Translations under genes and position numbers: made by a program
In this document: positions 1-64,000 of the stretch, piece after piece
Numbering within the stretch: position 1 is the first letter of the stretch
How the letters are laid out: each line of letters begins with the position of its first letter
The notes under the pieces: model-generated
Told to the model about the DNA's origin: nothing
What the model saw: only the letters and a program-made list of their open reading frames with translations
Database searches by the model: none
Assembly: GCF_020405225.1 (NCBI RefSeq)
Contig: NZ_CP084472.1
Coordinates: forward strand, 3,782,001-3,846,000
Direction of reading: 5' to 3'
DNA: 64,000 bases
DNA from: Natrinema sp. DC36
GTDB taxonomy: Archaea; Halobacteriota; Halobacteria; Halobacteriales; Natrialbaceae

Positions 1-144
1 ACCGGGTGGAAAGGTTTCGTTGGTACGACCGGTTAATACATTCCAACTTGCAACTGTCATTTGTTCGTGACGGTTTCCGAACGACGGGAGTCGGCGAGGT
101 ACCGAACGGAGAGCAACGAACGCGATCGCGTGCCAGGGCGATCG

Positions 145-669
145 TCAGTCGTCCGCGTCGTAATACGCTGTTACGAACGGGCCGAACGAGGACGCAACCG
201 CCTGGCCGAGCGCTCGCGTCCGATCGGTCAGTCCGTCGGTGAGCGCGCCGGCGGCCCCGTCGGACTCGGCGACGCCCTCGGTCCCGAGCAGGTCGTCCAT
301 CACCGGACCCAACTCAGAGCCGTCCGCGACCCGTTCGGCGACGGTGTCGGGGAGACGAAGCGTCGGGCCGCCGCCTCGTTCCGTTCGATCCCCGTCGGTG
401 ACGGCACCCCACATGATCAGCGAGAGCCCCGGCACGCCCTCGAGCCGAGCGACGCCGCCCTCGAGGCCGACGCCGAAGTCGGCGTCGGTTGCCGCGAGCG
501 CCCGTCGGGCGCGATTCTCGGCTCCCCTGACGGTTTCCTCGATCGATCGCGGTTGCTCGCTCACCCCGGAGTCGACGGCGACGGCGGTCACGGTCGGTTC
601 GTATCGCTCGAGCGTTCGTTCGACGGCGTCGGTTTTGACCGGGTTCGTGCTGCCGACTGAGAGTTCCAT
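145..669 (-). CDS. DUF84 family non-canonical purine NTPase (inosine/xanthosine triphosphatase)
   Basis: Predicted 174-residue cytosolic house-cleaning enzyme that hydrolyses ITP/XTP to keep damaged purines out of nucleic acids. The N-terminal GSTNPVKTDAV segment (residues 6-16) is the nucleotide-binding signature of the YjjX/DUF84 family, and GVGLEGGV near residue 86 matches the conserved glycine-rich acidic loop. Length is normal for the family. The ATG at 669 sits directly before the signature, leaving little room for another start. It is divergent from the TFB gene with about 215 bp between them. Function rests on family resemblance only. Confidence 0.85.
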   Translation of the reverse strand: MELSVGSTNPVKTDAVERTLERYEPTVTAVAVDSGVSEQPRSIEETVRGAENRARRALAATDADFGVGLEGGVARLEGVPGLSLIMWGAVTDGDRTERGGGPTLRLPDTVAERVADGSELGPVMDDLLGTEGVAESDGAAGALTDGLTDRTRALGQAVASSFGPFVTAYYDADD

Positions 670-793
670 ATCGCCCGTTCGAACGGGGCGAAGTTGGAGG
701 CACCGTTTCGGCGTCGCGCTCCGTTTTGCGGAAACGATTCCACATGATCATTCATCGAATTATCCAACTTGACGGGATTTCCGGCCGGGATTT

Positions 794-807
794 CGAAACT
801 ATTAAAC
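794..807 (+). promoter_or_regulatory. Putative TATA/BRE of the tfb gene
   Basis: CGAAACTATTAAAC is an AT-rich box with purine-rich BRE-like bases upstream, inside GC-rich DNA. Transcription starting about 25 bp downstream would leave a 5' leader of roughly 55 nt before the tfb ATG at 887. Position and composition are the only evidence. Confidence 0.4.
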
Positions 808-886
808 CTCGAGTGTCTGAACGTGGAAGGTAACGGATCCGTCCGGGCTTTTGCGATCGGTTCGGCCGGCCAGCAATCGCCATCGT

Positions 887-1867
887 ATGACTAACGCACC
901 ATCGAACACGAGAGTACGACGTAGCGAACCCGAAACGAACGAACAAGAGACCGAAAGCGAGCAAGAGGATCTGGCCTGCCCCGAGTGTGCGGGCAACCTC
1001 GTCGTCGACGACGAGCACGGCGAGACGGTCTGTGAGGATTGTGGACTGGTCGTCGAGGAGGACTCGGTCGACCGCGGCCCCGAGTGGCGGGCCTTCGACG
1101 CCGCCGAGAAGAACGAGAAGTCCCGCGTGGGCGCGCCCACGACGAACACGATGCACGACAAGGGGCTCTCGACGAACATCGACTGGCGGAACAAGGACGC
1201 CTACGGGAACTCGCTTGGCTCCCGCCAGCGCGAGAAGATGCAGCGCCTGCGCAAGTGGAACGAGCGTTTCCGTACTCGCGACTCGAAGGAGCGCAACCTG
1301 AAACAGGCGCTGGGCGAAATCGACCGGATGGCCTCCGCGCTCGGCCTCCCGACGAACGTCCGCGAGACCGCCAGCGTCATCTACCGGCGCGCGCTCGACG
1401 AGGACCTCCTCCCCGGCCGATCGATCGAGGGCGTCTCGACGGCCTGCGTCTACGCCGCCGCCCGGCAGGCCGGCGTCCCTCGCAGCCTCGACGAGATCGC
1501 GGACGTCTCCCGCGTCGAGAAGAACGAGATCGCGCGCACCTACCGCTACGTGGTCCGCGAACTGGGCCTCGAGGTCCAGCCCGCCGATCCCGAGAGCTAC
1601 GTTCCCCGCTTCGCCTCGGGACTCGAGCTCTCCGACGAGGCCGAGCACCGCGCGCGCTCGCTGCTCCAGAACGCCAAGGAGAAGGGCGTCCACTCGGGCA
1701 AGTCGCCGGTCGGCCTCGCGGCCGCCGCGGTGTACGCCGCCGCGCTCCTGACCAACGAGAAGACCACTCAGGCAGCCGTGAGCGACGTCGCCGACATCTC
1801 CGAAGTGACGATTCGAAACCGGTACCACGAGCTCCTCGAGGCCGAGGAGACCATCGGGATGGCCTAA
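887..1867 (+). CDS. tfb: Transcription initiation factor IIB (TFB)
   Basis: 326-residue general transcription factor that bridges TBP-TATA and RNA polymerase. An acidic N-terminus is followed by a zinc ribbon with cysteines at about residues 31, 34, 49 and 52 (CPEC...CEDC), then the B-reader/linker region (GPEWRAF, DKGLSTNIDWRNKDAYG) and two cyclin repeats (about 125-210 and 220-315). The ATG at 887 is preferred over an in-frame TTG at 851 because the upstream residues are not conserved-looking. Haloarchaea usually encode several TFB paralogues; which one this is cannot be told here. Confidence 0.97.
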   Translation: MTNAPSNTRVRRSEPETNEQETESEQEDLACPECAGNLVVDDEHGETVCEDCGLVVEEDSVDRGPEWRAFDAAEKNEKSRVGAPTTNTMHDKGLSTNIDWRNKDAYGNSLGSRQREKMQRLRKWNERFRTRDSKERNLKQALGEIDRMASALGLPTNVRETASVIYRRALDEDLLPGRSIEGVSTACVYAAARQAGVPRSLDEIADVSRVEKNEIARTYRYVVRELGLEVQPADPESYVPRFASGLELSDEAEHRARSLLQNAKEKGVHSGKSPVGLAAAAVYAAALLTNEKTTQAAVSDVADISEVTIRNRYHELLEAEETIGMA

Positions 1868-2854
1868 CGACGCAGTCTCGAACCGCGACGACATCACGTT
1901 TCGTTCACGAGCGTCCCGTCGATAGCGCTGCGTTTTTCGTATCCTGATCGAGCGTCCGCTACGGTCGTACTGCCTCCGCCTTCAGTTGCCGATGAGCGAT
2001 TGTCTTTCATTCGTCTGTGAAACCGTCGACCCTGCGTGGAATTGTTTCCAATAGAGTTTCCTCGAGGCGGTCGAAAGCACGTGTGAATAATATGTTCGAA
2101 ATAGGATACGATTACGAACCAGACAAGAAAAATACCAAACTGGGCAAATCCGGATATAATTTGAATATAATGGGATTTATCTGAAACAAGTCATAATATG
2201 TGGCTAATGAACCTCACTTTGAGTTGATGTAGTATCCATATGGGTCAAAAAACGTTCTTATGGAGTATTCGTCTGGTAGATTACGGTAGCGCGATTGCTC
2301 GATACAGGGATCACCCAAAATCGCTTGTACGCCATTTAGAGCGGATACAGTCCGTATTATATATTTTCTATATTTCGAACGGATAGACGAGTACGCATCC
2401 CATTCCTAAACCAATCATATAAAAACATATATACTCAAATTGGTACTAGTGCGTGTTTGGATGTTGATTTCGTCCGTTGTCGTTCACCTGTTTGACGAGG
2501 ACGACGATCCCGAACGGTCCAGAGACGGCGACTTTCGAGCAGTGGCTGCCGATCGACTCGAAGGAGCTCGTCCCGAATTGAATGTGGATATGGACCGTGA
2601 CAGGACCGATATTCCCAAGGAAAACGTTGGTGTTTCAATGATGTCGAATTAATTTGCGTGATGGCGGGGCAATTTTCTCATTGAATTACAATCGTATAGG
2701 TGTAAATGAGTTGCGGCTATCCGTGGGGTGATCCAACGATGTTGAAAGAGAAATCGCGATTCGCGTCAGGATGGCCAGCCGGTATCAGAACGGCGGGCAA
2801 TCCCGAACACGTGGGGAAAGTTTAAATACACCTCTTTCATAGTCATCCGTATCA
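1868..2854. other. AT-rich gene-poor interval
   Basis: Almost 1 kb between tfb and the epimerase gene without a recognisable gene. From about 2075 to 2460 it is markedly AT-rich (runs such as ATATAATTTGAATATAATGG), unlike the surrounding GC-rich DNA. A 70-codon open frame at 2440-2652 follows a TATA-like stretch and reads through an acidic HLFDEDDDPERS segment, but it starts with TTG and resembles nothing I recognise. It may be a gene remnant. Confidence 0.5.
2821..2828 (+). promoter_or_regulatory. TATA box of the epimerase gene
   Basis: TTTAAATA lies 27-34 bp before the ATG at 2855, the spacing expected for a leaderless haloarchaeal transcript. No Shine-Dalgarno sequence is seen. Confidence 0.6.
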
Positions 2855-3766
2855 ATGGCTAAGCAGCACGTCCTCGTTACGGGTCCGTACGGAGAAGCCG
2901 GTGAAGCGATTCTCAATTATCTGCTGGACGACGACCGGTACGAACTCACGTTTCTCAACCGAAGTGACCATCCGGAGTACGAGACGCACGTCGCCGACAT
3001 CGCCGACTACGAGGCGATTCGTCCGGCGTTCGACGGACAGGACGCTGTCATCCACCTCGCCGCGCAGTCGGACGCCGGCGCTGACTTCCAGGACGTCGTC
3101 GATCCGAACATCGTTGGCACGTACAACGTTCTGAAGGCAATGGAAGACGCTGGCGTAGAGAAACTCATCTTCGCCTCTTCACAGCGCGTTATGGGCCTCT
3201 ACGAGGAGGACCACGCGCCCGAACTCTACGAGGAGGACTATCCGAGCGAGTACGATCCGCTGCGACTCACCCACGAGACGCTGCCGAAACCGGACGGCTA
3301 CTACGGTGCGACGAAGATGTTCGGCGAGCACATCTGTCGCACCCACGCGCGCCGCGACGGCGCGCCGAACCAGGTGTACTCGCTTCGCATCTCCAGCGTC
3401 CGAACGGCGAAGTACGATCATCCCTACGGCGACGCCGAACGCGGCGTCGACCGCAGCGAGGAGCACAAACTCGGTGACGACGACGAGGTCTGGGACCAGT
3501 CACAGACCGGCTCGTGGGAGCGGGGTAGCGAGGAGTATCAGGAGATGGTCAAACGGCTCAAAGCTTCCTGGACCTCCCAGCGCGACTTCGCACATCTGCT
3601 CGAGTGCTGTCTCGAGGATGAGACGGTGACCTACGACACGTTCTACGCGGTCAGCGACAACGCCGCTCGCTGGTTCGGTATCGAGCACGCGAAGGCAGTC
3701 CTCGGGTATGAACCGCAGGACGACGCCTCGGAGTGGGACAGTCCGCCGGCCCGTGACGACGAGTGA
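2855..3766 (+). CDS. NAD(P)-dependent epimerase/dehydratase (extended SDR)
   Basis: 303-residue cytosolic Rossmann-fold oxidoreductase. The N-terminus carries the dinucleotide-binding glycine motif (GPYGEAG, residues 10-16). HLAAQSDAG near 68 is the conserved SDR strand, SSQ near 108 supplies the catalytic serine and YGATK near 150 is the Tyr-x3-Lys pair. It resembles the uronate dehydrogenase / haloarchaeal NAD-dependent sugar dehydrogenase group more than nucleotide-sugar epimerases, but the substrate is not readable. It is monocistronic with its own leaderless promoter. A link to the catabolic island 1.5 kb downstream is possible but unproven. Confidence 0.85.
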   Translation: MAKQHVLVTGPYGEAGEAILNYLLDDDRYELTFLNRSDHPEYETHVADIADYEAIRPAFDGQDAVIHLAAQSDAGADFQDVVDPNIVGTYNVLKAMEDAGVEKLIFASSQRVMGLYEEDHAPELYEEDYPSEYDPLRLTHETLPKPDGYYGATKMFGEHICRTHARRDGAPNQVYSLRISSVRTAKYDHPYGDAERGVDRSEEHKLGDDDEVWDQSQTGSWERGSEEYQEMVKRLKASWTSQRDFAHLLECCLEDETVTYDTFYAVSDNAARWFGIEHAKAVLGYEPQDDASEWDSPPARDDE

Positions 3767-3857
3767 TCGAATCGGTACGGCACTGGATCGACAATGACTC
3801 GCGGCGGTTACGAACCGAGAACGAGTCGACGAAAGTCGGATTGCGTCTTCCTCGCGA

Positions 3858-4313
3858 TCACTTCGATTTCGTTGTTACCGTCACCGGGCCGTCGAACCGG
3901 AGCAAGACCGATTGTGCGATGTCGCCGAACAGCGCCTTGCCCGTCGGTGATCGCTTCCGTCCCGAGACGAACACGTGATCGCAGTCCTCCTCGTCCGCGA
4001 CCGCGATGATCTTCTTCGGCAAACTCCCTGCCGCACCGAGCGTTCTGACGGTCACGTCGTCGCTGAACGCCCGCTCGGCAACCTCCGCCGCGTCGGTCTT
4101 CGCCTCCTCCTCGATGATGTCGACGGTCGGTGCCTGATTTCCCTCACGCGCGTCGTTGCGAGCGTCTCGCTGGTACTGGTCCCGGTCGATAAACTTGCAG
4201 ACGACGAGCTCGGTATCGGTGCCGGTTGCGTACCGGTTCGCGGCGTCTAGCAGCCGCTCATCTACGTCTTCGTCTCCATCTCTGTCGGTTAGCACGACTA
4301 ATGCGCTGTGCAT
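3858..4313 (-). CDS. Universal stress protein (UspA family)
   Basis: 151-residue single-domain Usp. The first strand MHSALVVLTDRDGDEDV and the C-terminal loop SGRKRSPTGKALFGDIAQ (from about residue 119) followed by VLLRFDGPVTV are the haloarchaeal Usp signature for ATP/phosphate binding. The ATG at 4313 is chosen because it begins directly at the first beta-strand; an upstream in-frame start at 4337 adds eight unconserved residues. It is divergent from the GNAT gene, with a shared 140-bp promoter region. Confidence 0.9.
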   Translation of the reverse strand: MHSALVVLTDRDGDEDVDERLLDAANRYATGTDTELVVCKFIDRDQYQRDARNDAREGNQAPTVDIIEEEAKTDAAEVAERAFSDDVTVRTLGAAGSLPKKIIAVADEEDCDHVFVSGRKRSPTGKALFGDIAQSVLLRFDGPVTVTTKSK

Positions 4314-4382
4314 AGTGGCAGTTCGGCCGCTAGTCACAAAAATCTACGTTTCCGCTCACCGTCGGCCCGACCGACGGATAGC

Positions 4383-4416
4383 CGGGAACGGGACGCCTCA
4401 CTCGAATACGTTCCCG
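4383..4416. promoter_or_regulatory. Inverted repeat between usp and GNAT genes
   Basis: CGGGAACG (4383-4390) and CGTTCCCG (4409-4416) form a perfect 8-bp inverted repeat with an 18-bp spacer. It sits in the divergent intergenic region just upstream of a TATA-like TTTACG at about 4420. It could be an operator shared by both genes or a cruciform; no regulator is identified. Confidence 0.3.
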
Positions 4417-4452
4417 CGAACGTTTACGTTGATCCTCGACACAGCAGTCGGT

Positions 4453-5049
4453 ATGAGCACCCGACGCAAGACGGACAGCTGTTCCTCTTGGGACAACGGC
4501 GAGTGCGTGGGACCCCCTCACTGTCCTCCTCGGTGTCCACGGTTTACCGACGAACGGGGCGTTCCGTCATTAGTTCGGCCGTACCGGTCGACCGATTTCG
4601 AGGCGCTCGCGGCGATGTACGAGGAGTTCGACGAGTCGGTCGCGACGATGGGACTGCCCCCGCTCATCCGGCCCCGGATCGAGGACTGGCTCGCGGCGTT
4701 GACGGCCGACGGCTGGAACCTGGTGGCGCTGTCGGGCGATCGGCTCGTCGGCCATCTCGCCGTTACCCCGGCAAGCGCCGTCGAGCCCGAGTTTGTTGTC
4801 TTCGTTCACACGGACTTTCAGAACCGGGGTATCGGCACGGAGCTGCTCGAGCAGCTCGTCGCGTACGCCGACGCTGGCGGCCACGAATCGCTCCGGCTCA
4901 CCGTCGTGATCGACAATCGGCGGGCGATTACCGTCTACGAGAACGTCGGCTTCGAAACGATCGACCGATCGGGACTGAGTACGGAAATGTGTCTTCCCCT
5001 CGAGTCACCTCTCGTCGATCGTGTCCGGCGGCCGCCGGCCGATCGCTAA
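4453..5049 (+). CDS. GNAT family N-acetyltransferase with Cys-rich N-terminus
   Basis: 198-residue acetyl-CoA-dependent acetyltransferase of unknown substrate. The acetyl-CoA loop is visible as NRGIGTELLEQL near residue 120, preceded by the FVVFVHTDFQ strand; VYENVGFE near 160 is the typical C-terminal motif. Residues 9-29 contain four cysteines plus a histidine (CSSWDNGEC...HCPPRCPRF), suggesting a small zinc or Fe-S knuckle outside the GNAT fold. The ATG at 4453 is used since this Cys-rich segment looks conserved and a TATA-like TTTACG lies about 30 bp upstream. Confidence 0.85.
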   Translation: MSTRRKTDSCSSWDNGECVGPPHCPPRCPRFTDERGVPSLVRPYRSTDFEALAAMYEEFDESVATMGLPPLIRPRIEDWLAALTADGWNLVALSGDRLVGHLAVTPASAVEPEFVVFVHTDFQNRGIGTELLEQLVAYADAGGHESLRLTVVIDNRRAITVYENVGFETIDRSGLSTEMCLPLESPLVDRVRRPPADR

Positions 5050-5115
5050 CGTCGATTCCACTCGTGGCAGGTGCGTTCTGGCGGTGGAAGAATAAGTGCG
5101 GTCGGTCGTTCGTCG

Positions 5116-6597
5116 TTACGCGCGAACCGCTCGGATCGCCGGCAGGGCGATCGCCGCCGCGCTCAACAGAAGCACGACGACGACGATCGGACTGGTGTAG
5201 AAGATGTCGAGCGAGCCGTTGGAGAGCTCGAGCGAGCGACGCAGGTTCGACTCGGCGATCGGTGCGAGGATCAGTCCGAGCACCATCGGTGCGAGCGGAT
5301 AACCCTGCAATCGCATCACGTATCCCAGGGCGCCGGCAGCGAGCATGATCCACACGTCGAAGACGTTCCCGTTGAGTGCCATCGCACCGACGATACAGAG
5401 GATCAAAATCACGGGCCAAAGCAGGGACTGCGGGATCGTGATCAGGCGCGCCCAGTAGTTCGCCCCGAAGAGGCCGAACAACAGAATGAAGACGTAAATG
5501 ATGAGGAAGCCGACGAAGATCGTGTACAGCAGGGCGGGCTCGTCCTGGTAGAGCGCCGGTCCAGGGTTCACGTCGTGGACGAGCAACGCGCCGATGAGGA
5601 TCGCCGAGACGGAGTCGCCCGGGATCCCGAGGGTGAACGTCGGGATCAGCGCACCGCCGGTGCTCCCGTTGTTTCCGGCTTCCGCTGCTGCGACGCCCCG
5701 AATGTTGCCGTCGCCGAACGCCGGCGTCGCGTTTTTGAGCCACCGCGTGGCCTCGTTGTACGTGATGAAGGCGGCGATGTCGCCGCCGGCACCGGGGATC
5801 GCACCGATGAGGGACCCGATAACACCCGATCCGACGGAGACGGGCGCGATCGCCTTCAGATCCCCTATCGACGGGAGATAGCCTTCGATTTCTTGATCGA
5901 CCTGGTTCTGGTCGTCACTGATGCCCTGCGAGTACTTCCGGAGCCCCTCGGCGATCCCGAATAGGCCGATCATCACGGCGATGAACTCGACGCCGGTGAG
6001 CAGTTCCGGAACGTCGAACGTGAACCGCTGGTATCCCGTCACCGAATCGATACCCACGGTCGCGACGAGCATGCCCAACAGTCCGGATATCATCCCCTTC
6101 GTGACCGAATCGCCGCTCACGCTGGCGATGACCGTCAGGCCGAAGACGGCCAGCGCGAAGAACTCCGGCGATCGAAACCGAAGTGCCGCGTCCGCGATGA
6201 TGGGGGAGAAGAACATGAGCATGAAGACGCTGATGACCCCCCCGACGAACGACGCGATCGTACTTACCCGAATCGCTCGCCCGGCATCCCCGTTCTGGGA
6301 GAGGGGATAGCCGTCGAAGATCGTCGCCGCGGCCGACGGCGTCCCCGGCGTCCGGATGAGGATTGCCGGAATGGATCCCGCGTAGACCGCGCCCCCGAAG
6401 ATACCCAGCAGGAGCATCATTCCGTTCGCCGGATCCATCGTATACGTAAACGAGAGCATGACCGCGATGGTCATCGTCGCGGTCATCCCGGGGATCGATC
6501 CCATGAGGATCCCCAGCAGGACCCCCGCGATCATGAGGGCCAACGTGACCGGATCCATTACGTTCGCGAACCCCTGAACGATGTGTTCGATCGCCAT
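5116..6597 (-). CDS. tctA: Tripartite tricarboxylate transporter, large permease TctA
   Basis: 493-residue integral membrane protein with about 11-12 hydrophobic segments, the length of the TctA family. GILMGSIPGMTATM near residue 29, IRTPGTPSAAATIFDGYPL near 82 and IPTFTLGIPGDSVSAIL near 315 are the TctA glycine/proline signatures. It should drive secondary uptake of a carboxylate handed over by a periplasmic-type binding protein. Its start overlaps the tctB stop by one base, so it is the second gene of a tctBA operon; the cognate binding protein is encoded separately at 9746. Confidence 0.95.
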   Translation of the reverse strand: MAIEHIVQGFANVMDPVTLALMIAGVLLGILMGSIPGMTATMTIAVMLSFTYTMDPANGMMLLLGIFGGAVYAGSIPAILIRTPGTPSAAATIFDGYPLSQNGDAGRAIRVSTIASFVGGVISVFMLMFFSPIIADAALRFRSPEFFALAVFGLTVIASVSGDSVTKGMISGLLGMLVATVGIDSVTGYQRFTFDVPELLTGVEFIAVMIGLFGIAEGLRKYSQGISDDQNQVDQEIEGYLPSIGDLKAIAPVSVGSGVIGSLIGAIPGAGGDIAAFITYNEATRWLKNATPAFGDGNIRGVAAAEAGNNGSTGGALIPTFTLGIPGDSVSAILIGALLVHDVNPGPALYQDEPALLYTIFVGFLIIYVFILLFGLFGANYWARLITIPQSLLWPVILILCIVGAMALNGNVFDVWIMLAAGALGYVMRLQGYPLAPMVLGLILAPIAESNLRRSLELSNGSLDIFYTSPIVVVVLLLSAAAIALPAIRAVRA

Positions 6598-7109
6598 TAT
6601 ATCACCCCGAGGGGCAGTTGCGGAAGGAGTCTCGAGACGGGGATGATCCCTTCAGGTAACGGAACCATGAAGATTCGGTCGAAGACGTAAAACAACACGA
6701 TCGGAAAGCCGATCGAGACGGCCGCGATCGTAGGTTTCGAGCGGACGCCCGAGTAATATAGTATGACCGGCAGGAACGCCATCGATCCGACGACGAAACC
6801 GGCAACCGATATGACGAATATGTATCCGACCAGGGATACCAAGACGATCGCCGGGGGCGCTAGTTCATAGCCACTGAGATCGAGTTCGCTGTCGTCGTCG
6901 ACGACGAGATTCACGATCGCGAAGACGATAATTCCCGCGGACAGCATAATGGGGAAGAATCCCGGCCCGAGTTCCCCGCCCTCGGGGAACTGGTTCGCTT
7001 GAGCGATAACAGCGAGCGCTAACAGTATAAACACTATCGAAAGCGGATTCGATTTCACGTTACCCACGTCGATTTGTTGAACACGCCGCGTTATTCGTTT
7101 TATGACCAT
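6597..7109 (-). CDS. tctB: Tripartite tricarboxylate transporter, small permease TctB
   Basis: 170-residue membrane protein with four hydrophobic segments after a basic N-terminus (MVIKRITRRVQQ). The QFPEGGELGPGFFP motif near residue 45 is the hallmark of TctB. It pairs with TctA in the membrane. The ATG at 7109 is chosen because the family signature begins just after it; the longer in-frame extension to 7397 is low-complexity and would cross the promoter of the divergent hydrolase gene. Its stop overlaps the tctA start (TAATG). Confidence 0.92.
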   Translation of the reverse strand: MVIKRITRRVQQIDVGNVKSNPLSIVFILLALAVIAQANQFPEGGELGPGFFPIMLSAGIIVFAIVNLVVDDDSELDLSGYELAPPAIVLVSLVGYIFVISVAGFVVGSMAFLPVILYYSGVRSKPTIAAVSIGFPIVLFYVFDRIFMVPLPEGIIPVSRLLPQLPLGVI

Positions 7110-7150
7110 CAGTTTTCCGCCCTTGTTATAGCGTAACTCCCACAGATCAC

Positions 7151-7159
7151 TATAAATTT
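7151..7159 (-). promoter_or_regulatory. TATA box of tctBA
   Basis: On the minus strand AAATTTATA lies about 42 bp before the tctB ATG, giving a short leader. A second TATA-like element at 7126-7130 is too close to the start to be more than an alternative. Confidence 0.45.
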
Positions 7160-7370
7160 GCTGGTGTCGATCGATGAGGGGTGACAGGGTGGTGACTGCA
7201 TTCCGATTGCCTCCCCAAAATTCGGATCCCGCGGCCCGCAGATCGAAACGGGCCGGTGGGCTTCGAATCACTCCGCTACTCTCCGAGCGCGGTTTCGGTC
7301 GCTCCTCCTCGTCGAACGCCCGCCGAACTCCGCCGGCCGACGGCTTCGGGCCACCGGTACATTTAATTAG

Positions 7371-7378
7371 AGCTGCGC
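7371..7378 (+). promoter_or_regulatory. TATA box of MBL hydrolase 1
   Basis: ATTTAATT is centred about 23 bp before the ATG at 7397, consistent with a leaderless or near-leaderless transcript. It lies 260 bp from the divergent tctBA start. Confidence 0.5.
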
Positions 7379-7396
7379 CGCAAACGGTAACTGACA

Positions 7397-8071
7397 ATGA
7401 CTTTGAGCAGTGTAACCGACGGCATCGATCAGGTACAGTTCGATCACGTTCGAGTGCTGGTGCTCGAGGACGTCCCGGAGGGGAAGACGACGCTGATCGA
7501 CACCGCCTTCGAGGAGAACGGTGCGGAACTCGTCGAGACGCTGGAAGCGGAGTACGGCGACGTCGACCGCGTCATCCTCACCCACGGCGACCACGGCCAC
7601 CACGGCGGCCTCGCGCACGTGATGGATGCGTTCGACCCTGAACTCGTCCTGCCGGCCGACGAGACGAAGCTGTACGACCACCTCGAGGAGTCGGACCTCG
7701 ACGTCGAACCCGATGTCGCCTACGAGGACGGCGATCTGCTGGCGGGGAATATCCGCGTCATTCAGGTGCCGGGTCACACGGAGGCGACGTCCGCCCTGTT
7801 GCTCGAAGATCGGGACATTTTGATCTCCGGCGATACGCTCGACGGAGCCGACCGCGGCGGATTGCCGGCCGGATACCTTCTCCCGCCGCCGGCGCTGTTC
7901 AATGATGATCACCGGGCCGCCGAGCTCAACCTCTACAACCTGCTCGAGTACGACTTCGAGACCCTGCTCGTATTCCACGGTTCGCACGTCTTCGAGGATC
8001 CGAAGCAGAAACTCGACGATTTCCTCGTCGAGCGAGAGTGGAACGAGTGGGACCCGCGTACCGACGAGTGA
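7397..8071 (+). CDS. MBL-fold metallo-hydrolase, copy 1
   Basis: 224-residue metallo-beta-lactamase fold hydrolase. Metal-site residues visible are His63, Asp65 and His68 in THGDHGHHGG, His127 in PGHT, Asp146 in SGDT and His194 in FHGSH. The usual HxHxDH is replaced by HxDxGH, so the aspartate of the second metal site is missing. A lactonase, thioesterase or glyoxalase-II-type reaction is possible. A full-length paralogue lies at 10937-11614, and both flank the transporter and dehydrogenase genes, which suggests a step in the same catabolic route. Confidence 0.88.
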   Translation: MTLSSVTDGIDQVQFDHVRVLVLEDVPEGKTTLIDTAFEENGAELVETLEAEYGDVDRVILTHGDHGHHGGLAHVMDAFDPELVLPADETKLYDHLEESDLDVEPDVAYEDGDLLAGNIRVIQVPGHTEATSALLLEDRDILISGDTLDGADRGGLPAGYLLPPPALFNDDHRAAELNLYNLLEYDFETLLVFHGSHVFEDPKQKLDDFLVEREWNEWDPRTDE

Positions 8072-8327
8072 GCCGTTCGATCGACGGGCGAACTGCCACA
8101 TCCCTCGGAATCGATCTCGTCTCGACGGACCGATTTTGAAATCGGAGTTAACGTCCCCTGGTATGGAACGTCCGTCGCGCGTTCGCTCGAGCGGTCGTGA
8201 ATAGGGACGAGAGCGACCGTCGGTTCGCTCACTCGACGCCGCGACGGAATCGGTGCCACGTTCGAAGCGAGCGACCTCCATTGTCGCGGTTACTCGTCCG
8301 GGCCGTCCGGTGGTCGTACTGACGGAC

Positions 8328-9371
8328 TCAGTCGCGCAGCACTGAGACGTCGAAGACCGGTTTGCAGGTCTCTCCCTCGAGGAACGTTTCGAAGGCGTCC
8401 TCGGCCTCGAGCAGGCTGAACCGATCGTCGAGGAACGTCTCGTGATCGACGTCGCCCGAACCGATGAGCCTGAGCGCGCGCTCGAAGTCCTCGTACATCG
8501 CACTGTAGGTACACTGAAGGTCGATCTCCGATCGAACGAGCGGCGTGAAGTCCATCGTCGCTTCGCCGGTTTGTCCGACCAGAACGATCTGACCGCCTTT
8601 TCGGACCTCCTCGGCGGCCATCGGCAGTCCCGAGGGGTGACCCGTCGTATCGAAGACGACATCGTAGCCGACGCCGTCGGTCAGGGTTTCGCGATAGTCC
8701 TCGAGGTCATCGTCCTCGATGTTGAGCGCCGGGAAGCCCAACTTCTCGGCGAGGGGCAGGCGATAGGAGGTGTCCCGTCCGACGCCGGCGACGACGACTT
8801 CGGCGCCCTGAGCGTCCGCGACCTGTGCCGTCAGAACGCCCATCGGTCCGGGACCGGCGACGAGGACGCGGTCGCCCGGTGCGACTCGCGAGTTACGGAT
8901 CACCGCTCGAGTCGTGATCGCGGTCGGTTCGACGAGCGCTGCGTGTCGCGGCTCGACGTCGTCGGGAACGGAGTGGAGGGCCGACTCGGGAGCAGTGACG
9001 TATCCCGCGTACGCGCCGTTATGGTCGATACCGGTGAGATCCATGTTCTGGCAGACGTTCTCCTGCCCGATTTCGCACTGATAACAGTCGCCACAACCGC
9101 GGATCGGACGTTCGACGACGCGGTCACCCGGTGCGAACTTCGTGACCTCGTCGCCGGCCTCGACGACCCGGCCGGTGTACTCGTGTCCGATGATCGTCGG
9201 TAACTCCATCCGCTCGAACGCCGATTTGAATCTGTAGATACCGGCGTCGCTTCCACAGAGCCCCGCGTAATCGACTTCGATCAGTACCTCGTCGTACCCT
9301 GGTTTCGGTCTCTCGATGTCGATGAGTTCCATATTCCCGGAGCTACGACCGGTCTTGGCTAGTCCGCGCAT
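8328..9371 (-). CDS. Zinc-dependent medium-chain alcohol dehydrogenase
   Basis: 347-residue MDR-family dehydrogenase of the threonine/sorbitol dehydrogenase type. CGSDAGIY near residue 39 supplies the catalytic zinc cysteine, GHEYTGRVVEAGDEV near 62 the conserved GHE, and CGDCYQCEIGQENVC near 92-106 the structural-zinc cysteines. The cofactor loop reads VAGPGPMG near 171. It presumably oxidises a polyol or hydroxy acid with NAD(P)+. The ATG at 9371 lies about 25 bp after a TATA box; upstream in-frame sequence is shadow coding. It sits between tctBA and tctC, so its substrate is probably linked to the imported compound. Confidence 0.92.
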   Translation of the reverse strand: MRGLAKTGRSSGNMELIDIERPKPGYDEVLIEVDYAGLCGSDAGIYRFKSAFERMELPTIIGHEYTGRVVEAGDEVTKFAPGDRVVERPIRGCGDCYQCEIGQENVCQNMDLTGIDHNGAYAGYVTAPESALHSVPDDVEPRHAALVEPTAITTRAVIRNSRVAPGDRVLVAGPGPMGVLTAQVADAQGAEVVVAGVGRDTSYRLPLAEKLGFPALNIEDDDLEDYRETLTDGVGYDVVFDTTGHPSGLPMAAEEVRKGGQIVLVGQTGEATMDFTPLVRSEIDLQCTYSAMYEDFERALRLIGSGDVDHETFLDDRFSLLEAEDAFETFLEGETCKPVFDVSVLRD

Positions 9372-9395
9372 ATTCTCACCACGTCGCCGTCGGTG

Positions 9396-9402
9396 TATAA
9401 AC
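9396..9402 (-). promoter_or_regulatory. TATA box of the alcohol dehydrogenase gene
   Basis: GTTTATA on the minus strand lies 25-31 bp before the ATG at 9371, typical leaderless spacing. The rest of the 9372-9745 interval shows no further gene. Confidence 0.55.
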
Positions 9403-9710
9403 TTACGGATCGTGCGGACCTTCTCGCCCACCGGACGCGACCCGACTCGACCGCGGGGGCTCGGCGGGCGTTTCGGGTCGAAGTGCGTGCGGCGACGGTG
9501 GGTCCACTGAGCTACTCGGGCGAACGGAAGAATCGTCGGGATTCGTCGACGATCCGGAACTCGGAGGACGAGCGTCAGTTCTCGACGATCGTCGCGTCTC
9601 GACGGCACGCGGCGTCCGAAGCCGATCGGGCGGACGCGGAACACGGTCCGCTTCGAGATATTCGATTCGGATTCCGCTATCTCCCACCGAGCCGACAACG
9701 CCGACCAAAA

Positions 9711-9719
9711 ATTATAAAT
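9711..9719 (+). promoter_or_regulatory. TATA box of tctC
   Basis: ATTATAAAT lies 27-35 bp before the ATG at 9746, consistent with a leaderless transcript. Confidence 0.55.
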
Positions 9720-9745
9720 GATAATAGACCCACGACTTGGGTAGA

Positions 9746-10753
9746 ATGGTACCAGATGCCAATGGGTGTAGTAGCGATCGTACCGTGTTGAACCGCCGAA
9801 ACGCCATCAAGTCCCTCGGTGTGACGGGGGTCGCGCTGACGGCTGGCTGCATCGGTGATCTGAACGAAGACGAAGAGTGGCCGTCGCGACCGGTCGAAAT
9901 CGTCTCGCCCTGGGCGGCCGGCGGTGGGGCCGACAGAACGAGTCGAGCGGTCGCGGATGCGGCCGAGAACCACACCGAAGTCAGCTGGAACGTTTCGAAC
10001 CAGACCGGCGGCTCCGGCTCCGTCGGGATGAACGCGGCGGCCAACTCGGAGCCCAACGGCCAGACGATCGGCTGTACCGCGCCCGAAATCGCGCTCTTCG
10101 AGCACCTCGGTATCGCCGAGCTCAGCCCCGACGACATCACGCCAATCATGCAGTACACGGAGATGCCGGCGGCGCTGGTCGTCAACGAAGACGCAGAGTA
10201 CTCCACGTTAGATGAGTGGATCTCGTACGGCGAGAGCAACGAGTTGCAGATGGCGAACTCGGGGAATGGCTCCTCGTGGCACATGGCCGCGGCCGGCATC
10301 GCCGACGAGGCGGGAGTTCAGGTCGAACACGTCTCCTACGACGGTGCGGCACCCGCTATGACGGCCGTCGCCAACGGCGAGGCCGACTGTACGGCGGCTG
10401 GGGCGGCCGAAGTCGCACCGCAGGTTCAGGACGGTAACCTGCAGGCGCTGGGCGTCGCGTTCGAGGAGCAGGTCGACGCGCTCCCCGACACGCCGACGCT
10501 GCAGGAACAGGGACTCGACATTCAGATCGGCTCCTGGCTGGGTCACTTCGCTCCGGCCGGCATCGACGACGAGACGAAATCTGCGATCGTCGACGTCTAC
10601 GAATCGGTGTACGAGGACGACCAGTTCGTGGAGTTCATGAACAACAACGACTTCATGCGGGTCCAGCGCGGTCCCGACGAGTTCAGTAGCTTCCTCGATG
10701 AGCAATACGAGTACTACGGCAACCTCGTCGAGGAACTCGACATTAGCGCGTAG
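9746..10753 (+). CDS. tctC: Tripartite tricarboxylate transporter solute-binding protein TctC
   Basis: 335-residue extracytoplasmic binding protein of the Bug/TctC family. The N-terminus has a twin-arginine motif (NRRNAIKSL) and a lipobox (LTAGC), the usual haloarchaeal Tat-lipoprotein export. Mature motifs include RPVEIVSPWAAGGGADRTSR near residue 48 and the GSGSVGMNAAA loop near 90, both typical of Bug proteins. It should capture a carboxylate outside the cell for TctAB. It is transcribed apart from tctBA, 2.6 kb away and on the other strand, which is unusual for a tct system. Confidence 0.93.
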   Translation: MVPDANGCSSDRTVLNRRNAIKSLGVTGVALTAGCIGDLNEDEEWPSRPVEIVSPWAAGGGADRTSRAVADAAENHTEVSWNVSNQTGGSGSVGMNAAANSEPNGQTIGCTAPEIALFEHLGIAELSPDDITPIMQYTEMPAALVVNEDAEYSTLDEWISYGESNELQMANSGNGSSWHMAAAGIADEAGVQVEHVSYDGAAPAMTAVANGEADCTAAGAAEVAPQVQDGNLQALGVAFEEQVDALPDTPTLQEQGLDIQIGSWLGHFAPAGIDDETKSAIVDVYESVYEDDQFVEFMNNNDFMRVQRGPDEFSSFLDEQYEYYGNLVEELDISA

Positions 10754-10936
10754 GACGCGTTCGAACGTCGCGCCGCTTCCAATTTTTGTCATCCGCGAGT
10801 GCCGCCGTCGGTGTACTGTTCCTCGTCAGTTTACGGAAATTCGGGACGCGCTCTGCCCCGGACTGACCCGCTGCCGAACGTGTACACAATCTCGATCAGC
10901 TGACGCGTCACTGACGACGGCAGCCGTCGGAGATCC

Positions 10937-11614
10937 CTAGTCGTAGGCGAGGGTCCACTCACGATCGAGCAGCCAGTCGGTGAGCTTCCCGAGCGGGTCC
11001 TCGTGGACGCTGGTCCCGTGGTGGACCAGTATCGCGTCGATGTCGTAGTCGAACAGTTTGACCAGGTTCCGTTCCGCAGCGGCGTGGCTGTCGTCGTTGA
11101 ACTGTTCGGCCGGCGGTACGAGGTAGCCCGGCGGCAGACCGCGTCGGTCCGACCCCTCGAGCGCGTCGCCGGCGATCACCGTCTCGTCGTCCTCGAGCAA
11201 CAGGGCGGTCGTCGCGACCGTATGACCCGGGATTTCGATCGCCCGGATATTTCCGTCCAGCCGGTCCTCGTCGCCGAACTCGACGTCGGGATCGACGTCC
11301 AGAGCCTCGTAGAAGTGCTCGGCACCCGCCGGCACGGAGAGTTCCGGCTCGAATCGATCCAGCAGTGCCGGAACGCCGCCGAAGTGTCCCTCGTCCCCGT
11401 GCGTGATGATGACGCGATTGAGACCGCCGAACTCCGACTCGACGATCTCGGCCAGCTCCTCGCCGTCGTCGGGGAATGCCGCGTCGACGAGCGTCACGGT
11501 GTCGTCGGGTCGGTCCTCGAGGGCGAAGACGCGGATATGGTCGAACTCGATCGCGTGAATCCCGTCGGTGATTTCTTGAACAGATATCCGTACCCGTTCG
11601 TTCAGGGGAGACAC
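10937..11614 (-). CDS. MBL-fold metallo-hydrolase, copy 2
   Basis: About 225-residue paralogue of the hydrolase at 7397. Both share ITDGI/VTDGI starts, the THGDxGHxGG site (His72, Asp74, His77 here), IPGHT, AGDALEGSDRRGLPPGYL and a late HHGTSVHEDP. The canonical HxHxDH aspartate is again replaced by glycine. I chose the GTG at 11614 because it gives the same length as the paralogue; GTG codons at 11626 and 11692 are alternatives. It is convergent with tctC and divergent from the RraA-type gene. Confidence 0.82.
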   Translation of the reverse strand: MSPLNERVRISVQEITDGIHAIEFDHIRVFALEDRPDDTVTLVDAAFPDDGEELAEIVESEFGGLNRVIITHGDEGHFGGVPALLDRFEPELSVPAGAEHFYEALDVDPDVEFGDEDRLDGNIRAIEIPGHTVATTALLLEDDETVIAGDALEGSDRRGLPPGYLVPPAEQFNDDSHAAAERNLVKLFDYDIDAILVHHGTSVHEDPLGKLTDWLLDREWTLAYD

Positions 11615-11774
11615 GAAAATTCCCACCGATCGGTAATTCCCGCTAGTCCAGTTTCGCGTGATCGAGCCGTCCGCTCCCGGCTGATACCGCACCTCGAATG
11701 TAACACGGACTCGGAAGTCACCCGACGCTCGCGACCGACTATCGCTGTCCGAGCGACGGTTCGGTGGATCGGCA

Positions 11775-11782
11775 GATTAAGG
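11775..11782 (+). promoter_or_regulatory. TATA-like box of the RraA-family gene
   Basis: GATTAAGG lies 25-32 bp before the ATG at 11807, consistent with leaderless transcription. Confidence 0.4.
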
Positions 11783-11806
11783 TGCGCCGCTCTCGTCGAC
11801 TCGATC

Positions 11807-12496
11807 ATGCACACGATAGAGCACGACGTAGAGCGACCGGACCGCGATGTCGTATCGGGTTTCGAAGAGATTCCGAGCACCATCGTCTCGGACGTGACCG
11901 GAAACATCGGGCTAACCATGGACTCCGGAATCCGACCCGCGTACAGCGGCATCGAGATGGCCGGGACCGCGATCACCGTGAACGCCGCACCCGGCGACAA
12001 CCTGATCATTCACAAGGCGATCACGATGGCGGAACCGGGCGACGTCCTCGTCATCGACGCCGAGGGATTCACCGAGACCGGCCACGTGGGCGAACTCATG
12101 TGTACCTCCTGTCAGGCAAACGATCTCGCCGGCCTCGTCATCGACGGGAGCTACCGCGATAGCAGGGAGATCGGCGAGATGGAGTTCCCCGTCTACGGCC
12201 GCGGTACCCATCCCCGCGGGCCGCTCAAGCAAGATCCCGGCTCGATCAACGTCACCGTCTCCTGTGGCGGCGTCACCGTCGAACCCGGCGACGTCGTGGT
12301 CGGCGACGACGACGGCCTCGCCGTCGTCCCGAACGAGAGCGCTGAAGACGTTCTCGAGCGTTCATACGAGAAGCTCGAATCCGAAGACGATGTCCGCGAG
12401 GACGTCGTGGCGGGCGAGTACCTCTTCGAACGCAACGGCTACGACAAGTTGTTCGAGGACATGGAAGTCGTCGGCCCAGAAGACTCGATTCAGTAA
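11807..12496 (+). CDS. RraA-family aldolase (HMG/CHA aldolase-like)
   Basis: 229-residue protein of the RraA / 4-hydroxy-4-methyl-2-oxoglutarate aldolase superfamily. The motif VIDGSYRD holds Arg117 and Asp118, the pair needed for divalent-metal pyruvate-aldolase chemistry, and GHVGELMCTSCQAN near 92 matches the GxLxxxxA active-site loop. True RNase E inhibitors lack the catalytic pair, so an aldolase or oxaloacetate-decarboxylase role is favoured. Its place beside a carboxylate transporter and an IclR regulator fits cleavage of an imported hydroxy-oxo acid. Confidence 0.85.
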   Translation: MHTIEHDVERPDRDVVSGFEEIPSTIVSDVTGNIGLTMDSGIRPAYSGIEMAGTAITVNAAPGDNLIIHKAITMAEPGDVLVIDAEGFTETGHVGELMCTSCQANDLAGLVIDGSYRDSREIGEMEFPVYGRGTHPRGPLKQDPGSINVTVSCGGVTVEPGDVVVGDDDGLAVVPNESAEDVLERSYEKLESEDDVREDVVAGEYLFERNGYDKLFEDMEVVGPEDSIQ

Positions 12497-12621
12497 CCGC
12501 CTCGTCCGACTGTTTTCGCGTAATCTGTCGGTCCAAACTGGTCGCGATGACGAGTTAGCACACCATCCACTGGCTGATCGTGACTCGAGCGGATTCAACA
12601 TAGTCGAAACGAGCCGCAGCG

Positions 12622-12628
12622 CTTATTA
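12622..12628 (+). promoter_or_regulatory. TATA box of the IclR regulator gene
   Basis: CTTATTA lies 23-29 bp before the ATG at 12651, consistent with a leaderless transcript. Confidence 0.45.
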
Positions 12629-12650
12629 GACCGTGGGAGAATATCACAGT

Positions 12651-13427
12651 ATGGCCGACGGAGAAACAACGGATACACGGCGGCTGAAGAGCGTTGGTCA
12701 GTCGTTCACTATTATCGAATACCTGCGGGAGGGCGAGGGGGCGACACTCTCGGAGCTGGCAGACGATCTCGAGTTGCCACCGAGTACGGCGCACATCCAC
12801 CTCGCGACGCTCGTCGAGACCGGCTACGTGATCAAAGACGACGGGGAATACCGCTGTAGTTTTCGGTTCCTCGATACCGGGGGTCAAATGCGGGATCGCA
12901 TGGCGCTCTATCAGGCGGCGAAGCCGGAGATCGACGATCTACGGCGGGATTCGGGCGAACACGCCAATATTACGGTTGAGGAGAACGGCTACTCGGTGCA
13001 GCTGTACAAATCCCAGAGCGCAGAGTCGATCGACGACAACGCGGAACTCGGTAAGCACCTCCACCTCCACTCGACCGCGACGGGCAAAGCAATACTCGCA
13101 CAACTCTCCGATGCGGAGCTCGACGCTATCATCGAGAAACGGGGATTACCAGCAGTCACCGACAGCACGATCGCGGACAGGGGTGCACTGCTGGAGGAGC
13201 TAGCGGAGATTCGGGATCGAGGGTACTCGATCAACCGCGGGGAACACTTCCCCGGCGTCTGCGCCGTCGCAACTTCAATAACGTCGAAACCGGACGGTCT
13301 CATCGGTGCGATAAGCATCAGCGGCCCCCTTAGCCGGATGGGGAGCGATCGAATCGAAGACGAACTCGCTCCCGCGATTCTGGACAAAAAGAATATAATC
13401 GATCTGAAGATTCGGCAGTACGAGTGA
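12651..13427 (+). CDS. IclR family transcriptional regulator
   Basis: 258-residue regulator. Residues 10-75 form a winged helix-turn-helix (LKSVGQSFTIIEYL, LSELADDLELPPSTAHIHLATL). The C-terminal two thirds is the GAF-like effector domain, with LHLHSTATGKAILAQL near 140 and RGYSINRGEHFPGVCAVA near 200 as IclR signatures. The ATG at 12651 is preferred to one 18 bases upstream because of the TATA spacing. As the only regulator in the island it is the likely controller of the tct, dehydrogenase, hydrolase and aldolase genes, responding to a small carboxylate. Confidence 0.93.
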   Translation: MADGETTDTRRLKSVGQSFTIIEYLREGEGATLSELADDLELPPSTAHIHLATLVETGYVIKDDGEYRCSFRFLDTGGQMRDRMALYQAAKPEIDDLRRDSGEHANITVEENGYSVQLYKSQSAESIDDNAELGKHLHLHSTATGKAILAQLSDAELDAIIEKRGLPAVTDSTIADRGALLEELAEIRDRGYSINRGEHFPGVCAVATSITSKPDGLIGAISISGPLSRMGSDRIEDELAPAILDKKNIIDLKIRQYE

Positions 13428-14413
13428 CCGTTGAATCGTTCGAAAACGGGAAAAGAGACCGTTCTGAGCGATGTCGAAACGTTTCACTGGTCTGATCACG
13501 TCCGGAATTCGTCCAGACACGAGCACACTGTCTTACACACATATGACTGTAACCCTTCTGTGTCGCGGGAAACGAAGACAGGTTCACGTATCGACGCCCC
13601 TCCGAAGTCGCTTTCAACAAGATTGAAACGACGTCGGCTCGGCCGCTCGAGTCACCGACCGATTCGTCCCACCTTCACCGATCCTCGCCGAAGCAGAGGC
13701 CGATACCGAGCTCGGTTCGGAACTCAATCTCGATCGGAGCGTTTTGCCGTGAAATGGACGAAATATGGCTAACTGGCCGAAACTATCATTTAGATATATT
13801 AGTTTAAGATTTAATATATCGATAACAACGGAACCCGGTCGAGGATCCACATTATCGGCTGAGCACAATACTCCTCTATAGGCAGTGTATGGTCCTGTTG
13901 TGGTGCCTCCTCGAGTCGACAGTGAGCGTCGTTCAAGACCTCGCCCGAACATCGGTACAATATTTAGTCACTTTTCACTCCTTTTATGACCAATATCGGC
14001 TGTTTTAGATCTCTATGATCTACAGACAGATTTTCTAACGGAAATATGGGGGCGTTTGACAATAAGTCCGAATATAAGAAATATTATATGATGTTGGAAT
14101 GGTGATTTCTATAAACTACCTATTTCCATATATTATGTCGAAAGGGTATTTTGAGCTCTACTCGCTGAATCATACATCGCCACCGGACCGCGCGGCCAAG
14201 ACGAGATCCCGCCGGGGTGAACGACGCGGGGGAACGCCGCTCCAGTCGGTCCGAACTGACGGTAACCGTCGCAAACCGTGGTCCCGGCAGAACGGTTTCT
14301 CGAGTCGGCTGAGGCGGGTATGAGTGGATCTATAACCTTTTACGTGGTCGCTACGGAGACGTATAGCATGCTTCCGATGACGATTTATCACGCACCGACG
14401 GACGGTGATCCCG
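13428..14413. other. Long intergenic interval without a recognisable gene
   Basis: About 1 kb. From roughly 13770 to 14170 it is AT-rich with many stop codons in all frames. Open frames at 13431-13772 (+) and 13614-13952 (-) have arginine/serine-rich compositions typical of out-of-frame reading in GC-rich DNA and are not called. The last 40 bases hold TATA-like TTTATC at about 14383, properly spaced for the ACT gene. Confidence 0.5.
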
Positions 14414-14977
14414 ATGGGTAACGAACCGAGCGAGCGGAGCGATCTCGGCATCGAAACCGACGGCGGCGTTCGCACGTACACCGTCCGCCTCGAGCTGGTC
14501 GACGAGCCCGGCGAGTTGCTCAACGCCCTTGCGCCGATCGCCGAGAACGGCGGCAATCTCATGAGCATTCACCACGAGCGCGGCAACATCACTCCGCGTG
14601 GCCACATTCCCGTCGAAGTCGATCTCGGCTGTCCGCCGGATCGGTTCGACGATATCGTCGAAAGTCTACGAAAGACCGGCGTCAACGTCATTCAGGCCGG
14701 CGCCGAGCGCTACGGCGAGGAGATCACGCTCGTTCTCATCGGCCATCTTATCGAAACCGATCTCTCGGAGACGATCTTGCAGATCGAGAACAAAGCCAGT
14801 GCGGCAGTCCTCGACGTCTCGCTGGCCGCGCCTGAAGGGACCAGAGACATCTCGAGCGCGCGATTCCGGCTCGCGATCGACTCCGGTCGGTCCGACGAAG
14901 TCTTCGAGACGATTCGCTCGATCGGGACGGAGAAGGAACTGACCGTCATCGAGCCGTTGATGGGGAGTGACGCGTAA
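14414..14977 (+). CDS. ACT domain amino-acid-binding protein
   Basis: 187-residue cytosolic protein. Residues 17-90 form an ACT fold (VRLELVDEPGELLNALAPIAENGGN, with the GELL turn) and residues 100-187 look like a second, more divergent one. It probably senses an aspartate-family amino acid. Its stop overlaps the homoserine dehydrogenase start by one base (TAATG), so the two are translationally coupled, and the protein likely acts as a detached regulatory subunit. ATG 14414 is chosen over 14405 because it fits the upstream TATA-like box. Confidence 0.87.
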   Translation: MGNEPSERSDLGIETDGGVRTYTVRLELVDEPGELLNALAPIAENGGNLMSIHHERGNITPRGHIPVEVDLGCPPDRFDDIVESLRKTGVNVIQAGAERYGEEITLVLIGHLIETDLSETILQIENKASAAVLDVSLAAPEGTRDISSARFRLAIDSGRSDEVFETIRSIGTEKELTVIEPLMGSDA

Positions 14978-15924
14978 TGCGACTCGCTATCCTCGGAGCC
15001 GGTGACGTCGGCCGGTCGGTTGCTACCCTCGCCGGCGAGTACGGTCACGAGGTCGTCGCGCTCGCCGACTCGACGAACGCCGCGATCGACCCGAACGGTA
15101 TCGACGTCGACAGCGCCGTCGGACGAAAGCTCGGTTCCGAACCGATCGGGAGGGACGATCCCGACGCGGTCTTCGAGACCGAGTACGACGCACTGGTCGA
15201 GGCCACGCCGACGACGCTCGGCGACGCCGAACCCGGCTTCTCCCACGTCGAGCGCGCGCTCGAGGCCGACCGCCACGCCGTGCTGGCGAACAAGGGGCCG
15301 GTCGCCGAACGTTACGAGGAACTGCGTGCGCTCGAGGCCGAGAGTGCCGGCTCGATCCGATTCGAGGCGACCGTCGGCGGCGCGATTCCGGTGGTGTCAA
15401 CGATCGAAGACGCGGCCCCGAAAAACGTGACGGCGGTCCGAGGCGTGCTCAACGGCACCGTCAACTTCATCCTCAACCGGATGGCCGTCGAGGGGCTCGA
15501 CTACGAGCACGTTCTCGCGGAAGCACAAGACCTTGGCGTCGTCGAGGCGGATCCCAGCTTCGACGTCGAGGGCACCGACGCCGCGCTCAAGTTCGTCATC
15601 CTGGCGAACGTCCTTGCAGACGGTGGGTTCGACCTCGGGGATGCAGCGGTTGACGGTATCGAGGGGATTCCCGGCAGCGCGCTCAACCTCGCCGCGGAGG
15701 ACGGGCGCACGATTCGGCTCATTGGAGAAGCAACCCGAGAGGGCGTCCGCGTCGGGCCGCGGCTCGTCCCCGAGAACGGTGCGCTCGCGGTCGGCGGCAC
15801 GCGCAACGTCGTCCAAATCGAGACCCGGAACGCGGGGTCGATACATGCGAGCGGTCGCGGAGCCGGCGGTCCCGAGACCGCGACGGCGATACTCTCAGAT
15901 GTCGGCCGTCTCCCCTCCCGCTGA
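14977..15924 (+). CDS. hom: Homoserine dehydrogenase
   Basis: 315-residue NAD(P)-dependent enzyme reducing aspartate semialdehyde to homoserine for threonine and methionine synthesis. The N-terminal Rossmann motif is LGAGDVGRSVA (residues 6-16). HAVLANKGPVA near 105 carries the conserved lysine region and GGAIPVV near 134 begins the catalytic domain, followed by RGVLNGTVNFIL and EADPSFDVEGTDAA. It ends without the C-terminal ACT domain of many bacterial homologues; that function is apparently supplied by the overlapping upstream gene. Confidence 0.95.
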   Translation: MRLAILGAGDVGRSVATLAGEYGHEVVALADSTNAAIDPNGIDVDSAVGRKLGSEPIGRDDPDAVFETEYDALVEATPTTLGDAEPGFSHVERALEADRHAVLANKGPVAERYEELRALEAESAGSIRFEATVGGAIPVVSTIEDAAPKNVTAVRGVLNGTVNFILNRMAVEGLDYEHVLAEAQDLGVVEADPSFDVEGTDAALKFVILANVLADGGFDLGDAAVDGIEGIPGSALNLAAEDGRTIRLIGEATREGVRVGPRLVPENGALAVGGTRNVVQIETRNAGSIHASGRGAGGPETATAILSDVGRLPSR

Positions 15925-16040
15925 GCGATTTTCTCCCACGGAGCCACGTCACCTCCATATCCGAGTGACTGACGGCGGGCATCGAATACGAGACAGCAGT
16001 TCTCGAAATGCTTTTACGGAGAGGATTGGTAGTTCGTATC

Positions 16041-16784
16041 ATGACTGCCGACGAGTTCGCCCTTGCCGCCACAACCAACGATCTCACACGGGAACCGAAA
16101 GCCCGGGAGAACGCGGATCTTATCGAATTTCGAATGGACAGTGCGGAGGAACCGATCGAACAGCTGCGCGACTACGACGGGGAACTGCCGATTCTCGCGA
16201 CGAATCGATCGCGATGGTTCGGCGGCGAGGCGGCCGATCGGGGACGACTGGATCAGTTGATGGCGGCCGCCGAGTTCGACGCCGTCGAGCGGGTTGACAT
16301 CGAACTCGAGACGGCGCGTGGAATGGAGTGGGTACTCAACGAGTTCCGTGAACAGGGCGTGGAACTGGTCATCTCCTTTCACGAATTCGAGGAGACCCCA
16401 GACCAGGCGACGCTCGACGCGATCATCGCAGAGTGCGATCGGTACGGCGATATCGCCAAGGTGGCCACGTACGCGGACGACCGATCCGACTGCCTGCGGA
16501 TCCTCACGGCGATCGATACGGCGACCAGAAACGGAATTCGCGCGGCCGGGATCGCGATGGGCGAACTCGGCAGTCACACGCGAATCATCGGCCCGCTTTA
16601 CGGCTCGAAACTCGGCTACGCGCCGCTCGAGTCGGACACCAGTGACTACGCGCCGGGTCAGGTCTCGCTGCACCGTCTCGATTCGCTGATCGAGATGGTC
16701 CGCGAGAGCGGGAAGAGCACCCGGTTGCTGCGTGAACTGGACGAGGAGTATCCGACTCAGCAGGAAGTCACGCAGACGGAGTGA
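16041..16784 (+). CDS. aroD: 3-dehydroquinate dehydratase, type I
   Basis: 247-residue class I dehydroquinase converting 3-dehydroquinate to 3-dehydroshikimate by Schiff-base chemistry. IEFRMD (28-33) is the first barrel motif, His114 in SFHEF is the general base, Lys140 in IAKVATYA forms the imine, and GSHTRIIGPLYGSKLGYA near 188 provides the substrate arginine. ATG 16041 is used because it lies just before strand one and about 25 bp after a TATA-like TTTTAC. It works downstream of the DHQ synthase II encoded 0.7 kb away. Confidence 0.95.
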   Translation: MTADEFALAATTNDLTREPKARENADLIEFRMDSAEEPIEQLRDYDGELPILATNRSRWFGGEAADRGRLDQLMAAAEFDAVERVDIELETARGMEWVLNEFREQGVELVISFHEFEETPDQATLDAIIAECDRYGDIAKVATYADDRSDCLRILTAIDTATRNGIRAAGIAMGELGSHTRIIGPLYGSKLGYAPLESDTSDYAPGQVSLHRLDSLIEMVRESGKSTRLLRELDEEYPTQQEVTQTE

Positions 16785-17022
16785 CTGTTCTCCCTCGACT
16801 CCGACAATAGACCGGACGAGCTATTCTAACTCGTTGTTCTGTTGCCCTGTGACTTCGGTCTCCGAGAAACCTAGATCCGTGCGCGCCGGCCCCGCGAAAG
16901 CCCACGCCGGGCCAGTACGACCGGCAAACTACTCGCGAGACTGGTGGCACGACTCGAGTGAACTGAAAAACAATCGAAATCGGAATGTTAAGGGCGGGGG
17001 TCCCCTACCATCCCCACGTACA

Positions 17023-17460
17023 ATGACATGGCTCCGCGCGATCCTCGCTGCCGGCCTCTCGGTGATCATGCCCGGCGCAGGCCACGTCCTCATTCGCGAT
17101 TGGCTTCGCGCCGCCGCCTTTGCCGGCCTCTTCTTCACGGCGAGCGCGCTCTTTCTCCCGATCGACCAGCTCACGGCGGCCGGGCCGATGACGAGCCTCG
17201 ACCAGGCTCTCGAGCAGGCGACCGTCATGGCCGAGAACACCGACCCGATGGCCCAGTTCCTCCTCTCGTTTATCGCCCTGTTCGCCGCGATCGACGCGAC
17301 TTTTCGCGCGCTCGGCTACTCTTCCGGCGGGGACACCGACGCGGACGGACCGACCTGTCCGGAGTGCGGGAAAGAGATCGACGAGGACCTCGAGTTCTGC
17401 CACTGGTGTACGACGCGACTCGAGCCCGTCGAGCCGGAGGCGGAGACGAACGACGCCTGA
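17023..17460 (+). CDS. Membrane protein with C-terminal zinc ribbon (DUF7575-like)
   Basis: 145-residue small membrane protein. Two hydrophobic stretches (about 5-50) are followed by an extracellular or cytosolic loop and another hydrophobic stretch (79-97). The C-terminus has CPECGKEIDEDLEFCHWC (Cys pairs spaced for one zinc), matching a haloarchaeal family of short zinc-ribbon membrane proteins. Function is unknown. It is convergent with the DHQ synthase II gene, 24 bp away. Confidence 0.75.
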   Translation: MTWLRAILAAGLSVIMPGAGHVLIRDWLRAAAFAGLFFTASALFLPIDQLTAAGPMTSLDQALEQATVMAENTDPMAQFLLSFIALFAAIDATFRALGYSSGGDTDADGPTCPECGKEIDEDLEFCHWCTTRLEPVEPEAETNDA

Positions 17461-17484
17461 GACGGGCAGAAAACGGTTGCGACG

Positions 17485-18690
17485 TTACTTTTCGATGATG
17501 CTCTCTTCGACGGCCTCGCCGAAGTGACGGGCCGTGTCCTCGGCGTATAGCAGGATTTCGTCACCGGCCTCGAGATCGGTCACCGCCGTTCGCCCCTCCG
17601 CGGTGGCGACCTTGATCGTCTCGGCGTTCTGGAGCAGGGTCTCGACGCGGTCGCCGCTCTCGGTTTCGAGGGCGATCCGGAACATGGGTCGCTGCTCGAT
17701 CTTGGCCCGGCCGACGATGGCCTCGCGGGTGTTGCCCGCGAGGTCGACGACCTGCACCTCGTCGCCGCTCTGGAGTTCGGAGAGGTACTTCGTGCCGCCG
17801 TCGGGCGTGCGGACGTAGGCGTGGACCGCACCCGCGTTGACCCGGAACGGGCGGGAGGCGACGTACGGCGATTCGGCGGTTTCGGCGTGGACGAACACCA
17901 GCCCGCGGCTCATCGAGCCCACGAGCATTCCCTCGTCGTGCTCGAGCAGGGTGCCGGTGTCGACGCAGACCCGATCCGCGCTGCCGGCCCGCTCGATGGC
18001 AAGTACCTCGGCGTACTCGAGGTCGAGACTCTCGCGTTCGGCCTCGTCGCGGACTTCAACCGTCCGTCGGATCTCGTCAGGGTCGTCCGAGTCGAGCAAG
18101 ACCGCGTCGGATCCGATCTCGAGGGTTTCGAAGGCCGTCTTCGCCTCCTCGGCGCTGGTCACGCCCGCCACGAGGTCGGTCTCCTCGCCGATGCGGGCGA
18201 TCAGGTTCTCGAGCGGGATGATCGTCCAGTCCTCGCCGACGACGATCGTGTGATCGGCCTCCGCGGCGGCGGTTTCGGCGAAGCGCTCGTACTCCTTGCC
18301 CAGAATGCGGACGTACGCGCCCCGATCGAAGTCGCCCTTGCGCCGCAGCGTCGAGAGATCCGCCGAGCCGGAGAAGTCCTCGGGGAGGTCGATCGTCGCG
18401 TCGCCCTCGCCGTCCTTGCCGACGACCATCGCGTCCGCCTGCGGGGCCGACACGGCGTCATCGCTTTCGGCGTCCGCTTCGGCGTCGTCGATGTCGTCGA
18501 CCAGCGTCACGTCGCCGTCGGTCCGGAACGCCGCGACGTTGATGTCGCCGAGTTCGCGAACGCGCGCGACGTCGTCTTCGTCGACCAGTACCCAGTCCGC
18601 ACCCGCCTCGAGCGCGGCGGTGATCCGCGCTCGGCGGTCGTCCCAGTCGCCGACGGTGTCGTCGGCTTTTACCCAGACAGATCGCGTCAT
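17485..18690 (-). CDS. 3-dehydroquinate synthase II
   Basis: 401-residue archaeal AroB-prime enzyme (EC 1.4.1.24) that makes 3-dehydroquinate from ADH (2-amino-3,7-dideoxy-D-threo-hept-6-ulosonate) with NAD+. Family landmarks are the N-terminal VWVKADDTVGDWDDRRARITAALEAGADWVLV layout (positions 6-37), GMLVGSMSRGLVFVHAE near 262, and RPFRVNAGAVHAYVRTPDGGTKYLSEL near 286. It works with the ADH synthase at 24265. It is not in that operon; its promoter region is shared divergently with a TFB-like cyclin protein gene. Confidence 0.96.
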   Translation of the reverse strand: MTRSVWVKADDTVGDWDDRRARITAALEAGADWVLVDEDDVARVRELGDINVAAFRTDGDVTLVDDIDDAEADAESDDAVSAPQADAMVVGKDGEGDATIDLPEDFSGSADLSTLRRKGDFDRGAYVRILGKEYERFAETAAAEADHTIVVGEDWTIIPLENLIARIGEETDLVAGVTSAEEAKTAFETLEIGSDAVLLDSDDPDEIRRTVEVRDEAERESLDLEYAEVLAIERAGSADRVCVDTGTLLEHDEGMLVGSMSRGLVFVHAETAESPYVASRPFRVNAGAVHAYVRTPDGGTKYLSELQSGDEVQVVDLAGNTREAIVGRAKIEQRPMFRIALETESGDRVETLLQNAETIKVATAEGRTAVTDLEAGDEILLYAEDTARHFGEAVEESIIEK

Positions 18691-18804
18691 GAATCGACCC
18701 TCGAAGGGAACCGGCTTGAACGTGGCGGATCAGGCAGGGGGACGGATCGACCGGCAGCCGTCGACGGGAGCGGCTGTACCACCCCCGCGTCGGCGGCCCG
18801 TCAT

Positions 18805-18870
18805 CACAGTTACTGTGACCATGATTGTAACGACACTCACGACAATCTCGATAGTAACGATAGTAACGAT
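18805..18870. promoter_or_regulatory. Palindrome and 9-bp direct repeats in the aroB-prime / TFB-like intergenic region
   Basis: The 225-bp divergent interval contains a perfect 13-bp palindrome CACAGTTACTGTG (18805-18817), an inverted repeat GATTGT (18823-18828) / ACAATC (18842-18847), and CGATAGTAA repeated exactly at 18849 and 18858 with a partial third copy. Such clustered symmetry is uncommon here and suggests binding sites controlling one or both flanking genes. Confidence 0.4.
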
Positions 18871-18915
18871 ACTTTCTTAGAAGTCGATAATACCCGTCCG
18901 GCCGAGCGTTCAGTC

Positions 18916-19500
18916 ATGGGTCAGCGCCGCCTCGAGACGAACGTCGAACTGACGATCGACCGTATCGCCCGTCGGCTCGAGGTGGAGTCCGCGGCCGACG
19001 TCGCTCGAGCGGTGTTCGAGCACGCGGGCCAGATGGCGACGCTCGAGTACGGCCGATCGGCGGCCGTGCTGGGTGCCGTCCGGCTCGCGTGTCGCCGTAC
19101 CGGCGTCGGCGAACCCGACCGCGAGCGGGTCGCGGAGACGTTCGACGTCGATCCCGCTCGAGTCGTCGCGGCCGACGAACTGCTGGCACGATACCTGTGC
19201 CCGCCCGCCGATGCCGACGAGATCCGGTCGCTTCGCCGGACCCTCGTCGTGGCGCAGGAAGTGCTGGCTGCGGTCGAGCGCGGCCGCAACGCTGGCCCCG
19301 AGCTTCCGGGCTCGCGCCTCGCTGACGCCGCGCCCTTCCTGCTCGCTCGCGCGAGCAGCCACCTCGATTCCCGCACCGACCGCGAGGTCCCGGGGCTCGA
19401 CGCGGCCGCCCTTCGCGATCACATCGAGCGGCTCGAGGCCGACCTCGAGCTCGCTCGGCTGGGCACGAGGCTCTACACCTTGGTCCACCGCGAGGACTGA
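18916..19500 (+). CDS. TFB-like single cyclin-fold protein, function unknown
   Basis: 194-residue mainly helical protein. Residues 10-94 align by eye with the first cyclin repeat of the TFB at 887: TIDRIARRLEV corresponds to EIDRMASALGL, GRSAAVLGAVRLACRRTGV to GRSIEGVSTACVYAAARQAGV, and the following ETFDVDPARVVAADELLARYL to the last two helices. There is no zinc ribbon or B-reader, and the C-terminal 100 residues form a different helical region. It may be a regulator that uses a TFB core-like fold, or a degenerate factor. The homology is my reading and unproven. Confidence 0.7.
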   Translation: MGQRRLETNVELTIDRIARRLEVESAADVARAVFEHAGQMATLEYGRSAAVLGAVRLACRRTGVGEPDRERVAETFDVDPARVVAADELLARYLCPPADADEIRSLRRTLVVAQEVLAAVERGRNAGPELPGSRLADAAPFLLARASSHLDSRTDREVPGLDAAALRDHIERLEADLELARLGTRLYTLVHRED

Positions 19501-19614
19501 GCCGTCTCCGTCTTAGTCACAGTCACGGTCCCATCCCGTGTCGCCCTCGCCAGCGGCACTTTCCCCACTGGCGCTCCTCCTCCCCGAGCTGTTCCCCCTC
19601 CCCGCTGGCACGTC

Positions 19615-20484
19615 CTATCGGGGCTCGCTGCCGTCGTCCATAAGCTTGTGATGGAACGCGCGATAGGCGTTCTCGCCCCGCTCGGTCAACTCGACCACGC
19701 GCCGGCGACCGACCGACTCGATCGTGACGTAGCCGTCCTCGGCGAGCGGCTCGAGGACGTGGGTATCCAACACCCGAAACGCGCCTTTGTCCTCGCCGGT
19801 CCGCTCGTCGGGCGAGCGGCGATCGGCCATGAAGGAGAGTTCGCGCTCGCGGGCGTACTCGATGAGGTCTTTCTTCTTGGGCGGTGCCGTCCGATTGTCG
19901 TGGAACCCCTCCCATGCGGCTGGATCGGCAAGGAACTCCATGATCGCGACCTGGTCGCGCGTCGGTGATTCGATCGGATAGATTGGAACCTGCTCCATCT
20001 CGTCGAGACCGAAGGAGATGGGCTCGCGGGTCCCGTCGTGTGCGTACTCCGACGGCTCGACGTAGTAGGCGTGGGCGTCGGTCGAGACGTCCATGCACGC
20101 GATCGTCGCGCCGATCGCCGGGATCGTGCCCGCTCCGGAGACGTTGACGTACACCTGATCGTCGGCGTGGATGTCGGCGATCGTCGTCACGTCGCCGAGC
20201 ACCGCGTAGACGTCCGTCAGATCGCACTCCCAGGTCCGGACCTCGGGGACGATCGACTCGAGTTCGGCACGCAACTCGTCGTGATAGTCCGCGTCCGCGG
20301 TCGCGTTCCGCGCGGTGGTTCCATTATCTCCCTCGTCCGTTCGTTCAGTACCCGTTCCCGCATCGTCCGCCCCGTCGTCCTCGAGCAGGTAGACCAGATC
20401 GGCCCGCTGGTCCCGGATCGGCTCGAGGATCCGATCGAACTCGTAGCCCAGCGGCACGACGTGCACTCGCTTGACGACCTCCAT
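19615..20484 (-). CDS. HFX_2341-type transcriptional regulator (CARF-like domain plus winged helix)
   Basis: 289-residue protein. The N-terminal half starts VKRVHVVPLGYEFDRILEPI and contains YVNVSGAGTIPAIGATIACMD near 118, a Rossmann-like ligand-binding fold like that of Csa3/CARF and DUF6293 proteins. After a linker, residues 200-289 form a winged helix (KKKDLIEYARE, AFRVLDTHVLEPLAEDGYV, RRRVVELTERGENAYRAF). An acidic, low-complexity insert at about 45-65 is typical halophilic sequence. No CRISPR or cas genes are nearby. ATG 20484 is chosen over one three codons upstream. Confidence 0.82.
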   Translation of the reverse strand: MEVVKRVHVVPLGYEFDRILEPIRDQRADLVYLLEDDGADDAGTGTERTDEGDNGTTARNATADADYHDELRAELESIVPEVRTWECDLTDVYAVLGDVTTIADIHADDQVYVNVSGAGTIPAIGATIACMDVSTDAHAYYVEPSEYAHDGTREPISFGLDEMEQVPIYPIESPTRDQVAIMEFLADPAAWEGFHDNRTAPPKKKDLIEYARERELSFMADRRSPDERTGEDKGAFRVLDTHVLEPLAEDGYVTIESVGRRRVVELTERGENAYRAFHHKLMDDGSEPR

Positions 20485-20592
20485 ACACCACACGGCGTGT
20501 CAACGAGAATAACTGCTGTGGAATCGCCGCTAGGGACTCGAGTCGAGCCCAATCAGCCGGCGGGTTTCTGCTCCCCGATCAAACCACCGGTC

Positions 20593-20711
20593 GGGTGGGA
20601 ATGAAAGGGGCGACGCGCTCGTCGAGCGAAGCGACGCAAGAACCGCAACCGAGCGCAGCGAGGTGAGGATCGCAGCGAGCTGTAGCCGACGAGCGCGTCG
20701 GGGCTTTCAGG
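20593..20711 (+). repeat. Palindrome-bounded dispersed repeat, element 1
   Basis: A 119-bp non-coding element. Its ends read GGGTGGGAATGAAAGGGG and GGGCTTTCAGG, and just inside lie perfect 14-bp inverted arms CGACGCGCTCGTCG (20611-20624) and CGACGAGCGCGTCG (20687-20700). The interior is made of short palindromes such as GTCGAGCGAAGCGAC. Element 2 (22120-22410, opposite orientation) has the same ends but different arms. No coding capacity. Confidence 0.7.
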
Positions 20712-20798
20712 CTGTTCGTAGCGGTACTGATTGGAAGTATAGAACCCTCATCTGGTCGGCGAAACGTTGAGAACACCCCCGCTCATAGAACAGAGCAG

Positions 20799-21473
20799 AT
20801 GGCCGCCTACGACGCGATCTGTTTCGATCTCGATTCCACCCTCTGCGAGCCGACCCGGGACGCCGCGACCGTCCTCGAGTCGACGTTCGAGCGCGCCGGC
20901 TGCGAGCAGTTCTGTACGCCCGCGGATCTCCGAGCCGCGGTGCCCGAGCTGCCGACGGCCGAGACGGACCGGGAGTTCTACGAACACCTCTTTACCGAAG
21001 TCGCAGGGCGCGCCGGGGTCGATTCCGGTATCGCCCCGACGCTCGCCGCGGCACACCTCGAGGTGCAGGACCCGACCGCCGTCGAGTTCCGACCCGGCGC
21101 GGAAGCCGCGCTCGAGCGCGCTCGCGATCTGGGTCGGGTCGGCCTCATCACCAACGGCGGGCGACCGACGCAGACGCGGAAACTCGAGGCGCTCGGCATC
21201 GCGGACGCCTTCGACGTTCGGGTGTTTACGGAGCCGAGCGCGGGCATCCTTCCGAAGCCGAACGCGGCCCCCTTCGAACGCGCGCTCGCCGAACTCGAGG
21301 TCGCGCCCGACGCGGCGATCCACGTCGGCGACTCGCTCCACGCCGATATCGCGGGTGCCAACGCGATGGGACTCGATTCGGCCTGGCTGGATACCGGCCG
21401 CGACGAGGGCCCCGACGAGCACGTGCCGACCTACGAACTCGCGTCGCTCGAGGCGTTCGAGACGATCGTCTAG
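20799..21473 (+). CDS. HAD superfamily hydrolase
   Basis: 224-residue cytosolic phosphatase-like enzyme. Motif I is FDLDSTLC (residues 8-15; the second aspartate is the catalytic acid), motif II TNGG near 117, motif III lysine in LPKPN near 151 and motif IV HVGDSLHADIAGA near 175. The helical cap lies between residues 17 and 85. The substrate could be a small phosphorylated metabolite such as phosphoglycolate or a nucleotide; the sequence does not decide. Confidence 0.9.
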   Translation: MAAYDAICFDLDSTLCEPTRDAATVLESTFERAGCEQFCTPADLRAAVPELPTAETDREFYEHLFTEVAGRAGVDSGIAPTLAAAHLEVQDPTAVEFRPGAEAALERARDLGRVGLITNGGRPTQTRKLEALGIADAFDVRVFTEPSAGILPKPNAAPFERALAELEVAPDAAIHVGDSLHADIAGANAMGLDSAWLDTGRDEGPDEHVPTYELASLEAFETIV

Positions 21474-21491
21474 AGAGGCGCGACCGCCGCG

Positions 21492-22025
21492 CTATTCGTC
21501 CGGCAGGAGGTCCGTGTGTACCAGCGCGCGGTACTGGGTATCGGTCCCCTCCTCGAGTCGCTTGAGCAGCGCCGCCGCGTCCGGGAAGGTCTCGGGGAGG
21601 TCGAACGGGTCGTCGTCGTCCTCGTCGCGTTGCTTGCAGAACTTGACGAACGCCAGCAGATTCTCGTAGGCACCGATTCGGGCGTAGACGACCCCGATAT
21701 CTCGCTCGATCGTTTCGTCCCAGGTTTCGATCATTGGTTCGATCGCCTCGCGGGGCCGGCTCATCTGGTCGGCCAGTTCGTCGGCGTCGACGCCACCCTC
21801 GCCGACCAGCCCGTCGAAGACCGACTGGAGGTCGCCGCTCGCGTCCGCCAGCGGCGGCGCGTCCGCTTCGGTCGCGAGCAACTCGGCGAACGCCGCCACC
21901 TCTTCCCGACGGACCGCGACGGGGTAGACGAAGTCGTGCGTCTCTTTCGGGAGCGCGTAGGACTTGCCCTCGACGCCCTGTTCGCCGGGCTCTGAATTAC
22001 CCAGCATCAACTCGAGTATTCCCAT
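21492..22025 (-). CDS. Conserved-looking haloarchaeal protein of unknown function
   Basis: 177 residues, acidic, no signal peptide or membrane segment. A short N-terminus (MGILELMLGNSE) leads to a predicted helical body with VYPVAVRREEVAAFAELL near 34 and the basic/aromatic segment VYARIGAYENLLAFVKFCKQRD near 112. I recognise no catalytic motif. Codon use and GC pattern match its neighbours, so it is very probably translated. It is convergent with the HAD gene, 18 bp apart. Confidence 0.75.
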   Translation of the reverse strand: MGILELMLGNSEPGEQGVEGKSYALPKETHDFVYPVAVRREEVAAFAELLATEADAPPLADASGDLQSVFDGLVGEGGVDADELADQMSRPREAIEPMIETWDETIERDIGVVYARIGAYENLLAFVKFCKQRDEDDDDPFDLPETFPDAAALLKRLEEGTDTQYRALVHTDLLPDE

Positions 22026-22119
22026 ACTCGAAACAGGTCGTGTGAGGCGAATAAGTGTTCCGCGGTCGACTAGGCGTCGTTGGAAGCAGCCATCCCATCT
22101 CGTTACGGATTGACACCAT

Positions 22120-22410
22120 CCTGAAAGCCCCTTCCGCGCTCGACTCCCAGGACTCGCTGTCGTTCGAGAGAGCTTTGCTCTCTCGTGACTGAGCGAATCG
22201 GAGCTAAGCGGGAGCGAAGCTCCCGCGAGGTCAGCGGGACTACGGTCCTGCCAGAATTCGCGAGGTCAGCGAGACCGGAGGTCTCGCTTGATGACGAAAG
22301 GCGCGGAGCGCCTTTCGAACCATGCTCCTCAGTCACTCGCTGCGCTCGCTCCGTCCGGTGCTTGCGTCGTCCGGGTTCGCCGAGCGCGGAAGCCCCTTTC
22401 ATCCCCACCC
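22120..22410 (-). repeat. Palindrome-bounded dispersed repeat, element 2
   Basis: A 291-bp non-coding element in the opposite orientation to element 1: read on the minus strand it begins GGGTGGGGATGAAAGGGG and ends GGGGCTTTCAGG. The inner inverted arms are CTTCCGCGCTCG / CGAGCGCGGAAG. The interior core (22156-22322) is a chain of hairpins joined by linkers such as CGTGACTGAGCGAATC and GCGAGGTCAGCG, and is closely matched by 61591-61706. Confidence 0.7.
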
Positions 22411-22473
22411 AGCTGTGGGTCGCTACGGATGCTATCGCATAATTCGAGACTAAAATAGTTGTATCCCGGTTCA

Positions 22474-23046
22474 CTACCAGTCGTCGCCGAGCGCCGCTTT
22501 CGCGCCGCCGTAGCCGCTCGCGGTCGTCCACGTTCGACCGCTGGCCGCGTGTTCGACCTCGAGGGCCCCGCCGCAGGCACCACAGCGGTACTGATCGGGT
22601 GACTTCACCGGCTTCGAAGCGCGGTGGCGCTTCGCTCGCCAGTCGCAGTCGGCCGTGAGACACCGGAGGACGTAGCGGGGCTCGGTGAACGCCTCGCAGT
22701 AGCGCGGGGCCTCGAGCGCCGCGGCTCGCTCGCGAAACCGCGAGCCGTGTCCGGACTCGCCGAAGCGCTGGAACTCCCACGCGTGGACGAGTTCGTGGCG
22801 GACGATTTCGGCGAACGCAGGCCACTCGTACTCCTCGTAGGCCTTCCGAGCGAGGACGATCGTCGCCACCTCGCGGTCGGCGTGCCAGCGACACGCCCCC
22901 GCCCGGCGGCGCGCTCGCGTCGACACCTCCCACTCGAGGGCTCCGAGATCGACCGCCAGTTCGTACTCGGCGACGACTTCGCGGGCGTGAATCCGCGCTC
23001 GCGCGACGATCTCGTCAGCGAGCGTGTACTCCTCGCCGTCGGTCAC
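22474..23046 (-). CDS. SprT-like zinc metalloprotease family protein
   Basis: 190-residue SprT/Spartan-type domain protein. The zinc protease motif is HELVH (84-88) with a third ligand in ESGHGSRF (His100), followed by a zinc ribbon with Cys129, Cys134, Cys155 and Cys158 and the conserved end WTTASGYGGAKAALGDDW. Spartan relatives degrade DNA-protein crosslinks; a repair role is inference. I chose the GTG at 23046 since it fits the usual short N-terminus; a GTG at 23097 would add 17 residues. Confidence 0.85.
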   Translation of the reverse strand: MTDGEEYTLADEIVARARIHAREVVAEYELAVDLGALEWEVSTRARRRAGACRWHADREVATIVLARKAYEEYEWPAFAEIVRHELVHAWEFQRFGESGHGSRFRERAAALEAPRYCEAFTEPRYVLRCLTADCDWRAKRHRASKPVKSPDQYRCGACGGALEVEHAASGRTWTTASGYGGAKAALGDDW

Positions 23047-23190
23047 AGGCTCGAGAAGACGGACCGCCGCCGAAATTCTTCCGATTAGACGAACCACGTG
23101 TGATGAACCGCGCGGTGCTGCGCGGTAAGTTAATAACTCAATCCGAACCTTTTGTTATGATTGGCATAGGAAACGCCGTTTAATAGCAGC

Positions 23191-23199
23191 CGAATTAAT
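23191..23199 (+). promoter_or_regulatory. TATA-like box upstream of the CDF transporter
   Basis: AATTAATAG lies 29-37 bp before the ATG at 23228. An additional AT-rich stretch (TAAGTTAATAACTC, from about 23127) lies further upstream. Confidence 0.4.
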
Positions 23200-23227
23200 A
23201 GGCCCGACCCGATGAGTTCGACCTACG

Positions 23228-24199
23228 ATGAGTCACAACGAGTCGGCGCACAGCCACGACGACTCGCACGACGGCCACGACCACGGCGGCCACAGTCACG
23301 ACCATGGCGGCCATAGCCACGGCGGCGGGTCGACGAGCAGCCGCAAGCTCGCCGCCGTATCGCTGATCAACGTCGTCGGCTTCGTCGTCGAGCTCGCGGG
23401 CGGGCTGGCCTTCGGCTCGGTCGCGCTCATCAGCGACGCCATCCACATGCTGTTCGACGCGCTCGCGTACGTGATGGCCTTCGCCGCCGCCCACGTCGCC
23501 GAACACTACGGCGAGGGGGACCGCTGGTCGTACGGCCTCCACCGCCTCGAGCCGTTCGCCGCCTTCCTGAACGGACTGCTCCTCCTGCCGATGGTCGGCT
23601 TCATCCTCTGGGAGTCCTATCAGCGGTTCTTAGAGCCCGTGGCCATCGGTGCCGTCCCGACGATCGCCATCGCCATCGGCGGGCTGCTGGTCAATATCGG
23701 CTCGGTCTACGTCCTCCACGGCGACGCGATGAGCCTCAACGAGAAAGGGGCGTTCTACCACCTGCTGGGTGACGCCGGCGGCTCGGTCGCCGTCATCGTC
23801 TCCGTCGTCGCCATCGAGGTGACCGGCATCAGCGTCATCGATCCGCTCACCGCAGCGCTCATCGCCGCCGTCGTGGCCTGGTCGGCGATCGCCGTGTTGC
23901 GCGGCAGCAGCGAGATCTTCTTCCTCAAGACGCCCCTCGAGAGCGACGACATTCGAGCGCACCTCTGCGAGATAGAGGGCGTCACTCGCGTCGACGACTT
24001 CCACGCCTGGCAGATCTGCAGCCAGATCACGGTCGCGACGGTCCACGTCGAAACGGACGTCGAACTGATGGCGGACGCCGAGGCGGTCGTCCGCCGCGTC
24101 CACGACGAACTCGCCCATCACGGCGTCGATCACGCCACGGTCGAGTTGTGTCCGCGCTACGCCGACCGCGACGTCCATCTCGATACGCACTGTCACTGA
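23228..24199 (+). CDS. Cation diffusion facilitator (CzcD/ZnT-like) metal exporter
   Basis: 323-residue membrane transporter exporting zinc or a similar divalent cation against protons. A histidine-rich N-terminus (about residues 3-33, repeated HDHGGHSH) is followed by six transmembrane segments. The transport-site residues appear in SDAIHMLFDAL near 74 (TM2) and HLLGDAGGS near 180 (TM5), and the cytosolic C-terminal domain contains VDDFHAWQIC. The ending DTHCH may add a metal ligand. No metalloregulator gene is adjacent. Confidence 0.95.
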   Translation: MSHNESAHSHDDSHDGHDHGGHSHDHGGHSHGGGSTSSRKLAAVSLINVVGFVVELAGGLAFGSVALISDAIHMLFDALAYVMAFAAAHVAEHYGEGDRWSYGLHRLEPFAAFLNGLLLLPMVGFILWESYQRFLEPVAIGAVPTIAIAIGGLLVNIGSVYVLHGDAMSLNEKGAFYHLLGDAGGSVAVIVSVVAIEVTGISVIDPLTAALIAAVVAWSAIAVLRGSSEIFFLKTPLESDDIRAHLCEIEGVTRVDDFHAWQICSQITVATVHVETDVELMADAEAVVRRVHDELAHHGVDHATVELCPRYADRDVHLDTHCH

Positions 24200-24264
24200 G
24201 CGACCCAACAGCTGCCGTGAGCGCTGAGAGTGCCCGCTGCAGAAAAGACGGGAGACGGGCAGAT

Positions 24265-25059
24265 CTAGATCTCGAGCGCCAGTCCCGCTTCGGCCAGCGC
24301 CTCGTCGGTCGAGAGATCGTCGTGAACGACGCCGGCGACCGCCCGCGCGATGGCTTCGGGGTCCTCGTGCTGGAAGATCGAGCGTCCCATCGAGACGCCG
24401 GCGCCGCCGGCGTCCATCACGCCGCGGACCATTTCGATCGTCTGGCGGTCGGTTCCCTTCGAGCCGCCGGCGATGACCACCGGAAGCCGGGTCGACTCGA
24501 CGACGTGCTGGAAGCTCTCGGCGTCGCCGCTATATCCCGTTTTGACGATGTCCGCGCCCAGTTCTTCGGCGAGGCGGACCGCGTGGCCCAGCGCCTCGGG
24601 GTCCTCGGGATCGACGCCGGGACCGCGAGCGTAGGCCATCGCGAGGACAGGCATGCCGAAGCGCTCGGCCGTCTCGGTGACTTCCGAGAGCTGGGTAAGC
24701 TGGTCGGGTTCGCGGTCGGAGCCGACGTTGATGTGGAAGGAGACGGCGTCGGCACCGACCCGGATCGCTTCTTCGACGGTGCCCGTCATGCGCTTGTCCT
24801 CCTCGTCGGGCCCGATCGTCGTCGAGCCGTTGAGGTGGACGATGTAGCCCCGTCCGTTCTTGTTGTCGTGGACGCGGGGCGCGACTCCCTTCTGCGTGAG
24901 GACCGCGTCGGCCCCCCCGCTCGTCACGCCGTCGATGGTCGATTCGATGTCTTTCAGTCCCTGGACGGCACCCATCGTGATGCCGTGGTCCATTGGGACG
25001 ATCACGTACGATCCGTCCGTCCCGATTCGCTCGAGTCGTGCGTCAGTTCCGGTGGTCAT
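24265..25059 (-). CDS. 2-amino-3,7-dideoxy-D-threo-hept-6-ulosonate synthase (ADH synthase)
   Basis: 264-residue class I aldolase of the DhnA/LsrF family that starts the archaeal route to dehydroquinate. VIVPMDHGITMGAVQGLKDI near 19 is the first barrel motif, Lys in DIVKTGYSGD near 178 is the probable Schiff-base residue, and VIAGGSKGTD and GGAGVSMGRSIFQHEDP near 226 bind phosphate. It is the last gene of a trpC-trpB-trpA-ADH synthase run, starting 24 bp after trpA, so aromatic precursor supply and tryptophan synthesis look co-transcribed. Confidence 0.94.
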   Translation of the reverse strand: MTTGTDARLERIGTDGSYVIVPMDHGITMGAVQGLKDIESTIDGVTSGGADAVLTQKGVAPRVHDNKNGRGYIVHLNGSTTIGPDEEDKRMTGTVEEAIRVGADAVSFHINVGSDREPDQLTQLSEVTETAERFGMPVLAMAYARGPGVDPEDPEALGHAVRLAEELGADIVKTGYSGDAESFQHVVESTRLPVVIAGGSKGTDRQTIEMVRGVMDAGGAGVSMGRSIFQHEDPEAIARAVAGVVHDDLSTDEALAEAGLALEI

Positions 25060-25083
25060 TGCGGGAGTGTAGCAAGCTTGTAG

Positions 25084-26031
25084 TTATGGGTGTTCTGTTT
25101 CCGGTGGATCTTCCGCCGCGTCGGCCGCGACGTCAGTCGCGCCGCGACGCGCGCCGCGTTTGAGTTCGCGGGCTTTCGCCTCGAGTGCGTCGACCGCCTC
25201 CTCGGGCGTCCGGCTCGATGCAATTATGTCGACGAGCGCGCTGCCGACGATGACGCCATCTGCGCCCGCCTCGATGATTTCGGCGGCGTGGTCGCCCTCG
25301 CTGACGCCGAAGCCGACCGCCTTGGGTACGTCGTACTCGGACAGCCGCGCGAGGCTGTCGTGGGTCGCACTCGAGACGTTCGCGCGCGCGCCGGTCGTCC
25401 CGAGGCGGGCTTGAACGTACGCGAAGCCCGAGACCTGCGACATGATGGTATCGAGACGCTCGCCCTCGGTCGTCGGCGCGATGATGAACACGAGATCGAG
25501 CCCGTTGTCGTCACAGGCCTCGCGCAGCGGATCGGCCTCCTCGGCGGGCAGGTCGGGAACGATGATCCCCGAGAGGCCGGCCTCGGCGGCCCGCTCCACG
25601 AACGGCCTTACGTCGGGCTCGTCTCCAAATTGGAGAATCATGTTGTAGTACGTCATCACCAGCAGCGGTGCGTCCGTCTCGAGATCGTCGACCAACTCGA
25701 AGAAGCCCGCAGGAGTCGTGCCGGCCTCGAGCGCGCGGTTGATCGCGGCCTGGATCGTCGACCCTTCCGCGATCGGTTCCGAAAAGGGGAGTCCGAGTTC
25801 GATCAGGTCCGAGCCGCCGCGGTCGAGCGCCTCGACGGACGCCTTGGTGTCCTCGAGCGACGGATCGCCCGCGGTGATGTAGGTGATCAGCGCTGGGTGG
25901 TCCCCGCGGATGGCGGCTTCGACGTCGCTGTCGTACTCAACCGAGGCGTCAGTGTCGCTCGCGGGTCGCTTCGCTCCCCGCTCGTCGTTCCGAGGATCTC
26001 CTCCCTCCGGTTGTCGATCCTCGTCGCTCAT
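25084..26031 (-). CDS. trpA: Tryptophan synthase alpha subunit
   Basis: 315-residue TIM-barrel subunit that cleaves indole-3-glycerol phosphate to indole. Catalytic Glu78 lies in [12 protein letters not shown] and the catalytic aspartate in [11 protein letters not shown] near 153. Phosphate-binding motifs [10 protein letters not shown] and [10 protein letters not shown] follow. The first 37 residues form an acidic, low-complexity extension absent from bacterial TrpA, and the C-terminus has another polar tail. Its start overlaps the trpB stop by four bases (ATGA), implying translational coupling. Confidence 0.97.
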
Positions 26032-27296
26032 TGGTCGAACACCTCGACTTCGGGTGCGGCCTCGAGATCGCGTTTCTCGGTCTCCTCGAGCACGGTCTCC
26101 AAGTCCTTGTCGCCGCGGCCGGAGACGTTGACGACGACGATGTCGCCGAGATTCTCGTGGGCCTCCTCTAGGTATCCCAGCGCGTGACTCGACTCGAGGG
26201 CCGGAATGATCCCCTCGAGTCGCGAGAGTCGGTGGAAGCCGTTGAGCGCGTCCTCGTCGTCGACGCTCGCGGGCGTCACGCGGCTCGTCTCGACGAGATG
26301 TGACAGTTCGGGGCCGACGCCGGCGTAGTCGAGCCCCGCGCTGACGCTGTGGGATTCCATGATCTGGCCGTCGCCGCTCTGGAGGAGCTTCGTCATCGCG
26401 CCGTGGAGGACGCCGTCGGTGCCCGTCGAGAGCGTCGCGGAGTTGGGCGCGAGGCCCTCGTCCTCGTCGATCTCGAGGCTCGAGCCGCCGGCCTCGACGG
26501 CGTAGAGGTCGACCTCGTCATCGGGAACGAACGCGTGGAAGGTCCCCATCGTGTTCGAGCCGCCGCCGGCGCAGGCGACGACGCTGTCGGGCAGTCGACC
26601 CGCCTTCTCCCGAATCTGTTTCCGAGCCTCGTCGCCGATCACTGCCTGAAAGTCCCGGACCATCTGCGGGAACGGGTGGGGACCGACGACCGAGCCGATC
26701 ACGTAGTGGGTCCGCTCGACGGTGGTCGCCCAGTCGCGCATCGTCTCGTTGATCGCCTCCTTCAGGGTCCCGCTACCGGCCTCGACCGGGTTCACCTCGG
26801 CCCCGTTCATCCGCATCCGGTACACGTTGGGCCGCTGGCGATTGACGTCCGTCCGGCCCATGTAAATCTCGCAGGGCATGTCGAGGTGGGCCGCGGCCAT
26901 CGCCGTCGCGGTGCCGTGTTGGCCCGCACCGGTCTCGGCGATGATCCGTTCTTTGCCCATGTACTTGGCCAGAAGGACCTGCCCGAGTGCGTTGTTGAGT
27001 TTGTGCGCGCCGCCGTGGACGAGATCCTCCCGCTTGAGGTAGATTTCGCGGTCGTAGCGCTCGCTCAGCCGGTCCGCGCGCTGGAGCGGCGTCGGCCGGC
27101 CGCCGAAATCGCGCAGCCGCTCGCGGAACTCATCCATGAAGCCGTCCTCGTTCTCGAGGACGTAGCGCTCGTAGGCGTCCTCGAGTTCCTGGAGCGCCGG
27201 CATCAGCGCCTCGGGGACGTACTGGCCGCCGTAGTCGCCGAACGTGCCGGTGCGTCCGGGCTCGCTCTCGCCGTCGTGTTCGCGTTCCGTGCTCAT
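26028..27296 (-). CDS. trpB: Tryptophan synthase beta subunit
   Basis: 422-residue PLP enzyme joining indole and serine. Lys99 in [13 protein letters not shown] forms the PLP Schiff base, [10 protein letters not shown] near 218 binds the phosphate and [22 protein letters not shown] near 272 is a conserved loop. This is the TrpB1 type that partners TrpA, not the stand-alone TrpB2. It is the middle gene of trpCBA, 25 bp after trpC and overlapping trpA. Confidence 0.98.
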
Positions 27297-27321
27297 GTGT
27301 GGGTGTCTCCGTCGTGCTCGC

Positions 27322-28143
27322 TCATGTCTGGTCCGTCTCCGTCCTCGAGTCCGTTGACGCCGTCGCCTCCGCTGATTCCGCCCGTGTCAGTCGCCGCGTG
27401 TTCTCCGTCACGTCGCTGTCGCCCGCGCCGTGGTCCATGATCGCGCTGCCGACCAGCAGGGCGTCGGCACCGGCCGCGCGCATCCGCCGGACGTCGGCCG
27501 GCGACGACACCCCGCTCTCGGCGATCAGGGTTACGTCGTTCGGAACCTCGGGCGCGACCGACTCGAAGGTTTCGAGGTCGACCTCGAGGTTCGCGAGATC
27601 GCGATTGTTCACGCCGATAATCTCCGCCCCCGCCTCGAGTGCGGTCTCGAGTTCCGCGCGGTCGTGGACCTCAACGAGTGGTTGAAAGCCGCGCTCGCGG
27701 GCGGCGGCGACGAGCCCCTCGAGATCGTCCACGAATCTGACGATCAACAACAAGAGATCCGCTGCGACGACGTCGATTCCGTCCTCGTCGAGGACGAAGT
27801 CCTTGCGCAGGACGGGGACGTCGACGGCCGCTCGAATGCGGGTCAGCGCTTCGGACGAGCCGCCGAAGTGAGTCGGTTCCGTCAGGACGGAGATCGCCGC
27901 CGCGCCGCCCTCGACCATCGCTTCGGCCAGTTCGACGGGATCGTCGGCTCGAGTTCCCTCAGCCGTCGGACTCGTCGGTTTCACCTCCGCGATTACCGGG
28001 ATTCGCCCGTCGGCCTCGGCGTCGGCCAGCGCATCGGGCAACGAGCGTGCGTCCACGTCGACGACTCCGCCGCCGCCAGCGCGCTCCCGGGCGGCCTCGA
28101 GTATCGACTGCACCGCGGGAGCGAGCTCCGTATCGGAGTTCAT
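27322..28143 (-). CDS. trpC: Indole-3-glycerol phosphate synthase
   Basis: 273-residue TIM-barrel enzyme closing the indole ring from Cd[16 protein letters not shown] near 51 carries the catalytic lysine, [10 protein letters not shown] near 111 the second lysine, and [26 protein letters not shown] and [11 protein letters not shown] complete the site. It is the first gene of trpCBA plus ADH synthase, and its ATG lies only 3 bp from a cluster of TGTACA boxes. Anthranilate synthase genes (trpE, G, D, F) are not in this window. Confidence 0.96.
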
Positions 28144-28146
28144 TAT

Positions 28147-28172
28147 TGTACATCGACGTACTCATATGTACA
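28147..28172 (-). promoter_or_regulatory. Candidate operator of the trp operon (phased GTAC boxes)
   Basis: TGTACA occurs at 28147-28152 and 28167-28172, with a third GTAC core at 28158-28161. The three cores are centred at 28149.5, 28159.5 and 28169.5, exactly one helical turn apart. They cover the interval between a TATA-like CTTATG (minus strand, about 28170-28175) and the trpC start. TGTACA is the box bound by TrpY in Methanothermobacter, so a tryptophan-responsive repressor site is a reasonable inference. The rest of the interval to 28468 shows no gene. Confidence 0.55.
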
Positions 28173-28468
28173 TAAGACTTGCGCCATCGCGATGCGTCGG
28201 TCGACGAGCAGCGACGAACGGGCTCGGATCCTGTCCTCCTTCTAGAGGAACAGCGTCCGAGGGACCCAATACACCGGCGGCGAAACGGACACGGAACACG
28301 AAAACAAAACGGAGTATCGGGAGCGTGCGAGACCGCACCGGTTCGGTCGCTCGCGGGTGTGCAGTCTCAGTCGGAGAAGAGACCTCGTACGGCCCGCCAT
28401 CGAACCGGCCGCGGGCGCTTACCGCACCTCGTCGCACCGTTTGCGCCGCCGTTCTCGCCGACGTAGCG

Positions 28469-28888
28469 CTACCCGAGTTGGTAGGGTTCGTCTTCATCCT
28501 CGTCGTCTAACTCGTCGAGTAGCAGCACTTCCTCTTCCTCGTCCTCGAGGCGGTCCTGCAGGTCGTTGACGTACCCCTTGTACTCGTCGAGTTGCTCCCG
28601 GAGGTGCTCGGCCTCGAGTTCCAGTCGCTCGTGTTCGCGGATGAAGCGCTTCGGGACTTCGACGGTCGGCGGGAACGAGACGTCCTCCTCGTCGCCCGCT
28701 GCGGCGGTCCGAGCCTGTAGCTCGGTTTCGGGAACGACCTCGACCTGACCGTCGTGTTCGACGAGCTGGTCGACGTAATCCCGGAAGACGGCGGACAGCG
28801 AGATATCGCGCTCCTCGGCGATCGCCTGGAGCGCCTCGAACGCGTCCTCGTTGACCCGAAACGAGATGGTCTTGTTCTTGTTCCCCAT
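28469..28888 (-). CDS. Ribbon-helix-helix protein with coiled-coil acidic tail
   Basis: 139 residues. Residues 5-45 match the RHH fold: the strand KTISFRVNEDAFEAL and helices ALQAIAEERDISLSAVFRDYVDQLV. Residues 75-120 form a predicted coiled coil (FIREHERLELEAEHLREQLDEY) and the C-terminus is nearly all Asp/Glu. It probably binds DNA as a dimer, with the coiled coil and acidic tail mediating oligomer or partner contacts. No toxin gene is adjacent. Confidence 0.8.
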   Translation of the reverse strand: MGNKNKTISFRVNEDAFEALQAIAEERDISLSAVFRDYVDQLVEHDGQVEVVPETELQARTAAAGDEEDVSFPPTVEVPKRFIREHERLELEAEHLREQLDEYKGYVNDLQDRLEDEEEEVLLLDELDDEDEDEPYQLG

Positions 28889-29008
28889 GATACCCCTAGT
28901 CGTCCGTCACGACACTTAACCATTTGTCAGACGAGGGGATCGGTTCCGCTCGCTCGAACCGCCGGCTGACCCGGCAGGCTATTCACCTCGAGCGCGTACG
29001 GACGCCCC

Positions 29009-29980
29009 ATGCTGTCCGACACGCCGGGACTCCACCACGTGACCGGGATCGTCGGGGACGCCCAGACGGCGATCGACTTCTACAGCGGCGTGCTCGGCCT
29101 CCGGCTCGTCACGCAGACCGTGAACTTCGAGGACATCCTCCAGCACCACCTCTACTTCGGCGACGCGAACGGGATGCCGGGAACGGTGCTGACGCACTTC
29201 CCGGATCCCCACGGCGATCCCGGTCGGCCCGGGACCCCCCAGATCGAATCGGTCTCGTTCGGGATCCCGGCCGACTCTCTCGAGTACTGGAAAACGAGAC
29301 TCGAGGACCGCGACATCGCGGTGGAGGGGCCGCTCGACCGATTCGACGACCGGGTCCTGCGATTCGAAGACCCCGCGGGAACGCGACTCGAACTCGTGGC
29401 CGGGCCGCAGCTATCGAGCGATGTCGAGCCCTGGACTGCGGGGCCGGTACCGGTCGAACACGCGATCCGCGGCCTCCACGGCGTCGCGACGCTGTCGGTC
29501 AACCCGTACGCGACCGCGGGCACGCTCGAGACGCTGGGGTTCGAGCACGACGCGGAAGCCGGCGATCGGATTCGGTATCGAGCCTCCGGATCGCGAGCCA
29601 CCGTCGTGGACGTGCTCGACCGGGACGCGCCCTTCGGCCGCGAAGGGCAGGGGACGCTCCACCACGTCGCGGTCCGCGTCGAGTCCGAAGCCGACCTCCA
29701 CGAGTGGCGGGAGCTCTTCGACGACCGCGGCTACGACGTTTCTCGCGTCAAGGATCGCCACGTCTTCCACTCGCTGTACGTCCGCGAACCGGGCGGGATC
29801 CTCTTCGAACTGGCGACCGAGACGGACGGCGTCGCGGCGAGCGAAGGCAGTGAAGAACCCGGGGAATCGCTGTACTTGCCCGAGTGGTTCGAGGCGGACC
29901 GCGACCTGATCGAGAGCCAACTGCCGGAACTGACGGTTCCGACGGACCGAGCGCCGACCGGACGGGGTGAGAACCGATGA
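29009..29980 (+). CDS. VOC family ring-cleaving dioxygenase-like protein (MhqO type)
   Basis: 323-residue protein of two vicinal-oxygen-chelate modules. HHVTGIVGDAQTAIDFYSGVLGLRL (from residue 9) opens module one, LHHVAVRVESEADLHEW near 215 opens the second, and EPGGILFELATE near 261 provides the C-terminal metal glutamate. This layout matches Bacillus MhqO and hydroquinone dioxygenases. Its stop overlaps the start of an esterase gene by four bases, as in mhqOD operons, suggesting quinone or hydroquinone detoxification. Confidence 0.88.
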   Translation: MLSDTPGLHHVTGIVGDAQTAIDFYSGVLGLRLVTQTVNFEDILQHHLYFGDANGMPGTVLTHFPDPHGDPGRPGTPQIESVSFGIPADSLEYWKTRLEDRDIAVEGPLDRFDDRVLRFEDPAGTRLELVAGPQLSSDVEPWTAGPVPVEHAIRGLHGVATLSVNPYATAGTLETLGFEHDAEAGDRIRYRASGSRATVVDVLDRDAPFGREGQGTLHHVAVRVESEADLHEWRELFDDRGYDVSRVKDRHVFHSLYVREPGGILFELATETDGVAASEGSEEPGESLYLPEWFEADRDLIESQLPELTVPTDRAPTGRGENR

Positions 29981-30654
29981 CGAGGGCGGAGTCGGGCCGG
30001 CCGATGGACGCCGTCTCGGGGCCCCACGCCGGCCAGCCGCTGCTCACCGCCGGTGCGCCCGCGCTGGCCGCGGACGCGGCGCTCGTGCTCTGTCACGGCC
30101 GCGGCGCGACCGCTCAAGGCGTCGTCAACCTCGTGGAACCGGTCCACCGACACGGCGTCGCAATCCTCGCGCCGCAGGCCGAGCGGAGCCGCTGGTATCC
30201 GCGGCCGTCGACGGCCCCCCGAGCCGACAACGAACCGTGGCTCTCCTCGAGCGTCGAGTGCGTGGCGGCCGCACTCGAGAGCGCGCGAGCGATCGACGTG
30301 CCGCCCGAGCGGACCGTCATCGCCGGCTTCTCGCAGGGTGCGTGCGTCGCCGCGGCGTTCGTCCGCCGAAACCCGGCCCGCTACGGCGGCCTCGCCGTCC
30401 TCTCGGGTTCGCTCCCCGGCACGGTCGAGGAGATCGCTTCGAGCGCCATCGACGGCTCGCTCGAGAAAACGCCGATCCTCGTCGGCTACGGCGAAGACGA
30501 CCCGCACATGGCTCCAGAGCGCGTTACCGAGACGGTCCGGCTGTTCGAGCGGGCGGACGCCGCGGTCGACGAGCGATGCTATCCCGAGACGGGCCACGAA
30601 GTCACCGACGACGAGTTCGCGGCAATCGGTGCGATGCTCGAGGAAATCCTCTAG
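29977..30654 (+). CDS. Carboxylesterase / phospholipase family alpha/beta hydrolase (MhqD type)
   Basis: 225 residues. The alpha/beta hydrolase elements are LCHGRGATAQGVVNL near 37 (oxyanion HG), the nucleophile elbow GFSQGACVA near 113 and the catalytic histidine in ETGHEVTDDE near 205; the acid is likely Asp in YGEDDPHM near 175. It belongs to the phospholipase/carboxylesterase family that includes MhqD. Translation is coupled to the upstream VOC dioxygenase (ATGA overlap), so it may hydrolyse the ring-cleavage or quinone-adduct product. Confidence 0.9.
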   Translation: MTRAESGRPMDAVSGPHAGQPLLTAGAPALAADAALVLCHGRGATAQGVVNLVEPVHRHGVAILAPQAERSRWYPRPSTAPRADNEPWLSSSVECVAAALESARAIDVPPERTVIAGFSQGACVAAAFVRRNPARYGGLAVLSGSLPGTVEEIASSAIDGSLEKTPILVGYGEDDPHMAPERVTETVRLFERADAAVDERCYPETGHEVTDDEFAAIGAMLEEIL

Positions 30655-30714
30655 CTCACCGTGGCAGCTGCTATCGGCGTAAAAACAAAGAATTGAGCTG
30701 GCCGCGCTCAGTGC

Positions 30715-31365
30715 TTAGACCGTCGCTTCCGGGTCGTCAGCGTCCGCTTCATCGACGGTCTCGAGGCTCTCGAGCGCCTGGATCACGTCGTTACGGTAGT
30801 TGACGACGGGAGAGTCGTATCGCTCGCGGGCCATCTCGGCGTACTCGTTCGTCGGTGCGGTCGAGCCGCTTTCCGGCGCTTCCTGCTCGGCCTCCCACTC
30901 CTCGAACGCCTCGATGCGATCGAGCGTGAGTTCGGCGGCTTCGACGACCCAGCGGTCGCGGGTCGCGTCGTCGACGATCGAGATGGACTCGGGCCGCAGG
31001 GAGACGTTGACGGTGCCGTCGTCGGTCTCGTAGGTGCGGGGTTTGCCGACGATGGAGACGTAGGCCGGCGGCTCCGTGTCCCGGAGGACCGAGGCGGCCT
31101 CGGGCTGGTACTGCCCGGCGTAGACGAAGAACGTCCCGGTCGGATCGACGACCCGGCCGCGCCAGTACTCGCTCTCGTCGCCGACGTCCTCGGTCTCGGT
31201 GAGGGTGCCGACGACGAACACGCGGTTCGCGCGGTCGCCCGTCGGGAGCAGCGCGTAGTTGGGCGCGCGCTCGTCGTCGCTCTCTTTGAAGGTGTACGTC
31301 GAGTCGTTGAATTCGGAGGCGAAGACGCGGCGGGCGACTTCGCGGGTGAGTTCTGACTGGCTCAT
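30715..31365 (-). CDS. rpap3: RPA-associated protein
   Basis: 216-residue single OB-fold protein of the COG3390 family that accompanies haloarchaeal RPA. The core runs through NRVFVVGTLTETEDVGDESEYWRGRVVD-type sequence near 47-74, GTFFVYAGQYQPEA near 77 and YVSIVGKPRTYETDDGTVNVSLRPESI near 102. It starts one base after the rpa3 stop codon, so the two form an operon. In Haloferax the equivalent pair acts in ssDNA binding, repair and replication; partner identity here rests on synteny. Confidence 0.9.
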   Translation of the reverse strand: MSQSELTREVARRVFASEFNDSTYTFKESDDERAPNYALLPTGDRANRVFVVGTLTETEDVGDESEYWRGRVVDPTGTFFVYAGQYQPEAASVLRDTEPPAYVSIVGKPRTYETDDGTVNVSLRPESISIVDDATRDRWVVEAAELTLDRIEAFEEWEAEQEAPESGSTAPTNEYAEMARERYDSPVVNYRNDVIQALESLETVDEADADDPEATV

Positions 31366-31366
31366 A

Positions 31367-32299
31367 TCACATCGACCTCGCTTTGATCAGCAGTTCCTCT
31401 GCATCCACCGGCCCGTCGAGTTCCTCGACGTCGTCGGCCAGGACGTAGCGGCCGAACGTCGGCCCCTCGATGCGGTAGTAGGTGCCGACGATATCGTCCC
31501 TGATCTCGTCGGCGACGACGGTCGTGTCGAGCGCGTCCATCGCCATGTCCTTTGCCTCCTCGAGGCTCAGCCCCGTCAGGTCCTCGGTGGCGTCCTTGTC
31601 GAAGATGACCTCGTGAGCGTCGATGCCGTCGTCGACGACGGCCTTGATGCGGAGGTCGAACTCGCCTTCGCCCTCGCCGTGTTCGTTACAGCGGCCGTTC
31701 TGGAGGACGCGCGTGCAGTCCTCCTCCGGGCAGCGCTTGATGAGGCCGCTGCCGCTTTGCATGTCGACCAGTGCGCCTTCGATTTCGCTGGTGTCGTTGC
31801 CGACCTCGAGGTCGTCGTCGAGCTCCTCGATCACCGTCGTCGAGTTGAGTTTGACCGAGTACCGGCCCTGGTACTCGTCGGTGACGACGTTGCGAAGTTC
31901 GTAGACGCCGCCCTCCTCAAGCGCGGGGAGGTCGGACTTGGCCCACTTGGTGAACTTGATCGTCCCCGTCGGGTCGCCGAGCAGGCCGACCTGCGCGACC
32001 GAGTCGCTGCGGGGATCCCAGAGTTCGATGACCTTGGCCGTCAGGTCGATCCATTCCTCGGGTTCGTCGACGTCCTCGACGTTGGCTTTCTCGCTGTCGC
32101 CACTCGAGATGTCCTCGCGCTCGAGGCCGGCCTCCTCGAGGTAGTGGTTGGTGACGCTCCGGCGCGCCTCGTCGATCGGGACTTTGTATTCGTCGACGAG
32201 CGTGGTCAGGCGCTCTTCGACGTCCTCGACGCTCACGTCGTCGAGGTGGTCCGAAAACTGCTCGTGTATGTCGTCCGCGTGTTGTCGTACGTCGCTCAT
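31367..32299 (-). CDS. rpa3: Replication factor A (ssDNA-binding protein RPA with zinc finger)
   Basis: 310-residue RPA. An N-terminal helical region (residues 1-65) precedes an OB-fold (EWIDLTAKVIELWDPRSDSVAQVG..., about 72-165) and a zinc finger CPEEDC...GRCNEHG near 196-214 (C-x4-C-x8-C-x2-H), followed by a second OB-like C-terminal region. It coats ssDNA in replication and repair. ATG 32299 is chosen because the conserved MSDVRQHADDI start is preceded by a TATA box about 60 bp upstream. First gene of the rpa3-rpap3 operon. Confidence 0.94.
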   Translation of the reverse strand: MSDVRQHADDIHEQFSDHLDDVSVEDVEERLTTLVDEYKVPIDEARRSVTNHYLEEAGLEREDISSGDSEKANVEDVDEPEEWIDLTAKVIELWDPRSDSVAQVGLLGDPTGTIKFTKWAKSDLPALEEGGVYELRNVVTDEYQGRYSVKLNSTTVIEELDDDLEVGNDTSEIEGALVDMQSGSGLIKRCPEEDCTRVLQNGRCNEHGEGEGEFDLRIKAVVDDGIDAHEVIFDKDATEDLTGLSLEEAKDMAMDALDTTVVADEIRDDIVGTYYRIEGPTFGRYVLADDVEELDGPVDAEELLIKARSM

Positions 32300-32357
32300 T
32301 GTTTCTCGCCTCCTCTTTGGTTTCACTGGGAGGCATACGTCCGTTCGCGCCCGATAG

Positions 32358-32366
32358 TATTTAAAG
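32358..32366 (-). promoter_or_regulatory. TATA box of the rpa3-rpap3 operon
   Basis: On the minus strand CTTTAAATA lies 59-67 bp before the rpa3 ATG. It would give a leader of roughly 30-35 nt, so this mRNA is probably not leaderless. Confidence 0.5.
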
Positions 32367-32559
32367 TACCGCCACCGGAGCGGAAGTGAACGTCGGCGAA
32401 AGAAACCGCAAGCGGGCGTCGACGGAGCACCGTCGGTCTGGCGATCAGGTGTGGATCGGTCCAATTGGTACTGTTGTCAGGGTGTCATAGAACTCGTCGT
32501 ACACCACCACTCCTTTGCATGCCGTGAAATTTTCCGTCTCTATACCCGCAGTATCATCT

Positions 32560-32730
32560 ATGTCTGGATTGATTCAGCGAACGGCACGGGCGATCGATGA
32601 TATGTGGCAGTCGATATGGCACGGGTCGAGTCGCGCCGAGAAAGTCGTGATCGCCATCGTGCTTCTGGTCACCGGATTGGCCATCCCAGTGATCCCGATC
32701 GTCTGGATCGCCCGGATTATTGCCAACTAA
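32560..32730 (+). CDS. Small single-pass membrane protein
   Basis: 56 residues. An amphipathic N-terminus (MSGLIQRTARAIDDMWQSIW) leads to one strongly hydrophobic helix (about 30-53, VVIAIVLLVTGLAIPVIPIV). ATG 32560 is preferred over an upstream in-frame TTG at 32515. Function unknown. Single-helix microproteins of this type are common in haloarchaea and often escape annotation. Confidence 0.65.
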   Translation: MSGLIQRTARAIDDMWQSIWHGSSRAEKVVIAIVLLVTGLAIPVIPIVWIARIIAN

Positions 32731-32998
32731 TCGATGGAGCAACGGGGCGAGAGACGCGCTGTGTATCCCGCACGACTCGACGAACCTGCCTAGTATCTGC
32801 CAGAATTTTCCGTGTTCGACTGGCAGGTTATGCTGCCGTAATTTTCGGAGTGAATATATTGGGTATCTCTCACACGCGGTTCTGTATCTCCCATACCCTC
32901 ATTCGCTACGTGCAGATGAGATCGTGACCGCGAACTTATCAAGTAGAGTGGCGTATAGTTCATTATCTTTCGTGACGTATAATCTGTGATCAGCGCTG

Positions 32999-33172
32999 AT
33001 GCAAGTACAAGAAACTCGAGAAGTCGCGTGTCCACGATGCGGAGAGAACAGTCGCGTCCCAGTCCCAGAACGAGACGTCGAACTGAAAATCAGCCCGTAC
33101 GTCGCCGCGTTCGGTGATCACACGGAGCTCGAGTGTTCGAATGAGCACACCTTCTGGGTCTACTACTGCTAA
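32999..33172 (+). CDS. Zinc-ribbon microprotein
   Basis: 57-residue ORF beginning ATGCAAGTACAAGAAACTCG. It contains CPRCG (11-15) and, near the C-terminus, CSNEHTFWVYYC with Cys46, His50 and Cys57, giving a plausible CxxC...C/H zinc site. The middle is hydrophilic (VPERDVELKI). Composition is coding-like and the frame ends right after the last cysteine. It resembles the numerous small haloarchaeal zinc-finger proteins; the function is not known. Confidence 0.65.
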   Translation: MQVQETREVACPRCGENSRVPVPERDVELKISPYVAAFGDHTELECSNEHTFWVYYC

Positions 33173-33222
33173 TCGTACGCTTTCTTTCCCGGCCGCGCAG
33201 TTCTCTGACACACCCACTCTTG

Positions 33223-34113
33223 CTACTGCTCGCCGACCGCGAGCGCGGCCTCGAGCGCGCCACTGATCGCTTCGGTGCCCGCGTCGTCGACGGCGACCAG
33301 CGGCGGGCGGACTTCGTCGGTGGGGATAATGCCGCGTTCGGTCAGCGCCGTCTTCGTCGCCGGGGCGAAACCGTGGGTCGTACACGCCTCGAATAGCGGC
33401 GAGATCGCGTCGCGCTGGAGTTCGCGGCCGCGGTCGTCCTCGGCTCGTTCGAACGCCGCTCGTATGACTTCGGGGACGACGTTCGACAGCGCGTTGATCC
33501 CGCCGTCGGCCCCCATCCGCAGGGCGGGGACCAACAGCGCGTCGTACCCCTGCAGACACAGGAACTCGTCGGGCGTCTTCGCGAGCACCGACAGGAAATA
33601 CTCGAGGTCGCCGCTCGAGTCCTTGATCCCGATCGCTCGCTCGTGGGCCGCGACGGCGGCGACGGTTTCGGGCTCGATGCGTTGACCGGTACACTGGGGA
33701 ATGTTGTACAGCAAGACGGGGAGCGCCGCGTCCTCGAGGACGGCCTCGAAGAACCGCCGATTGCCCGCGGGGGCGTTCGCGGTGGTGAAGTACGGCGCGA
33801 CGATCGCGGCGGCGTCGGCTCCCGCGTCGGCGGCGCGGTCGATGGCCGCGACCGTGTCGTCGACGCTCGTCACCGCGGCACCCGCGACGACGGGGACGTC
33901 GGCGCGCTCGACGGTCGCCTCGACGACGCGACGCTGCTCGCCGGCCGTCAAACTCGGAAATTCGCCGGTCGTTCCGCAGGGGAAGACGGCGTCGATGCCG
34001 CCCGACTGCAGGTGCTCGAGCAGGTCTGCGAGCGCCGCCTCGTCGATCGATCCGTCGTCGAACGGGGTCACCATCGGACAGGTGATCCCCCGGAGTGCGT
34101 CGCGGATATCCAT
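33223..34113 (-). CDS. Dihydrodipicolinate synthase family (DapA/NAL/KDG aldolase) protein
   Basis: 296-residue class I pyruvate aldolase-type TIM barrel. CGTTGEFPSL near 46 is the phosphate/carboxylate loop, LLYNIPQCTG near 134 carries the catalytic tyrosine and GIKDSSGD near 162 the Schiff-base lysine. It could be lysine-pathway DapA, a KDG aldolase or an N-acetylneuraminate lyase homologue. No lysine genes are adjacent, so a sugar-acid aldolase role is as likely. It is divergent from DUF7091-like and guanylyltransferase genes. Confidence 0.88.
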   Translation of the reverse strand: MDIRDALRGITCPMVTPFDDGSIDEAALADLLEHLQSGGIDAVFPCGTTGEFPSLTAGEQRRVVEATVERADVPVVAGAAVTSVDDTVAAIDRAADAGADAAAIVAPYFTTANAPAGNRRFFEAVLEDAALPVLLYNIPQCTGQRIEPETVAAVAAHERAIGIKDSSGDLEYFLSVLAKTPDEFLCLQGYDALLVPALRMGADGGINALSNVVPEVIRAAFERAEDDRGRELQRDAISPLFEACTTHGFAPATKTALTERGIIPTDEVRPPLVAVDDAGTEAISGALEAALAVGEQ

Positions 34114-34227
34114 GTCCGTACTCGACGGGAGAGTCGGGCAAAATCGTTGTCATCGAATCCGCGCGGCCGACTCCGACGGCTGCCGTCGCCGACGGGCCTA
34201 TGTGCCCGCCGGTCGAACGGGTGTCCA

Positions 34228-34539
34228 ATGGCGGATCGGCGTCGGCTCGAGCGGATCCTGCGCTCGACGCTGCAGGGCGCGGGCGAACAGTTCGAGGAGC
34301 TTCGCAGATCGACCGACGGCCAACTCGAGGAGGCCCGCGAGGCCTACGAGGTGGCGAAAAACGCCCGCGAGTTGCCGTCGGACGATGCGGGGCGAGCGAA
34401 AATCGTCTGTCGGCGCTACGCCGAACAGCGGGCGGCGAAGCTCGACGACGAGTACCGGCCGGCCTGTTACGAAGCGGACCACCCCGACTGCGAGGGGTGT
34501 GCGGAAGACGTCCGAAAAGGGCGAATCGAGACCTGGTAA
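34228..34539 (+). CDS. Small haloarchaeal protein (DUF7091-like)
   Basis: 103 residues, mostly helical and charged (ERILRSTLQGAGEQFEELRRSTDGQLEEA), ending with CRRYAEQRAAKLDDEYRPACYEA-type sequence and CEGCAEDV. Four cysteines in the second half could bind a metal. Function unknown. It ends one base before the guanylyltransferase start, so the two are likely co-transcribed. Family assignment is from memory of haloarchaeal annotation and is tentative. Confidence 0.75.
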   Translation: MADRRRLERILRSTLQGAGEQFEELRRSTDGQLEEAREAYEVAKNARELPSDDAGRAKIVCRRYAEQRAAKLDDEYRPACYEADHPDCEGCAEDVRKGRIETW

Positions 34540-34540
34540 T

Positions 34541-35575
34541 ATGGATCGGCCAATCGTCGCTTGCGTCCTCGCCGGCGGTATCGGTAGTCGGCTCTACCCC
34601 GCGAGCCGGAGCGACCGGCCGAAACAGTTCCTCGCGCTCGGCGGCGAGCGCTCGCTGCTCTCGCGGACGATGGATCGGACCGCGTTCGCCGACGAGCGCT
34701 ACGTCCTGACGCGCGACTCCTTTGCGGACGATATCCACGAGCACGCGCCCGAAGCGGGCGTACTGGTCGAACCCGACGGGAAGGACACCGGCCCGGCGCT
34801 GGTCTACGCCGCCTGGCGGCTCCGCGAGCGGTTCGATCGGGAGCCGGTCCTGCTCTGTCTTCCCAGCGACCACCACGTCGACGACGACGCGGCGTTCGCC
34901 GCACGGCTCGAGCGCGCAGCCGAAATAGCGGCCGAAACGGACGGACTCGTCACGCTGGGCGTCGAGCCGACGCGGCCGGCGACGGGCTACGGCTACATCG
35001 TTCCCGAACGGAGCGAGTTCGGCGAGCGCGGTGACTTCGGCGTCGTCGATCGTTTCACCGAGAAACCCGACCGCGACGATGCGACGGGCCTCCTCGAGTC
35101 CGGCGCGTACTGGAACGCCGGGATCTTCGCCTGGACGCCCGGGGCACTGTTGCGGGAGGCGCGTAACTCGCCGCTCGAACCGTTGGTCGACGCGCTCGAG
35201 GACGGCGATCCGGAGCGGGGCTTCGACGCGGTCGATCCGGTTAGCGTGGATTACGCGATCATGGAACGCGCGACTGACGCGTTCGTGACGCCGCTCTCGG
35301 TCGAGTGGGACGACCTCGGGACGTGGGACGCCGTCGGCCGAGCGCTCGAGACGAGCACTGACGACGACGCGGGGACCGATACCGTCGCGGGAGACGTCCT
35401 CTCGATCGATGCGGCGGACAACGTCGTCGCCGCGCCCGACTCGCACGTCTCACTGCTCGAGGTCGATGAGTTGATCGTCGCCGCGTTCGACGATCGGATC
35501 CTCGTCGCGCCGCGGGGAGCGTCCCAGCGGGTCCGTGCTGTGGTCGATCGGCTTCGGAAACGTGACGCGTTCTGA
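34541..35575 (+). CDS. Mannose-1-phosphate guanylyltransferase
   Basis: 344-residue nucleotidyltransferase making GDP-mannose for glycans or protein glycosylation. The N-terminal signature LAGGIGSRLYPASRSDRPKQF (residues 10-30) is diagnostic; LPSDHHV near 107 binds metal, and FTEKPD, YWNAGIFAW and VDYAIME with VEWDDLGTWD complete the type. The isomerase domain of bifunctional ManC is absent, so this is monofunctional. It follows a small unknown gene without a gap. Confidence 0.93.
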   Translation: MDRPIVACVLAGGIGSRLYPASRSDRPKQFLALGGERSLLSRTMDRTAFADERYVLTRDSFADDIHEHAPEAGVLVEPDGKDTGPALVYAAWRLRERFDREPVLLCLPSDHHVDDDAAFAARLERAAEIAAETDGLVTLGVEPTRPATGYGYIVPERSEFGERGDFGVVDRFTEKPDRDDATGLLESGAYWNAGIFAWTPGALLREARNSPLEPLVDALEDGDPERGFDAVDPVSVDYAIMERATDAFVTPLSVEWDDLGTWDAVGRALETSTDDDAGTDTVAGDVLSIDAADNVVAAPDSHVSLLEVDELIVAAFDDRILVAPRGASQRVRAVVDRLRKRDAF

Positions 35576-35723
35576 GAGAAGGGATCGTCGCCACCCGGGG
35601 CGGTTCGTGATTCTCGACTCGGTCGTGTTTCTCGGTCCTGTCTTCTGAACTGATGAGCTTCTACGATACTCCCGATGCGTAGTAACGTAGTAACCGGAGA
35701 ATCAAGCGAGAGCGGCGCGAGCC

Positions 35724-35933
35724 TCAGTTCGAGCTCGAGGGGTCGGTCTCGGCGTCACCGTTCGGCGGCCACGCCGCCCAGAGCACCAGCCCGAGGATGA
35801 GCACTGCGCCCAGCCCGAGCGACTCGAGGATGGACAGTTCGATGCCGAACCACGAGAGGGCCGTTCGGAGCTCGACGATGACCGGCACGAGGACGGCGAT
35901 GACGACCAACAGCGCGCCCTTCGAGATGCGCAT
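35724..35933 (-). CDS. cbaE: ba3-type oxidase small subunit (CbaE-like)
   Basis: 69-residue protein with two hydrophobic segments (about 7-24 and 35-56) and an acidic tail. Its ATG directly follows the stop codon of the oxidase subunit I gene. The position at the end of a D-B-A-E gene order is the same as in the Natronomonas pharaonis cytochrome ba3 operon, which is the basis for the name. Confidence 0.75.
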   Translation of the reverse strand: MRISKGALLVVIAVLVPVIVELRTALSWFGIELSILESLGLGAVLILGLVLWAAWPPNGDAETDPSSSN

Positions 35934-37685
35934 CTAGGGGAGCACCTCGCGGACGGACTCGAGGACGAGCGCGCGACCGGTCTCGATACCGAGCTGGAAG
36001 CCGTCGATATCGGAGCCGAACAGACCGCCCGAGTCGACGATGCTCGCCAGCGGGAGCGTGTACGCGAAGATCACGAGGACGACGGCGATCGCGGTCCAGA
36101 GCGCGAGGTTGTCGAGGATGGCCGGCGAGTCCTCGGGGCCCGAGAGCGTGCCGGCGAAGGTGTTGTCGGGGATCGCGTCGCTGGTCTCGTTGAACGAGGT
36201 CATGACCATGTTCAGGAGGAACAGGGCCAGCGACACGGTCAGTATCACCGCGCCGAGGGCGACCTGCGCGTTGATCTCGCCGACGGTGCCCACGGCGGGC
36301 TCGAACTCGAAGCCCTGGTACTGCGGTTCGGCGGTCCGGCGGGGCATCCCGAACAGTCCGGATCGGTGCATCGCGTTCGACATGAACGTCATTCCGATAA
36401 ACCAGAGCAGTACCTGCCCCAGCGCGACCGATCGGTTCCAGAGTTCCTTGCCGGTCAGCTGCGGAATGAACCAGTAGGCGGCCGCCATGAAGGTCAGCGC
36501 GACGGCGGTGCCGACGGTCAGGTGGAAGTGGCCGACGACCCACCACGTGTTGTGGACGAGGTAGTTGATGTTCATCCCCGCGTTGATCATGCCGGAGAAG
36601 CCGGCCGCGGCGAACATCAGCCCCGCGAGCGCCATGCCGGTGAAGACCGGATCGCGCCAGGGTAGCGCGGTGAGCCAGCCGACGTAGCCCTCGCCGCCGC
36701 GCTGGCGCGCGCCGTGTTCCATGCTGGCGACGACGGTAAAGGCGGTGAGCAGGCTCGGCAGGAGGAGGAACATCGTGTTCGTCATCGCGATGAACTTGAA
36801 CCCTTCAGCGATGCCCGGATCCAGATACTGGTGGTGAATGCCCAGCGGCGTCGAGAGCAACAGGAATAGCACGAAGACGACGCGTGCGAGCGGGTCGCTG
36901 AACAGTTTGCCGCCGGAGAACTTCGGCAACATCGTGTACCACAGGATGTACGTCGGCATGAGCCAGAAGTAGACGACGGCGTGGCCGAAGTACCAGAACA
37001 GCGTTCTGGTCAACAGCGGATTGACGGAGTCGACGATCCCCAGCGACCACGGCAGCAAGAAGGCGAGGATCGAAATCGCGACGCCGAGCGTACAGATGTA
37101 CCAGAACAGCGTCGTCGTCAACACCATGAACGTCGGGAGCGGGATCCGTTCGTCGGGGTTCTCGCTCCGCCAGGCCCACCACGTCCGGAACCAGTCGACC
37201 CCGGCGAGCCAGGAGCCGACGACGAACAGCACCAGCCCGACGTAGAAGAGGGGATGTGCCTGCAGCGGCGCGTAGAACGTAAAGAGGACGTCCGCGTACA
37301 GTTCCGAGCCGAGTACCACGGGCGGCTCCTCGAGGAATCCGGCGAAGATCGTGACGCCGACCAGCACCGTTCCGACCACCATCATGGCGTACCAGCCCCA
37401 CGTGAAGCGAATGTCCTCGACGCCGCGCTCGAGGCTGGTCGTCACCGCCCAGGTGAAGATCCCCACGAGGAAGAAGATCGTGAACGAAATCGCCAGCAAG
37501 ACGCCGTGGGCGGTCAGGACGGTGTAGTAGTCCGGCGACTCGAGAAACCGGAAGACGTCCGTCCGGTGGAGCGCCTGCACGAGGCCGAGCGTCCCGCCGA
37601 TCGCCAGCGCGATGAACGAGCTCCAGAACGCCGCCTTGATCACGCGCGCTTCGGTCGGGAACTGGTCGACGTAGGCGTTACGCAT
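35934..37685 (-). CDS. cbaA: Cytochrome c oxidase subunit I, ba3 (B) type
   Basis: 583-residue heme-copper oxidase core with 13 or so membrane helices. Heme and copper ligands are visible: TAHGVLLAIS near 59, FGHAVVYFWLMP near 229 (CuB histidine and the YFW motif), TPLGIHHQYLDP near 281 (CuB histidine pair) and VVGHFHLTVGTA near 385 (heme histidines). It reduces O2 and pumps protons, taking electrons from subunit II. The start overlaps the subunit II gene by 8 bases; ATG 37685 fits the MRNAYVDQFPTEA N-terminus. Confidence 0.96.
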   Translation of the reverse strand: MRNAYVDQFPTEARVIKAAFWSSFIALAIGGTLGLVQALHRTDVFRFLESPDYYTVLTAHGVLLAISFTIFFLVGIFTWAVTTSLERGVEDIRFTWGWYAMMVVGTVLVGVTIFAGFLEEPPVVLGSELYADVLFTFYAPLQAHPLFYVGLVLFVVGSWLAGVDWFRTWWAWRSENPDERIPLPTFMVLTTTLFWYICTLGVAISILAFLLPWSLGIVDSVNPLLTRTLFWYFGHAVVYFWLMPTYILWYTMLPKFSGGKLFSDPLARVVFVLFLLLSTPLGIHHQYLDPGIAEGFKFIAMTNTMFLLLPSLLTAFTVVASMEHGARQRGGEGYVGWLTALPWRDPVFTGMALAGLMFAAAGFSGMINAGMNINYLVHNTWWVVGHFHLTVGTAVALTFMAAAYWFIPQLTGKELWNRSVALGQVLLWFIGMTFMSNAMHRSGLFGMPRRTAEPQYQGFEFEPAVGTVGEINAQVALGAVILTVSLALFLLNMVMTSFNETSDAIPDNTFAGTLSGPEDSPAILDNLALWTAIAVVLVIFAYTLPLASIVDSGGLFGSDIDGFQLGIETGRALVLESVREVLP

Positions 37686-38490
37686 CGCCGTCACCCCCGT
37701 CGGAACCGCCGTCACCGCCGGCGGTTGCGTCGGTGACCGAGAGCGTTCCGGTCTCCTCGTAGCCGTCGACGGTGACCGTCCAGTCGTACTCGCCCGGCCC
37801 CAGATCGGCGGTGTCGACCGGGAACTCGACGGTCTCGCTACCGTCGCCCGAAACCGTGATTTCGCGCTCATCCGTCTGGTCGCCGATCTCGAGGGTCGCC
37901 GTCGTCTCGAGGTCGGTCTGCATCCCGTTTGTCACGGTCGCGTTGATCGTCGTCTCGTTACCCGCCGCGACCTCGTCGGGGGCCTCGACGGACAGCTCGG
38001 TCAGGTCGAACTCGTCTTCGGGAACGACGTTCAGTTTGCCCTCCATCGTGTGGTGGAACTCCCCACAGTACTCGTTACAGAGAATGCCGTACTCCCCCGG
38101 TTCGTCGAACCGGACGGTCATCTCCGAGACCTGCCCGGGGACGACCATCGTGTTGACGTTCGTCCCGACGACGGAGAAGCTGTGTGTCACGTCTAGGCTC
38201 GTAACGTAAAACGTGACCTCGCTGTTGGCCGGCACCTCGATCTCGCTCGGTGAATACGACCACGCCTGCGCGATGACGGCCACTTCGTACTCGTTGCCGC
38301 CGACGTGTTCGACGCCGGGCTCGTCGAACCGCTCGTCGTCGCCGACAGCGTCCGGACTGATGTCACCGCCCTCGTCGTTTATCATCGCGATGCCGGGGCC
38401 GATCGCGCCGTACGTGATCGTCGCGATGAAGCCGACGATCAACACCATCGACGCGACCAGCCAGACCTTCTCGTAGGTATGAATGTTCAC
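37678..38490 (-). CDS. cbaB: Cytochrome ba3 oxidase subunit II with C-terminal extra domain
   Basis: 270 residues. One N-terminal helix (about 9-33) anchors a cupredoxin domain with the CuA ligands His103 (THSFSVVG), Cys138 and Cys142 (CNEYCGEFHHTM), His146 and Met149. After residue 162 there is an additional beta-rich domain of about 90 residues resembling CARDB-type Ig-like modules, then a Gly/Asp tail. The GTG start at 38490 overlaps the cbaD stop (GTGA). It receives electrons, probably from a halocyanin. Confidence 0.93.
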   Translation of the reverse strand: MNIHTYEKVWLVASMVLIVGFIATITYGAIGPGIAMINDEGGDISPDAVGDDERFDEPGVEHVGGNEYEVAVIAQAWSYSPSEIEVPANSEVTFYVTSLDVTHSFSVVGTNVNTMVVPGQVSEMTVRFDEPGEYGILCNEYCGEFHHTMEGKLNVVPEDEFDLTELSVEAPDEVAAGNETTINATVTNGMQTDLETTATLEIGDQTDEREITVSGDGSETVEFPVDTADLGPGEYDWTVTVDGYEETGTLSVTDATAGGDGGSDGGDGDA

Positions 38491-38711
38491 GCCAGTCCCA
38501 CCACCGTGAGCAGCGCGCCGACCACGGTCGGGCCGTTCCCGAGGAACTCGACGAAGTACATGAACAGCCACAGCAATACCAGTATCACGAAGTAGATCCC
38601 GATCAGGACCAGCGTCCCGATCGGATCGTACTCGTCGTGACCGATCGTCCGAACGTGTTCGGGATCCTGTTGCTGCGTTCCAGGATCCTGTTGGTGTGTT
38701 TGAGAGCTCAT
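38487..38711 (-). CDS. cbaD: ba3 oxidase small membrane subunit CbaD
   Basis: 74 residues. A polar N-terminus with a repeated HQQDPGTQQQDPEH segment leads into two hydrophobic stretches (about 32-53 and 58-73). It is the first gene of the cbaD-B-A-E operon and its stop overlaps the GTG of cbaB. The name rests on operon order; small oxidase subunits are poorly conserved. Confidence 0.78.
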   Translation of the reverse strand: MSSQTHQQDPGTQQQDPEHVRTIGHDEYDPIGTLVLIGIYFVILVLLWLFMYFVEFLGNGPTVVGALLTVVGLA

Positions 38712-38810
38712 ACGGATGAGTAGGGGAAGGTAGTGACTTACCGCCAGCCGTTATTCCCGAACCGTGAAAATAGCTGAGGGCATTAAACGTTAGTCGCTCC
38801 CAGTACCGGT

Positions 38811-39041
38811 ATGGCTCTCGAGACAGTTGCGCCCCGACTCGCGGCGACCGCGGGGCTACTCGCTATCGTCCCAGTACTCATCTACGGCGTCACCGACTCG
38901 GGACTCGCCGGTGCCGTCAGCGCAGTCAACGTGGTCCTCATCATCGGCTCGCTGTACCTCGCGATGTCGCCGGTCGAGGGAACGCACGCCGACGGCCACG
39001 GACAGGACCACGATGGCGACGGAAACGGCACAGCCGGTTGA
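38811..39041 (+). CDS. Small two-helix membrane protein beside the ba3 operon
   Basis: 76 residues with two hydrophobic segments (about 8-26 and 32-52) and a His/Asp-rich tail (HADGHGQDHDGDG) that could bind copper or simply be halophilic. It is divergent from cbaD with 99 bp between them and heads a run leading to the copper-delivery genes. It is likely an accessory subunit or assembly factor of the oxidase. Confidence 0.7.
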   Translation: MALETVAPRLAATAGLLAIVPVLIYGVTDSGLAGAVSAVNVVLIIGSLYLAMSPVEGTHADGHGQDHDGDGNGTAG

Positions 39042-39162
39042 GCCGCCCCACCAGATGACGCTCGCCGTACTCGAACCGACACCGCTCGTGACCCGCTCGC
39101 ACGCGTATCGACACCGATCGTGACCGCTCCGCCCGTGACCGTCCATAACCGTTCGTAATTTC

Positions 39163-40029
39163 ATGTCAGTCGCATCGACCGCCTCCGTACTCGGCGCGCC
39201 ACCCGAATACGGCCGGCTTTCGGCCGCCCCTCCGCTGATCGGAGCCACGGGAACGGGGACCGGACTCGAGGGTGTGAACCTGCTCGTGCTCTTCGTCGTC
39301 GGACTCCTCGCCGGCGCGCACTGTCTGGGAATGTGCGGGCCGCTCGTGACGACCTACGCCGACCGAATCGGGGGCGCGAGCGACAAGCGCCGCGACGATA
39401 CGCTCACCGGGTACGAGGTGCGCCAGCACGCCCTGTTTAACCTCGGTCGAACGGCCAGTTACGCGACCGTCGGCGGCCTGTTCGGCCTGCTGGGCGCGGT
39501 CACGATCGCCTCGAGCGAGGCCGTCGCCGCGGTCGGCGACGGCGTCAGGGGCGCGACGGGGATCCTCGTCGGGATCGCGATCATCGCGAGCGGGCTCTAT
39601 TACGTGCGGGGGCGGACTGCTATTCCTGGCCACGACCTCCCCGTCGTCGGCGCGTTGTTCCGCCGCCTCTCGGGGCTGCTCTCGAGTCGGGTCGATCGAC
39701 TCGCGACGTCACCGGGGATCGCGGCGCTCGGCGCGGTCCACGGGCTCATGCCGTGTCCGATTATCTACCCGGCCTACCTCTACGCCTTCTCGCTCGGCTC
39801 ACCGACGCGCGGAGCGCTTTCGCTGGCCGTCCTCGGACTCGGAACGATCCCGACGCTGTTCGCCTACGGCACCGTCATGACCACGATCGGCGCGGAGACG
39901 CGCGTGCGGCTCCACCGCGGGCTGGGCGCAGCGTTCATCGTTCTCGGCTACATTCCCCTCTCGCACGGACTGATGCTGTACGGAATCCACCTGCCGCACG
40001 TACCACTGCCGTACACCCCACTGTTCTAA
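39163..40029 (+). CDS. Sulfite exporter TauE/SafE-type (CcoH/UreH-like) membrane protein
   Basis: 288-residue membrane protein with about six to seven helices. GAHCLGMCGPLV near 51-62 and HGLMPCPIIYPAYLYAF near 192 are the duplicated Cys-containing motifs of the COG2836 family, often found beside CcoI/FixI ATPases. It probably helps metal (copper) transfer for oxidase assembly. It is followed after 2 bp by the P-type ATPase gene, so the pair is co-transcribed. Confidence 0.85.
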   Translation: MSVASTASVLGAPPEYGRLSAAPPLIGATGTGTGLEGVNLLVLFVVGLLAGAHCLGMCGPLVTTYADRIGGASDKRRDDTLTGYEVRQHALFNLGRTASYATVGGLFGLLGAVTIASSEAVAAVGDGVRGATGILVGIAIIASGLYYVRGRTAIPGHDLPVVGALFRRLSGLLSSRVDRLATSPGIAALGAVHGLMPCPIIYPAYLYAFSLGSPTRGALSLAVLGLGTIPTLFAYGTVMTTIGAETRVRLHRGLGAAFIVLGYIPLSHGLMLYGIHLPHVPLPYTPLF

Positions 40030-40031
40030 CG

Positions 40032-42587
40032 ATGGTACGGGACTCACCGCCGACCGAGCGCTCGTCGGCAGCCGCGACGAAGACCGACGGCTCGAGCGCG
40101 GCCGGCGAACCGAGCGTCGATACCGACACCTGCGACCTCTGTGACCTGCCGACCCCCGCAGAGCCGATCACCGCCGCCGCCGACGTGACCGGGACCTTTT
40201 GCTGCCGGGGCTGTCTCGAGGTCCACCGAACCCTCGAGCGAGCGAACGACGCGCCGGACGAGTCGGCGGTGCAGTCGAGGCTCGACCGGCCAGACCGGGC
40301 CGGGGACGACCGCGACCGCGATCGCAATCTCGACGACCTCGACGGCGAGGACGCCTTCCTCGCGGTCGAGGGGATGCACTGCTCGACGTGTGAGGCCTTC
40401 CTCGAGACGACCGCCGAGCGCGAACCGGGGGTTCTCGGCGCCACGGCGAGCTACGCGACGGACACGATCCGGCTCGTCTACGATCCCGACCGACTCGCGG
40501 CCGACGACCTCCCCGATCTCGTCTCCGGCTACGGCTACGCGGCGTCCGATCGATCGGCCGCCGCCGGCGACGCGGGAGCCGACGACGGCCTCGCCCCGCT
40601 CTTGCTGGGTGGCTTCTTCGGGATGATGGTCATGGTGTGGTACGTCCTGTTTCTCTACCCGACCTACTTCGGCCTCGAGCCGGTCGCCGACTTCGGCGGC
40701 TACGAGACCGCCTTTCTCTCGGCGAATATCTGGCTGTTCACGTCGTTCATCCTCTTCTACACCGGCTACCCGATCCTTCGGGGTGCGTTCGTCAGCCTTC
40801 GGGCGGGACGGCCGAACATGGATCTGCTCGTGGCGACGGCCGCGCTCGGCTCGTACGGCTACAGCGCGGTCGCGGTACTGCTCGGTCACAGCCACCTCTA
40901 CTTCGATGTCACCGTCGCGATCGTCCTCGTCGTCACCGCGGGCACCCACTACGAGAAGTCGGTCAAGCGCCGCGCGACCGGACTGCTCGCCGAACTGACT
41001 GAACAGCAGGTCGACGAGGCCCGCCTCGAGAGCGGCGAGACCGTCCCGATCGAGGCCGTCGCGCCCGGCGACCGGCTCCTCGTTCGGCCCGGCGAGCGGG
41101 TTCCCCTCGACGGCGAGATCCGAGAGGGGTCCGCCGCCGTCGACGAGTCGCTGATCACCGGCGAATCACTGCCCGTCGGGAAGGAGCCCGGCGATTTCGT
41201 CCGCGGTGGCACCGTCGTCACCGACGCCCCGATCGTCATCGCGGTCGGCGACGAGGCCGAGAGCACCCTCGATCGGCTCGTCTCCCTGCTCTGGTCGATT
41301 CAGAGCTCGCGGCCGGGCGTCCAGCGGCTCGCGGACAAACTCGCGACCGTCTTCGTTCCGCTGGTCGTCGTTCTCGCCGTCGGGGCGGCCGCCGTCTCGC
41401 TCGCGACCGGCTCGAGCGCGTCGACGGCATTGTTGCTCGGGCTGACGGTCGTGATCGTCTCCTGTCCGTGCGCGCTCGGGCTCGCGACCCCGCTGGCGAT
41501 CGCCGCGGGCGTCCAGACCGCCGCCGAGCGGGGGATCGTCGTCGCCGCGGAGACGATCTTCGAGGACGCGCCAGACATCGACGTGGTCGTCCTCGACAAG
41601 ACGGGAACGCTCACGACGGGGACGATGACCGTCGAGGACGTTCACGCGGTCGACGACGGCGACGACATGGTAGGCGAGAGCGACGACGGTAACGAGAGCG
41701 TTCACGCGATCGACGACGGCGACGAGGGTGTGAGTAACCGGGACGCCGACGAACTACTTCGGCGCGCCGGTGCGGTCGAAGCGCTCTCCGAGCATCCGAT
41801 CGCGCAAGCCGTGGCCGACGCCGCGGCCGATCGCGCGGCGGCCGACACCGTCGCGAAACGCGCCGTCGAGGAATTCGAGCACGCCGACCGCGGTGTCAGC
41901 GGCCTCGTCGACGGCGAGCGCGTCGTCGTCGGCCACCCCGACTTCCTCCGGGAGCGCGGGCTCGCGGTTCCCGACTCCCTCGAGCCGCGGATCGACGACG
42001 CTCGCGCGGCCGGCCGCGTCCCGGCCGTCGTCGGCTGGGACGATCGGGCTCGCGGTCTCATCGTCGTCGGGGACTCGCCCCGCGAGGAACTGGACGACGC
42101 GCTCGAGACGCTCGCCGACGGGCGCGAGGTCGTCGTCCTCACCGGCGACGAGGGATCGGCGACCGAGGCGTTTCGCTCGCTCGAGGACGTCGATCAGATC
42201 TTCGCCGGCGTGCCGCCGGAAGCGAAGGCCGAAACGGTCGACCGGCTCCGGGCTCGAGGAACGGTCGCGATGGTCGGCGACGGGAGCAACGACGCGCCCG
42301 CGCTGGCCGCCGCGGACGTCGGGATCGCGATGGGCGGCGGGACCCAGCTCGCGACCGACGCGGCCGACGCGGTGATCGTCGGCGACGATCTCACGGCCGT
42401 CGCGGAGACGTTCGACGTCGCGACGAGCACCCATCGGCGGATCCGTCAGAACCTCGGCTGGGCCTTCGCCTACAACGCGGTCGCGATCCCGCTGGCGGTC
42501 GCCGGCCTCCTGAATCCGCTGTTCGCCGCCGTCGCGATGGCCGCGAGCAGCGCGCTGGTCGTCTGTAACTCCGCGCGTTCGATGTGA
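40032..42587 (+). CDS. Copper-translocating P-type ATPase (CcoI/FixI type)
   Basis: 851-residue P1B ATPase. The N-terminus has a CDLC...FCCRGC metal-binding region (Cys34, 37, 57, 58, 61) typical of CcoI, then an HMA domain with GMHCSTC (114-120). Eight helices include the ion motif SCPCALGLATP. Functional motifs are TGES, DKTGTLTTG, HPIAQAV, GDGSNDAPAL. An Asp/Gly-rich insertion with a near-repeated VHAVDDGD/VHAIDDGD follows the phosphorylation site. Likely role: copper export for ba3 oxidase CuA/CuB assembly. Confidence 0.95.
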   Translation: MVRDSPPTERSSAAATKTDGSSAAGEPSVDTDTCDLCDLPTPAEPITAAADVTGTFCCRGCLEVHRTLERANDAPDESAVQSRLDRPDRAGDDRDRDRNLDDLDGEDAFLAVEGMHCSTCEAFLETTAEREPGVLGATASYATDTIRLVYDPDRLAADDLPDLVSGYGYAASDRSAAAGDAGADDGLAPLLLGGFFGMMVMVWYVLFLYPTYFGLEPVADFGGYETAFLSANIWLFTSFILFYTGYPILRGAFVSLRAGRPNMDLLVATAALGSYGYSAVAVLLGHSHLYFDVTVAIVLVVTAGTHYEKSVKRRATGLLAELTEQQVDEARLESGETVPIEAVAPGDRLLVRPGERVPLDGEIREGSAAVDESLITGESLPVGKEPGDFVRGGTVVTDAPIVIAVGDEAESTLDRLVSLLWSIQSSRPGVQRLADKLATVFVPLVVVLAVGAAAVSLATGSSASTALLLGLTVVIVSCPCALGLATPLAIAAGVQTAAERGIVVAAETIFEDAPDIDVVVLDKTGTLTTGTMTVEDVHAVDDGDDMVGESDDGNESVHAIDDGDEGVSNRDADELLRRAGAVEALSEHPIAQAVADAAADRAAADTVAKRAVEEFEHADRGVSGLVDGERVVVGHPDFLRERGLAVPDSLEPRIDDARAAGRVPAVVGWDDRARGLIVVGDSPREELDDALETLADGREVVVLTGDEGSATEAFRSLEDVDQIFAGVPPEAKAETVDRLRARGTVAMVGDGSNDAPALAAADVGIAMGGGTQLATDAADAVIVGDDLTAVAETFDVATSTHRRIRQNLGWAFAYNAVAIPLAVAGLLNPLFAAVAMAASSALVVCNSARSM

Positions 42588-42653
42588 GAGTCTCGGTTAC
42601 GCGAGTGACACAGCGGACCCGAGTTCCGACGCGGTGGGTCGATCGTCGCGGGA

Positions 42654-42890
42654 CTACTCGTCGTTGCTATCGACCGTCACGACGCGCTCGACTTCACGGC
42701 GCTCGCCGTCCTCGTAGACGTAGGTCGCGTCGTCGTCCTCGTCGCGCGTCGCCCGATGGCTCCCGTCACAGAACGGAAACGAGTCCGACAGTCCGCACTG
42801 ACAGACCGCGATGTCCCCCTTTTCGTCGTCAATATCGGACGGGTCGAGTCTCCGTGGCCCGCTGTCCTCGAGTTCGACCAGTCGTGTCAT
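42654..42890 (-). CDS. CDGSH iron-sulfur domain protein
   Basis: 78 residues. The cluster-binding sequence CQCGLSDSFPFCDGSHR (from about residue 30) supplies three cysteines and one histidine for a 2Fe-2S cluster, as in mitoNEET-type proteins. The C-terminus is acidic. Function is probably redox or cluster transfer. It is convergent with the P-type ATPase gene, 66 bp away. Confidence 0.93.
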   Translation of the reverse strand: MTRLVELEDSGPRRLDPSDIDDEKGDIAVCQCGLSDSFPFCDGSHRATRDEDDDATYVYEDGERREVERVVTVDSNDE

Positions 42891-42979
42891 CGGGCACGTC
42901 TCGGGCCGCCGCGTTCAAAACGCTTCGCTCGAGTCGAGATAACGCTCTCGAGTCCGGTTTAGCCGCTCACTATCTCCTG

Positions 42980-43238
42980 TGAATGGAACAGTGGGTTCTG
43001 CTAGTGACTGAGTGAGATGAAGCGACCTGCTATCGTGGCAACAGGGAATCGCCACGCCCTCCCCAGCCGATTTCTGCTCACGGGCGCGCAGCGCCCGATC
43101 GCATGGTTCGCGGAACCGAAGGTTCCGCGCTAACGCTCACGCCTCCGGCGTTCGCTCATCCCTCGCGCAACGTCATCGGCCACCCTCACTGACGTTCGGC
43201 CGGCCGACAGCGCGCGCCACCGCATGCCGGTTAGCTGG
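42980..43238 (+). repeat. Dispersed repeat family B, copy 1
   Basis: A 259-bp non-coding stretch filling most of the 42891-43294 gap. It shares with copy 2 (47825-48269) the start GAATGGAACAGTG/GGATGGAACGGTG, the block TGCTATCGTGG...CAGGGAAT...CCACGCCCTCCCCAGCC and the end AGCGCGCGCCACCGCA. Between are short hairpins (GGGCGCGCAGCGCCC, GCGGAACCGAAGGTTCCGC). No ORF supports a transposase. Confidence 0.65.
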
Positions 43239-43294
43239 TATCGAGTGATCCGCGGTTTCCCCGTACTCACCGGTAGTCTCTCATCCACTGCTTT

Positions 43295-44023
43295 TCAGTG
43301 ATTCCTCTCGTCTCCGTCACCGAGGCCCTCGAGCGAAAGATCCGTCGCGTCGCCGACCAGCGCGTCCTCGATCGCGGTCCGAACCCTCGCCGGATCGGCG
43401 GGGCCGCCCGCGTCGGAGACGGTCCCTATCGACGCCGGCTCGAGGGGCACCCCGAGCGCGTCGTAGACCGGCGCGAGCACGCCCGCGAGTTCCTCTCGGT
43501 TCGCGACGAGGACGACGCCGGCGACGAGGGCAGCGCCCTGTCGGACGCGCTGGGCGATGCCGACGACTTTCCGCCGTCGCCGTCCGTCAGCGCTCGCGTC
43601 CACTACCGACAGCGAGTGCGTCCCCGGACAGAACGAGTCGTCGGGTTCGCCTCGAGTCGGCTCGAGGCCCAGCGCTTCGAGCGAGCGCTCGAGATCGACT
43701 GTCACGCGCTCGTAGCGCTCGGTCGTTCCGGCTCGGATATCCGGGATCGGTTCGACGCGAGCGAACGCCAGCGTCGTCTCCCCGTCGTAGGCGACCGCTC
43801 GCCCGCCCACGTCTCGCTCGAGGGGCGGAAACCCTCGCTCGCGGGCGGCTTCGCGGGCGCGATCGTATTCCTCGAGACGGGCGTCCCGACGACCGAAGGC
43901 GACCTGCCGGTGTGGCGTCCAGACGCGGACGGCGCGCTCGCCGTCGGCGGCGATCGAGAGCAGCCGCCGACTCGCGTCTCGATCGGCCGCGAGCGTGTCC
44001 CTCCGTCCGCGAACGACGCGCAT
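43295..44023 (-). CDS. Lipoate-protein ligase A-like protein
   Basis: 242-residue protein of the biotin/lipoate A/B ligase family. RDVGGRAVAYDGETTLAFA (from about 90) corresponds to the RRxxGGG lipoyl-AMP loop and KVVGIAQRVRQGA near 152 carries the conserved lysine and the QR motif. It transfers lipoyl or octanoyl groups to the E2 or GcvH domains of 2-oxoacid dehydrogenases. Several residues of the canonical signature are substituted, so it may be a ligase-like paralogue. It is divergent from the M23-like gene. Confidence 0.8.
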   Translation of the reverse strand: MRVVRGRRDTLAADRDASRRLLSIAADGERAVRVWTPHRQVAFGRRDARLEEYDRAREAARERGFPPLERDVGGRAVAYDGETTLAFARVEPIPDIRAGTTERYERVTVDLERSLEALGLEPTRGEPDDSFCPGTHSLSVVDASADGRRRRKVVGIAQRVRQGAALVAGVVLVANREELAGVLAPVYDALGVPLEPASIGTVSDAGGPADPARVRTAIEDALVGDATDLSLEGLGDGDERNH

Positions 44024-44081
44024 ACCGAACCGTTGAACCCGGTGAGACTAAACGCTCCCGCCGCCCAGGTCTCGACGAACG

Positions 44082-44990
44082 ATGGCCGTCACGCTTCCCG
44101 AGACCGTCCTGGCGCGCTACGAGCGATTTTCGCTGTACAACTCGCCGTATCCCGCCCACGACGGCGGCTGTGCGATCGATCTGTATCCGGGGACGCTGAT
44201 CGACGGCCGAACCACCGCCGCGCCGAGCCCGGTCGCCGGCACCGTCCGCGAGACGCGCACCGTTCGCGCGCCGCCGAAACCCTACGCGCCCGAGCACGAT
44301 CATCTGATTCTGCTCGAGCCTGCGGATTCCAGCCCGCTGTCCGGGCTGACGGTCCGAATCCTCCACGTCGACCCCTCGGTCGAGGTGGGCGACCGGGTCG
44401 AACCGGGCGACTCGCTGGGCCGACTCGTCCGGGCGGGCTTCTTCGCGCCGTGGGTCGACAACCACCTCCACGTCGGCGTTCGCGAGCCCGATCAGAACCC
44501 CTATCGAGCAACCGGATCGCTCCCGATCGACCTCGGGGTGTCGGTCCGGCCCCTCGAGTGGGACGGCACCGGCCGAGTCGTCTCGACCGGCGACACGTAC
44601 GCGGTTCTCGACGCGCCCGCACACCCCGACCCGGGAACCGAGTTCGTCGGCGTGCGAGCCGACGGCGGCGGCGTTCTCGACGGCGGACTGCCACACTACG
44701 ACGGCGGCGGGCTGCTCGAGCGGGACGACTCACCCGCTGAGAACGGAGCCGACCGCGTCGTCTCGCTGAACGGCGACCGGCTCGGTGTGGCCGACGGTCG
44801 CACGATCGCGTGGGACGACGTGGCCGTCACGGCGAACGGCGAGGCGATCACCGGGCTGTCGCTGTTCTGCGCTCGAGACGAGGACTTCGGTGCGAAGCTG
44901 ATCTGTCCGGATCGCGAGTTCGAGCGCGGCGAGCGCGTTCGGGTGCGCGTTCGCTCGAGCGACGACCGGCGAGACGACCGCGTCGGCTGA
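44082..44990 (+). CDS. M23 peptidase-fold-like protein of unknown function
   Basis: 302 residues, no signal peptide. The first 150 residues follow the LytM/M23 layout: CAIDLYPG near 30 at the place of HxGxD, PSPVAGTVRETR near 49, ILHVDPSVEVGDRVEPGDSLGRL near 94 and the HLHVGV strand near 128. The first zinc histidine appears replaced, so peptidase activity is doubtful; haloarchaea lack peptidoglycan anyway. Residues 160-300 form a beta-rich region of unknown type. The assignment is by pattern only. Confidence 0.65.
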   Translation: MAVTLPETVLARYERFSLYNSPYPAHDGGCAIDLYPGTLIDGRTTAAPSPVAGTVRETRTVRAPPKPYAPEHDHLILLEPADSSPLSGLTVRILHVDPSVEVGDRVEPGDSLGRLVRAGFFAPWVDNHLHVGVREPDQNPYRATGSLPIDLGVSVRPLEWDGTGRVVSTGDTYAVLDAPAHPDPGTEFVGVRADGGGVLDGGLPHYDGGGLLERDDSPAENGADRVVSLNGDRLGVADGRTIAWDDVAVTANGEAITGLSLFCARDEDFGAKLICPDREFERGERVRVRVRSSDDRRDDRVG

Positions 44991-45011
44991 CTCGTCGGGG
45001 TTTCGCCGACA

Positions 45012-45473
45012 TCAGTCGGTTCGCTCGCGGTGGCGTGCCTTCGCCCGCTGGTAGGCATCGTCCTCGCGAACCCGTTCCCAGTACTCCGCGAAGACGAGCG
45101 CGGCCGCTCGCTTGTCGGGGTCGGCCCACTTTCGGGGCTCGCGCTCGGTTCCGTCGTCGTCGTACTTCCGACCGCCCGGATACGTCGCGTATCGCATCGC
45201 CCGGGTGTACCCCATCTGCAGGTACTTGCGAGCCATGTCCATCCCCGGAAACTCGTCGTTCGCCCGATAGCGTTCGTATCGCTCGTAGATCGCTTCGGCG
45301 GCCGCCTCGGCGGCCGCTTCGTCGCTGTACGACCACAGCGGGAGCAGTTCGCTCTTGTAGGGTTCGACTTTGAACACCCCTTCCTCGCCGCGACCGATCT
45401 CGTACGCGTCGGGATCGGCGCGGAAATCGATATCGTACTCGGGACCGTCGTCGGGGTCGGCGTCGTCGGTCAC
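45012..45473 (-). CDS. DUF4385 family protein
   Basis: 153 residues. Family sequence is clear: YDIDFRADPDAYEIGRGEEGVF near 14, VEPYKSELLPLW near 37, GMDMARKYLQMGYTRAMRYA near 77, GRKYD near 100 and a helical, basic C-terminus. It resembles phage-encoded and bacterial DUF4385 proteins of unknown function. The GTG at 45473 is chosen because it yields the usual short N-terminus; an upstream start at 45512 would overlap the divergent promoter. Confidence 0.88.
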   Translation of the reverse strand: MTDDADPDDGPEYDIDFRADPDAYEIGRGEEGVFKVEPYKSELLPLWSYSDEAAAEAAAEAIYERYERYRANDEFPGMDMARKYLQMGYTRAMRYATYPGGRKYDDDGTEREPRKWADPDKRAAALVFAEYWERVREDDAYQRAKARHRERTD

Positions 45474-45565
45474 GTGCGCGGTACGGCGGCGAGGCAAATC
45501 AACCCTTGACAACGGGCACGTCGGGAAACGTAGCTGTCAAGAACGTCGCGGGCCCAGAAGTGGCT

Positions 45566-46063
45566 ATGACCGACGACGCGCCGACGATGGACGCGGTCGA
45601 TGAGTTCGACGACCTCGAGGCGATGCTCCAGTACTTCCTCGAGGAGAATCAGGAGTTCCTCTCGTGGCTCGGCACGACCGTCGACAACGTCGGCGAGGGG
45701 ACGATGACGATGTCGATCCCCTACGACGAGAAACTGACGAACACGCGGCCGAACGCCGCGCCCGACGAGCAGGCGGATCTCCACGGCGGCGTCGCCGCCA
45801 CCCTCATCGACACCGTCGGCGGCCTCTCGCTGCGGACGGCGATGGACGATCCCTTCGGGACGCGGATCGCGACGATCAACCTGAACGTCAACTACCTCCG
45901 TCCGGCGACGGGGGATCTCGTGGCGACCGCGGACGTGATCCGGGTCGGCGGCAGCGTCGGCGTCAGCGAGATCACCGTCGAGAGTACGGCACCCGACGGC
46001 GAGACGAAGGCCGTGGCGATCGGACAGGGCGCGTACCGGGTCTTCCGCGAGAACTCTCCGTAG
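45566..46063 (+). CDS. PaaI family (hotdog) thioesterase
   Basis: 165-residue hotdog-fold acyl-CoA thioesterase. DEQADLHGGVAATLIDTVGGLSLRTA-type sequence (from about 68) is the signature: HGG binds the acyl thioester and the aspartate of LIDTVGG is catalytic. ATINLNVNYLRPATGD near 100 is the next conserved strand pair. The substrate is a small aromatic or aliphatic CoA ester. ATG 45566 is chosen as an acidic start just before the helix. Confidence 0.92.
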   Translation: MTDDAPTMDAVDEFDDLEAMLQYFLEENQEFLSWLGTTVDNVGEGTMTMSIPYDEKLTNTRPNAAPDEQADLHGGVAATLIDTVGGLSLRTAMDDPFGTRIATINLNVNYLRPATGDLVATADVIRVGGSVGVSEITVESTAPDGETKAVAIGQGAYRVFRENSP

Positions 46064-46238
46064 CCACTGAAACGAGTCACACACTGATCGCAATGCGGTC
46101 GTTCGATCAGGAGGACGATGACTGTCAGTGGCTACTGAAACTCCGTTTCTCGTCCCATCTCACCCCGTCGGCTCACTGTCCCGTTCTCAGTTCTTTCGTC
46201 CCTTCTCTCAGGTTCGCGAGCGTCGAGACGCTCGGCAG

Positions 46239-46403
46239 TCAGGAGTCGACGGTCAGCACCCGAAGGCGAGCGATGGAGAACACGACCACGAGCGCGAAGG
46301 GGCTGGCGTACAGATAGTCGCCGAGCGAGGCGAAGTACCAGAACGCGTACGCGCTGATCCCGACGCTGGCCAGATACGCCGGTCGTAACCGCCGTTCGTT
46401 CAT
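46239..46403 (-). CDS. Small membrane protein, tandem copy 2
   Basis: 54-residue protein starting MNERRLRPAYLASVG and ending ARLRVLTVDS. Two hydrophobic stretches (about 9-26 and 31-45). It is a paralogue of the protein at 46633-46809: both begin M-x-ERR and end with R-L-R-x-[LV]-T. Its ATG overlaps the stop codon of a 26-residue ORF (ATGA). Function unknown; a pair of membrane microproteins is suggested. Confidence 0.7.
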   Translation of the reverse strand: MNERRLRPAYLASVGISAYAFWYFASLGDYLYASPFALVVVFSIARLRVLTVDS

Positions 46404-46480
46404 TCGAACCCCCTCTTCGCTCCGGTCTCGAGTCGCAGTTCGGTCACCGGTTCGACAGGCTGCGATCGACGCGATCTCAT
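46400..46480 (-). CDS. 26-residue basic microprotein, tandem copy 2
   Basis: ATG at 46480, 26 codons, first residues MRSRRSQPVEPV. It overlaps the downstream membrane-protein start by ATGA. The same length and overlap occur in the other copy of the unit at 46806, so either it is a real microprotein or its translation sets up coupling. No other support. Confidence 0.45.
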   Translation of the reverse strand: MRSRRSQPVEPVTELRLETGAKRGFE

Positions 46481-46632
46481 ACGCCCCCGTTCGATCGGCG
46501 GCGTTGAAAAGGGACGCATTCGCGGCAGGGACGGCGTGACGCGCCGCACTCCCGATCGAACGACGGGAGCGCGGTTCTCGCTCACTGCGTTCGCTCCGAA
46601 CCGCGGATCGTTCGATCGGTGCGTAACTCGGC

Positions 46633-46809
46633 TCACCTGTCGCTGTCGGGATCGGGCGTAACCATCCGAAGGCGAACCACCAGGTACACGGCGACGAACG
46701 CGAACGCGCCGGCGAACAGCCACGATCCGTTCATGACGGCGTTCGCGAACGCGATCGCGTTGAGCGCGATTCCCACGACGTACACCGATTTCCACCGTCG
46801 TTCGCTCAT
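46633..46809 (-). CDS. Small membrane protein, tandem copy 1
   Basis: 58-residue protein starting MSERRWKSVYVVGIAL and ending VRLRMVTPDPDSDR. Two hydrophobic stretches (about 9-25 and 29-46) separated by NGSW. Clear paralogue of 46239-46403, 230 bp away on the same strand. It is preceded by an overlapping 26-residue basic ORF. No family recognised. Confidence 0.7.
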   Translation of the reverse strand: MSERRWKSVYVVGIALNAIAFANAVMNGSWLFAGAFAFVAVYLVVRLRMVTPDPDSDR

Positions 46810-46886
46810 CGATCCTCACCGTCCGCCCGCGGCTCGAGGCGCGGTCGTTCCGGCGGTCTCGAGCGTCGGCGAAAGCTCGTTTTCAT
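46806..46886 (-). CDS. 26-residue basic microprotein, tandem copy 1
   Basis: ATG at 46886, 26 codons, first residues MKTSFRRRSRPPERP. It overlaps the start of the membrane protein at 46809 by ATGA, exactly like the copy at 46400-46480. Arg-rich sequence with little other complexity; arginine-rich frames arise easily by chance in GC-rich DNA, so confidence depends on the duplicated arrangement. Confidence 0.45.
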   Translation of the reverse strand: MKTSFRRRSRPPERPRLEPRADGEDR

Positions 46887-47110
46887 AGCCGTGCTTCGGG
46901 CCCGCTCCGATAAAACTCTGCAGTTCGAGATCCGCGGACTGCCTCGATACCGAGTACGACTCCGACCCGGGCGATGGGAGACGGGCATAGCGCGAGCAGC
47001 GAACTATAGAGACGGACGACGCGCGGCTCATACGGTCTGCTGCAACGATTTACCGGAGCAACCGCAGGACGGTTTGCGGTTGCGCCGGAAATGACTGACA
47101 GCGGTCCGTA

Positions 47111-47683
47111 TCAGGCGAATTCGAGATCGTCGCTCGGTTCGACCTCGCCGAAGAGCCACGCGGCGTGATCGAGGGCGTACTCTCGGTGGCCCTCCTCGAT
47201 CGCACCGATGCAGTCCTCGAGCATGATCGGCCGGAAGTCCCGCAGCCCCGCGCTGCCGCCGGTGTGGAGCACGCAGACGTTCGCGAGGGTGCCACAGATC
47301 ACCAGATCGTCGATGTTGCGGGCGTTCAGCCACCCCTCGAGTTCGGTGTTGTAGAACGCGTCGTAGGTGTGTTTCTCGACGACGTGATCCCCGTCCTCGA
47401 CGGAGAGTTCGTCGACGATCTCGGCCTCCCACGATCCCTCGACGACGTGCTCGCCCCACTGTTCGAACTCGTCGTAATAGTGAGCGTCGTCGAACTGTTC
47501 TGGGGGGTGGACGTCGCGGGTGAAGATCACCTGCGTCCCGGTCTCGCGAGCCCGCTCGAGGAGGTCGGTGATCGGTTCGATCACCGACTCGCTGCCCGGC
47601 GCGTACAGCGAGCCGTTCGGGTGACAGAACCCGTTTTGCATGTCGACGACCACCACTGCCGTCTCGGCTGGCTCGAGGCGCAT
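47111..47683 (-). CDS. pncA: Nicotinamidase (isochorismatase family)
   Basis: 190-residue cysteine hydrolase converting nicotinamide to nicotinate for NAD salvage. The catalytic triad is Asp14 (VVDMQNGF), Lys104 (VVEKHTYDAF) and Cys137 (ANVCVLHT). DVHPPEQFDDAHYYDEF near 57 holds the metal-binding Asp/His residues typical of PncA. Nicotinate phosphoribosyltransferase, the next enzyme, is encoded 9 kb downstream at 56569. Isochorismatase-type hydrolases with other substrates cannot be fully excluded. Confidence 0.88.
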   Translation of the reverse strand: MRLEPAETAVVVVDMQNGFCHPNGSLYAPGSESVIEPITDLLERARETGTQVIFTRDVHPPEQFDDAHYYDEFEQWGEHVVEGSWEAEIVDELSVEDGDHVVEKHTYDAFYNTELEGWLNARNIDDLVICGTLANVCVLHTGGSAGLRDFRPIMLEDCIGAIEEGHREYALDHAAWLFGEVEPSDDLEFA

Positions 47684-47824
47684 GTCTGCCGGGTCGTACG
47701 GACGGGATCGTAAAAACGTTCGCGGCGTGCTCGAGCGTATCGTGGATCCCGTTCGTCGGTCGCGTGGTGTGCACGGTCCCCCGTCGCTCTCCCGCCCACC
47801 GTGGAAGCGCAGTCAGTATCGATG

Positions 47825-48269
47825 TGGATGGAACGGTGTGTTCTGGAGGGAATTGGTTGAGACGAAGCGTCCTGCTATCGTGGTAACAGGGAATAGCCAC
47901 GCCCTCCCCAGCCGATTGCTACTCACGGGCCGAAGGCCCGTTCACGGGTCACTCCGTTCCCCGTTCACCTCGCGGTTCTCGCTCCCGACGATCGCTCCGA
48001 ACCGCGCACCGTTCGTATGGTTCGCGGAACCTCCGGTTCCGCGCTAACGCTCGCTCCTATCGTCGCTCACTCATCCACTGGAAGACGCAAAGCGTCTTCC
48101 AAGCAGTCACTCGCTACACTCGTGACGACCTCGCACGGCTTCGGGCCGCGGCTCACTCGTTAGTTCGCAGTTCCCTCCGGTCACCGCTCACACTACCGAG
48201 GCCGTCACTCCGTTCAGGCCTCGCAGTTCGCCGCGGCACAGCGCGCGCCACCGCACGCTGGTTGACCAG
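47825..48269 (+). repeat. Dispersed repeat family B, copy 2
   Basis: A 445-bp non-coding stretch in the 47684-48564 gap. It has the same ends and conserved block as copy 1 at 42980 but carries extra hairpin modules, among them GGAAGACGCAAAGCGTCTTCC (near 48080) and GAGGCCGTCAC...AGGCCTC. The GGGCGCGCAGCGCCC hairpin of copy 1 is GGGCCGAAGGCCC here. Remaining sequence up to 48564 is promoter space for the GH15 gene with no ORF that looks real. Confidence 0.65.
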
Positions 48270-48564
48270 TCCGAGGTGATACCTAGATCTCCTGTACCGA
48301 ACGATTCGATCTCGAGCGAGCCGGGTGCGGACGGTCGGGTCAGCGAGGGACACCCGATTCGTCCCCGTCGGTCACCGTTGGCTCGAGTTGCGACTCGCCC
48401 CGGAGGTTCCCCTCGCCGCGTCGCGTCAGCCGGTACTTCCCCCCGACCGATTCTACACGTCGCCGACAGCGCGGTTCCCCTTCAAATGACTGCCCAATAG
48501 GAAAGGTCGTCCGACGAGTACGGACGTGCCGTCCGCTGGAATTGCCATCGGATCCGCAGTACCC

Positions 48565-50502
48565 ATGCACTACAAACGCCTCGAGGAGTACGGCGCGATC
48601 GGCGACGGGAACACGGTCGCCCTCGTCGGTCGCGACGGCTCGATCGACTGGTGTCCGTTCCCGCACGTCGAGTCGCCGAGCGTCTTCGCCGCCGTTCTCG
48701 ACGCCGACCGCGGCGGCCACTTCGCCGTCCGACCGAGCCAATCGTTCGAGTCCGTCCAGCGCTACCGCGATCGGACGAACGTCCTCGAGACGACGTTCCG
48801 GACCGCCGGCGGGAGCGCGACGGTGACGGACTTCATGCCCGTCCCGGAGGCGATCGGATCCGCGGATCGGGCGATCGGGCCCGACGACTGGCCGCCCGCG
48901 ATCTATCGGAAACTCGAGTGCGAGGACGGCCCGCTCGAGCTTGCGATCGAGTTCGAGCCCCGATTCGACTACGCGCGTGACGCGCCCGAAATCGAGTCCG
49001 TTGCCGACGGCGTCGTCGCGACCGGCGACGACGAGCGTGCCGTCCTCTCGAGTGATCTGCCGCTCGAGCCGTCGGCCGACGGACGCGGGGCGCGCGCAAC
49101 GGTGACGCTCGATGCCGGCGAGACGCGCTGGCTGGTGCTGGGCTACGGCGAGGAAATTCCCCTCGAGCCCTCACACCATCAGGAGACGCTCCGAGAGACC
49201 ATCGAGTACTGGCGGGAGTGGGCCCACGACTGCGACGGGACGGACTGTCCCGTCGGCGGCCCGTGGCACGACCTCGCCGTCCGCTCGTCGCTCGTCCTCA
49301 AGCTCCTCATTCACCGGGAGACCGGCGCGGTGTGTGCGGCACCGACGGCCTCGCTGCCCGAGGACCTCGGTGGCGTCCGCAACTGGGACTACCGGTACAA
49401 CTGGATCCGCGACTCGGCCTTCACCGTTCGGGCGCTGGCCGAACTGGGCCACCTCGAGGAAGCCCGGTCCTACTTCGAGCTGTGTCTCGACCACTGCAGC
49501 CAGCACGAGCCGGCGGAGATGCCGCCGGTCTACGGCCTCCACGGCGAGAGCGACCTCGAAGAGCGCGTCCTCGACCATCTCGAGGGATACCGCGGCTCCG
49601 CTCCCGTTCGCATCGGCAACGCGGCACAGAACCAACGCCAGCTCGATATCTACGGCGAACTGGTGCTCGCGCTCTACGAGAGCGTTCGCTACGGCGAGCC
49701 GATGCGGTCCGACGACTGGACGGTAGTGCGCGACCTCGTCGATTACGTCTCCGAGGGCTGGGACGAGCCGGACGCCGGTATCTGGGAGATGCGGACCGAC
49801 CACCAAGGATTCGTCTACTCGAAGGTCATGTGCTGGACCGCGCTCGACCGCGGCATCAGGCTCGCCGAGGCGGCCGACAGCGTCGAGGCACCGCTCGAGC
49901 GCTGGCGGGCGGCCCGAGACGATGTCCGCGAGGCGATCCTCGAGCGCGGATTCAGCGAGTCCGCGAATAGCTTCGTACGAGCCTTCGGCGACGACGACAC
50001 GCTCGACGCGGCGAACCTGCTCATCCCGGTCGTCGGCTTCCTCCCGGCCGACGACGATCGCGTGCGGGGGACGATCGATGCGACGATCGACCGGCTGGTG
50101 ACCGACGACGGCCTCGTCCGCCGGTACGAGGGCGAGGACGGGCTCCCCGGCGAGGACAGCCCGTTCCTCGTCTGCTCGTTCTGGCTCGTCACCGCGCTCG
50201 CGCTCGCGGGACGAACCGAGGAGGCCCGCGATCGCTTCGAGTCCGTCCTCGAGTACGCCAGCCCGCTCGGATTGCTGGCCGAGGCGGTCGACCCCGAGAG
50301 CGGCGAACAGCGGGGTAACTACCCGCAGGCGTACAGCCACATCGGCCTGCTCAACAGCGCGCTCTCGCTGGCCGATTCGAACGGCTCGAGCGACGTGGGT
50401 TCCAGCGCCGCGGCGTCGCCGGTACCCCTGGGCCGTGACGAGTCGCTCGAGGACGTCGCCTCGAGCGGAGAGATCGTCCGCGGAACGAACGACACCGAGT
50501 AA
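48565..50502 (+). CDS. Glycoside hydrolase family 15 protein (glucoamylase/trehalase-like)
   Basis: 645-residue cytosolic enzyme. A beta-sandwich N-domain begins YGAIGDGNTVALVGRDGSIDWCPFP (from residue 8). The (alpha/alpha)6 barrel follows with GVRNWDYRYNWIRDSAF near 275 (substrate-binding Trp/Arg/Asp), SVRYGEPMRSDDW near 375, IWEMRTDHQGFVYSKVMCW near 411 (general acid region) and GNYPQAYSHIGLLNSAL near 590. It likely cleaves trehalose or alpha-glucans. Start at ATG 48565 as MHYKRLEEYG matches the family. It is the first gene of a run with a VKOR-SPW membrane protein and an SDR. Confidence 0.92.
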   Translation: MHYKRLEEYGAIGDGNTVALVGRDGSIDWCPFPHVESPSVFAAVLDADRGGHFAVRPSQSFESVQRYRDRTNVLETTFRTAGGSATVTDFMPVPEAIGSADRAIGPDDWPPAIYRKLECEDGPLELAIEFEPRFDYARDAPEIESVADGVVATGDDERAVLSSDLPLEPSADGRGARATVTLDAGETRWLVLGYGEEIPLEPSHHQETLRETIEYWREWAHDCDGTDCPVGGPWHDLAVRSSLVLKLLIHRETGAVCAAPTASLPEDLGGVRNWDYRYNWIRDSAFTVRALAELGHLEEARSYFELCLDHCSQHEPAEMPPVYGLHGESDLEERVLDHLEGYRGSAPVRIGNAAQNQRQLDIYGELVLALYESVRYGEPMRSDDWTVVRDLVDYVSEGWDEPDAGIWEMRTDHQGFVYSKVMCWTALDRGIRLAEAADSVEAPLERWRAARDDVREAILERGFSESANSFVRAFGDDDTLDAANLLIPVVGFLPADDDRVRGTIDATIDRLVTDDGLVRRYEGEDGLPGEDSPFLVCSFWLVTALALAGRTEEARDRFESVLEYASPLGLLAEAVDPESGEQRGNYPQAYSHIGLLNSALSLADSNGSSDVGSSAAASPVPLGRDESLEDVASSGEIVRGTNDTE

Positions 50503-50511
50503 GAGATACCG

Positions 50512-52053
50512 ATGACAGAAGACAGCACTCACGACGCGACCGACGAAGGTACCGCCGTCACGACCGACGAAGGTACCGCCGTCACGACCGACGCTCGAGA
50601 GCGACGCTCGCGGGCCGACGACGGCGGTGGGAACGGAAACGGCGATCCCAGCGGCGGAGACGGAAACGGCGATCCCAGCGGCGGAGACGGGGATGGCGGC
50701 GACTCGATGCGTCCGGGTGACATGATGCTCAACCATCCGACGGAGGAGATCTGGCCCCAGTACGCCGTCATTTCGCTGGGGATCTGGCTCCTCGCGAGTA
50801 CGCCGGCACTGGACTACGGGAGCGCGCTGATGGTCTGGAACAGTGTCGTCAGCGGACTCGTCCTGATCGCACTCGCGGGGATCACGATCTACCGCGAGAA
50901 CGGCTACGCCAACTACGCCAACGGATTCGTGGGCCTCTGGCTGGTGTTCGCCCCGATCGCGTTCTGGGCCCCGACGGCCGCGGCCTACGCCAACAACGCG
51001 CTCGTAGGGACCATGGTGATCACGTTCTCGGTGCTGATCGTGATGCGCTCGGAGATGGACGGGCCGACCGTCCCGCCGGGCTGGTCGTACAACCCCTCGA
51101 CGGGGGCCCAGCGCGCGCCGCTGATCGCGCTCGGGATCTTCGGCTTCTTCGCCTCGTGGTACATGGCCGCCTTCCAGCTGGGCTACATCGAGCGCGTCTG
51201 GGACCCGCTGTACGATCCGGGAACCCAGGCGATACTGACCTCGAGCATTTCGGAGGCGTTCCCGGTCTCGGACGCCGGCCTCGGCGCGGTGGCCTACTCG
51301 GTCGAGGCCCTGATGGGATTCATGGGCGACCGGCGGCGCTGGCGCACGATGCCGTGGATGGTCGCCTTCTTCGGCGTCGTCGTCATCCCGCTCGGCTTCG
51401 CGCAGGTGCTGCTGGTCATCATGCAGCCGATCATGGTCGGGACGTGGTGTACCCTCTGCCTCCTCTCGGCCTTCGGCATGCTGTGGATGATCTCGCTGAC
51501 CGTCGACGAGGTCGTCGCGATGGGCCAGTTCGTCGCCCGACTGATGCGCCAGGGCGACAGCCTCTGGACGGCCTTCTGGATGGGCGGAACGTTCCCCGAG
51601 GACGAGGCTGGCATCGACGAGACCTCGGAGCGACAGATCGGCGACTCCCCTGTCAGCGAGCCCTTCTGGGGCGTCTCGATTCCCTGGACCCTGCTGGGCG
51701 CGATGGCGCTCGGCGTCTGGCTCATGCTCTCGCCGACCGTCTTCGAGACGACAGGGCTGATGGCCGACAGCAGCCATCTGGCCGGCTCGCTGGTCGTCTC
51801 CGTCACCGTCATCGCGACCGCCGAACCAGCCCGCGCGACCCGGTTCCTGAACGTCCCACTGGCCGCGTGGGTCGCCGTCGCTCCTTGGCTGTTCGACGGC
51901 GTCCCGACGCTCGCCGCGATCAATGCCGTCGCCGCCGCCGCGCTCATCGTGGTGCTCAGCGCCCCGCGCGGTTCGTTCGAGGACCGCTACGGCGGCTGGG
52001 AGGAGTACGCCACCCTCCAGACGGTCGATCGACTCAACCCCCTCAGTAGCTAA
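50512..52053 (+). CDS. VKOR domain protein flanked by SPW-type membrane repeats
   Basis: 513 residues. The disordered N-terminus contains two exact duplications (EGTAVTTD at 12-19 and 20-27; GNGDPSGGD at 42-50 and 51-59). Then about ten helices: an SPW-like repeat region (HPTEEIWPQYAVISLGIWLLAS, 74-95), a central vitamin K epoxide reductase-like core with Cys313-Thr-Leu-Cys316 in GTWCTLC, and a second SPW-like block. VKOR proteins feed disulfide formation with quinones. Starts 9 bp after the GH15 stop. Confidence 0.85.
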   Translation: MTEDSTHDATDEGTAVTTDEGTAVTTDARERRSRADDGGGNGNGDPSGGDGNGDPSGGDGDGGDSMRPGDMMLNHPTEEIWPQYAVISLGIWLLASTPALDYGSALMVWNSVVSGLVLIALAGITIYRENGYANYANGFVGLWLVFAPIAFWAPTAAAYANNALVGTMVITFSVLIVMRSEMDGPTVPPGWSYNPSTGAQRAPLIALGIFGFFASWYMAAFQLGYIERVWDPLYDPGTQAILTSSISEAFPVSDAGLGAVAYSVEALMGFMGDRRRWRTMPWMVAFFGVVVIPLGFAQVLLVIMQPIMVGTWCTLCLLSAFGMLWMISLTVDEVVAMGQFVARLMRQGDSLWTAFWMGGTFPEDEAGIDETSERQIGDSPVSEPFWGVSIPWTLLGAMALGVWLMLSPTVFETTGLMADSSHLAGSLVVSVTVIATAEPARATRFLNVPLAAWVAVAPWLFDGVPTLAAINAVAAAALIVVLSAPRGSFEDRYGGWEEYATLQTVDRLNPLSS

Positions 52054-52055
52054 CC

Positions 52056-53075
52056 ATGTCCGAACCCATTGACTCCGAAGTCGTCGTCGTCACGGGCGCA
52101 TCGGCCGGCGTCGGGCGAGCCACCGCTCGCGCGTTCGCCGAACGCGGCGCGAAGATCGGGCTGCTCGCAAGGGGCGAGGACGGCCTCGAGGGTGCGCGCA
52201 AGGATGTCGAGAGAGCGGGCGGCGAGGCGATCGTCGTCCCGACGGACGTCTCCGATTTCGACGCGGTCGACGCCGCGGCCGAGACCGTCGAGAACGCGTT
52301 CGGGCCGATCGATATCTGGGTGAACAACGCGATGGTGTCGGTGTTCTCGCCGGCCGCGGAGATGACCGCCGAGGACTACCGGCGGGTCACCGAGGTCACG
52401 TATCTGGGTTACGTTCACGGCACGCAGGTCGCTCTCGAGCGGATGCGCCCCCGCGACGAGGGGACGATCGTGCAGGTCGGCTCGGCGCTGGCGTATCGGG
52501 GTATCCCACTTCAGTCGGCTTACTGCGGCGCGAAACACGCGATCCAGGGGTTCACCGAGTCCGTCCGGACGGAACTCATCCACGACGACTGCGACGTCCA
52601 GCTCTCGATGGTACAGATGCCCGCGATGAACACCCCGCAGTTCGAGTGGTCGAAGAGCCGAATGCCGAAGAAACCCCAGCCGGTGCCGCCGATCTACCAG
52701 CCCGAGGTCGCCGCTCGAGCGATCACGTGGACCGTCGACCGCGGCAAGGACGAACTGTGGGTCGGCCGATCGACGGTGAAGGCGATTCTGGGCAACCGTC
52801 TGATTCCGCGGCGGCTCGACAACATGCTCGCGAGCGGCGGCTACGACTCCCAGCTGACCGGCGAGCCGACCGATCCGGACCGCGAAAACAACCTCCACGA
52901 GCCGCTGTCCGGGGACTTCGGCGCCCACGGGCCGTTCGACGACCGGGCTCGTGATCGGAGCTACCAGCTACAGGCGTCGATGCACCGGCGAGCGATCGCC
53001 CTGCTCGCCGCCCTCGCGGCCGTGATCGTGAGCGCGTTTCTCGGTCGATGGGCCGCATCGGCCGAATCCGGGTGA
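52056..53075 (+). CDS. Short-chain dehydrogenase with C-terminal hydrophobic anchor
   Basis: 339-residue SDR. TGASAGVGRATA (13-24) binds NAD(P), VNNAMV near 90 is the NNAG equivalent, serine in QVGSALAYRG near 146 and YCGAKHA near 159 form the active site. The C-terminal part is longer than classical SDRs and ends with a hydrophobic helix (about 312-331, AIALLAALAAVIVSAFLG), so it may be membrane attached. It starts 2 bp after the VKOR-SPW gene, in one operon with GH15. Substrate unknown. Confidence 0.92.
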   Translation: MSEPIDSEVVVVTGASAGVGRATARAFAERGAKIGLLARGEDGLEGARKDVERAGGEAIVVPTDVSDFDAVDAAAETVENAFGPIDIWVNNAMVSVFSPAAEMTAEDYRRVTEVTYLGYVHGTQVALERMRPRDEGTIVQVGSALAYRGIPLQSAYCGAKHAIQGFTESVRTELIHDDCDVQLSMVQMPAMNTPQFEWSKSRMPKKPQPVPPIYQPEVAARAITWTVDRGKDELWVGRSTVKAILGNRLIPRRLDNMLASGGYDSQLTGEPTDPDRENNLHEPLSGDFGAHGPFDDRARDRSYQLQASMHRRAIALLAALAAVIVSAFLGRWAASAESG

Positions 53076-53204
53076 GCCGCTCGCACGACGCTACGGACAT
53101 CCGCTCTCGCCGTCCGTCGCCGATCACCGTTCGTCGCGGTTTCCGAGCGGTACAACCGTCGTGCTTTTTGCACTGCCATTCTAACGGATAGCTACTCACT
53201 TCAG

Positions 53205-54902
53205 ATGCAACCGACGCGCACACGCTCGTCCGTCGCTTTGCTCGCGGCCGTCCTCGCTGTGATGACGGTGGCGGGCGGGCTCGCCGGCCCGCTGGTGGCG
53301 ACCAGTTCGGCCGCGGCGTCCGATAGCGCGTCCGCCACGACTTTCGACGGAGTAACCACTACGACTCCCGATGGGCCGGCCGCCGCGATGACCGATCGGA
53401 CGGCAGTCCTCGAGTCGGCCACGGCATCGAGCGCGATGGCTGCGACACAGGATTCCCGTCCCGAGAACCCCTCGACCGAGGACACCGTCGGCTACGTCGA
53501 GGGCTACTGGTACGACGACGAGTTGGCCGTCGACGACCAGTCGAACGCGGTCGTCGACGAGGACGAACTCGATCCCGTTATCTATCGAGCGATGGCCCGC
53601 GTCGAGACGATCCGTAACGTGACCTTCGCGGACGAAGTCGCCGTCGACGTCGTCTCTCGGGAGACCTACCGGCAGACCAACGAGGAGCGCTTCGCGAACT
53701 ACACCGCGGCCGAACGGCTCGAGCAGAACGTCGGCTACGAGGCGCTGTTCACGGTCGATCGGGAGACGGCGGCGTCCGACGCCACGGAGACGGTGTACGG
53801 CGGTGCCGTGAAGGGCTACTACGATCCTGCAACGGACGAGATCGTCATCGTCTCCGAGAACCCCGAGACGCCCGAACTGGACGAGCTGACGCTCGGCCAC
53901 GAGCTCGTCCACGCGCTGCAGGATCAGCGCTTCAACCTGTCGCGGCTCCACGGCTCGACGCAGGACGCGGAACTGGCCGTCAACGGGCTGGCCGAAGGCG
54001 ACGCCAGCTGGGTCGAGCGCGAGTACGAGGCGCGGTGTGGCTCCGAGTGGGACTGTCTCAGCCCGAGCGGCGGGGAGCAGGTCGGCAACTTCGACGTCAA
54101 CTGGGGCATCTATTTCGCCGTCTATCAGCCCTACAACGACGGCCCCGACTACGTCGACTACCTGCGCAAGCAGGGCGAGGGCTGGTCGGCGGTCAACGCG
54201 GCCTACGACCACCCGCCCGCGACGACGTCTGCCGTGATCCACCCCGGCTCCGAGCGCGAGCCGACCGACGTCTCGGTCCCCGACCGCTCGAGCGACGGCT
54301 GGCGACAACTCACCGTCGACGGCGAGGTGGCGAACGACACCGTCGGCGAAGCAGGAATGGTCGCGATGTTCGCCGCCGACGCGATGGACGGGAGCCAGTC
54401 GTCGGTGATCAGCGCCGGCGAACTCTTCGGCAGCGAGGAAGGAAGCTACGACTACGACCACTCCGCTACCGACGGCTGGGCCGGCGACAAGCTGGTCATC
54501 TACACTACTGATGAGATCGATAACGAGAGCGACCCCGCCGCGGCCGGCGAGGCCGGCTACGTCTGGCGAACGGAGTGGCAGTCGGCCGGGGACTCCGAGG
54601 AGTTCCTCGACGGTTACCGCCAGCTACTCGACAACCACGGTGCCGAGGCGGTCGACGGACATCAGGACACCTTCGTGATCGACGATGGCGGCTACGCCGG
54701 CGCGTACTACCTCGAGCAGAACGGGACGGCGGCGACGATCGTTCGCGCCCCGTCGGTCGCGGAGCTGTCGAACGTCGAGACCGGTGCGGCACCCGAAGCC
54801 GCTCCCATTCCTGGTTTCAGTGTGACGGCCACAGTGGGCGCAATCGCGATCGCACTGCTCGGATCGGCGACCTGGTTCGCCGTCGGCCGCCACCGAACGT
54901 GA
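53205..54902 (+). CDS. Hvo_1808-type surface protein with HExxH motif and PGF-CTERM
   Basis: 565-residue exported protein. A Sec-type signal (residues 10-38) precedes a Ser/Thr/Ala-rich region; the conserved domain starts near 94 and contains HELVHALQDQRF (232-236 for HELVH), a zinc-protease-like motif, with GLAEGDASWVEREYE downstream supplying a possible Glu ligand. The end PGFSVTATVGAIAIALLGSA followed by RHR is a PGF-CTERM archaeosortase signal, so the protein is probably lipid-anchored on the S-layer. Paralogue at 55009. Confidence 0.88.
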   Translation: MQPTRTRSSVALLAAVLAVMTVAGGLAGPLVATSSAAASDSASATTFDGVTTTTPDGPAAAMTDRTAVLESATASSAMAATQDSRPENPSTEDTVGYVEGYWYDDELAVDDQSNAVVDEDELDPVIYRAMARVETIRNVTFADEVAVDVVSRETYRQTNEERFANYTAAERLEQNVGYEALFTVDRETAASDATETVYGGAVKGYYDPATDEIVIVSENPETPELDELTLGHELVHALQDQRFNLSRLHGSTQDAELAVNGLAEGDASWVEREYEARCGSEWDCLSPSGGEQVGNFDVNWGIYFAVYQPYNDGPDYVDYLRKQGEGWSAVNAAYDHPPATTSAVIHPGSEREPTDVSVPDRSSDGWRQLTVDGEVANDTVGEAGMVAMFAADAMDGSQSSVISAGELFGSEEGSYDYDHSATDGWAGDKLVIYTTDEIDNESDPAAAGEAGYVWRTEWQSAGDSEEFLDGYRQLLDNHGAEAVDGHQDTFVIDDGGYAGAYYLEQNGTAATIVRAPSVAELSNVETGAAPEAAPIPGFSVTATVGAIAIALLGSATWFAVGRHRT

Positions 54903-55008
54903 CCGGGCTCCAAATCGATCGACGCGCCGTTCTCACAACTGGGCGACACCACCTTCTCGCGGTCGGCCGATCGACGGCGCTTTCACGATCTCGCCGAACG
55001 ATGAGTCA

Positions 55009-56538
55009 ATGAGCCGAGGCCGACTGTTCGCCGTCGTCGTGCTGGTCGTACTCTCGGGCTGTGCGCTTCCCGGCTCCCCCGGCGGGTTCGACGCGGACCG
55101 CGAACTCGGGCACGTCGGCGACTACGCCCACGACGACGTCTTCGAATTCGATGCGAGCGACGGCATCACCGAGGCGCAACTCGAGGCCGTGAAGTACCGC
55201 TCGATGGCCCGGATCGAGGTCGTCCGCGGACTGAAATACGACCGCGACGTCGACCTCGAGGTGATGAGCCGCGCCGAGTACCGCTCCCGACGGGCGTCCA
55301 ACACCGAGAATGCGTCGGCGTTTAGCAACGAGGTCTGGCGCGGGGCATTCCTTGTCGACGGCGAGACGGACGTCAATCGGGCGTTCGACGATCTCTACGG
55401 TGATTCTATTCAGGGTTACTACGTAAACGACCGGATCGTCATAATTATTGACGACACTGACGAGATCCGGATCGACCGGCGGATCCTGGTCCACGAGCTG
55501 ACCCACGCGCTGCAGGATCAACGGTTCGGTATCGCTCGCGAGAGCGAGACGATCGACGGGGTCCGCGCTGAAAACGGCCTGCTCGAGGGCGAGGCGAGCG
55601 TCGTCCCCGATCGGTACGACCGCCGGTGCGGGGGCGAGTGGCAGTGTCTGCCGGCCGTACAGCCGCCGACGATCGGGGGTGAGACGCTCGCCGATCGCCC
55701 GTTCAACGCCGGGCTCTTCCTCTCGATCTACGTGCCCTACGCCGAGGGGCCGCCGTTCGTCACCGATCTCACCGAGCGCGGCGGCTGGGACGCTGTCGAC
55801 GCCGCCCACGAGGCGCCGCCCCGGAGCACCGCCCAGCTGATCCACCCGGAGCGCTATCCGGATACTGACCCGGTCGACATCGCGATCCCGGACCGCTCGA
55901 GCGACGAGTGGCGACCGATCACGGACGGCGGAGACGGCAACGACAGCGAGAGCCGGACGGAGACGATCGGCGAAGCCACGCTGTTCGCGACGCTCTGGGC
56001 CAACGGCGTCATCGAGCGCCCGCTCACTGAAGGGGCAACCGAGCGCTCGCAGTACAACTACTCGCATCCCGCGACGGCCGGCTGGGCCGGGGATAGCATC
56101 CACGTGTACCAGCGGACGGACGAGCCCGGCCAGACCGGCCACGTCTGGCGGGTCGCCTGGGAGAGTCGCGCCGACGCGACTGAATTCGCCGATGCGTACC
56201 GGCAACTCCTCGCGAACCGCGGGGCCGAGCGGGTCGACACTGCTGGAAACGGCATCTACCGGATCTCCGACGGCGAGGCCTTCGAGGGCGCGTATCGCGT
56301 CTCCGTCACCGGCGAGACGGTCGAGATCGTCGGCGCGCCGACTGTCGGGGATCTCGAGGCGATTCACCCCACCGAATCGGGCTCGAACCAAGGTGGGTCC
56401 GGGGCAGCGCTCGAGCCTGCGACTTCCCTCGAGCGAACGGCCACCGCCGAACCGACCGCCACCGCCGCGTCGTCACGGCTCGCAGCGCCGTTTCCGATCG
56501 AGCCGCCGAAGACGCCGCGAGCGCCGGCAGACGGGTAG
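55009..56538 (+). CDS. Hvo_1808-type surface lipoprotein with HExxH motif
   Basis: 509 residues. A short signal peptide ends in the lipobox LSGC (Cys18). The body parallels the upstream paralogue: YRSMARIEVVRGL near 62, SIQGYYVNDRIVIIID near 133, HELTHALQDQRFG (162-166 for HELTH), NGLLEGEASVV, AQLIHPERYP and SHPATAGWAGDSIHVY. There is no C-terminal PGF-CTERM helix; instead a Thr/Ala/Pro-rich tail. The pair uses two different membrane anchors. A T-run follows directly after the stop. Confidence 0.87.
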   Translation: MSRGRLFAVVVLVVLSGCALPGSPGGFDADRELGHVGDYAHDDVFEFDASDGITEAQLEAVKYRSMARIEVVRGLKYDRDVDLEVMSRAEYRSRRASNTENASAFSNEVWRGAFLVDGETDVNRAFDDLYGDSIQGYYVNDRIVIIIDDTDEIRIDRRILVHELTHALQDQRFGIARESETIDGVRAENGLLEGEASVVPDRYDRRCGGEWQCLPAVQPPTIGGETLADRPFNAGLFLSIYVPYAEGPPFVTDLTERGGWDAVDAAHEAPPRSTAQLIHPERYPDTDPVDIAIPDRSSDEWRPITDGGDGNDSESRTETIGEATLFATLWANGVIERPLTEGATERSQYNYSHPATAGWAGDSIHVYQRTDEPGQTGHVWRVAWESRADATEFADAYRQLLANRGAERVDTAGNGIYRISDGEAFEGAYRVSVTGETVEIVGAPTVGDLEAIHPTESGSNQGGSGAALEPATSLERTATAEPTATAASSRLAAPFPIEPPKTPRAPADG

Positions 56539-56545
56539 TTTTTTT
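56539..56545 (+). terminator. Oligo-T terminator after the surface lipoprotein gene
   Basis: Seven consecutive T directly after the TAG stop, in otherwise GC-rich sequence. Archaeal RNA polymerase terminates at such T tracts without needing a hairpin. It separates this gene from the nicotinate phosphoribosyltransferase gene 24 bp on. Confidence 0.5.
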
Positions 56546-56568
56546 GTCTTCGACGGGAAACCGACGAT

Positions 56569-57723
56569 ATGTCAAATCCGTTCGAAACCGTCCCCGCAGC
56601 GGCGATTCTCGAGGGGGACGCAACTGACGCCTACTTCGAGCGCACGCGGACCACGCTCGAGCACGCGGGCAAGAACCCCCGCGTCGTCGCCGAAGTAACC
56701 GCCGACCAGTTCCCGACGGGGGAGTTCGACGTGTTTACCGGCGTGAAAGACGTGGCGACGCTGTTCGAGGGCCGCGCCGTCGACGTCGACGCGCTCCCCG
56801 ACGGCCAGCTGTTCGACGGCGGCCCCGTCCTCCGGGTCGAGGGCCCCTACCTCGAGTTCGCCGAACTCGAGACCTCGCTGCTCGGCTTCCTGTCCCAGCC
56901 CAGCGGGTTCGCGACGGCCGCGCTCGAGGCCAGACTGGCGGCCCCGGACTCGATCGTCCTCTCCTTCGGCGCGCGCCACGTCCATCCCTCGATCGCGACG
57001 ACGGTCGAGCGGGCCGCGTTGCTCGCGGGTCTCGACGGCTTCTCCCACGTCGCGGCGGGCGAGATTCTGGGGCGAGAGGCGGGCGGAACGATGCCCCACG
57101 CGCTCATGTTCTGCTTCGGCGAGGGGAACCAGGCCGCGGCGTGGACGGCGTTCGACGAGGCCGTCAGCGAGGATGTCCCCCGGATCGCGCTGGTCGACAC
57201 CTTCTGGGACGAGAAGAGCGAGAGCCTGCTGGCCGCCGAGACGCTCGGCGACGATCTCGACGGCGTTCGCATCGACACCACGAGTTCCCGTCGCGGCGAC
57301 TTCCGGCACATCATCCGCGAAGTCCGCTGGGAACTCGACGCACGCGGTCACGAGGGCGTCGACATCTTCTGTAGCGGCGGCCTCGAGCCCGAAACCATCC
57401 GCACGCTGCGCGACGTCGCCGACGGCTTCGGCGTCGGCAGCCACATCACCGGCGCCGACTCGGTCGACTTCAGCCTCGATATCGTCGAAATCGAGGACGA
57501 GCCGATCTCCAAGCGGGGCAAACTATCGGGGGTCAAGGATGTCTACCGGACGCCCGACGGCGGCCACCACGTCGCACTGGCCGACCGCGACGGCCCCGAC
57601 GAGGGCGAGGCGCTGTTCGAGCCGCTGATCCGGGACGGCGAGGTCGTCCGGGAGTTCGACCTCGAGGCGGCCAGCGAGCGGTGTCTGGCCGACGCCGGTC
57701 GGGTCGACTTCACAACTCAATAA
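56569..57723 (+). CDS. pncB: Nicotinate phosphoribosyltransferase
   Basis: 384-residue type II phosphoribosyltransferase making nicotinate mononucleotide from nicotinate and PRPP. ARHVHPSIATTVERAAL near 136 contains the catalytic-site histidine region; VDTFWDEKSESLLAAE near 206, DTTSSRRGDFRHIIREVRWELD near 227, CSGGLEPETIRTL near 258 and GVGSHITGADSVDFSLDIVEI near 284 are conserved. Together with the nicotinamidase it forms the Preiss-Handler entry to NAD. Confidence 0.94.
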   Translation: MSNPFETVPAAAILEGDATDAYFERTRTTLEHAGKNPRVVAEVTADQFPTGEFDVFTGVKDVATLFEGRAVDVDALPDGQLFDGGPVLRVEGPYLEFAELETSLLGFLSQPSGFATAALEARLAAPDSIVLSFGARHVHPSIATTVERAALLAGLDGFSHVAAGEILGREAGGTMPHALMFCFGEGNQAAAWTAFDEAVSEDVPRIALVDTFWDEKSESLLAAETLGDDLDGVRIDTTSSRRGDFRHIIREVRWELDARGHEGVDIFCSGGLEPETIRTLRDVADGFGVGSHITGADSVDFSLDIVEIEDEPISKRGKLSGVKDVYRTPDGGHHVALADRDGPDEGEALFEPLIRDGEVVREFDLEAASERCLADAGRVDFTTQ

Positions 57724-57754
57724 GCTAAAGTTTCCGGGCCGAAACAACCGCGCT

Positions 57755-58021
57755 ATGAGTTCAACCGACGGTACCGGGTCGCATACTCACGCCGACATCG
57801 CGAACCGGTTGGCCGTTCAGCTCGCGTTCATCATCGGCGCCGCTGCGGCCATCAATCTCCCGCTCTCGGTTCTCACGCACCGGACCGGGCTTACCGGGGG
57901 CGCCGATCAGGTCCTCGTGAACCTGTTCGTACTCTGGCTCGCCGTCCGCGTCGTCTTCGCCGCGCTCGATGCCCTGCTCGAGGCGAAGCTCACGACGGTC
58001 GCTGCCGGAGACGGAGCCTAG
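57755..58021 (+). CDS. Small two-helix membrane protein
   Basis: 88 residues with hydrophobic segments at about 22-42 and 54-73 and a polar His/Thr N-terminus. No family recognised. It lies 31 bp downstream of the nicotinate phosphoribosyltransferase gene in the same direction, so it may be co-transcribed. Confidence 0.65.
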   Translation: MSSTDGTGSHTHADIANRLAVQLAFIIGAAAAINLPLSVLTHRTGLTGGADQVLVNLFVLWLAVRVVFAALDALLEAKLTTVAAGDGA

Positions 58022-58190
58022 CCGGCCGACGTCGGTTCCGTTGCCCCGTTCGAACGGCTGGATCGTCTGAAGGCCGTTGCGTTCATCTACGGACTCGACA
58101 TACGGTCGGTACTGTCGGTCGAGAAATAGCCCCAAAACCTCGCGGTCCGCGCTTTCGACGCGCGACTCGAGCCGTCCCCCCGTTCCCTTC

Positions 58191-58790
58191 TCAGAGTTCC
58201 TCGATGCTGCCGTCGGCCTTTCGCTCGCGGAAGACCTGGCCTTCGAACAGCGTGACGATAACGTCGTCGTTCTGCCAGGCACCCGGCGCGAGCTTCGCCT
58301 TCCGGCAGGTTCGGTCGAGGTACTCGCGGGCGCTCCAGTCGTTCTCGACCGGCACCGTCGGATACATCCAGCCGCCCTCGCCGCCGTCGATGGCGACGCC
58401 GTGGGTGCCGAGCTCGAGATCGGCCAGCGGGTCGTCCGTTAGCAGCACGTTCCTGACGGTACAGACCGAAACCGTCAGGTTCGGGAGCTCCGAGGGGCTC
58501 ACCTCCGAGCCACAGGAGTCCTCGCTGGCGGCCTCGATCGCCGCGTCCACGATGACGTGGCCGAGCTGATCGTCCGAGTGGTAGCCACCCGCACAGCCCC
58601 GCAGGCTCCCCCGGCCGCGGGTCGACTCGAGGCGGACGAACGCACCGGTCCGCTCGTAGAAGGCCTCGCGCATGCTGCCTGGTTGTTCTCGCTGCCCGTG
58701 TCGTACGTAGGAGTCGACGGATTCACGCGCGAGTTCGACCGCGCGCGCACCGTCCTCGTAGGAAAGGTCGACGCCCTGTCCCTGGGACAT
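58191..58790 (-). CDS. AMMECR1 domain protein (TIGR00296)
   Basis: 199 residues. The AMMECR1 hallmark LRGCAGG near 68-74 is present (here RGSLRGCAGGYHSDDQLG), with AAIEAASEDS near 88, VSVCTVRNVLL near 110, HGVAIDGGEGGWMYPTVPVENDW near 133 and an ending FEGQVFRE. Function unknown; in many archaea it is linked to radical-SAM or Memo proteins, not seen here. ATG 58790 is preferred to 58802 because the family N-terminus is short. Confidence 0.9.
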   Translation of the reverse strand: MSQGQGVDLSYEDGARAVELARESVDSYVRHGQREQPGSMREAFYERTGAFVRLESTRGRGSLRGCAGGYHSDDQLGHVIVDAAIEAASEDSCGSEVSPSELPNLTVSVCTVRNVLLTDDPLADLELGTHGVAIDGGEGGWMYPTVPVENDWSAREYLDRTCRKAKLAPGAWQNDDVIVTLFEGQVFRERKADGSIEEL

Positions 58791-58868
58791 ACAGATGGAC
58801 AAGGGGATAGTCGTCCTAAAACGCTTCCATTCGTGACGGTGCTCTTTTTGTATCTCCGATCGGGGGAC

Positions 58869-58874
58869 TTATTC
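58869..58874 (+). promoter_or_regulatory. TATA-like box of the RNase P RNA gene
   Basis: TTATTC at 58869-58874 (context ACTTATTCG) lies about 20-25 bp before the first base of the predicted P1 helix, a suitable distance for transcription start. Confidence 0.4.
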
Positions 58875-58892
58875 GACCGACGCTCCAAGAAA

Positions 58893-59458
58893 CGGTGGGA
58901 GAGAGAGCCTGGCTGCCGCGATGGTCTCGCCGGCAACGGTGGGACCACCTGGCGTGGTTCATCCCTTCGGGATGCATCACGCCACTACCGTTGCCCGTCC
59001 CTTCGGGACGCGCAACGCTCATACCGTGGACCGACTCTTCGAGTCGCTCCACGCTCGTAACGTGGGCCGTCCCTCCGGGACGCCCCACGCCCGCGAGGAA
59101 AGTCCCCCCACCCGTTCGGGCGGGTGACCGGACGCAAGTCCGGAGCGGGAGACCGCTGGCTCTGGAACAGAAACGACACGTCTCGGCCAGACCGATGATG
59201 CGTGCGAACCCGACCGAGAGGAAGGGGAGTTGACCCGCAGAGGGAACGCGTGGCCGCATATCGCTCGCGGTTTGAATCCGCGGATCACGCTCGGCGTGAT
59301 CGACCACCACTGCTGGCCGAGGATCGATGGAACGGCGAATCCTCACCGGTGCAAGTCCGCGCCGTGGTAGCCCGAACACCCCGCGGCCCCGCCGCGGACG
59401 GCGCGGACGCTCAGCCGAATGCCGGGTCGAACAGAAGGGGGCTTACTCCTCTCACCCA
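58893..59458 (+). ncRNA. rnpB: RNase P RNA with expanded P3 region
   Basis: Catalytic RNA of RNase P, about 566 nt. CR-I appears as GAGGAAAGTCC (59095-59105) and the 3' core as GAATGCC...ACAGAAGGGGGCTTAC (59418-59446). P1 pairs 58894-58901 (GGTGGGAG) with 59449-59456 (CTCTCACC); P2 pairs 58908-58913 (CCTGGC) with 59421-59426 (GCCGGG). Between P2 and CR-I, where P3 is usually some 40 nt, lie about 180 nt forming five consecutive hairpins (58922-58947, 58951-58983, 58990-59016, 59025-59053, 59061-59089), three with TTCG loops and one with TCCG. The exact 3' end is uncertain. Confidence 0.9.
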
Positions 59459-59664
59459 GTTTCACCCTCGAGAGCGATCGCGCCGACTCAAGGCGGCCTC
59501 GAGTATTCTATCGGCGCGTGTGGACCCCCGTCATTCCTCACCGTCGACTACTGCGGATCGCTTCCTGAAGCGTAGGCGCGATAGGCGCGGCTTCGGCTCC
59601 GCCGGATTCGCCGAGGCGAACTCTCTCGCTACGATATCCAGCGCTACTACGACACCCAGCGTCG

Positions 59665-61146
59665 CTACGCTATCACGCTCCACATCGTCCGTAGCATGTA
59701 CCGGGTTCGCTGTTTGCCGTCGGTTTCTGGGTCGTCACTCTCGTTCTGGACGTCGGTCTCTCCGCCCTCCTCGGTTTCGTCCGATCCGGCCTGCACCTCA
59801 TCCGTGGCGTTCGAATCCGGGCCGTCGGTTTCGTCGACTTCACCGCGTTCGTCGTCTCCCGTATCTCCCTCCGCTTCCTCGTCTCCTTCGTCGCGTTCGC
59901 CCTCGTTTGCGCGAATCACAGTCAGTCCGCCGTCGTCGATGTAGATCGCTCGATCGGCGACCACGCATCGCCCTCCCACGTACGCGCTCTCCGTTCGCGA
60001 AAAGACCCACTGTTCGCCGCCATCGTCGAGATCGAACGCGACGAGCGAGTTTTCGTACTCGCCGCCCTGTAATCCGAAGCTGACGAGGACCGCGTTGCAG
60101 GCGATCACGGGATCGCCGATACAGTGCGAGTACTTCCCCACGGACCACCGCTCGTCGCCGCTCTCGAGGTCGATCGCGACGAGTTCGTACCGCGTGACGA
60201 AGACCAGCGTCTCCCCGCGGACGGCGAGTCGGCGAATCCCGCCGCCCCATCCCTCCTCGCGCTCACCGGTCGCCGAATCGTAGGCGATGACTTCCTCTGA
60301 ACCGGTTCGAACGAATACCCGCTCGTCGGTCGCCACGAGGTCATACAGGTAGTAGTAATACGTGTCGGCCGTCAGCCGCTGCTCGCCCGTCAGCGGATCG
60401 AGACCGACGATCGTTCCAGCTTCGGCGAGCACGAAGACGCGCTCGTCGGTGGCCGCCACTCCCCCCTCGATCGTTCGGTCGACCTCGTTCTGTTCCTCCC
60501 AGGGATCGCCGACGGTCACGGTGGCCGAGTCGCAACGCCAGTCGATCTCGCCGGTCTCACAGTCGATCGCGGACAGCCCGCCGTCGGCGCAGACGTACAC
60601 CCGCTCGAACGCGACCGTCGGCGGCGAGACGGCGGGTTCGTCAGCGTCGGAATCGGTGGCGGCGTCGGAGACCGAGGTTTGCCATCGAACGTCCCCGTTC
60701 GCGGCATCGAGCGCGGTGACGCCCCGATCGCCGCTCACGAAGACGGTCCCGTACGCGACCGTCGGCGATTCGCTGGCACCGACGTCCTCGCTTTGCCACT
60801 CGAGCGACCCGTCGGCGGCATCGAGCGCGTGCACCGCTCCCTCCACCGGCAGATAGACCATACTGTCGTCGACGACCGGCAATCCCCCGACGTCGGCCGT
60901 CCAGTCGACCTCGAGAGCGTCGAAATCGAACCCGTCGCCGAACCCGTGGTCGGAGCCGACCGCGGCCGTATTTCCGTATCCGCCTCGAGCGGCGGACCAG
61001 CCCGCCACAGCCTCCGGCGGCTGCGGCGGAAGCTCATCTCCCGCGTCGGTTGTCGACGCTGCGCTCCCTGACCCCGCTAGCACGCCACTGGCTGCGATAG
61101 TCGTTGCACATCCCGTCAAGAATCGTCGCCTTGTGTTTCTGTGCAC
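59665..61146 (-). CDS. Tat-exported PQQ-binding-like beta-propeller protein
   Basis: 493 residues. The N-terminus RNTRRRFLTGCATTIAASG is a twin-arginine signal, with a cysteine that could act as a lipobox-like site. The body has at least seven repeats of the type VVDDSMVYLPVEGAVHALDAADGSLEWQ (from about 90), the YVTN/PQQ-like propeller pattern of outer BamB-type proteins. The C-terminal 80 residues are an Asp/Glu/Gly-rich tail. It probably binds a ligand or scaffolds partners at the cell surface; no cofactor residues are identified. The upstream 61147-61270 sequence is AT-rich promoter DNA. Confidence 0.88.
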   Translation of the reverse strand: MHRNTRRRFLTGCATTIAASGVLAGSGSAASTTDAGDELPPQPPEAVAGWSAARGGYGNTAAVGSDHGFGDGFDFDALEVDWTADVGGLPVVDDSMVYLPVEGAVHALDAADGSLEWQSEDVGASESPTVAYGTVFVSGDRGVTALDAANGDVRWQTSVSDAATDSDADEPAVSPPTVAFERVYVCADGGLSAIDCETGEIDWRCDSATVTVGDPWEEQNEVDRTIEGGVAATDERVFVLAEAGTIVGLDPLTGEQRLTADTYYYYLYDLVATDERVFVRTGSEEVIAYDSATGEREEGWGGGIRRLAVRGETLVFVTRYELVAIDLESGDERWSVGKYSHCIGDPVIACNAVLVSFGLQGGEYENSLVAFDLDDGGEQWVFSRTESAYVGGRCVVADRAIYIDDGGLTVIRANEGERDEGDEEAEGDTGDDERGEVDETDGPDSNATDEVQAGSDETEEGGETDVQNESDDPETDGKQRTRYMLRTMWSVIA

Positions 61147-61540
61147 ACATTTCTACGGTGCGGTAGCCATACTATATATTCTACAATTAAACCGATTCAT
61201 ATGGGAAACATACCATTTTATTCTGTTTCATATCTGCAACAGTCACCGATCGTCGTCTGCGGGCGGCAACGCGTGCATTTAGCGAGTTGCCGGAATGACT
61301 CCGAACTCATCGTCGTCACTTGTGTTCATCCCCACGTGTGTTCATGCGCGCGGGGTGGAAGGCGAACGTGCTCGCGAAGAAGCGCAGGATACTTTCGTCA
61401 CCGCCGGTGGGCGCTCTCAGTTCGTTACTGCGGCTATCTTACGAATCTTCGGCGAGAACGTCCCCGGACCGATTTTCGCAACGAACTGATAGCCCGTGTT
61501 CTTCGGTAGTCCTGACGGAGTCCAACGCGAACGAAGTGAG

Positions 61541-61561
61541 CGTCCTGACGGAGATTTGAAC
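61541..61561 (-). repeat. Duplicate of the tRNA-Arg 3' end (att-like)
   Basis: 21 bp identical to 61795-61815, the 3' end of the tRNA-Arg gene (discriminator, acceptor 3' strand and T-arm). A weaker third match, GTCCTGACGGAG, starts at about 61509. Direct repeats of tRNA 3' ends are the normal mark of integration sites. Only 254 bp separate the copies and no integrase is present. Confidence 0.6.
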
Positions 61562-61729
61562 ACGGGAAGACGGTCGCTCCCTTCGGTCGCGCTGTCGTTC
61601 GAGAGAGCTCCGCTCTCTCGTGACTGAGCGAATCGAAGATTCGCGAGGTCAGCGAGACCGGAGGTCTCGCTTGATGACGAAAGACGCTTCGCGTCTTTCG
61701 AACCACGACTTCCCTGCTCAAATCTCCGT
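61549..61729. repeat. Palindrome-bounded dispersed repeat, element 3
   Basis: The core 61591-61706 nearly equals 22156-22322 of element 2, minus one hairpin module. Hairpins differ by compensatory changes (GAGAGAGCTCCGCTCTCTC here, GCTTTGC there; AGACGCTTCGCGTCT here, AGGCGCGGAGCGCCT there). The bounding arms (61549-61569 and 61710-61729) are inverted copies of each other and contain CGGAGATTTGA, which matches the tRNA T-arm next door. Confidence 0.65.
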
Positions 61730-61794
61730 ATCCGTTTTCGCGCGACGGATACTCGCACCGTTACGCGGTGCTCGTGAGTTTGTCGCGCGAAAAA

Positions 61795-61867
61795 CGTCCT
61801 GACGGAGATTTGAACTCCGGTCCCTGGCTCCGCAAGCCAAGAGGATAGTCCACTACCCTACCAGGAC
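61795..61867 (-). tRNA. tRNA-Arg (anticodon GCG)
   Basis: 73-nt cloverleaf on the minus strand. Acceptor GTCCTGG pairs with TCAGGAC (last pair G-T), discriminator G. The anticodon loop is TTGCGGA between TTGGC and GCCAG, giving anticodon GCG (reads CGC/CGT arginine codons). The T-arm reads CGGAGTTCAAATCTCCG. CCA is not encoded. A TATA-like TTTAAT on the minus strand lies about 25 bp upstream (near 61890). No intron. Confidence 0.93.
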
Positions 61868-62264
61868 TCATCTCTTCGTAACTGCGTGGACATTAAAGCC
61901 CTTTCGAAAGGCTCCCGTTGCCGCCCCGGACTTTCGTGGCCGTTGCGGCGTCAATGATGGTCCCTTGAGTTTGGTCACCAGTCTCAACCATCGTCCTTTC
62001 TCGGCGGTTCGCCGTCGTATCGGCGTTCTGAGCGATCCCCCGCTTGCGCACGGCCACACTGACGTTTATATAACAGGGCGCGGCCAGTGAGACGCATGAC
62101 CTCCTGTGCGAACCCCGTCGTCGCGCGGTCCGGACGAGCCGTTTCCGACGGATCGAAACTACCGGGTACGACACGGATACTCCCCATCTCTGTCGGATGG
62201 CGCGACACGCTGAGATACCGAATGGATAACGCTTATGCGCGGGCTACCCATGCACGAGCATAGA
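61868..62264. other. tRNA / rpa2 intergenic region with a bidirectional TATA
   Basis: Contains TTTATATAA (62065-62073), symmetric enough to serve both strands. On the plus strand it is 24-31 bp before an ATG at 62096 that opens a 55-codon frame ending at 62263, two bases before the rpa2 ATG; on the minus strand it faces a 32-codon frame at 61893-61991. Neither frame has recognisable protein sequence. A second TATA-like CTTATG at 62231 fits rpa2 itself. I see no RNA gene other than the tRNA. Confidence 0.45.
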
Positions 62265-63740
62265 ATGAGCGACATCGAGGGCGTATATGAGGACCTCGAG
62301 GCCGACGTTTCTCTCGAGGAGTTTCGCGAGGCCGTCGAGGCGAAAGTCGAGCAGATGGGGGGACTCGCAGATGAGGAGACGGCGGCGATGCTCGTCGCTC
62401 ACGAAGTCGGCGAGAGCGAGGTCGGCGGAATCGCCGACATCGAACCCGGGATGGAGGAGGCGAAGTTCGTCGCCAAAGTGCTCTCGATCGGCGAGGTGCG
62501 CACCTTCGAGCGCGATGGCGAGGACGAAGACGGGCAGGTCGTCAACGTCGAGGTGGCAGACGAGACCGGTTCCGTGCGAGCGGCGTTCTGGGACGATCAC
62601 GCCCAGGCCGCCATCGAGGAACTCGAGGAGGGCCAGGTCCTGCGGATCAAGGGCCGACCCAAGGAGGGCTTTTCCGGCGTCGAAATCAGCGTGGACGACG
62701 TCCAACCCGACGATGATACCGAGATCGACGTGCAGGTCTCCGATACGTACACCGTCGAGGACCTCTCGCTCGGTCTCTCGAACGTCAACCTCGTCGGCCT
62801 GCTTCTGGACACCGACAGCGTGCGGACGTTCGACCGCGACGACGGCTCGGAGGGGAAGGTCTCGAACCTCGTCCTCGGCGACTCGACCGGTCGCATTCGC
62901 GTGACCCTGTGGGACGAGCAGGCCGATCTCGCAACTGAACTCGAGGCCGGGACGACCGTCGAAGTGATCGACGGCTACGTCAAGGACCGCGACGGCAGCC
63001 TCGAGCTTCACGTCGGTAACCGCGGTGCCGTCGAGGAAGTCGACGAGGAGGTCGAGTACGTCCCCGAGAGCACGCCGATCGAGGACCTCGAGATCGATCA
63101 GATGGTCGACATCGCTGGCGTCGTTCGCTCGGCCGATCCCAAGCGAACGTTCGATCGCGACGACGGCTCGGAGGGACAGGTCCGGAACATCCGCGTCCAG
63201 GACGCGACCGACGACATCCGCGTCGCCCTCTGGGGCGACAAAGCCGACATCGATATCGGTCCGGGCGACGAGGTCGTACTCGGCGACGTCGAGATTCAGG
63301 ACGGCTGGCAGGACGATCTCGAGGCCTCCGCGGGCTGGCAGTCGACGATCACAGTTCTCGAGTCCGACTCGTCCGGCACCGGTGAGTCCGAGGGCGATAC
63401 GAGCGGCTCGAGTGACGAGAACGCCGGCCTGTCTGCCTTTGCCAGTGACGACGGTGGCTCAGGCGAGAACGGCGCCGGTGAGAGCACCTCCTCGAGTGCC
63501 TCGACCGACGCTACCGACGATAGCGCCAGTGCTGACGTCGAGACCGACTCGGACGAACCATCCGACGGCGAGGAACGCGAATTCACCGGCGTCGTCGTGC
63601 AGGCGGGCGACCCGATCGTGCTCGACGACGGCGAAACGACCATGAGTATCGCGACCGACGCCGACGTCGGTCTCGGCGAGGAGGTAACCGCCCGAGGGGT
63701 CGTCCGCGACGGCCGTCTCGACGCAAACGACGTGTTCTGA
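62265..63740 (+). CDS. rpa2: Multi-OB-fold single-stranded DNA-binding protein (RPA2)
   Basis: 491-residue RPA. An N-terminal helical region (1-60) is followed by three homologous OB-folds (about 70-170, 172-275, 275-375), each with a version of FDRDDGSEGxVxNxxxxDxTxxIRVxLW. A Ser/Asp/Gly-rich linker (about 375-445) connects to a short fourth OB-like strand set ending RGVVRDGRLDANDVF. It has no zinc finger, unlike rpa3. ATG 62265 is chosen for the MSDIEGVYEDLEADVS start and TATA spacing. It lies just upstream of the histone gene. Confidence 0.93.
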   Translation: MSDIEGVYEDLEADVSLEEFREAVEAKVEQMGGLADEETAAMLVAHEVGESEVGGIADIEPGMEEAKFVAKVLSIGEVRTFERDGEDEDGQVVNVEVADETGSVRAAFWDDHAQAAIEELEEGQVLRIKGRPKEGFSGVEISVDDVQPDDDTEIDVQVSDTYTVEDLSLGLSNVNLVGLLLDTDSVRTFDRDDGSEGKVSNLVLGDSTGRIRVTLWDEQADLATELEAGTTVEVIDGYVKDRDGSLELHVGNRGAVEEVDEEVEYVPESTPIEDLEIDQMVDIAGVVRSADPKRTFDRDDGSEGQVRNIRVQDATDDIRVALWGDKADIDIGPGDEVVLGDVEIQDGWQDDLEASAGWQSTITVLESDSSGTGESEGDTSGSSDENAGLSAFASDDGGSGENGAGESTSSSASTDATDDSASADVETDSDEPSDGEEREFTGVVVQAGDPIVLDDGETTMSIATDADVGLGEEVTARGVVRDGRLDANDVF

Positions 63741-63806
63741 CGCGGCGAGCAACCTCATCGGCCGCCTAGGAAAAGCGTTAAGGGAGTTAGCTTCGCCTAT
63801 CATGAT

Positions 63807-64000
63807 ATGAACGTCGAACTCCCGTTCGCCCCGGTGGATACGATCATCCGGCGGAACGCAGGCAATCTTCGGGTGAGTGCTGACGCGTCGAAGCAACTCG
63901 CAACGCGGATTCAGGAACACGGGAGCGAACTCGCAATCGACGCCGCCGAAGAGGCGACGGCTGACGGCCGGAAGACGCTGATGGCGCAGGATTTCGGCGT
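63807..64000 (+). CDS. Archaeal histone (partial, runs off the window)
   Basis: The first 64 codons of a histone-fold protein: MNVELPFAPVDTIIRRNAG, then SADASKQLATRIQEHGSELAIDAAEEAT and DGRKTLMAQDFG, the alpha1-alpha2-alpha3 pattern with the RKT loop. Haloarchaeal histones are normally a fused pair of folds of about 140 residues, so slightly under half is present. It shares a direction with rpa2, 66 bp downstream. An ATG at 63802 is out of frame and stops at once. Confidence 0.92.
   Translation, partial: MNVELPFAPVDTIIRRNAGNLRVSADASKQLATRIQEHGSELAIDAAEEATADGRKTLMAQDFG

Follow-up and report, generated by a model that had tools for sequence, protein, structure and literature searches.

Prokaryotic RNase P RNAs carry one helix at the P3 position (PMC8509007), and in archaeal RNAs of type A a single short P3 is a usual, though not a defining, trait. 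In the RNase P RNA of Natrinema sp. DC36 approximately 180 nt lie between P2 and CR-I, and a preliminary description of the sequence had read this interval as five consecutive hairpins, four of them sharing a plan. What are these hairpins, do they belong to the RNA, and how did they arise? We address this in a stretch of 64,000 nucleotides, referred to here as the window (contig NZ_CP084472.1, positions 3,782,001 to 3,846,000), and in related genomes.

The Rfam covariance model RF00373 (RNaseP_arch) matches positions 59077-59457 of the window with 124.2 bits against a curated cut-off of 84, and this is the only RNase P RNA match in the whole genome, which bears out the identity first proposed. 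The P4 pairing between CR-I and CR-V (CCCCC with GGGGG) is present in the RF00373 alignment, and the window sequence and core fold are consistent with it. As in type A RNAs generally, P1 and P2 close the molecule, and both pair across it exactly as the preliminary description had proposed; P2 is paired in 93-100% of sequences (n=121) from the family of the window, the Natrialbaceae. The RNA so delimited would be ~560 nt long, with its 3′ end most likely at ~59457. Its parts are:

58894-59457, plus strand: whole RNase P RNA, from the P1 5′ strand to the P1 3′ end; ends predicted from the RF00373 match, P1/P2 pairing and promoter position
58894-58901, plus strand: P1 5′ strand GGTGGGAG, pairing with 59449-59456
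59449-59456, plus strand: P1 3′ strand CTCTCACC, pairing with 58894-58901
58908-58913, plus strand: P2 5′ strand CCTGGC, pairing with 59421-59426, with covariation across the class
59421-59426, plus strand: P2 3′ strand GCCGGG, pairing with 58908-58913
59095-59105, plus strand: CR-I, GAGGAAAGTCC, from the RF00373 alignment
59429-59445, plus strand: CR-V region, GAACAGAAGGGGGCTTA, from the RF00373 alignment

The neighbouring genes are:

56569-57723, plus strand: quinolinate/nicotinate phosphoribosyltransferase-like gene
58191-58802, minus strand: AMMECR1-family gene
59665-61146, minus strand: PQQ-type beta-propeller protein gene
61795-61867, minus strand: tRNA-Arg(GCG)

The RF00373 match starts at 59077, within the last of the hairpins, as it would if the hairpins were a removed 5′ leader or a separate transcript and the mature RNase P RNA began near CR-I. 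We regard this as very unlikely. The 5′ end of the match is forced: at that boundary the 5′ strand of P1/P2 in the model is mostly marked as mispaired, whereas the true strands lie at 58894-58913, where P2 covaries, and most relatives with a single repeat unit are matched by RF00373 from the upstream P1. A candidate promoter element precedes the RNA:

58867-58874, plus strand: TATA-like box, at a fixed distance upstream of GAGAGAG in the family and putatively a promoter element

In 118 of 121 family genomes a TATA-like motif precedes GAGAGAG by 31-35 nt, with no array units behind it or with as many as five, and from this fixed distance to P1 the array is expected to be transcribed as part of the RNA. 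For the RNase P RNA of Haloferax volcanii a separate start site has been mapped (PMC4983044), and a TATA box precedes it (PMC4946936). The constant promoter-to-P1 distance, together with the conserved pairing of P1, P2 and the P3 base, thus argues against a 5′ end at CR-I. Rfam-based annotation puts the 5′ end inside the last hairpin of the array in the window and likewise in the other multi-unit genomes that were checked, so database annotations may lack the true 5′ part of the RNA.

The extra nucleotides before CR-I, an insert of ~170 nt, therefore occupy P3, as had been claimed; the usual single short helix is replaced by a short base that encloses all five hairpins:

58918-58920, plus strand: P3 base 5′ strand, pairing with 59092-59094
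59092-59094, plus strand: P3 base 3′ strand, pairing with 58918-58920
58922-58947, plus strand: hairpin 1, constant, 11 bp with a GNRA (GCAA) loop; fold z -5.3
58953-58981, plus strand: repeat unit 1, with a stem longer by 3 bp (58950-58984); model R1 39.9 bits, and fold
58989-59017, plus strand: repeat unit 2; model R1 43.9 bits, and fold
59025-59053, plus strand: repeat unit 3; model R1 40.1 bits, and fold
59061-59089, plus strand: repeat unit 4; model R1 44.9 bits, and fold

This arrangement of five consecutive hairpins is both the minimum-energy and the centroid fold of 58908-59095 (-110 kcal/mol, z -7.9, with none of 200 shuffles as stable), and each hairpin folded separately takes the same shape. 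Hairpin 1 is followed by four copies of a single 29-nt unit – two 6-bp stem segments separated by a 1x1 mismatch and capped by a 3-nt UUC or UCC loop – set at an exact period of 36 nt (starts at 58953, 58989, 59025 and 59061), although no two are identical. The idea that one hairpin had been copied is thus upheld, and so is the shared plan, with two corrections: in place of the supposed bulge there is a symmetric 1x1 mismatch (C.C in most cases, and U.C in the first unit), and the loop is 3 nt rather than TTCG/TCCG because the G pairs with the preceding C, so that it is not a C(UUCG)G tetraloop. When the remainder of the RNA was scanned for an inserted unit, only scattered pairing matches of unrelated sequence were returned.

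The stems covary. Among 73 distinct orthologous last units 95.3% of cells are paired, an upper and somewhat flattering figure because 19 of the 92 distinct last units, being out of register or otherwise aberrant, are omitted from the alignment. Double changes number 174, against 59 in shuffles, and the covariation score of 0.537 (0.204 when shuffled) was reached by none of 500 shuffles and is lost when the partners are slid. The P3 base is paired in 99-100% of family members and changes from C-G to T-A across the class. These compensatory changes indicate that the hairpins are conserved as RNA and, with the z score of -7.9, rule out chance hairpins.

Related haloarchaea had been suggested as the place to look for variation in hairpin number, and it is found there. 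We compared 123 family genomes at this locus, anchoring P1 and P2 by motifs, and a common 5′ motif is present in Natrinema, Haloterrigena, Natrialba, Natronorubrum and other Natrialbaceae. No units are present in 18 genomes, one in 53, two in 33, three in 15, four in 3 (the window among them) and five in 1, and the interval between the P1 region and CR-I lengthens correspondingly in steps of ~36 nt (~88, 123, 159, 195 and 230 nt). Hairpin 1 varies little, with a GNRA-type loop in 110 of the 112 family members that have an enlarged P3. Copy number changes quickly: RNAs whose cores are 97-99% identical can differ by up to three copies, as in genomes G019 and G020 (99.2% core identity, two and three units), G107 and G109 (98.0%, one and three) and G072 and G073 (96.7%, one and four), and a core-only tree, itself built from a few hundred columns, requires at least 38 changes. 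In one genus (g11; L151, L130, L149, L129 and L134) the P3 region is 177-302 nt long; most of its hairpins differ from the common unit, and one or two normal units come after them.

Genomes outside the family usually have a P3 of 25-60 nt, at high and low Rfam scores alike, in a non-random sample that at first held mostly the best Rfam matches and to which 30 low-scoring sequences were then added deliberately (27 of the 30 parsable). That P3 is normally a single short helix, as the preliminary description had it, is true of most haloarchaea outside the family and of prokaryotes generally (PMC8509007). A few other long P3 regions occur there, all without tandem units. A GNRA hairpin with one unit-like hairpin is seen in the P3 of a Halostella-like genus (G164, G149 and G221) and in L161, L228 (Halostella pelagica), L280 and L281; this form of P3 could be either an older state or the product of transfer.

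Where do the units come from? A search of the 5.1 Mb genome found no unit outside the array (the next match has an E value of 0.05), and in a BLAST search of the array against the same genome the sole significant match was the array itself. The units are nearly palindromic, and identical ones occur in different genera and at different array positions, as might be expected of a mobile palindromic element inserted repeatedly into the RNase P RNA gene. Such an element would, however, be expected to have copies elsewhere, and none was found in the one genome searched whole; moreover, the units keep an exact 36-nt period and a single orientation, with strand-biased UYC loops and a C.C mismatch in 99 units against G.G in 6. 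We consider repeated insertion extremely improbable, and by the same absence of copies elsewhere in the genome the unit does not qualify as a dispersed or mobile palindromic repeat. Since the genome has no unit outside the array, the array would instead grow from itself or by exchange with other RNase P genes. Some RNAs whose cores are just 65-77% identical share two-unit blocks that are identical or nearly so, and this sequence sharing suggests exchange.

Units that are almost palindromic carry a risk, since identical copies would pair with one another. In the window the array folds in silico with a mean native-pair probability of 0.988, a value that falls to 0.002 when all four units are made copies of the same one, whichever is chosen. 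In comparisons that ignore relatedness, units that share an array resemble one another less than shuffled units do (0.412 and 0.473, P about 0.005), and an identical outer arm is found in 4% of within-array pairs compared with 13% when shuffled (P 0.006). Compared with position-matched shuffles, real arrays have a slight folding advantage, a weak difference (0.885 and 0.808, P 0.04) in which relatedness is likewise ignored, and three real arrays, for example that of G012, fold poorly in silico. The divergence of neighbours fits selection against mispairing. The same pattern would result if DNA recombination removed identical copies, and co-transcriptional folding would make the mispairing of identical units less severe.

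Taking together the location of the array, its repeat structure and changes in copy number, the covariation of its stems, its restriction to one locus and the divergence of neighbouring units, we think it probable that this is a type A RNase P RNA whose P3 is a copy-number-variable expansion segment, with an array that is transcribed and kept and units that fold independently. Behind the constant parts, the short P3 base and the GNRA-capped hairpin, tandem 36-nt modules (a 29-nt hairpin and a linker) would be gained and lost, most likely by slippage or by unequal and inter-species recombination. The array would be transcribed with the RNA and presumably retained in the mature molecule. Compensatory change would keep every unit an independent hairpin, and divergence of neighbours would stop these near-palindromes from pairing among themselves. 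Extra units would then be rods extending from P3 that the RNA tolerates, without a part in catalysis and perhaps in contact with Rpp30 on the P2-P3 face; stable hairpins could be added on P3 without harm to catalysis as long as each folds alone.

The strong structural conservation could also reflect a positive function instead of mere tolerance. The array might be a selected module, an RNA platform that, through contact with Rpp30/Pop5 or a partner RNase P on the P2-P3 face, determines the monomer/dimer state, high-salt stability or substrate choice; we hold this to be unlikely. In the dimeric M. jannaschii holoenzyme, Rpp30 reaches across to the other RNA and sits on its short P3 stem (PMC6565675), an Rpp30 gene is present in the genome of the window, and by analogy a five-hairpin P3 at or near the Rpp30 face may block, replace or strengthen that contact. 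The eukaryotic P3 is a protein-binding domain (PMC8509007), the stems of the array covary strongly, and the near-invariance of the GNRA hairpin (110/112) makes a structural contact probable for at least that part. However, copy number shifts freely between close relatives, unlike a finely tuned contact. No PF01918 match over the cut-off, and hence no Alba homologue, was found in the genome of the window, so that eukaryotic-type P3 binding, or imitation of the eukaryotic P3-Alba contact, is unlikely; a eukaryotic-like P3 domain with an Alba-like partner was set aside on this ground. In its fuller form, with a fast-evolving functional P3 array taking over or tuning the Rpp30-P3 contact, and hence the oligomeric state, and with units kept different by selection against mispairing, the proposal is a tentative one that we rather doubt.

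Read as an expansion segment, the array can be set beside known systems. CR-I, CR-V, P1, P2, P4 and most of the core are those of archaeal type A RNase P RNA (RF00373), whereas P3 is a multi-branched five-hairpin array instead of one short helix and the RNA reaches ~560 nt. The eukaryotic RNase P/MRP P3 domain likewise exceeds the single helix of prokaryotes in size and complexity (PMC8509007), but it is an extended helix with internal loops binding Alba-like Rpp20/Rpp25, not a set of tandem hairpins. Ribosomal RNA expansion segments are likewise lineage-specific, length-variable and independently folding additions to a conserved core, whereas this array consists of discrete, countable repeats of one unit. 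The cyanobacterial STRR sequences, too, are tandem repeats inside an RNase P RNA gene (Vioque 1997, as cited in PMC2858038). The 36-nt hairpin module of the window differs from them in being private to its locus. STRR units are much shorter, occur genome-wide and lie in another RNase P RNA helix.

A 2026 survey of ~300 archaeal RNase P RNAs, in its main-text passages on archaeal expansions, describes archaeal RNAs as tending towards reduction and P12.1/P12.2 as having grown in Halobacteria, with no mention there of a P3 array (PMC12974513). That growth is also a lineage-specific helix enlargement in the same class, but is located in the specificity domain rather than in P3. The window has a large insert in the P12 region of the core as well, of 86 nt relative to RF00373 (59203-59289); across the family the core ranges from 264 to 526 nt, and the P12 branch of L029 looks duplicated. 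We found no description of a P3 hairpin array in the open literature, older comparative papers and the supplement of PMC12974513 lying beyond the scope of that search, and priority is accordingly uncertain.

The RNA that bears the P3 array is a known RNA in variant form, widespread within one family, and any function of the array is putative. Archaeal RNase P RNAs have been described as shrinking while proteins took over, and the Natrialbaceae lineage does the opposite; the site of growth is P3, which in M. jannaschii touches a protein of the partner enzyme. More than 100 genomes with zero to five units provide a natural series in which a structured RNA grows by tandem duplication, its copies diverging to fold apart, and a core ribozyme can thus grow through tandem duplication.
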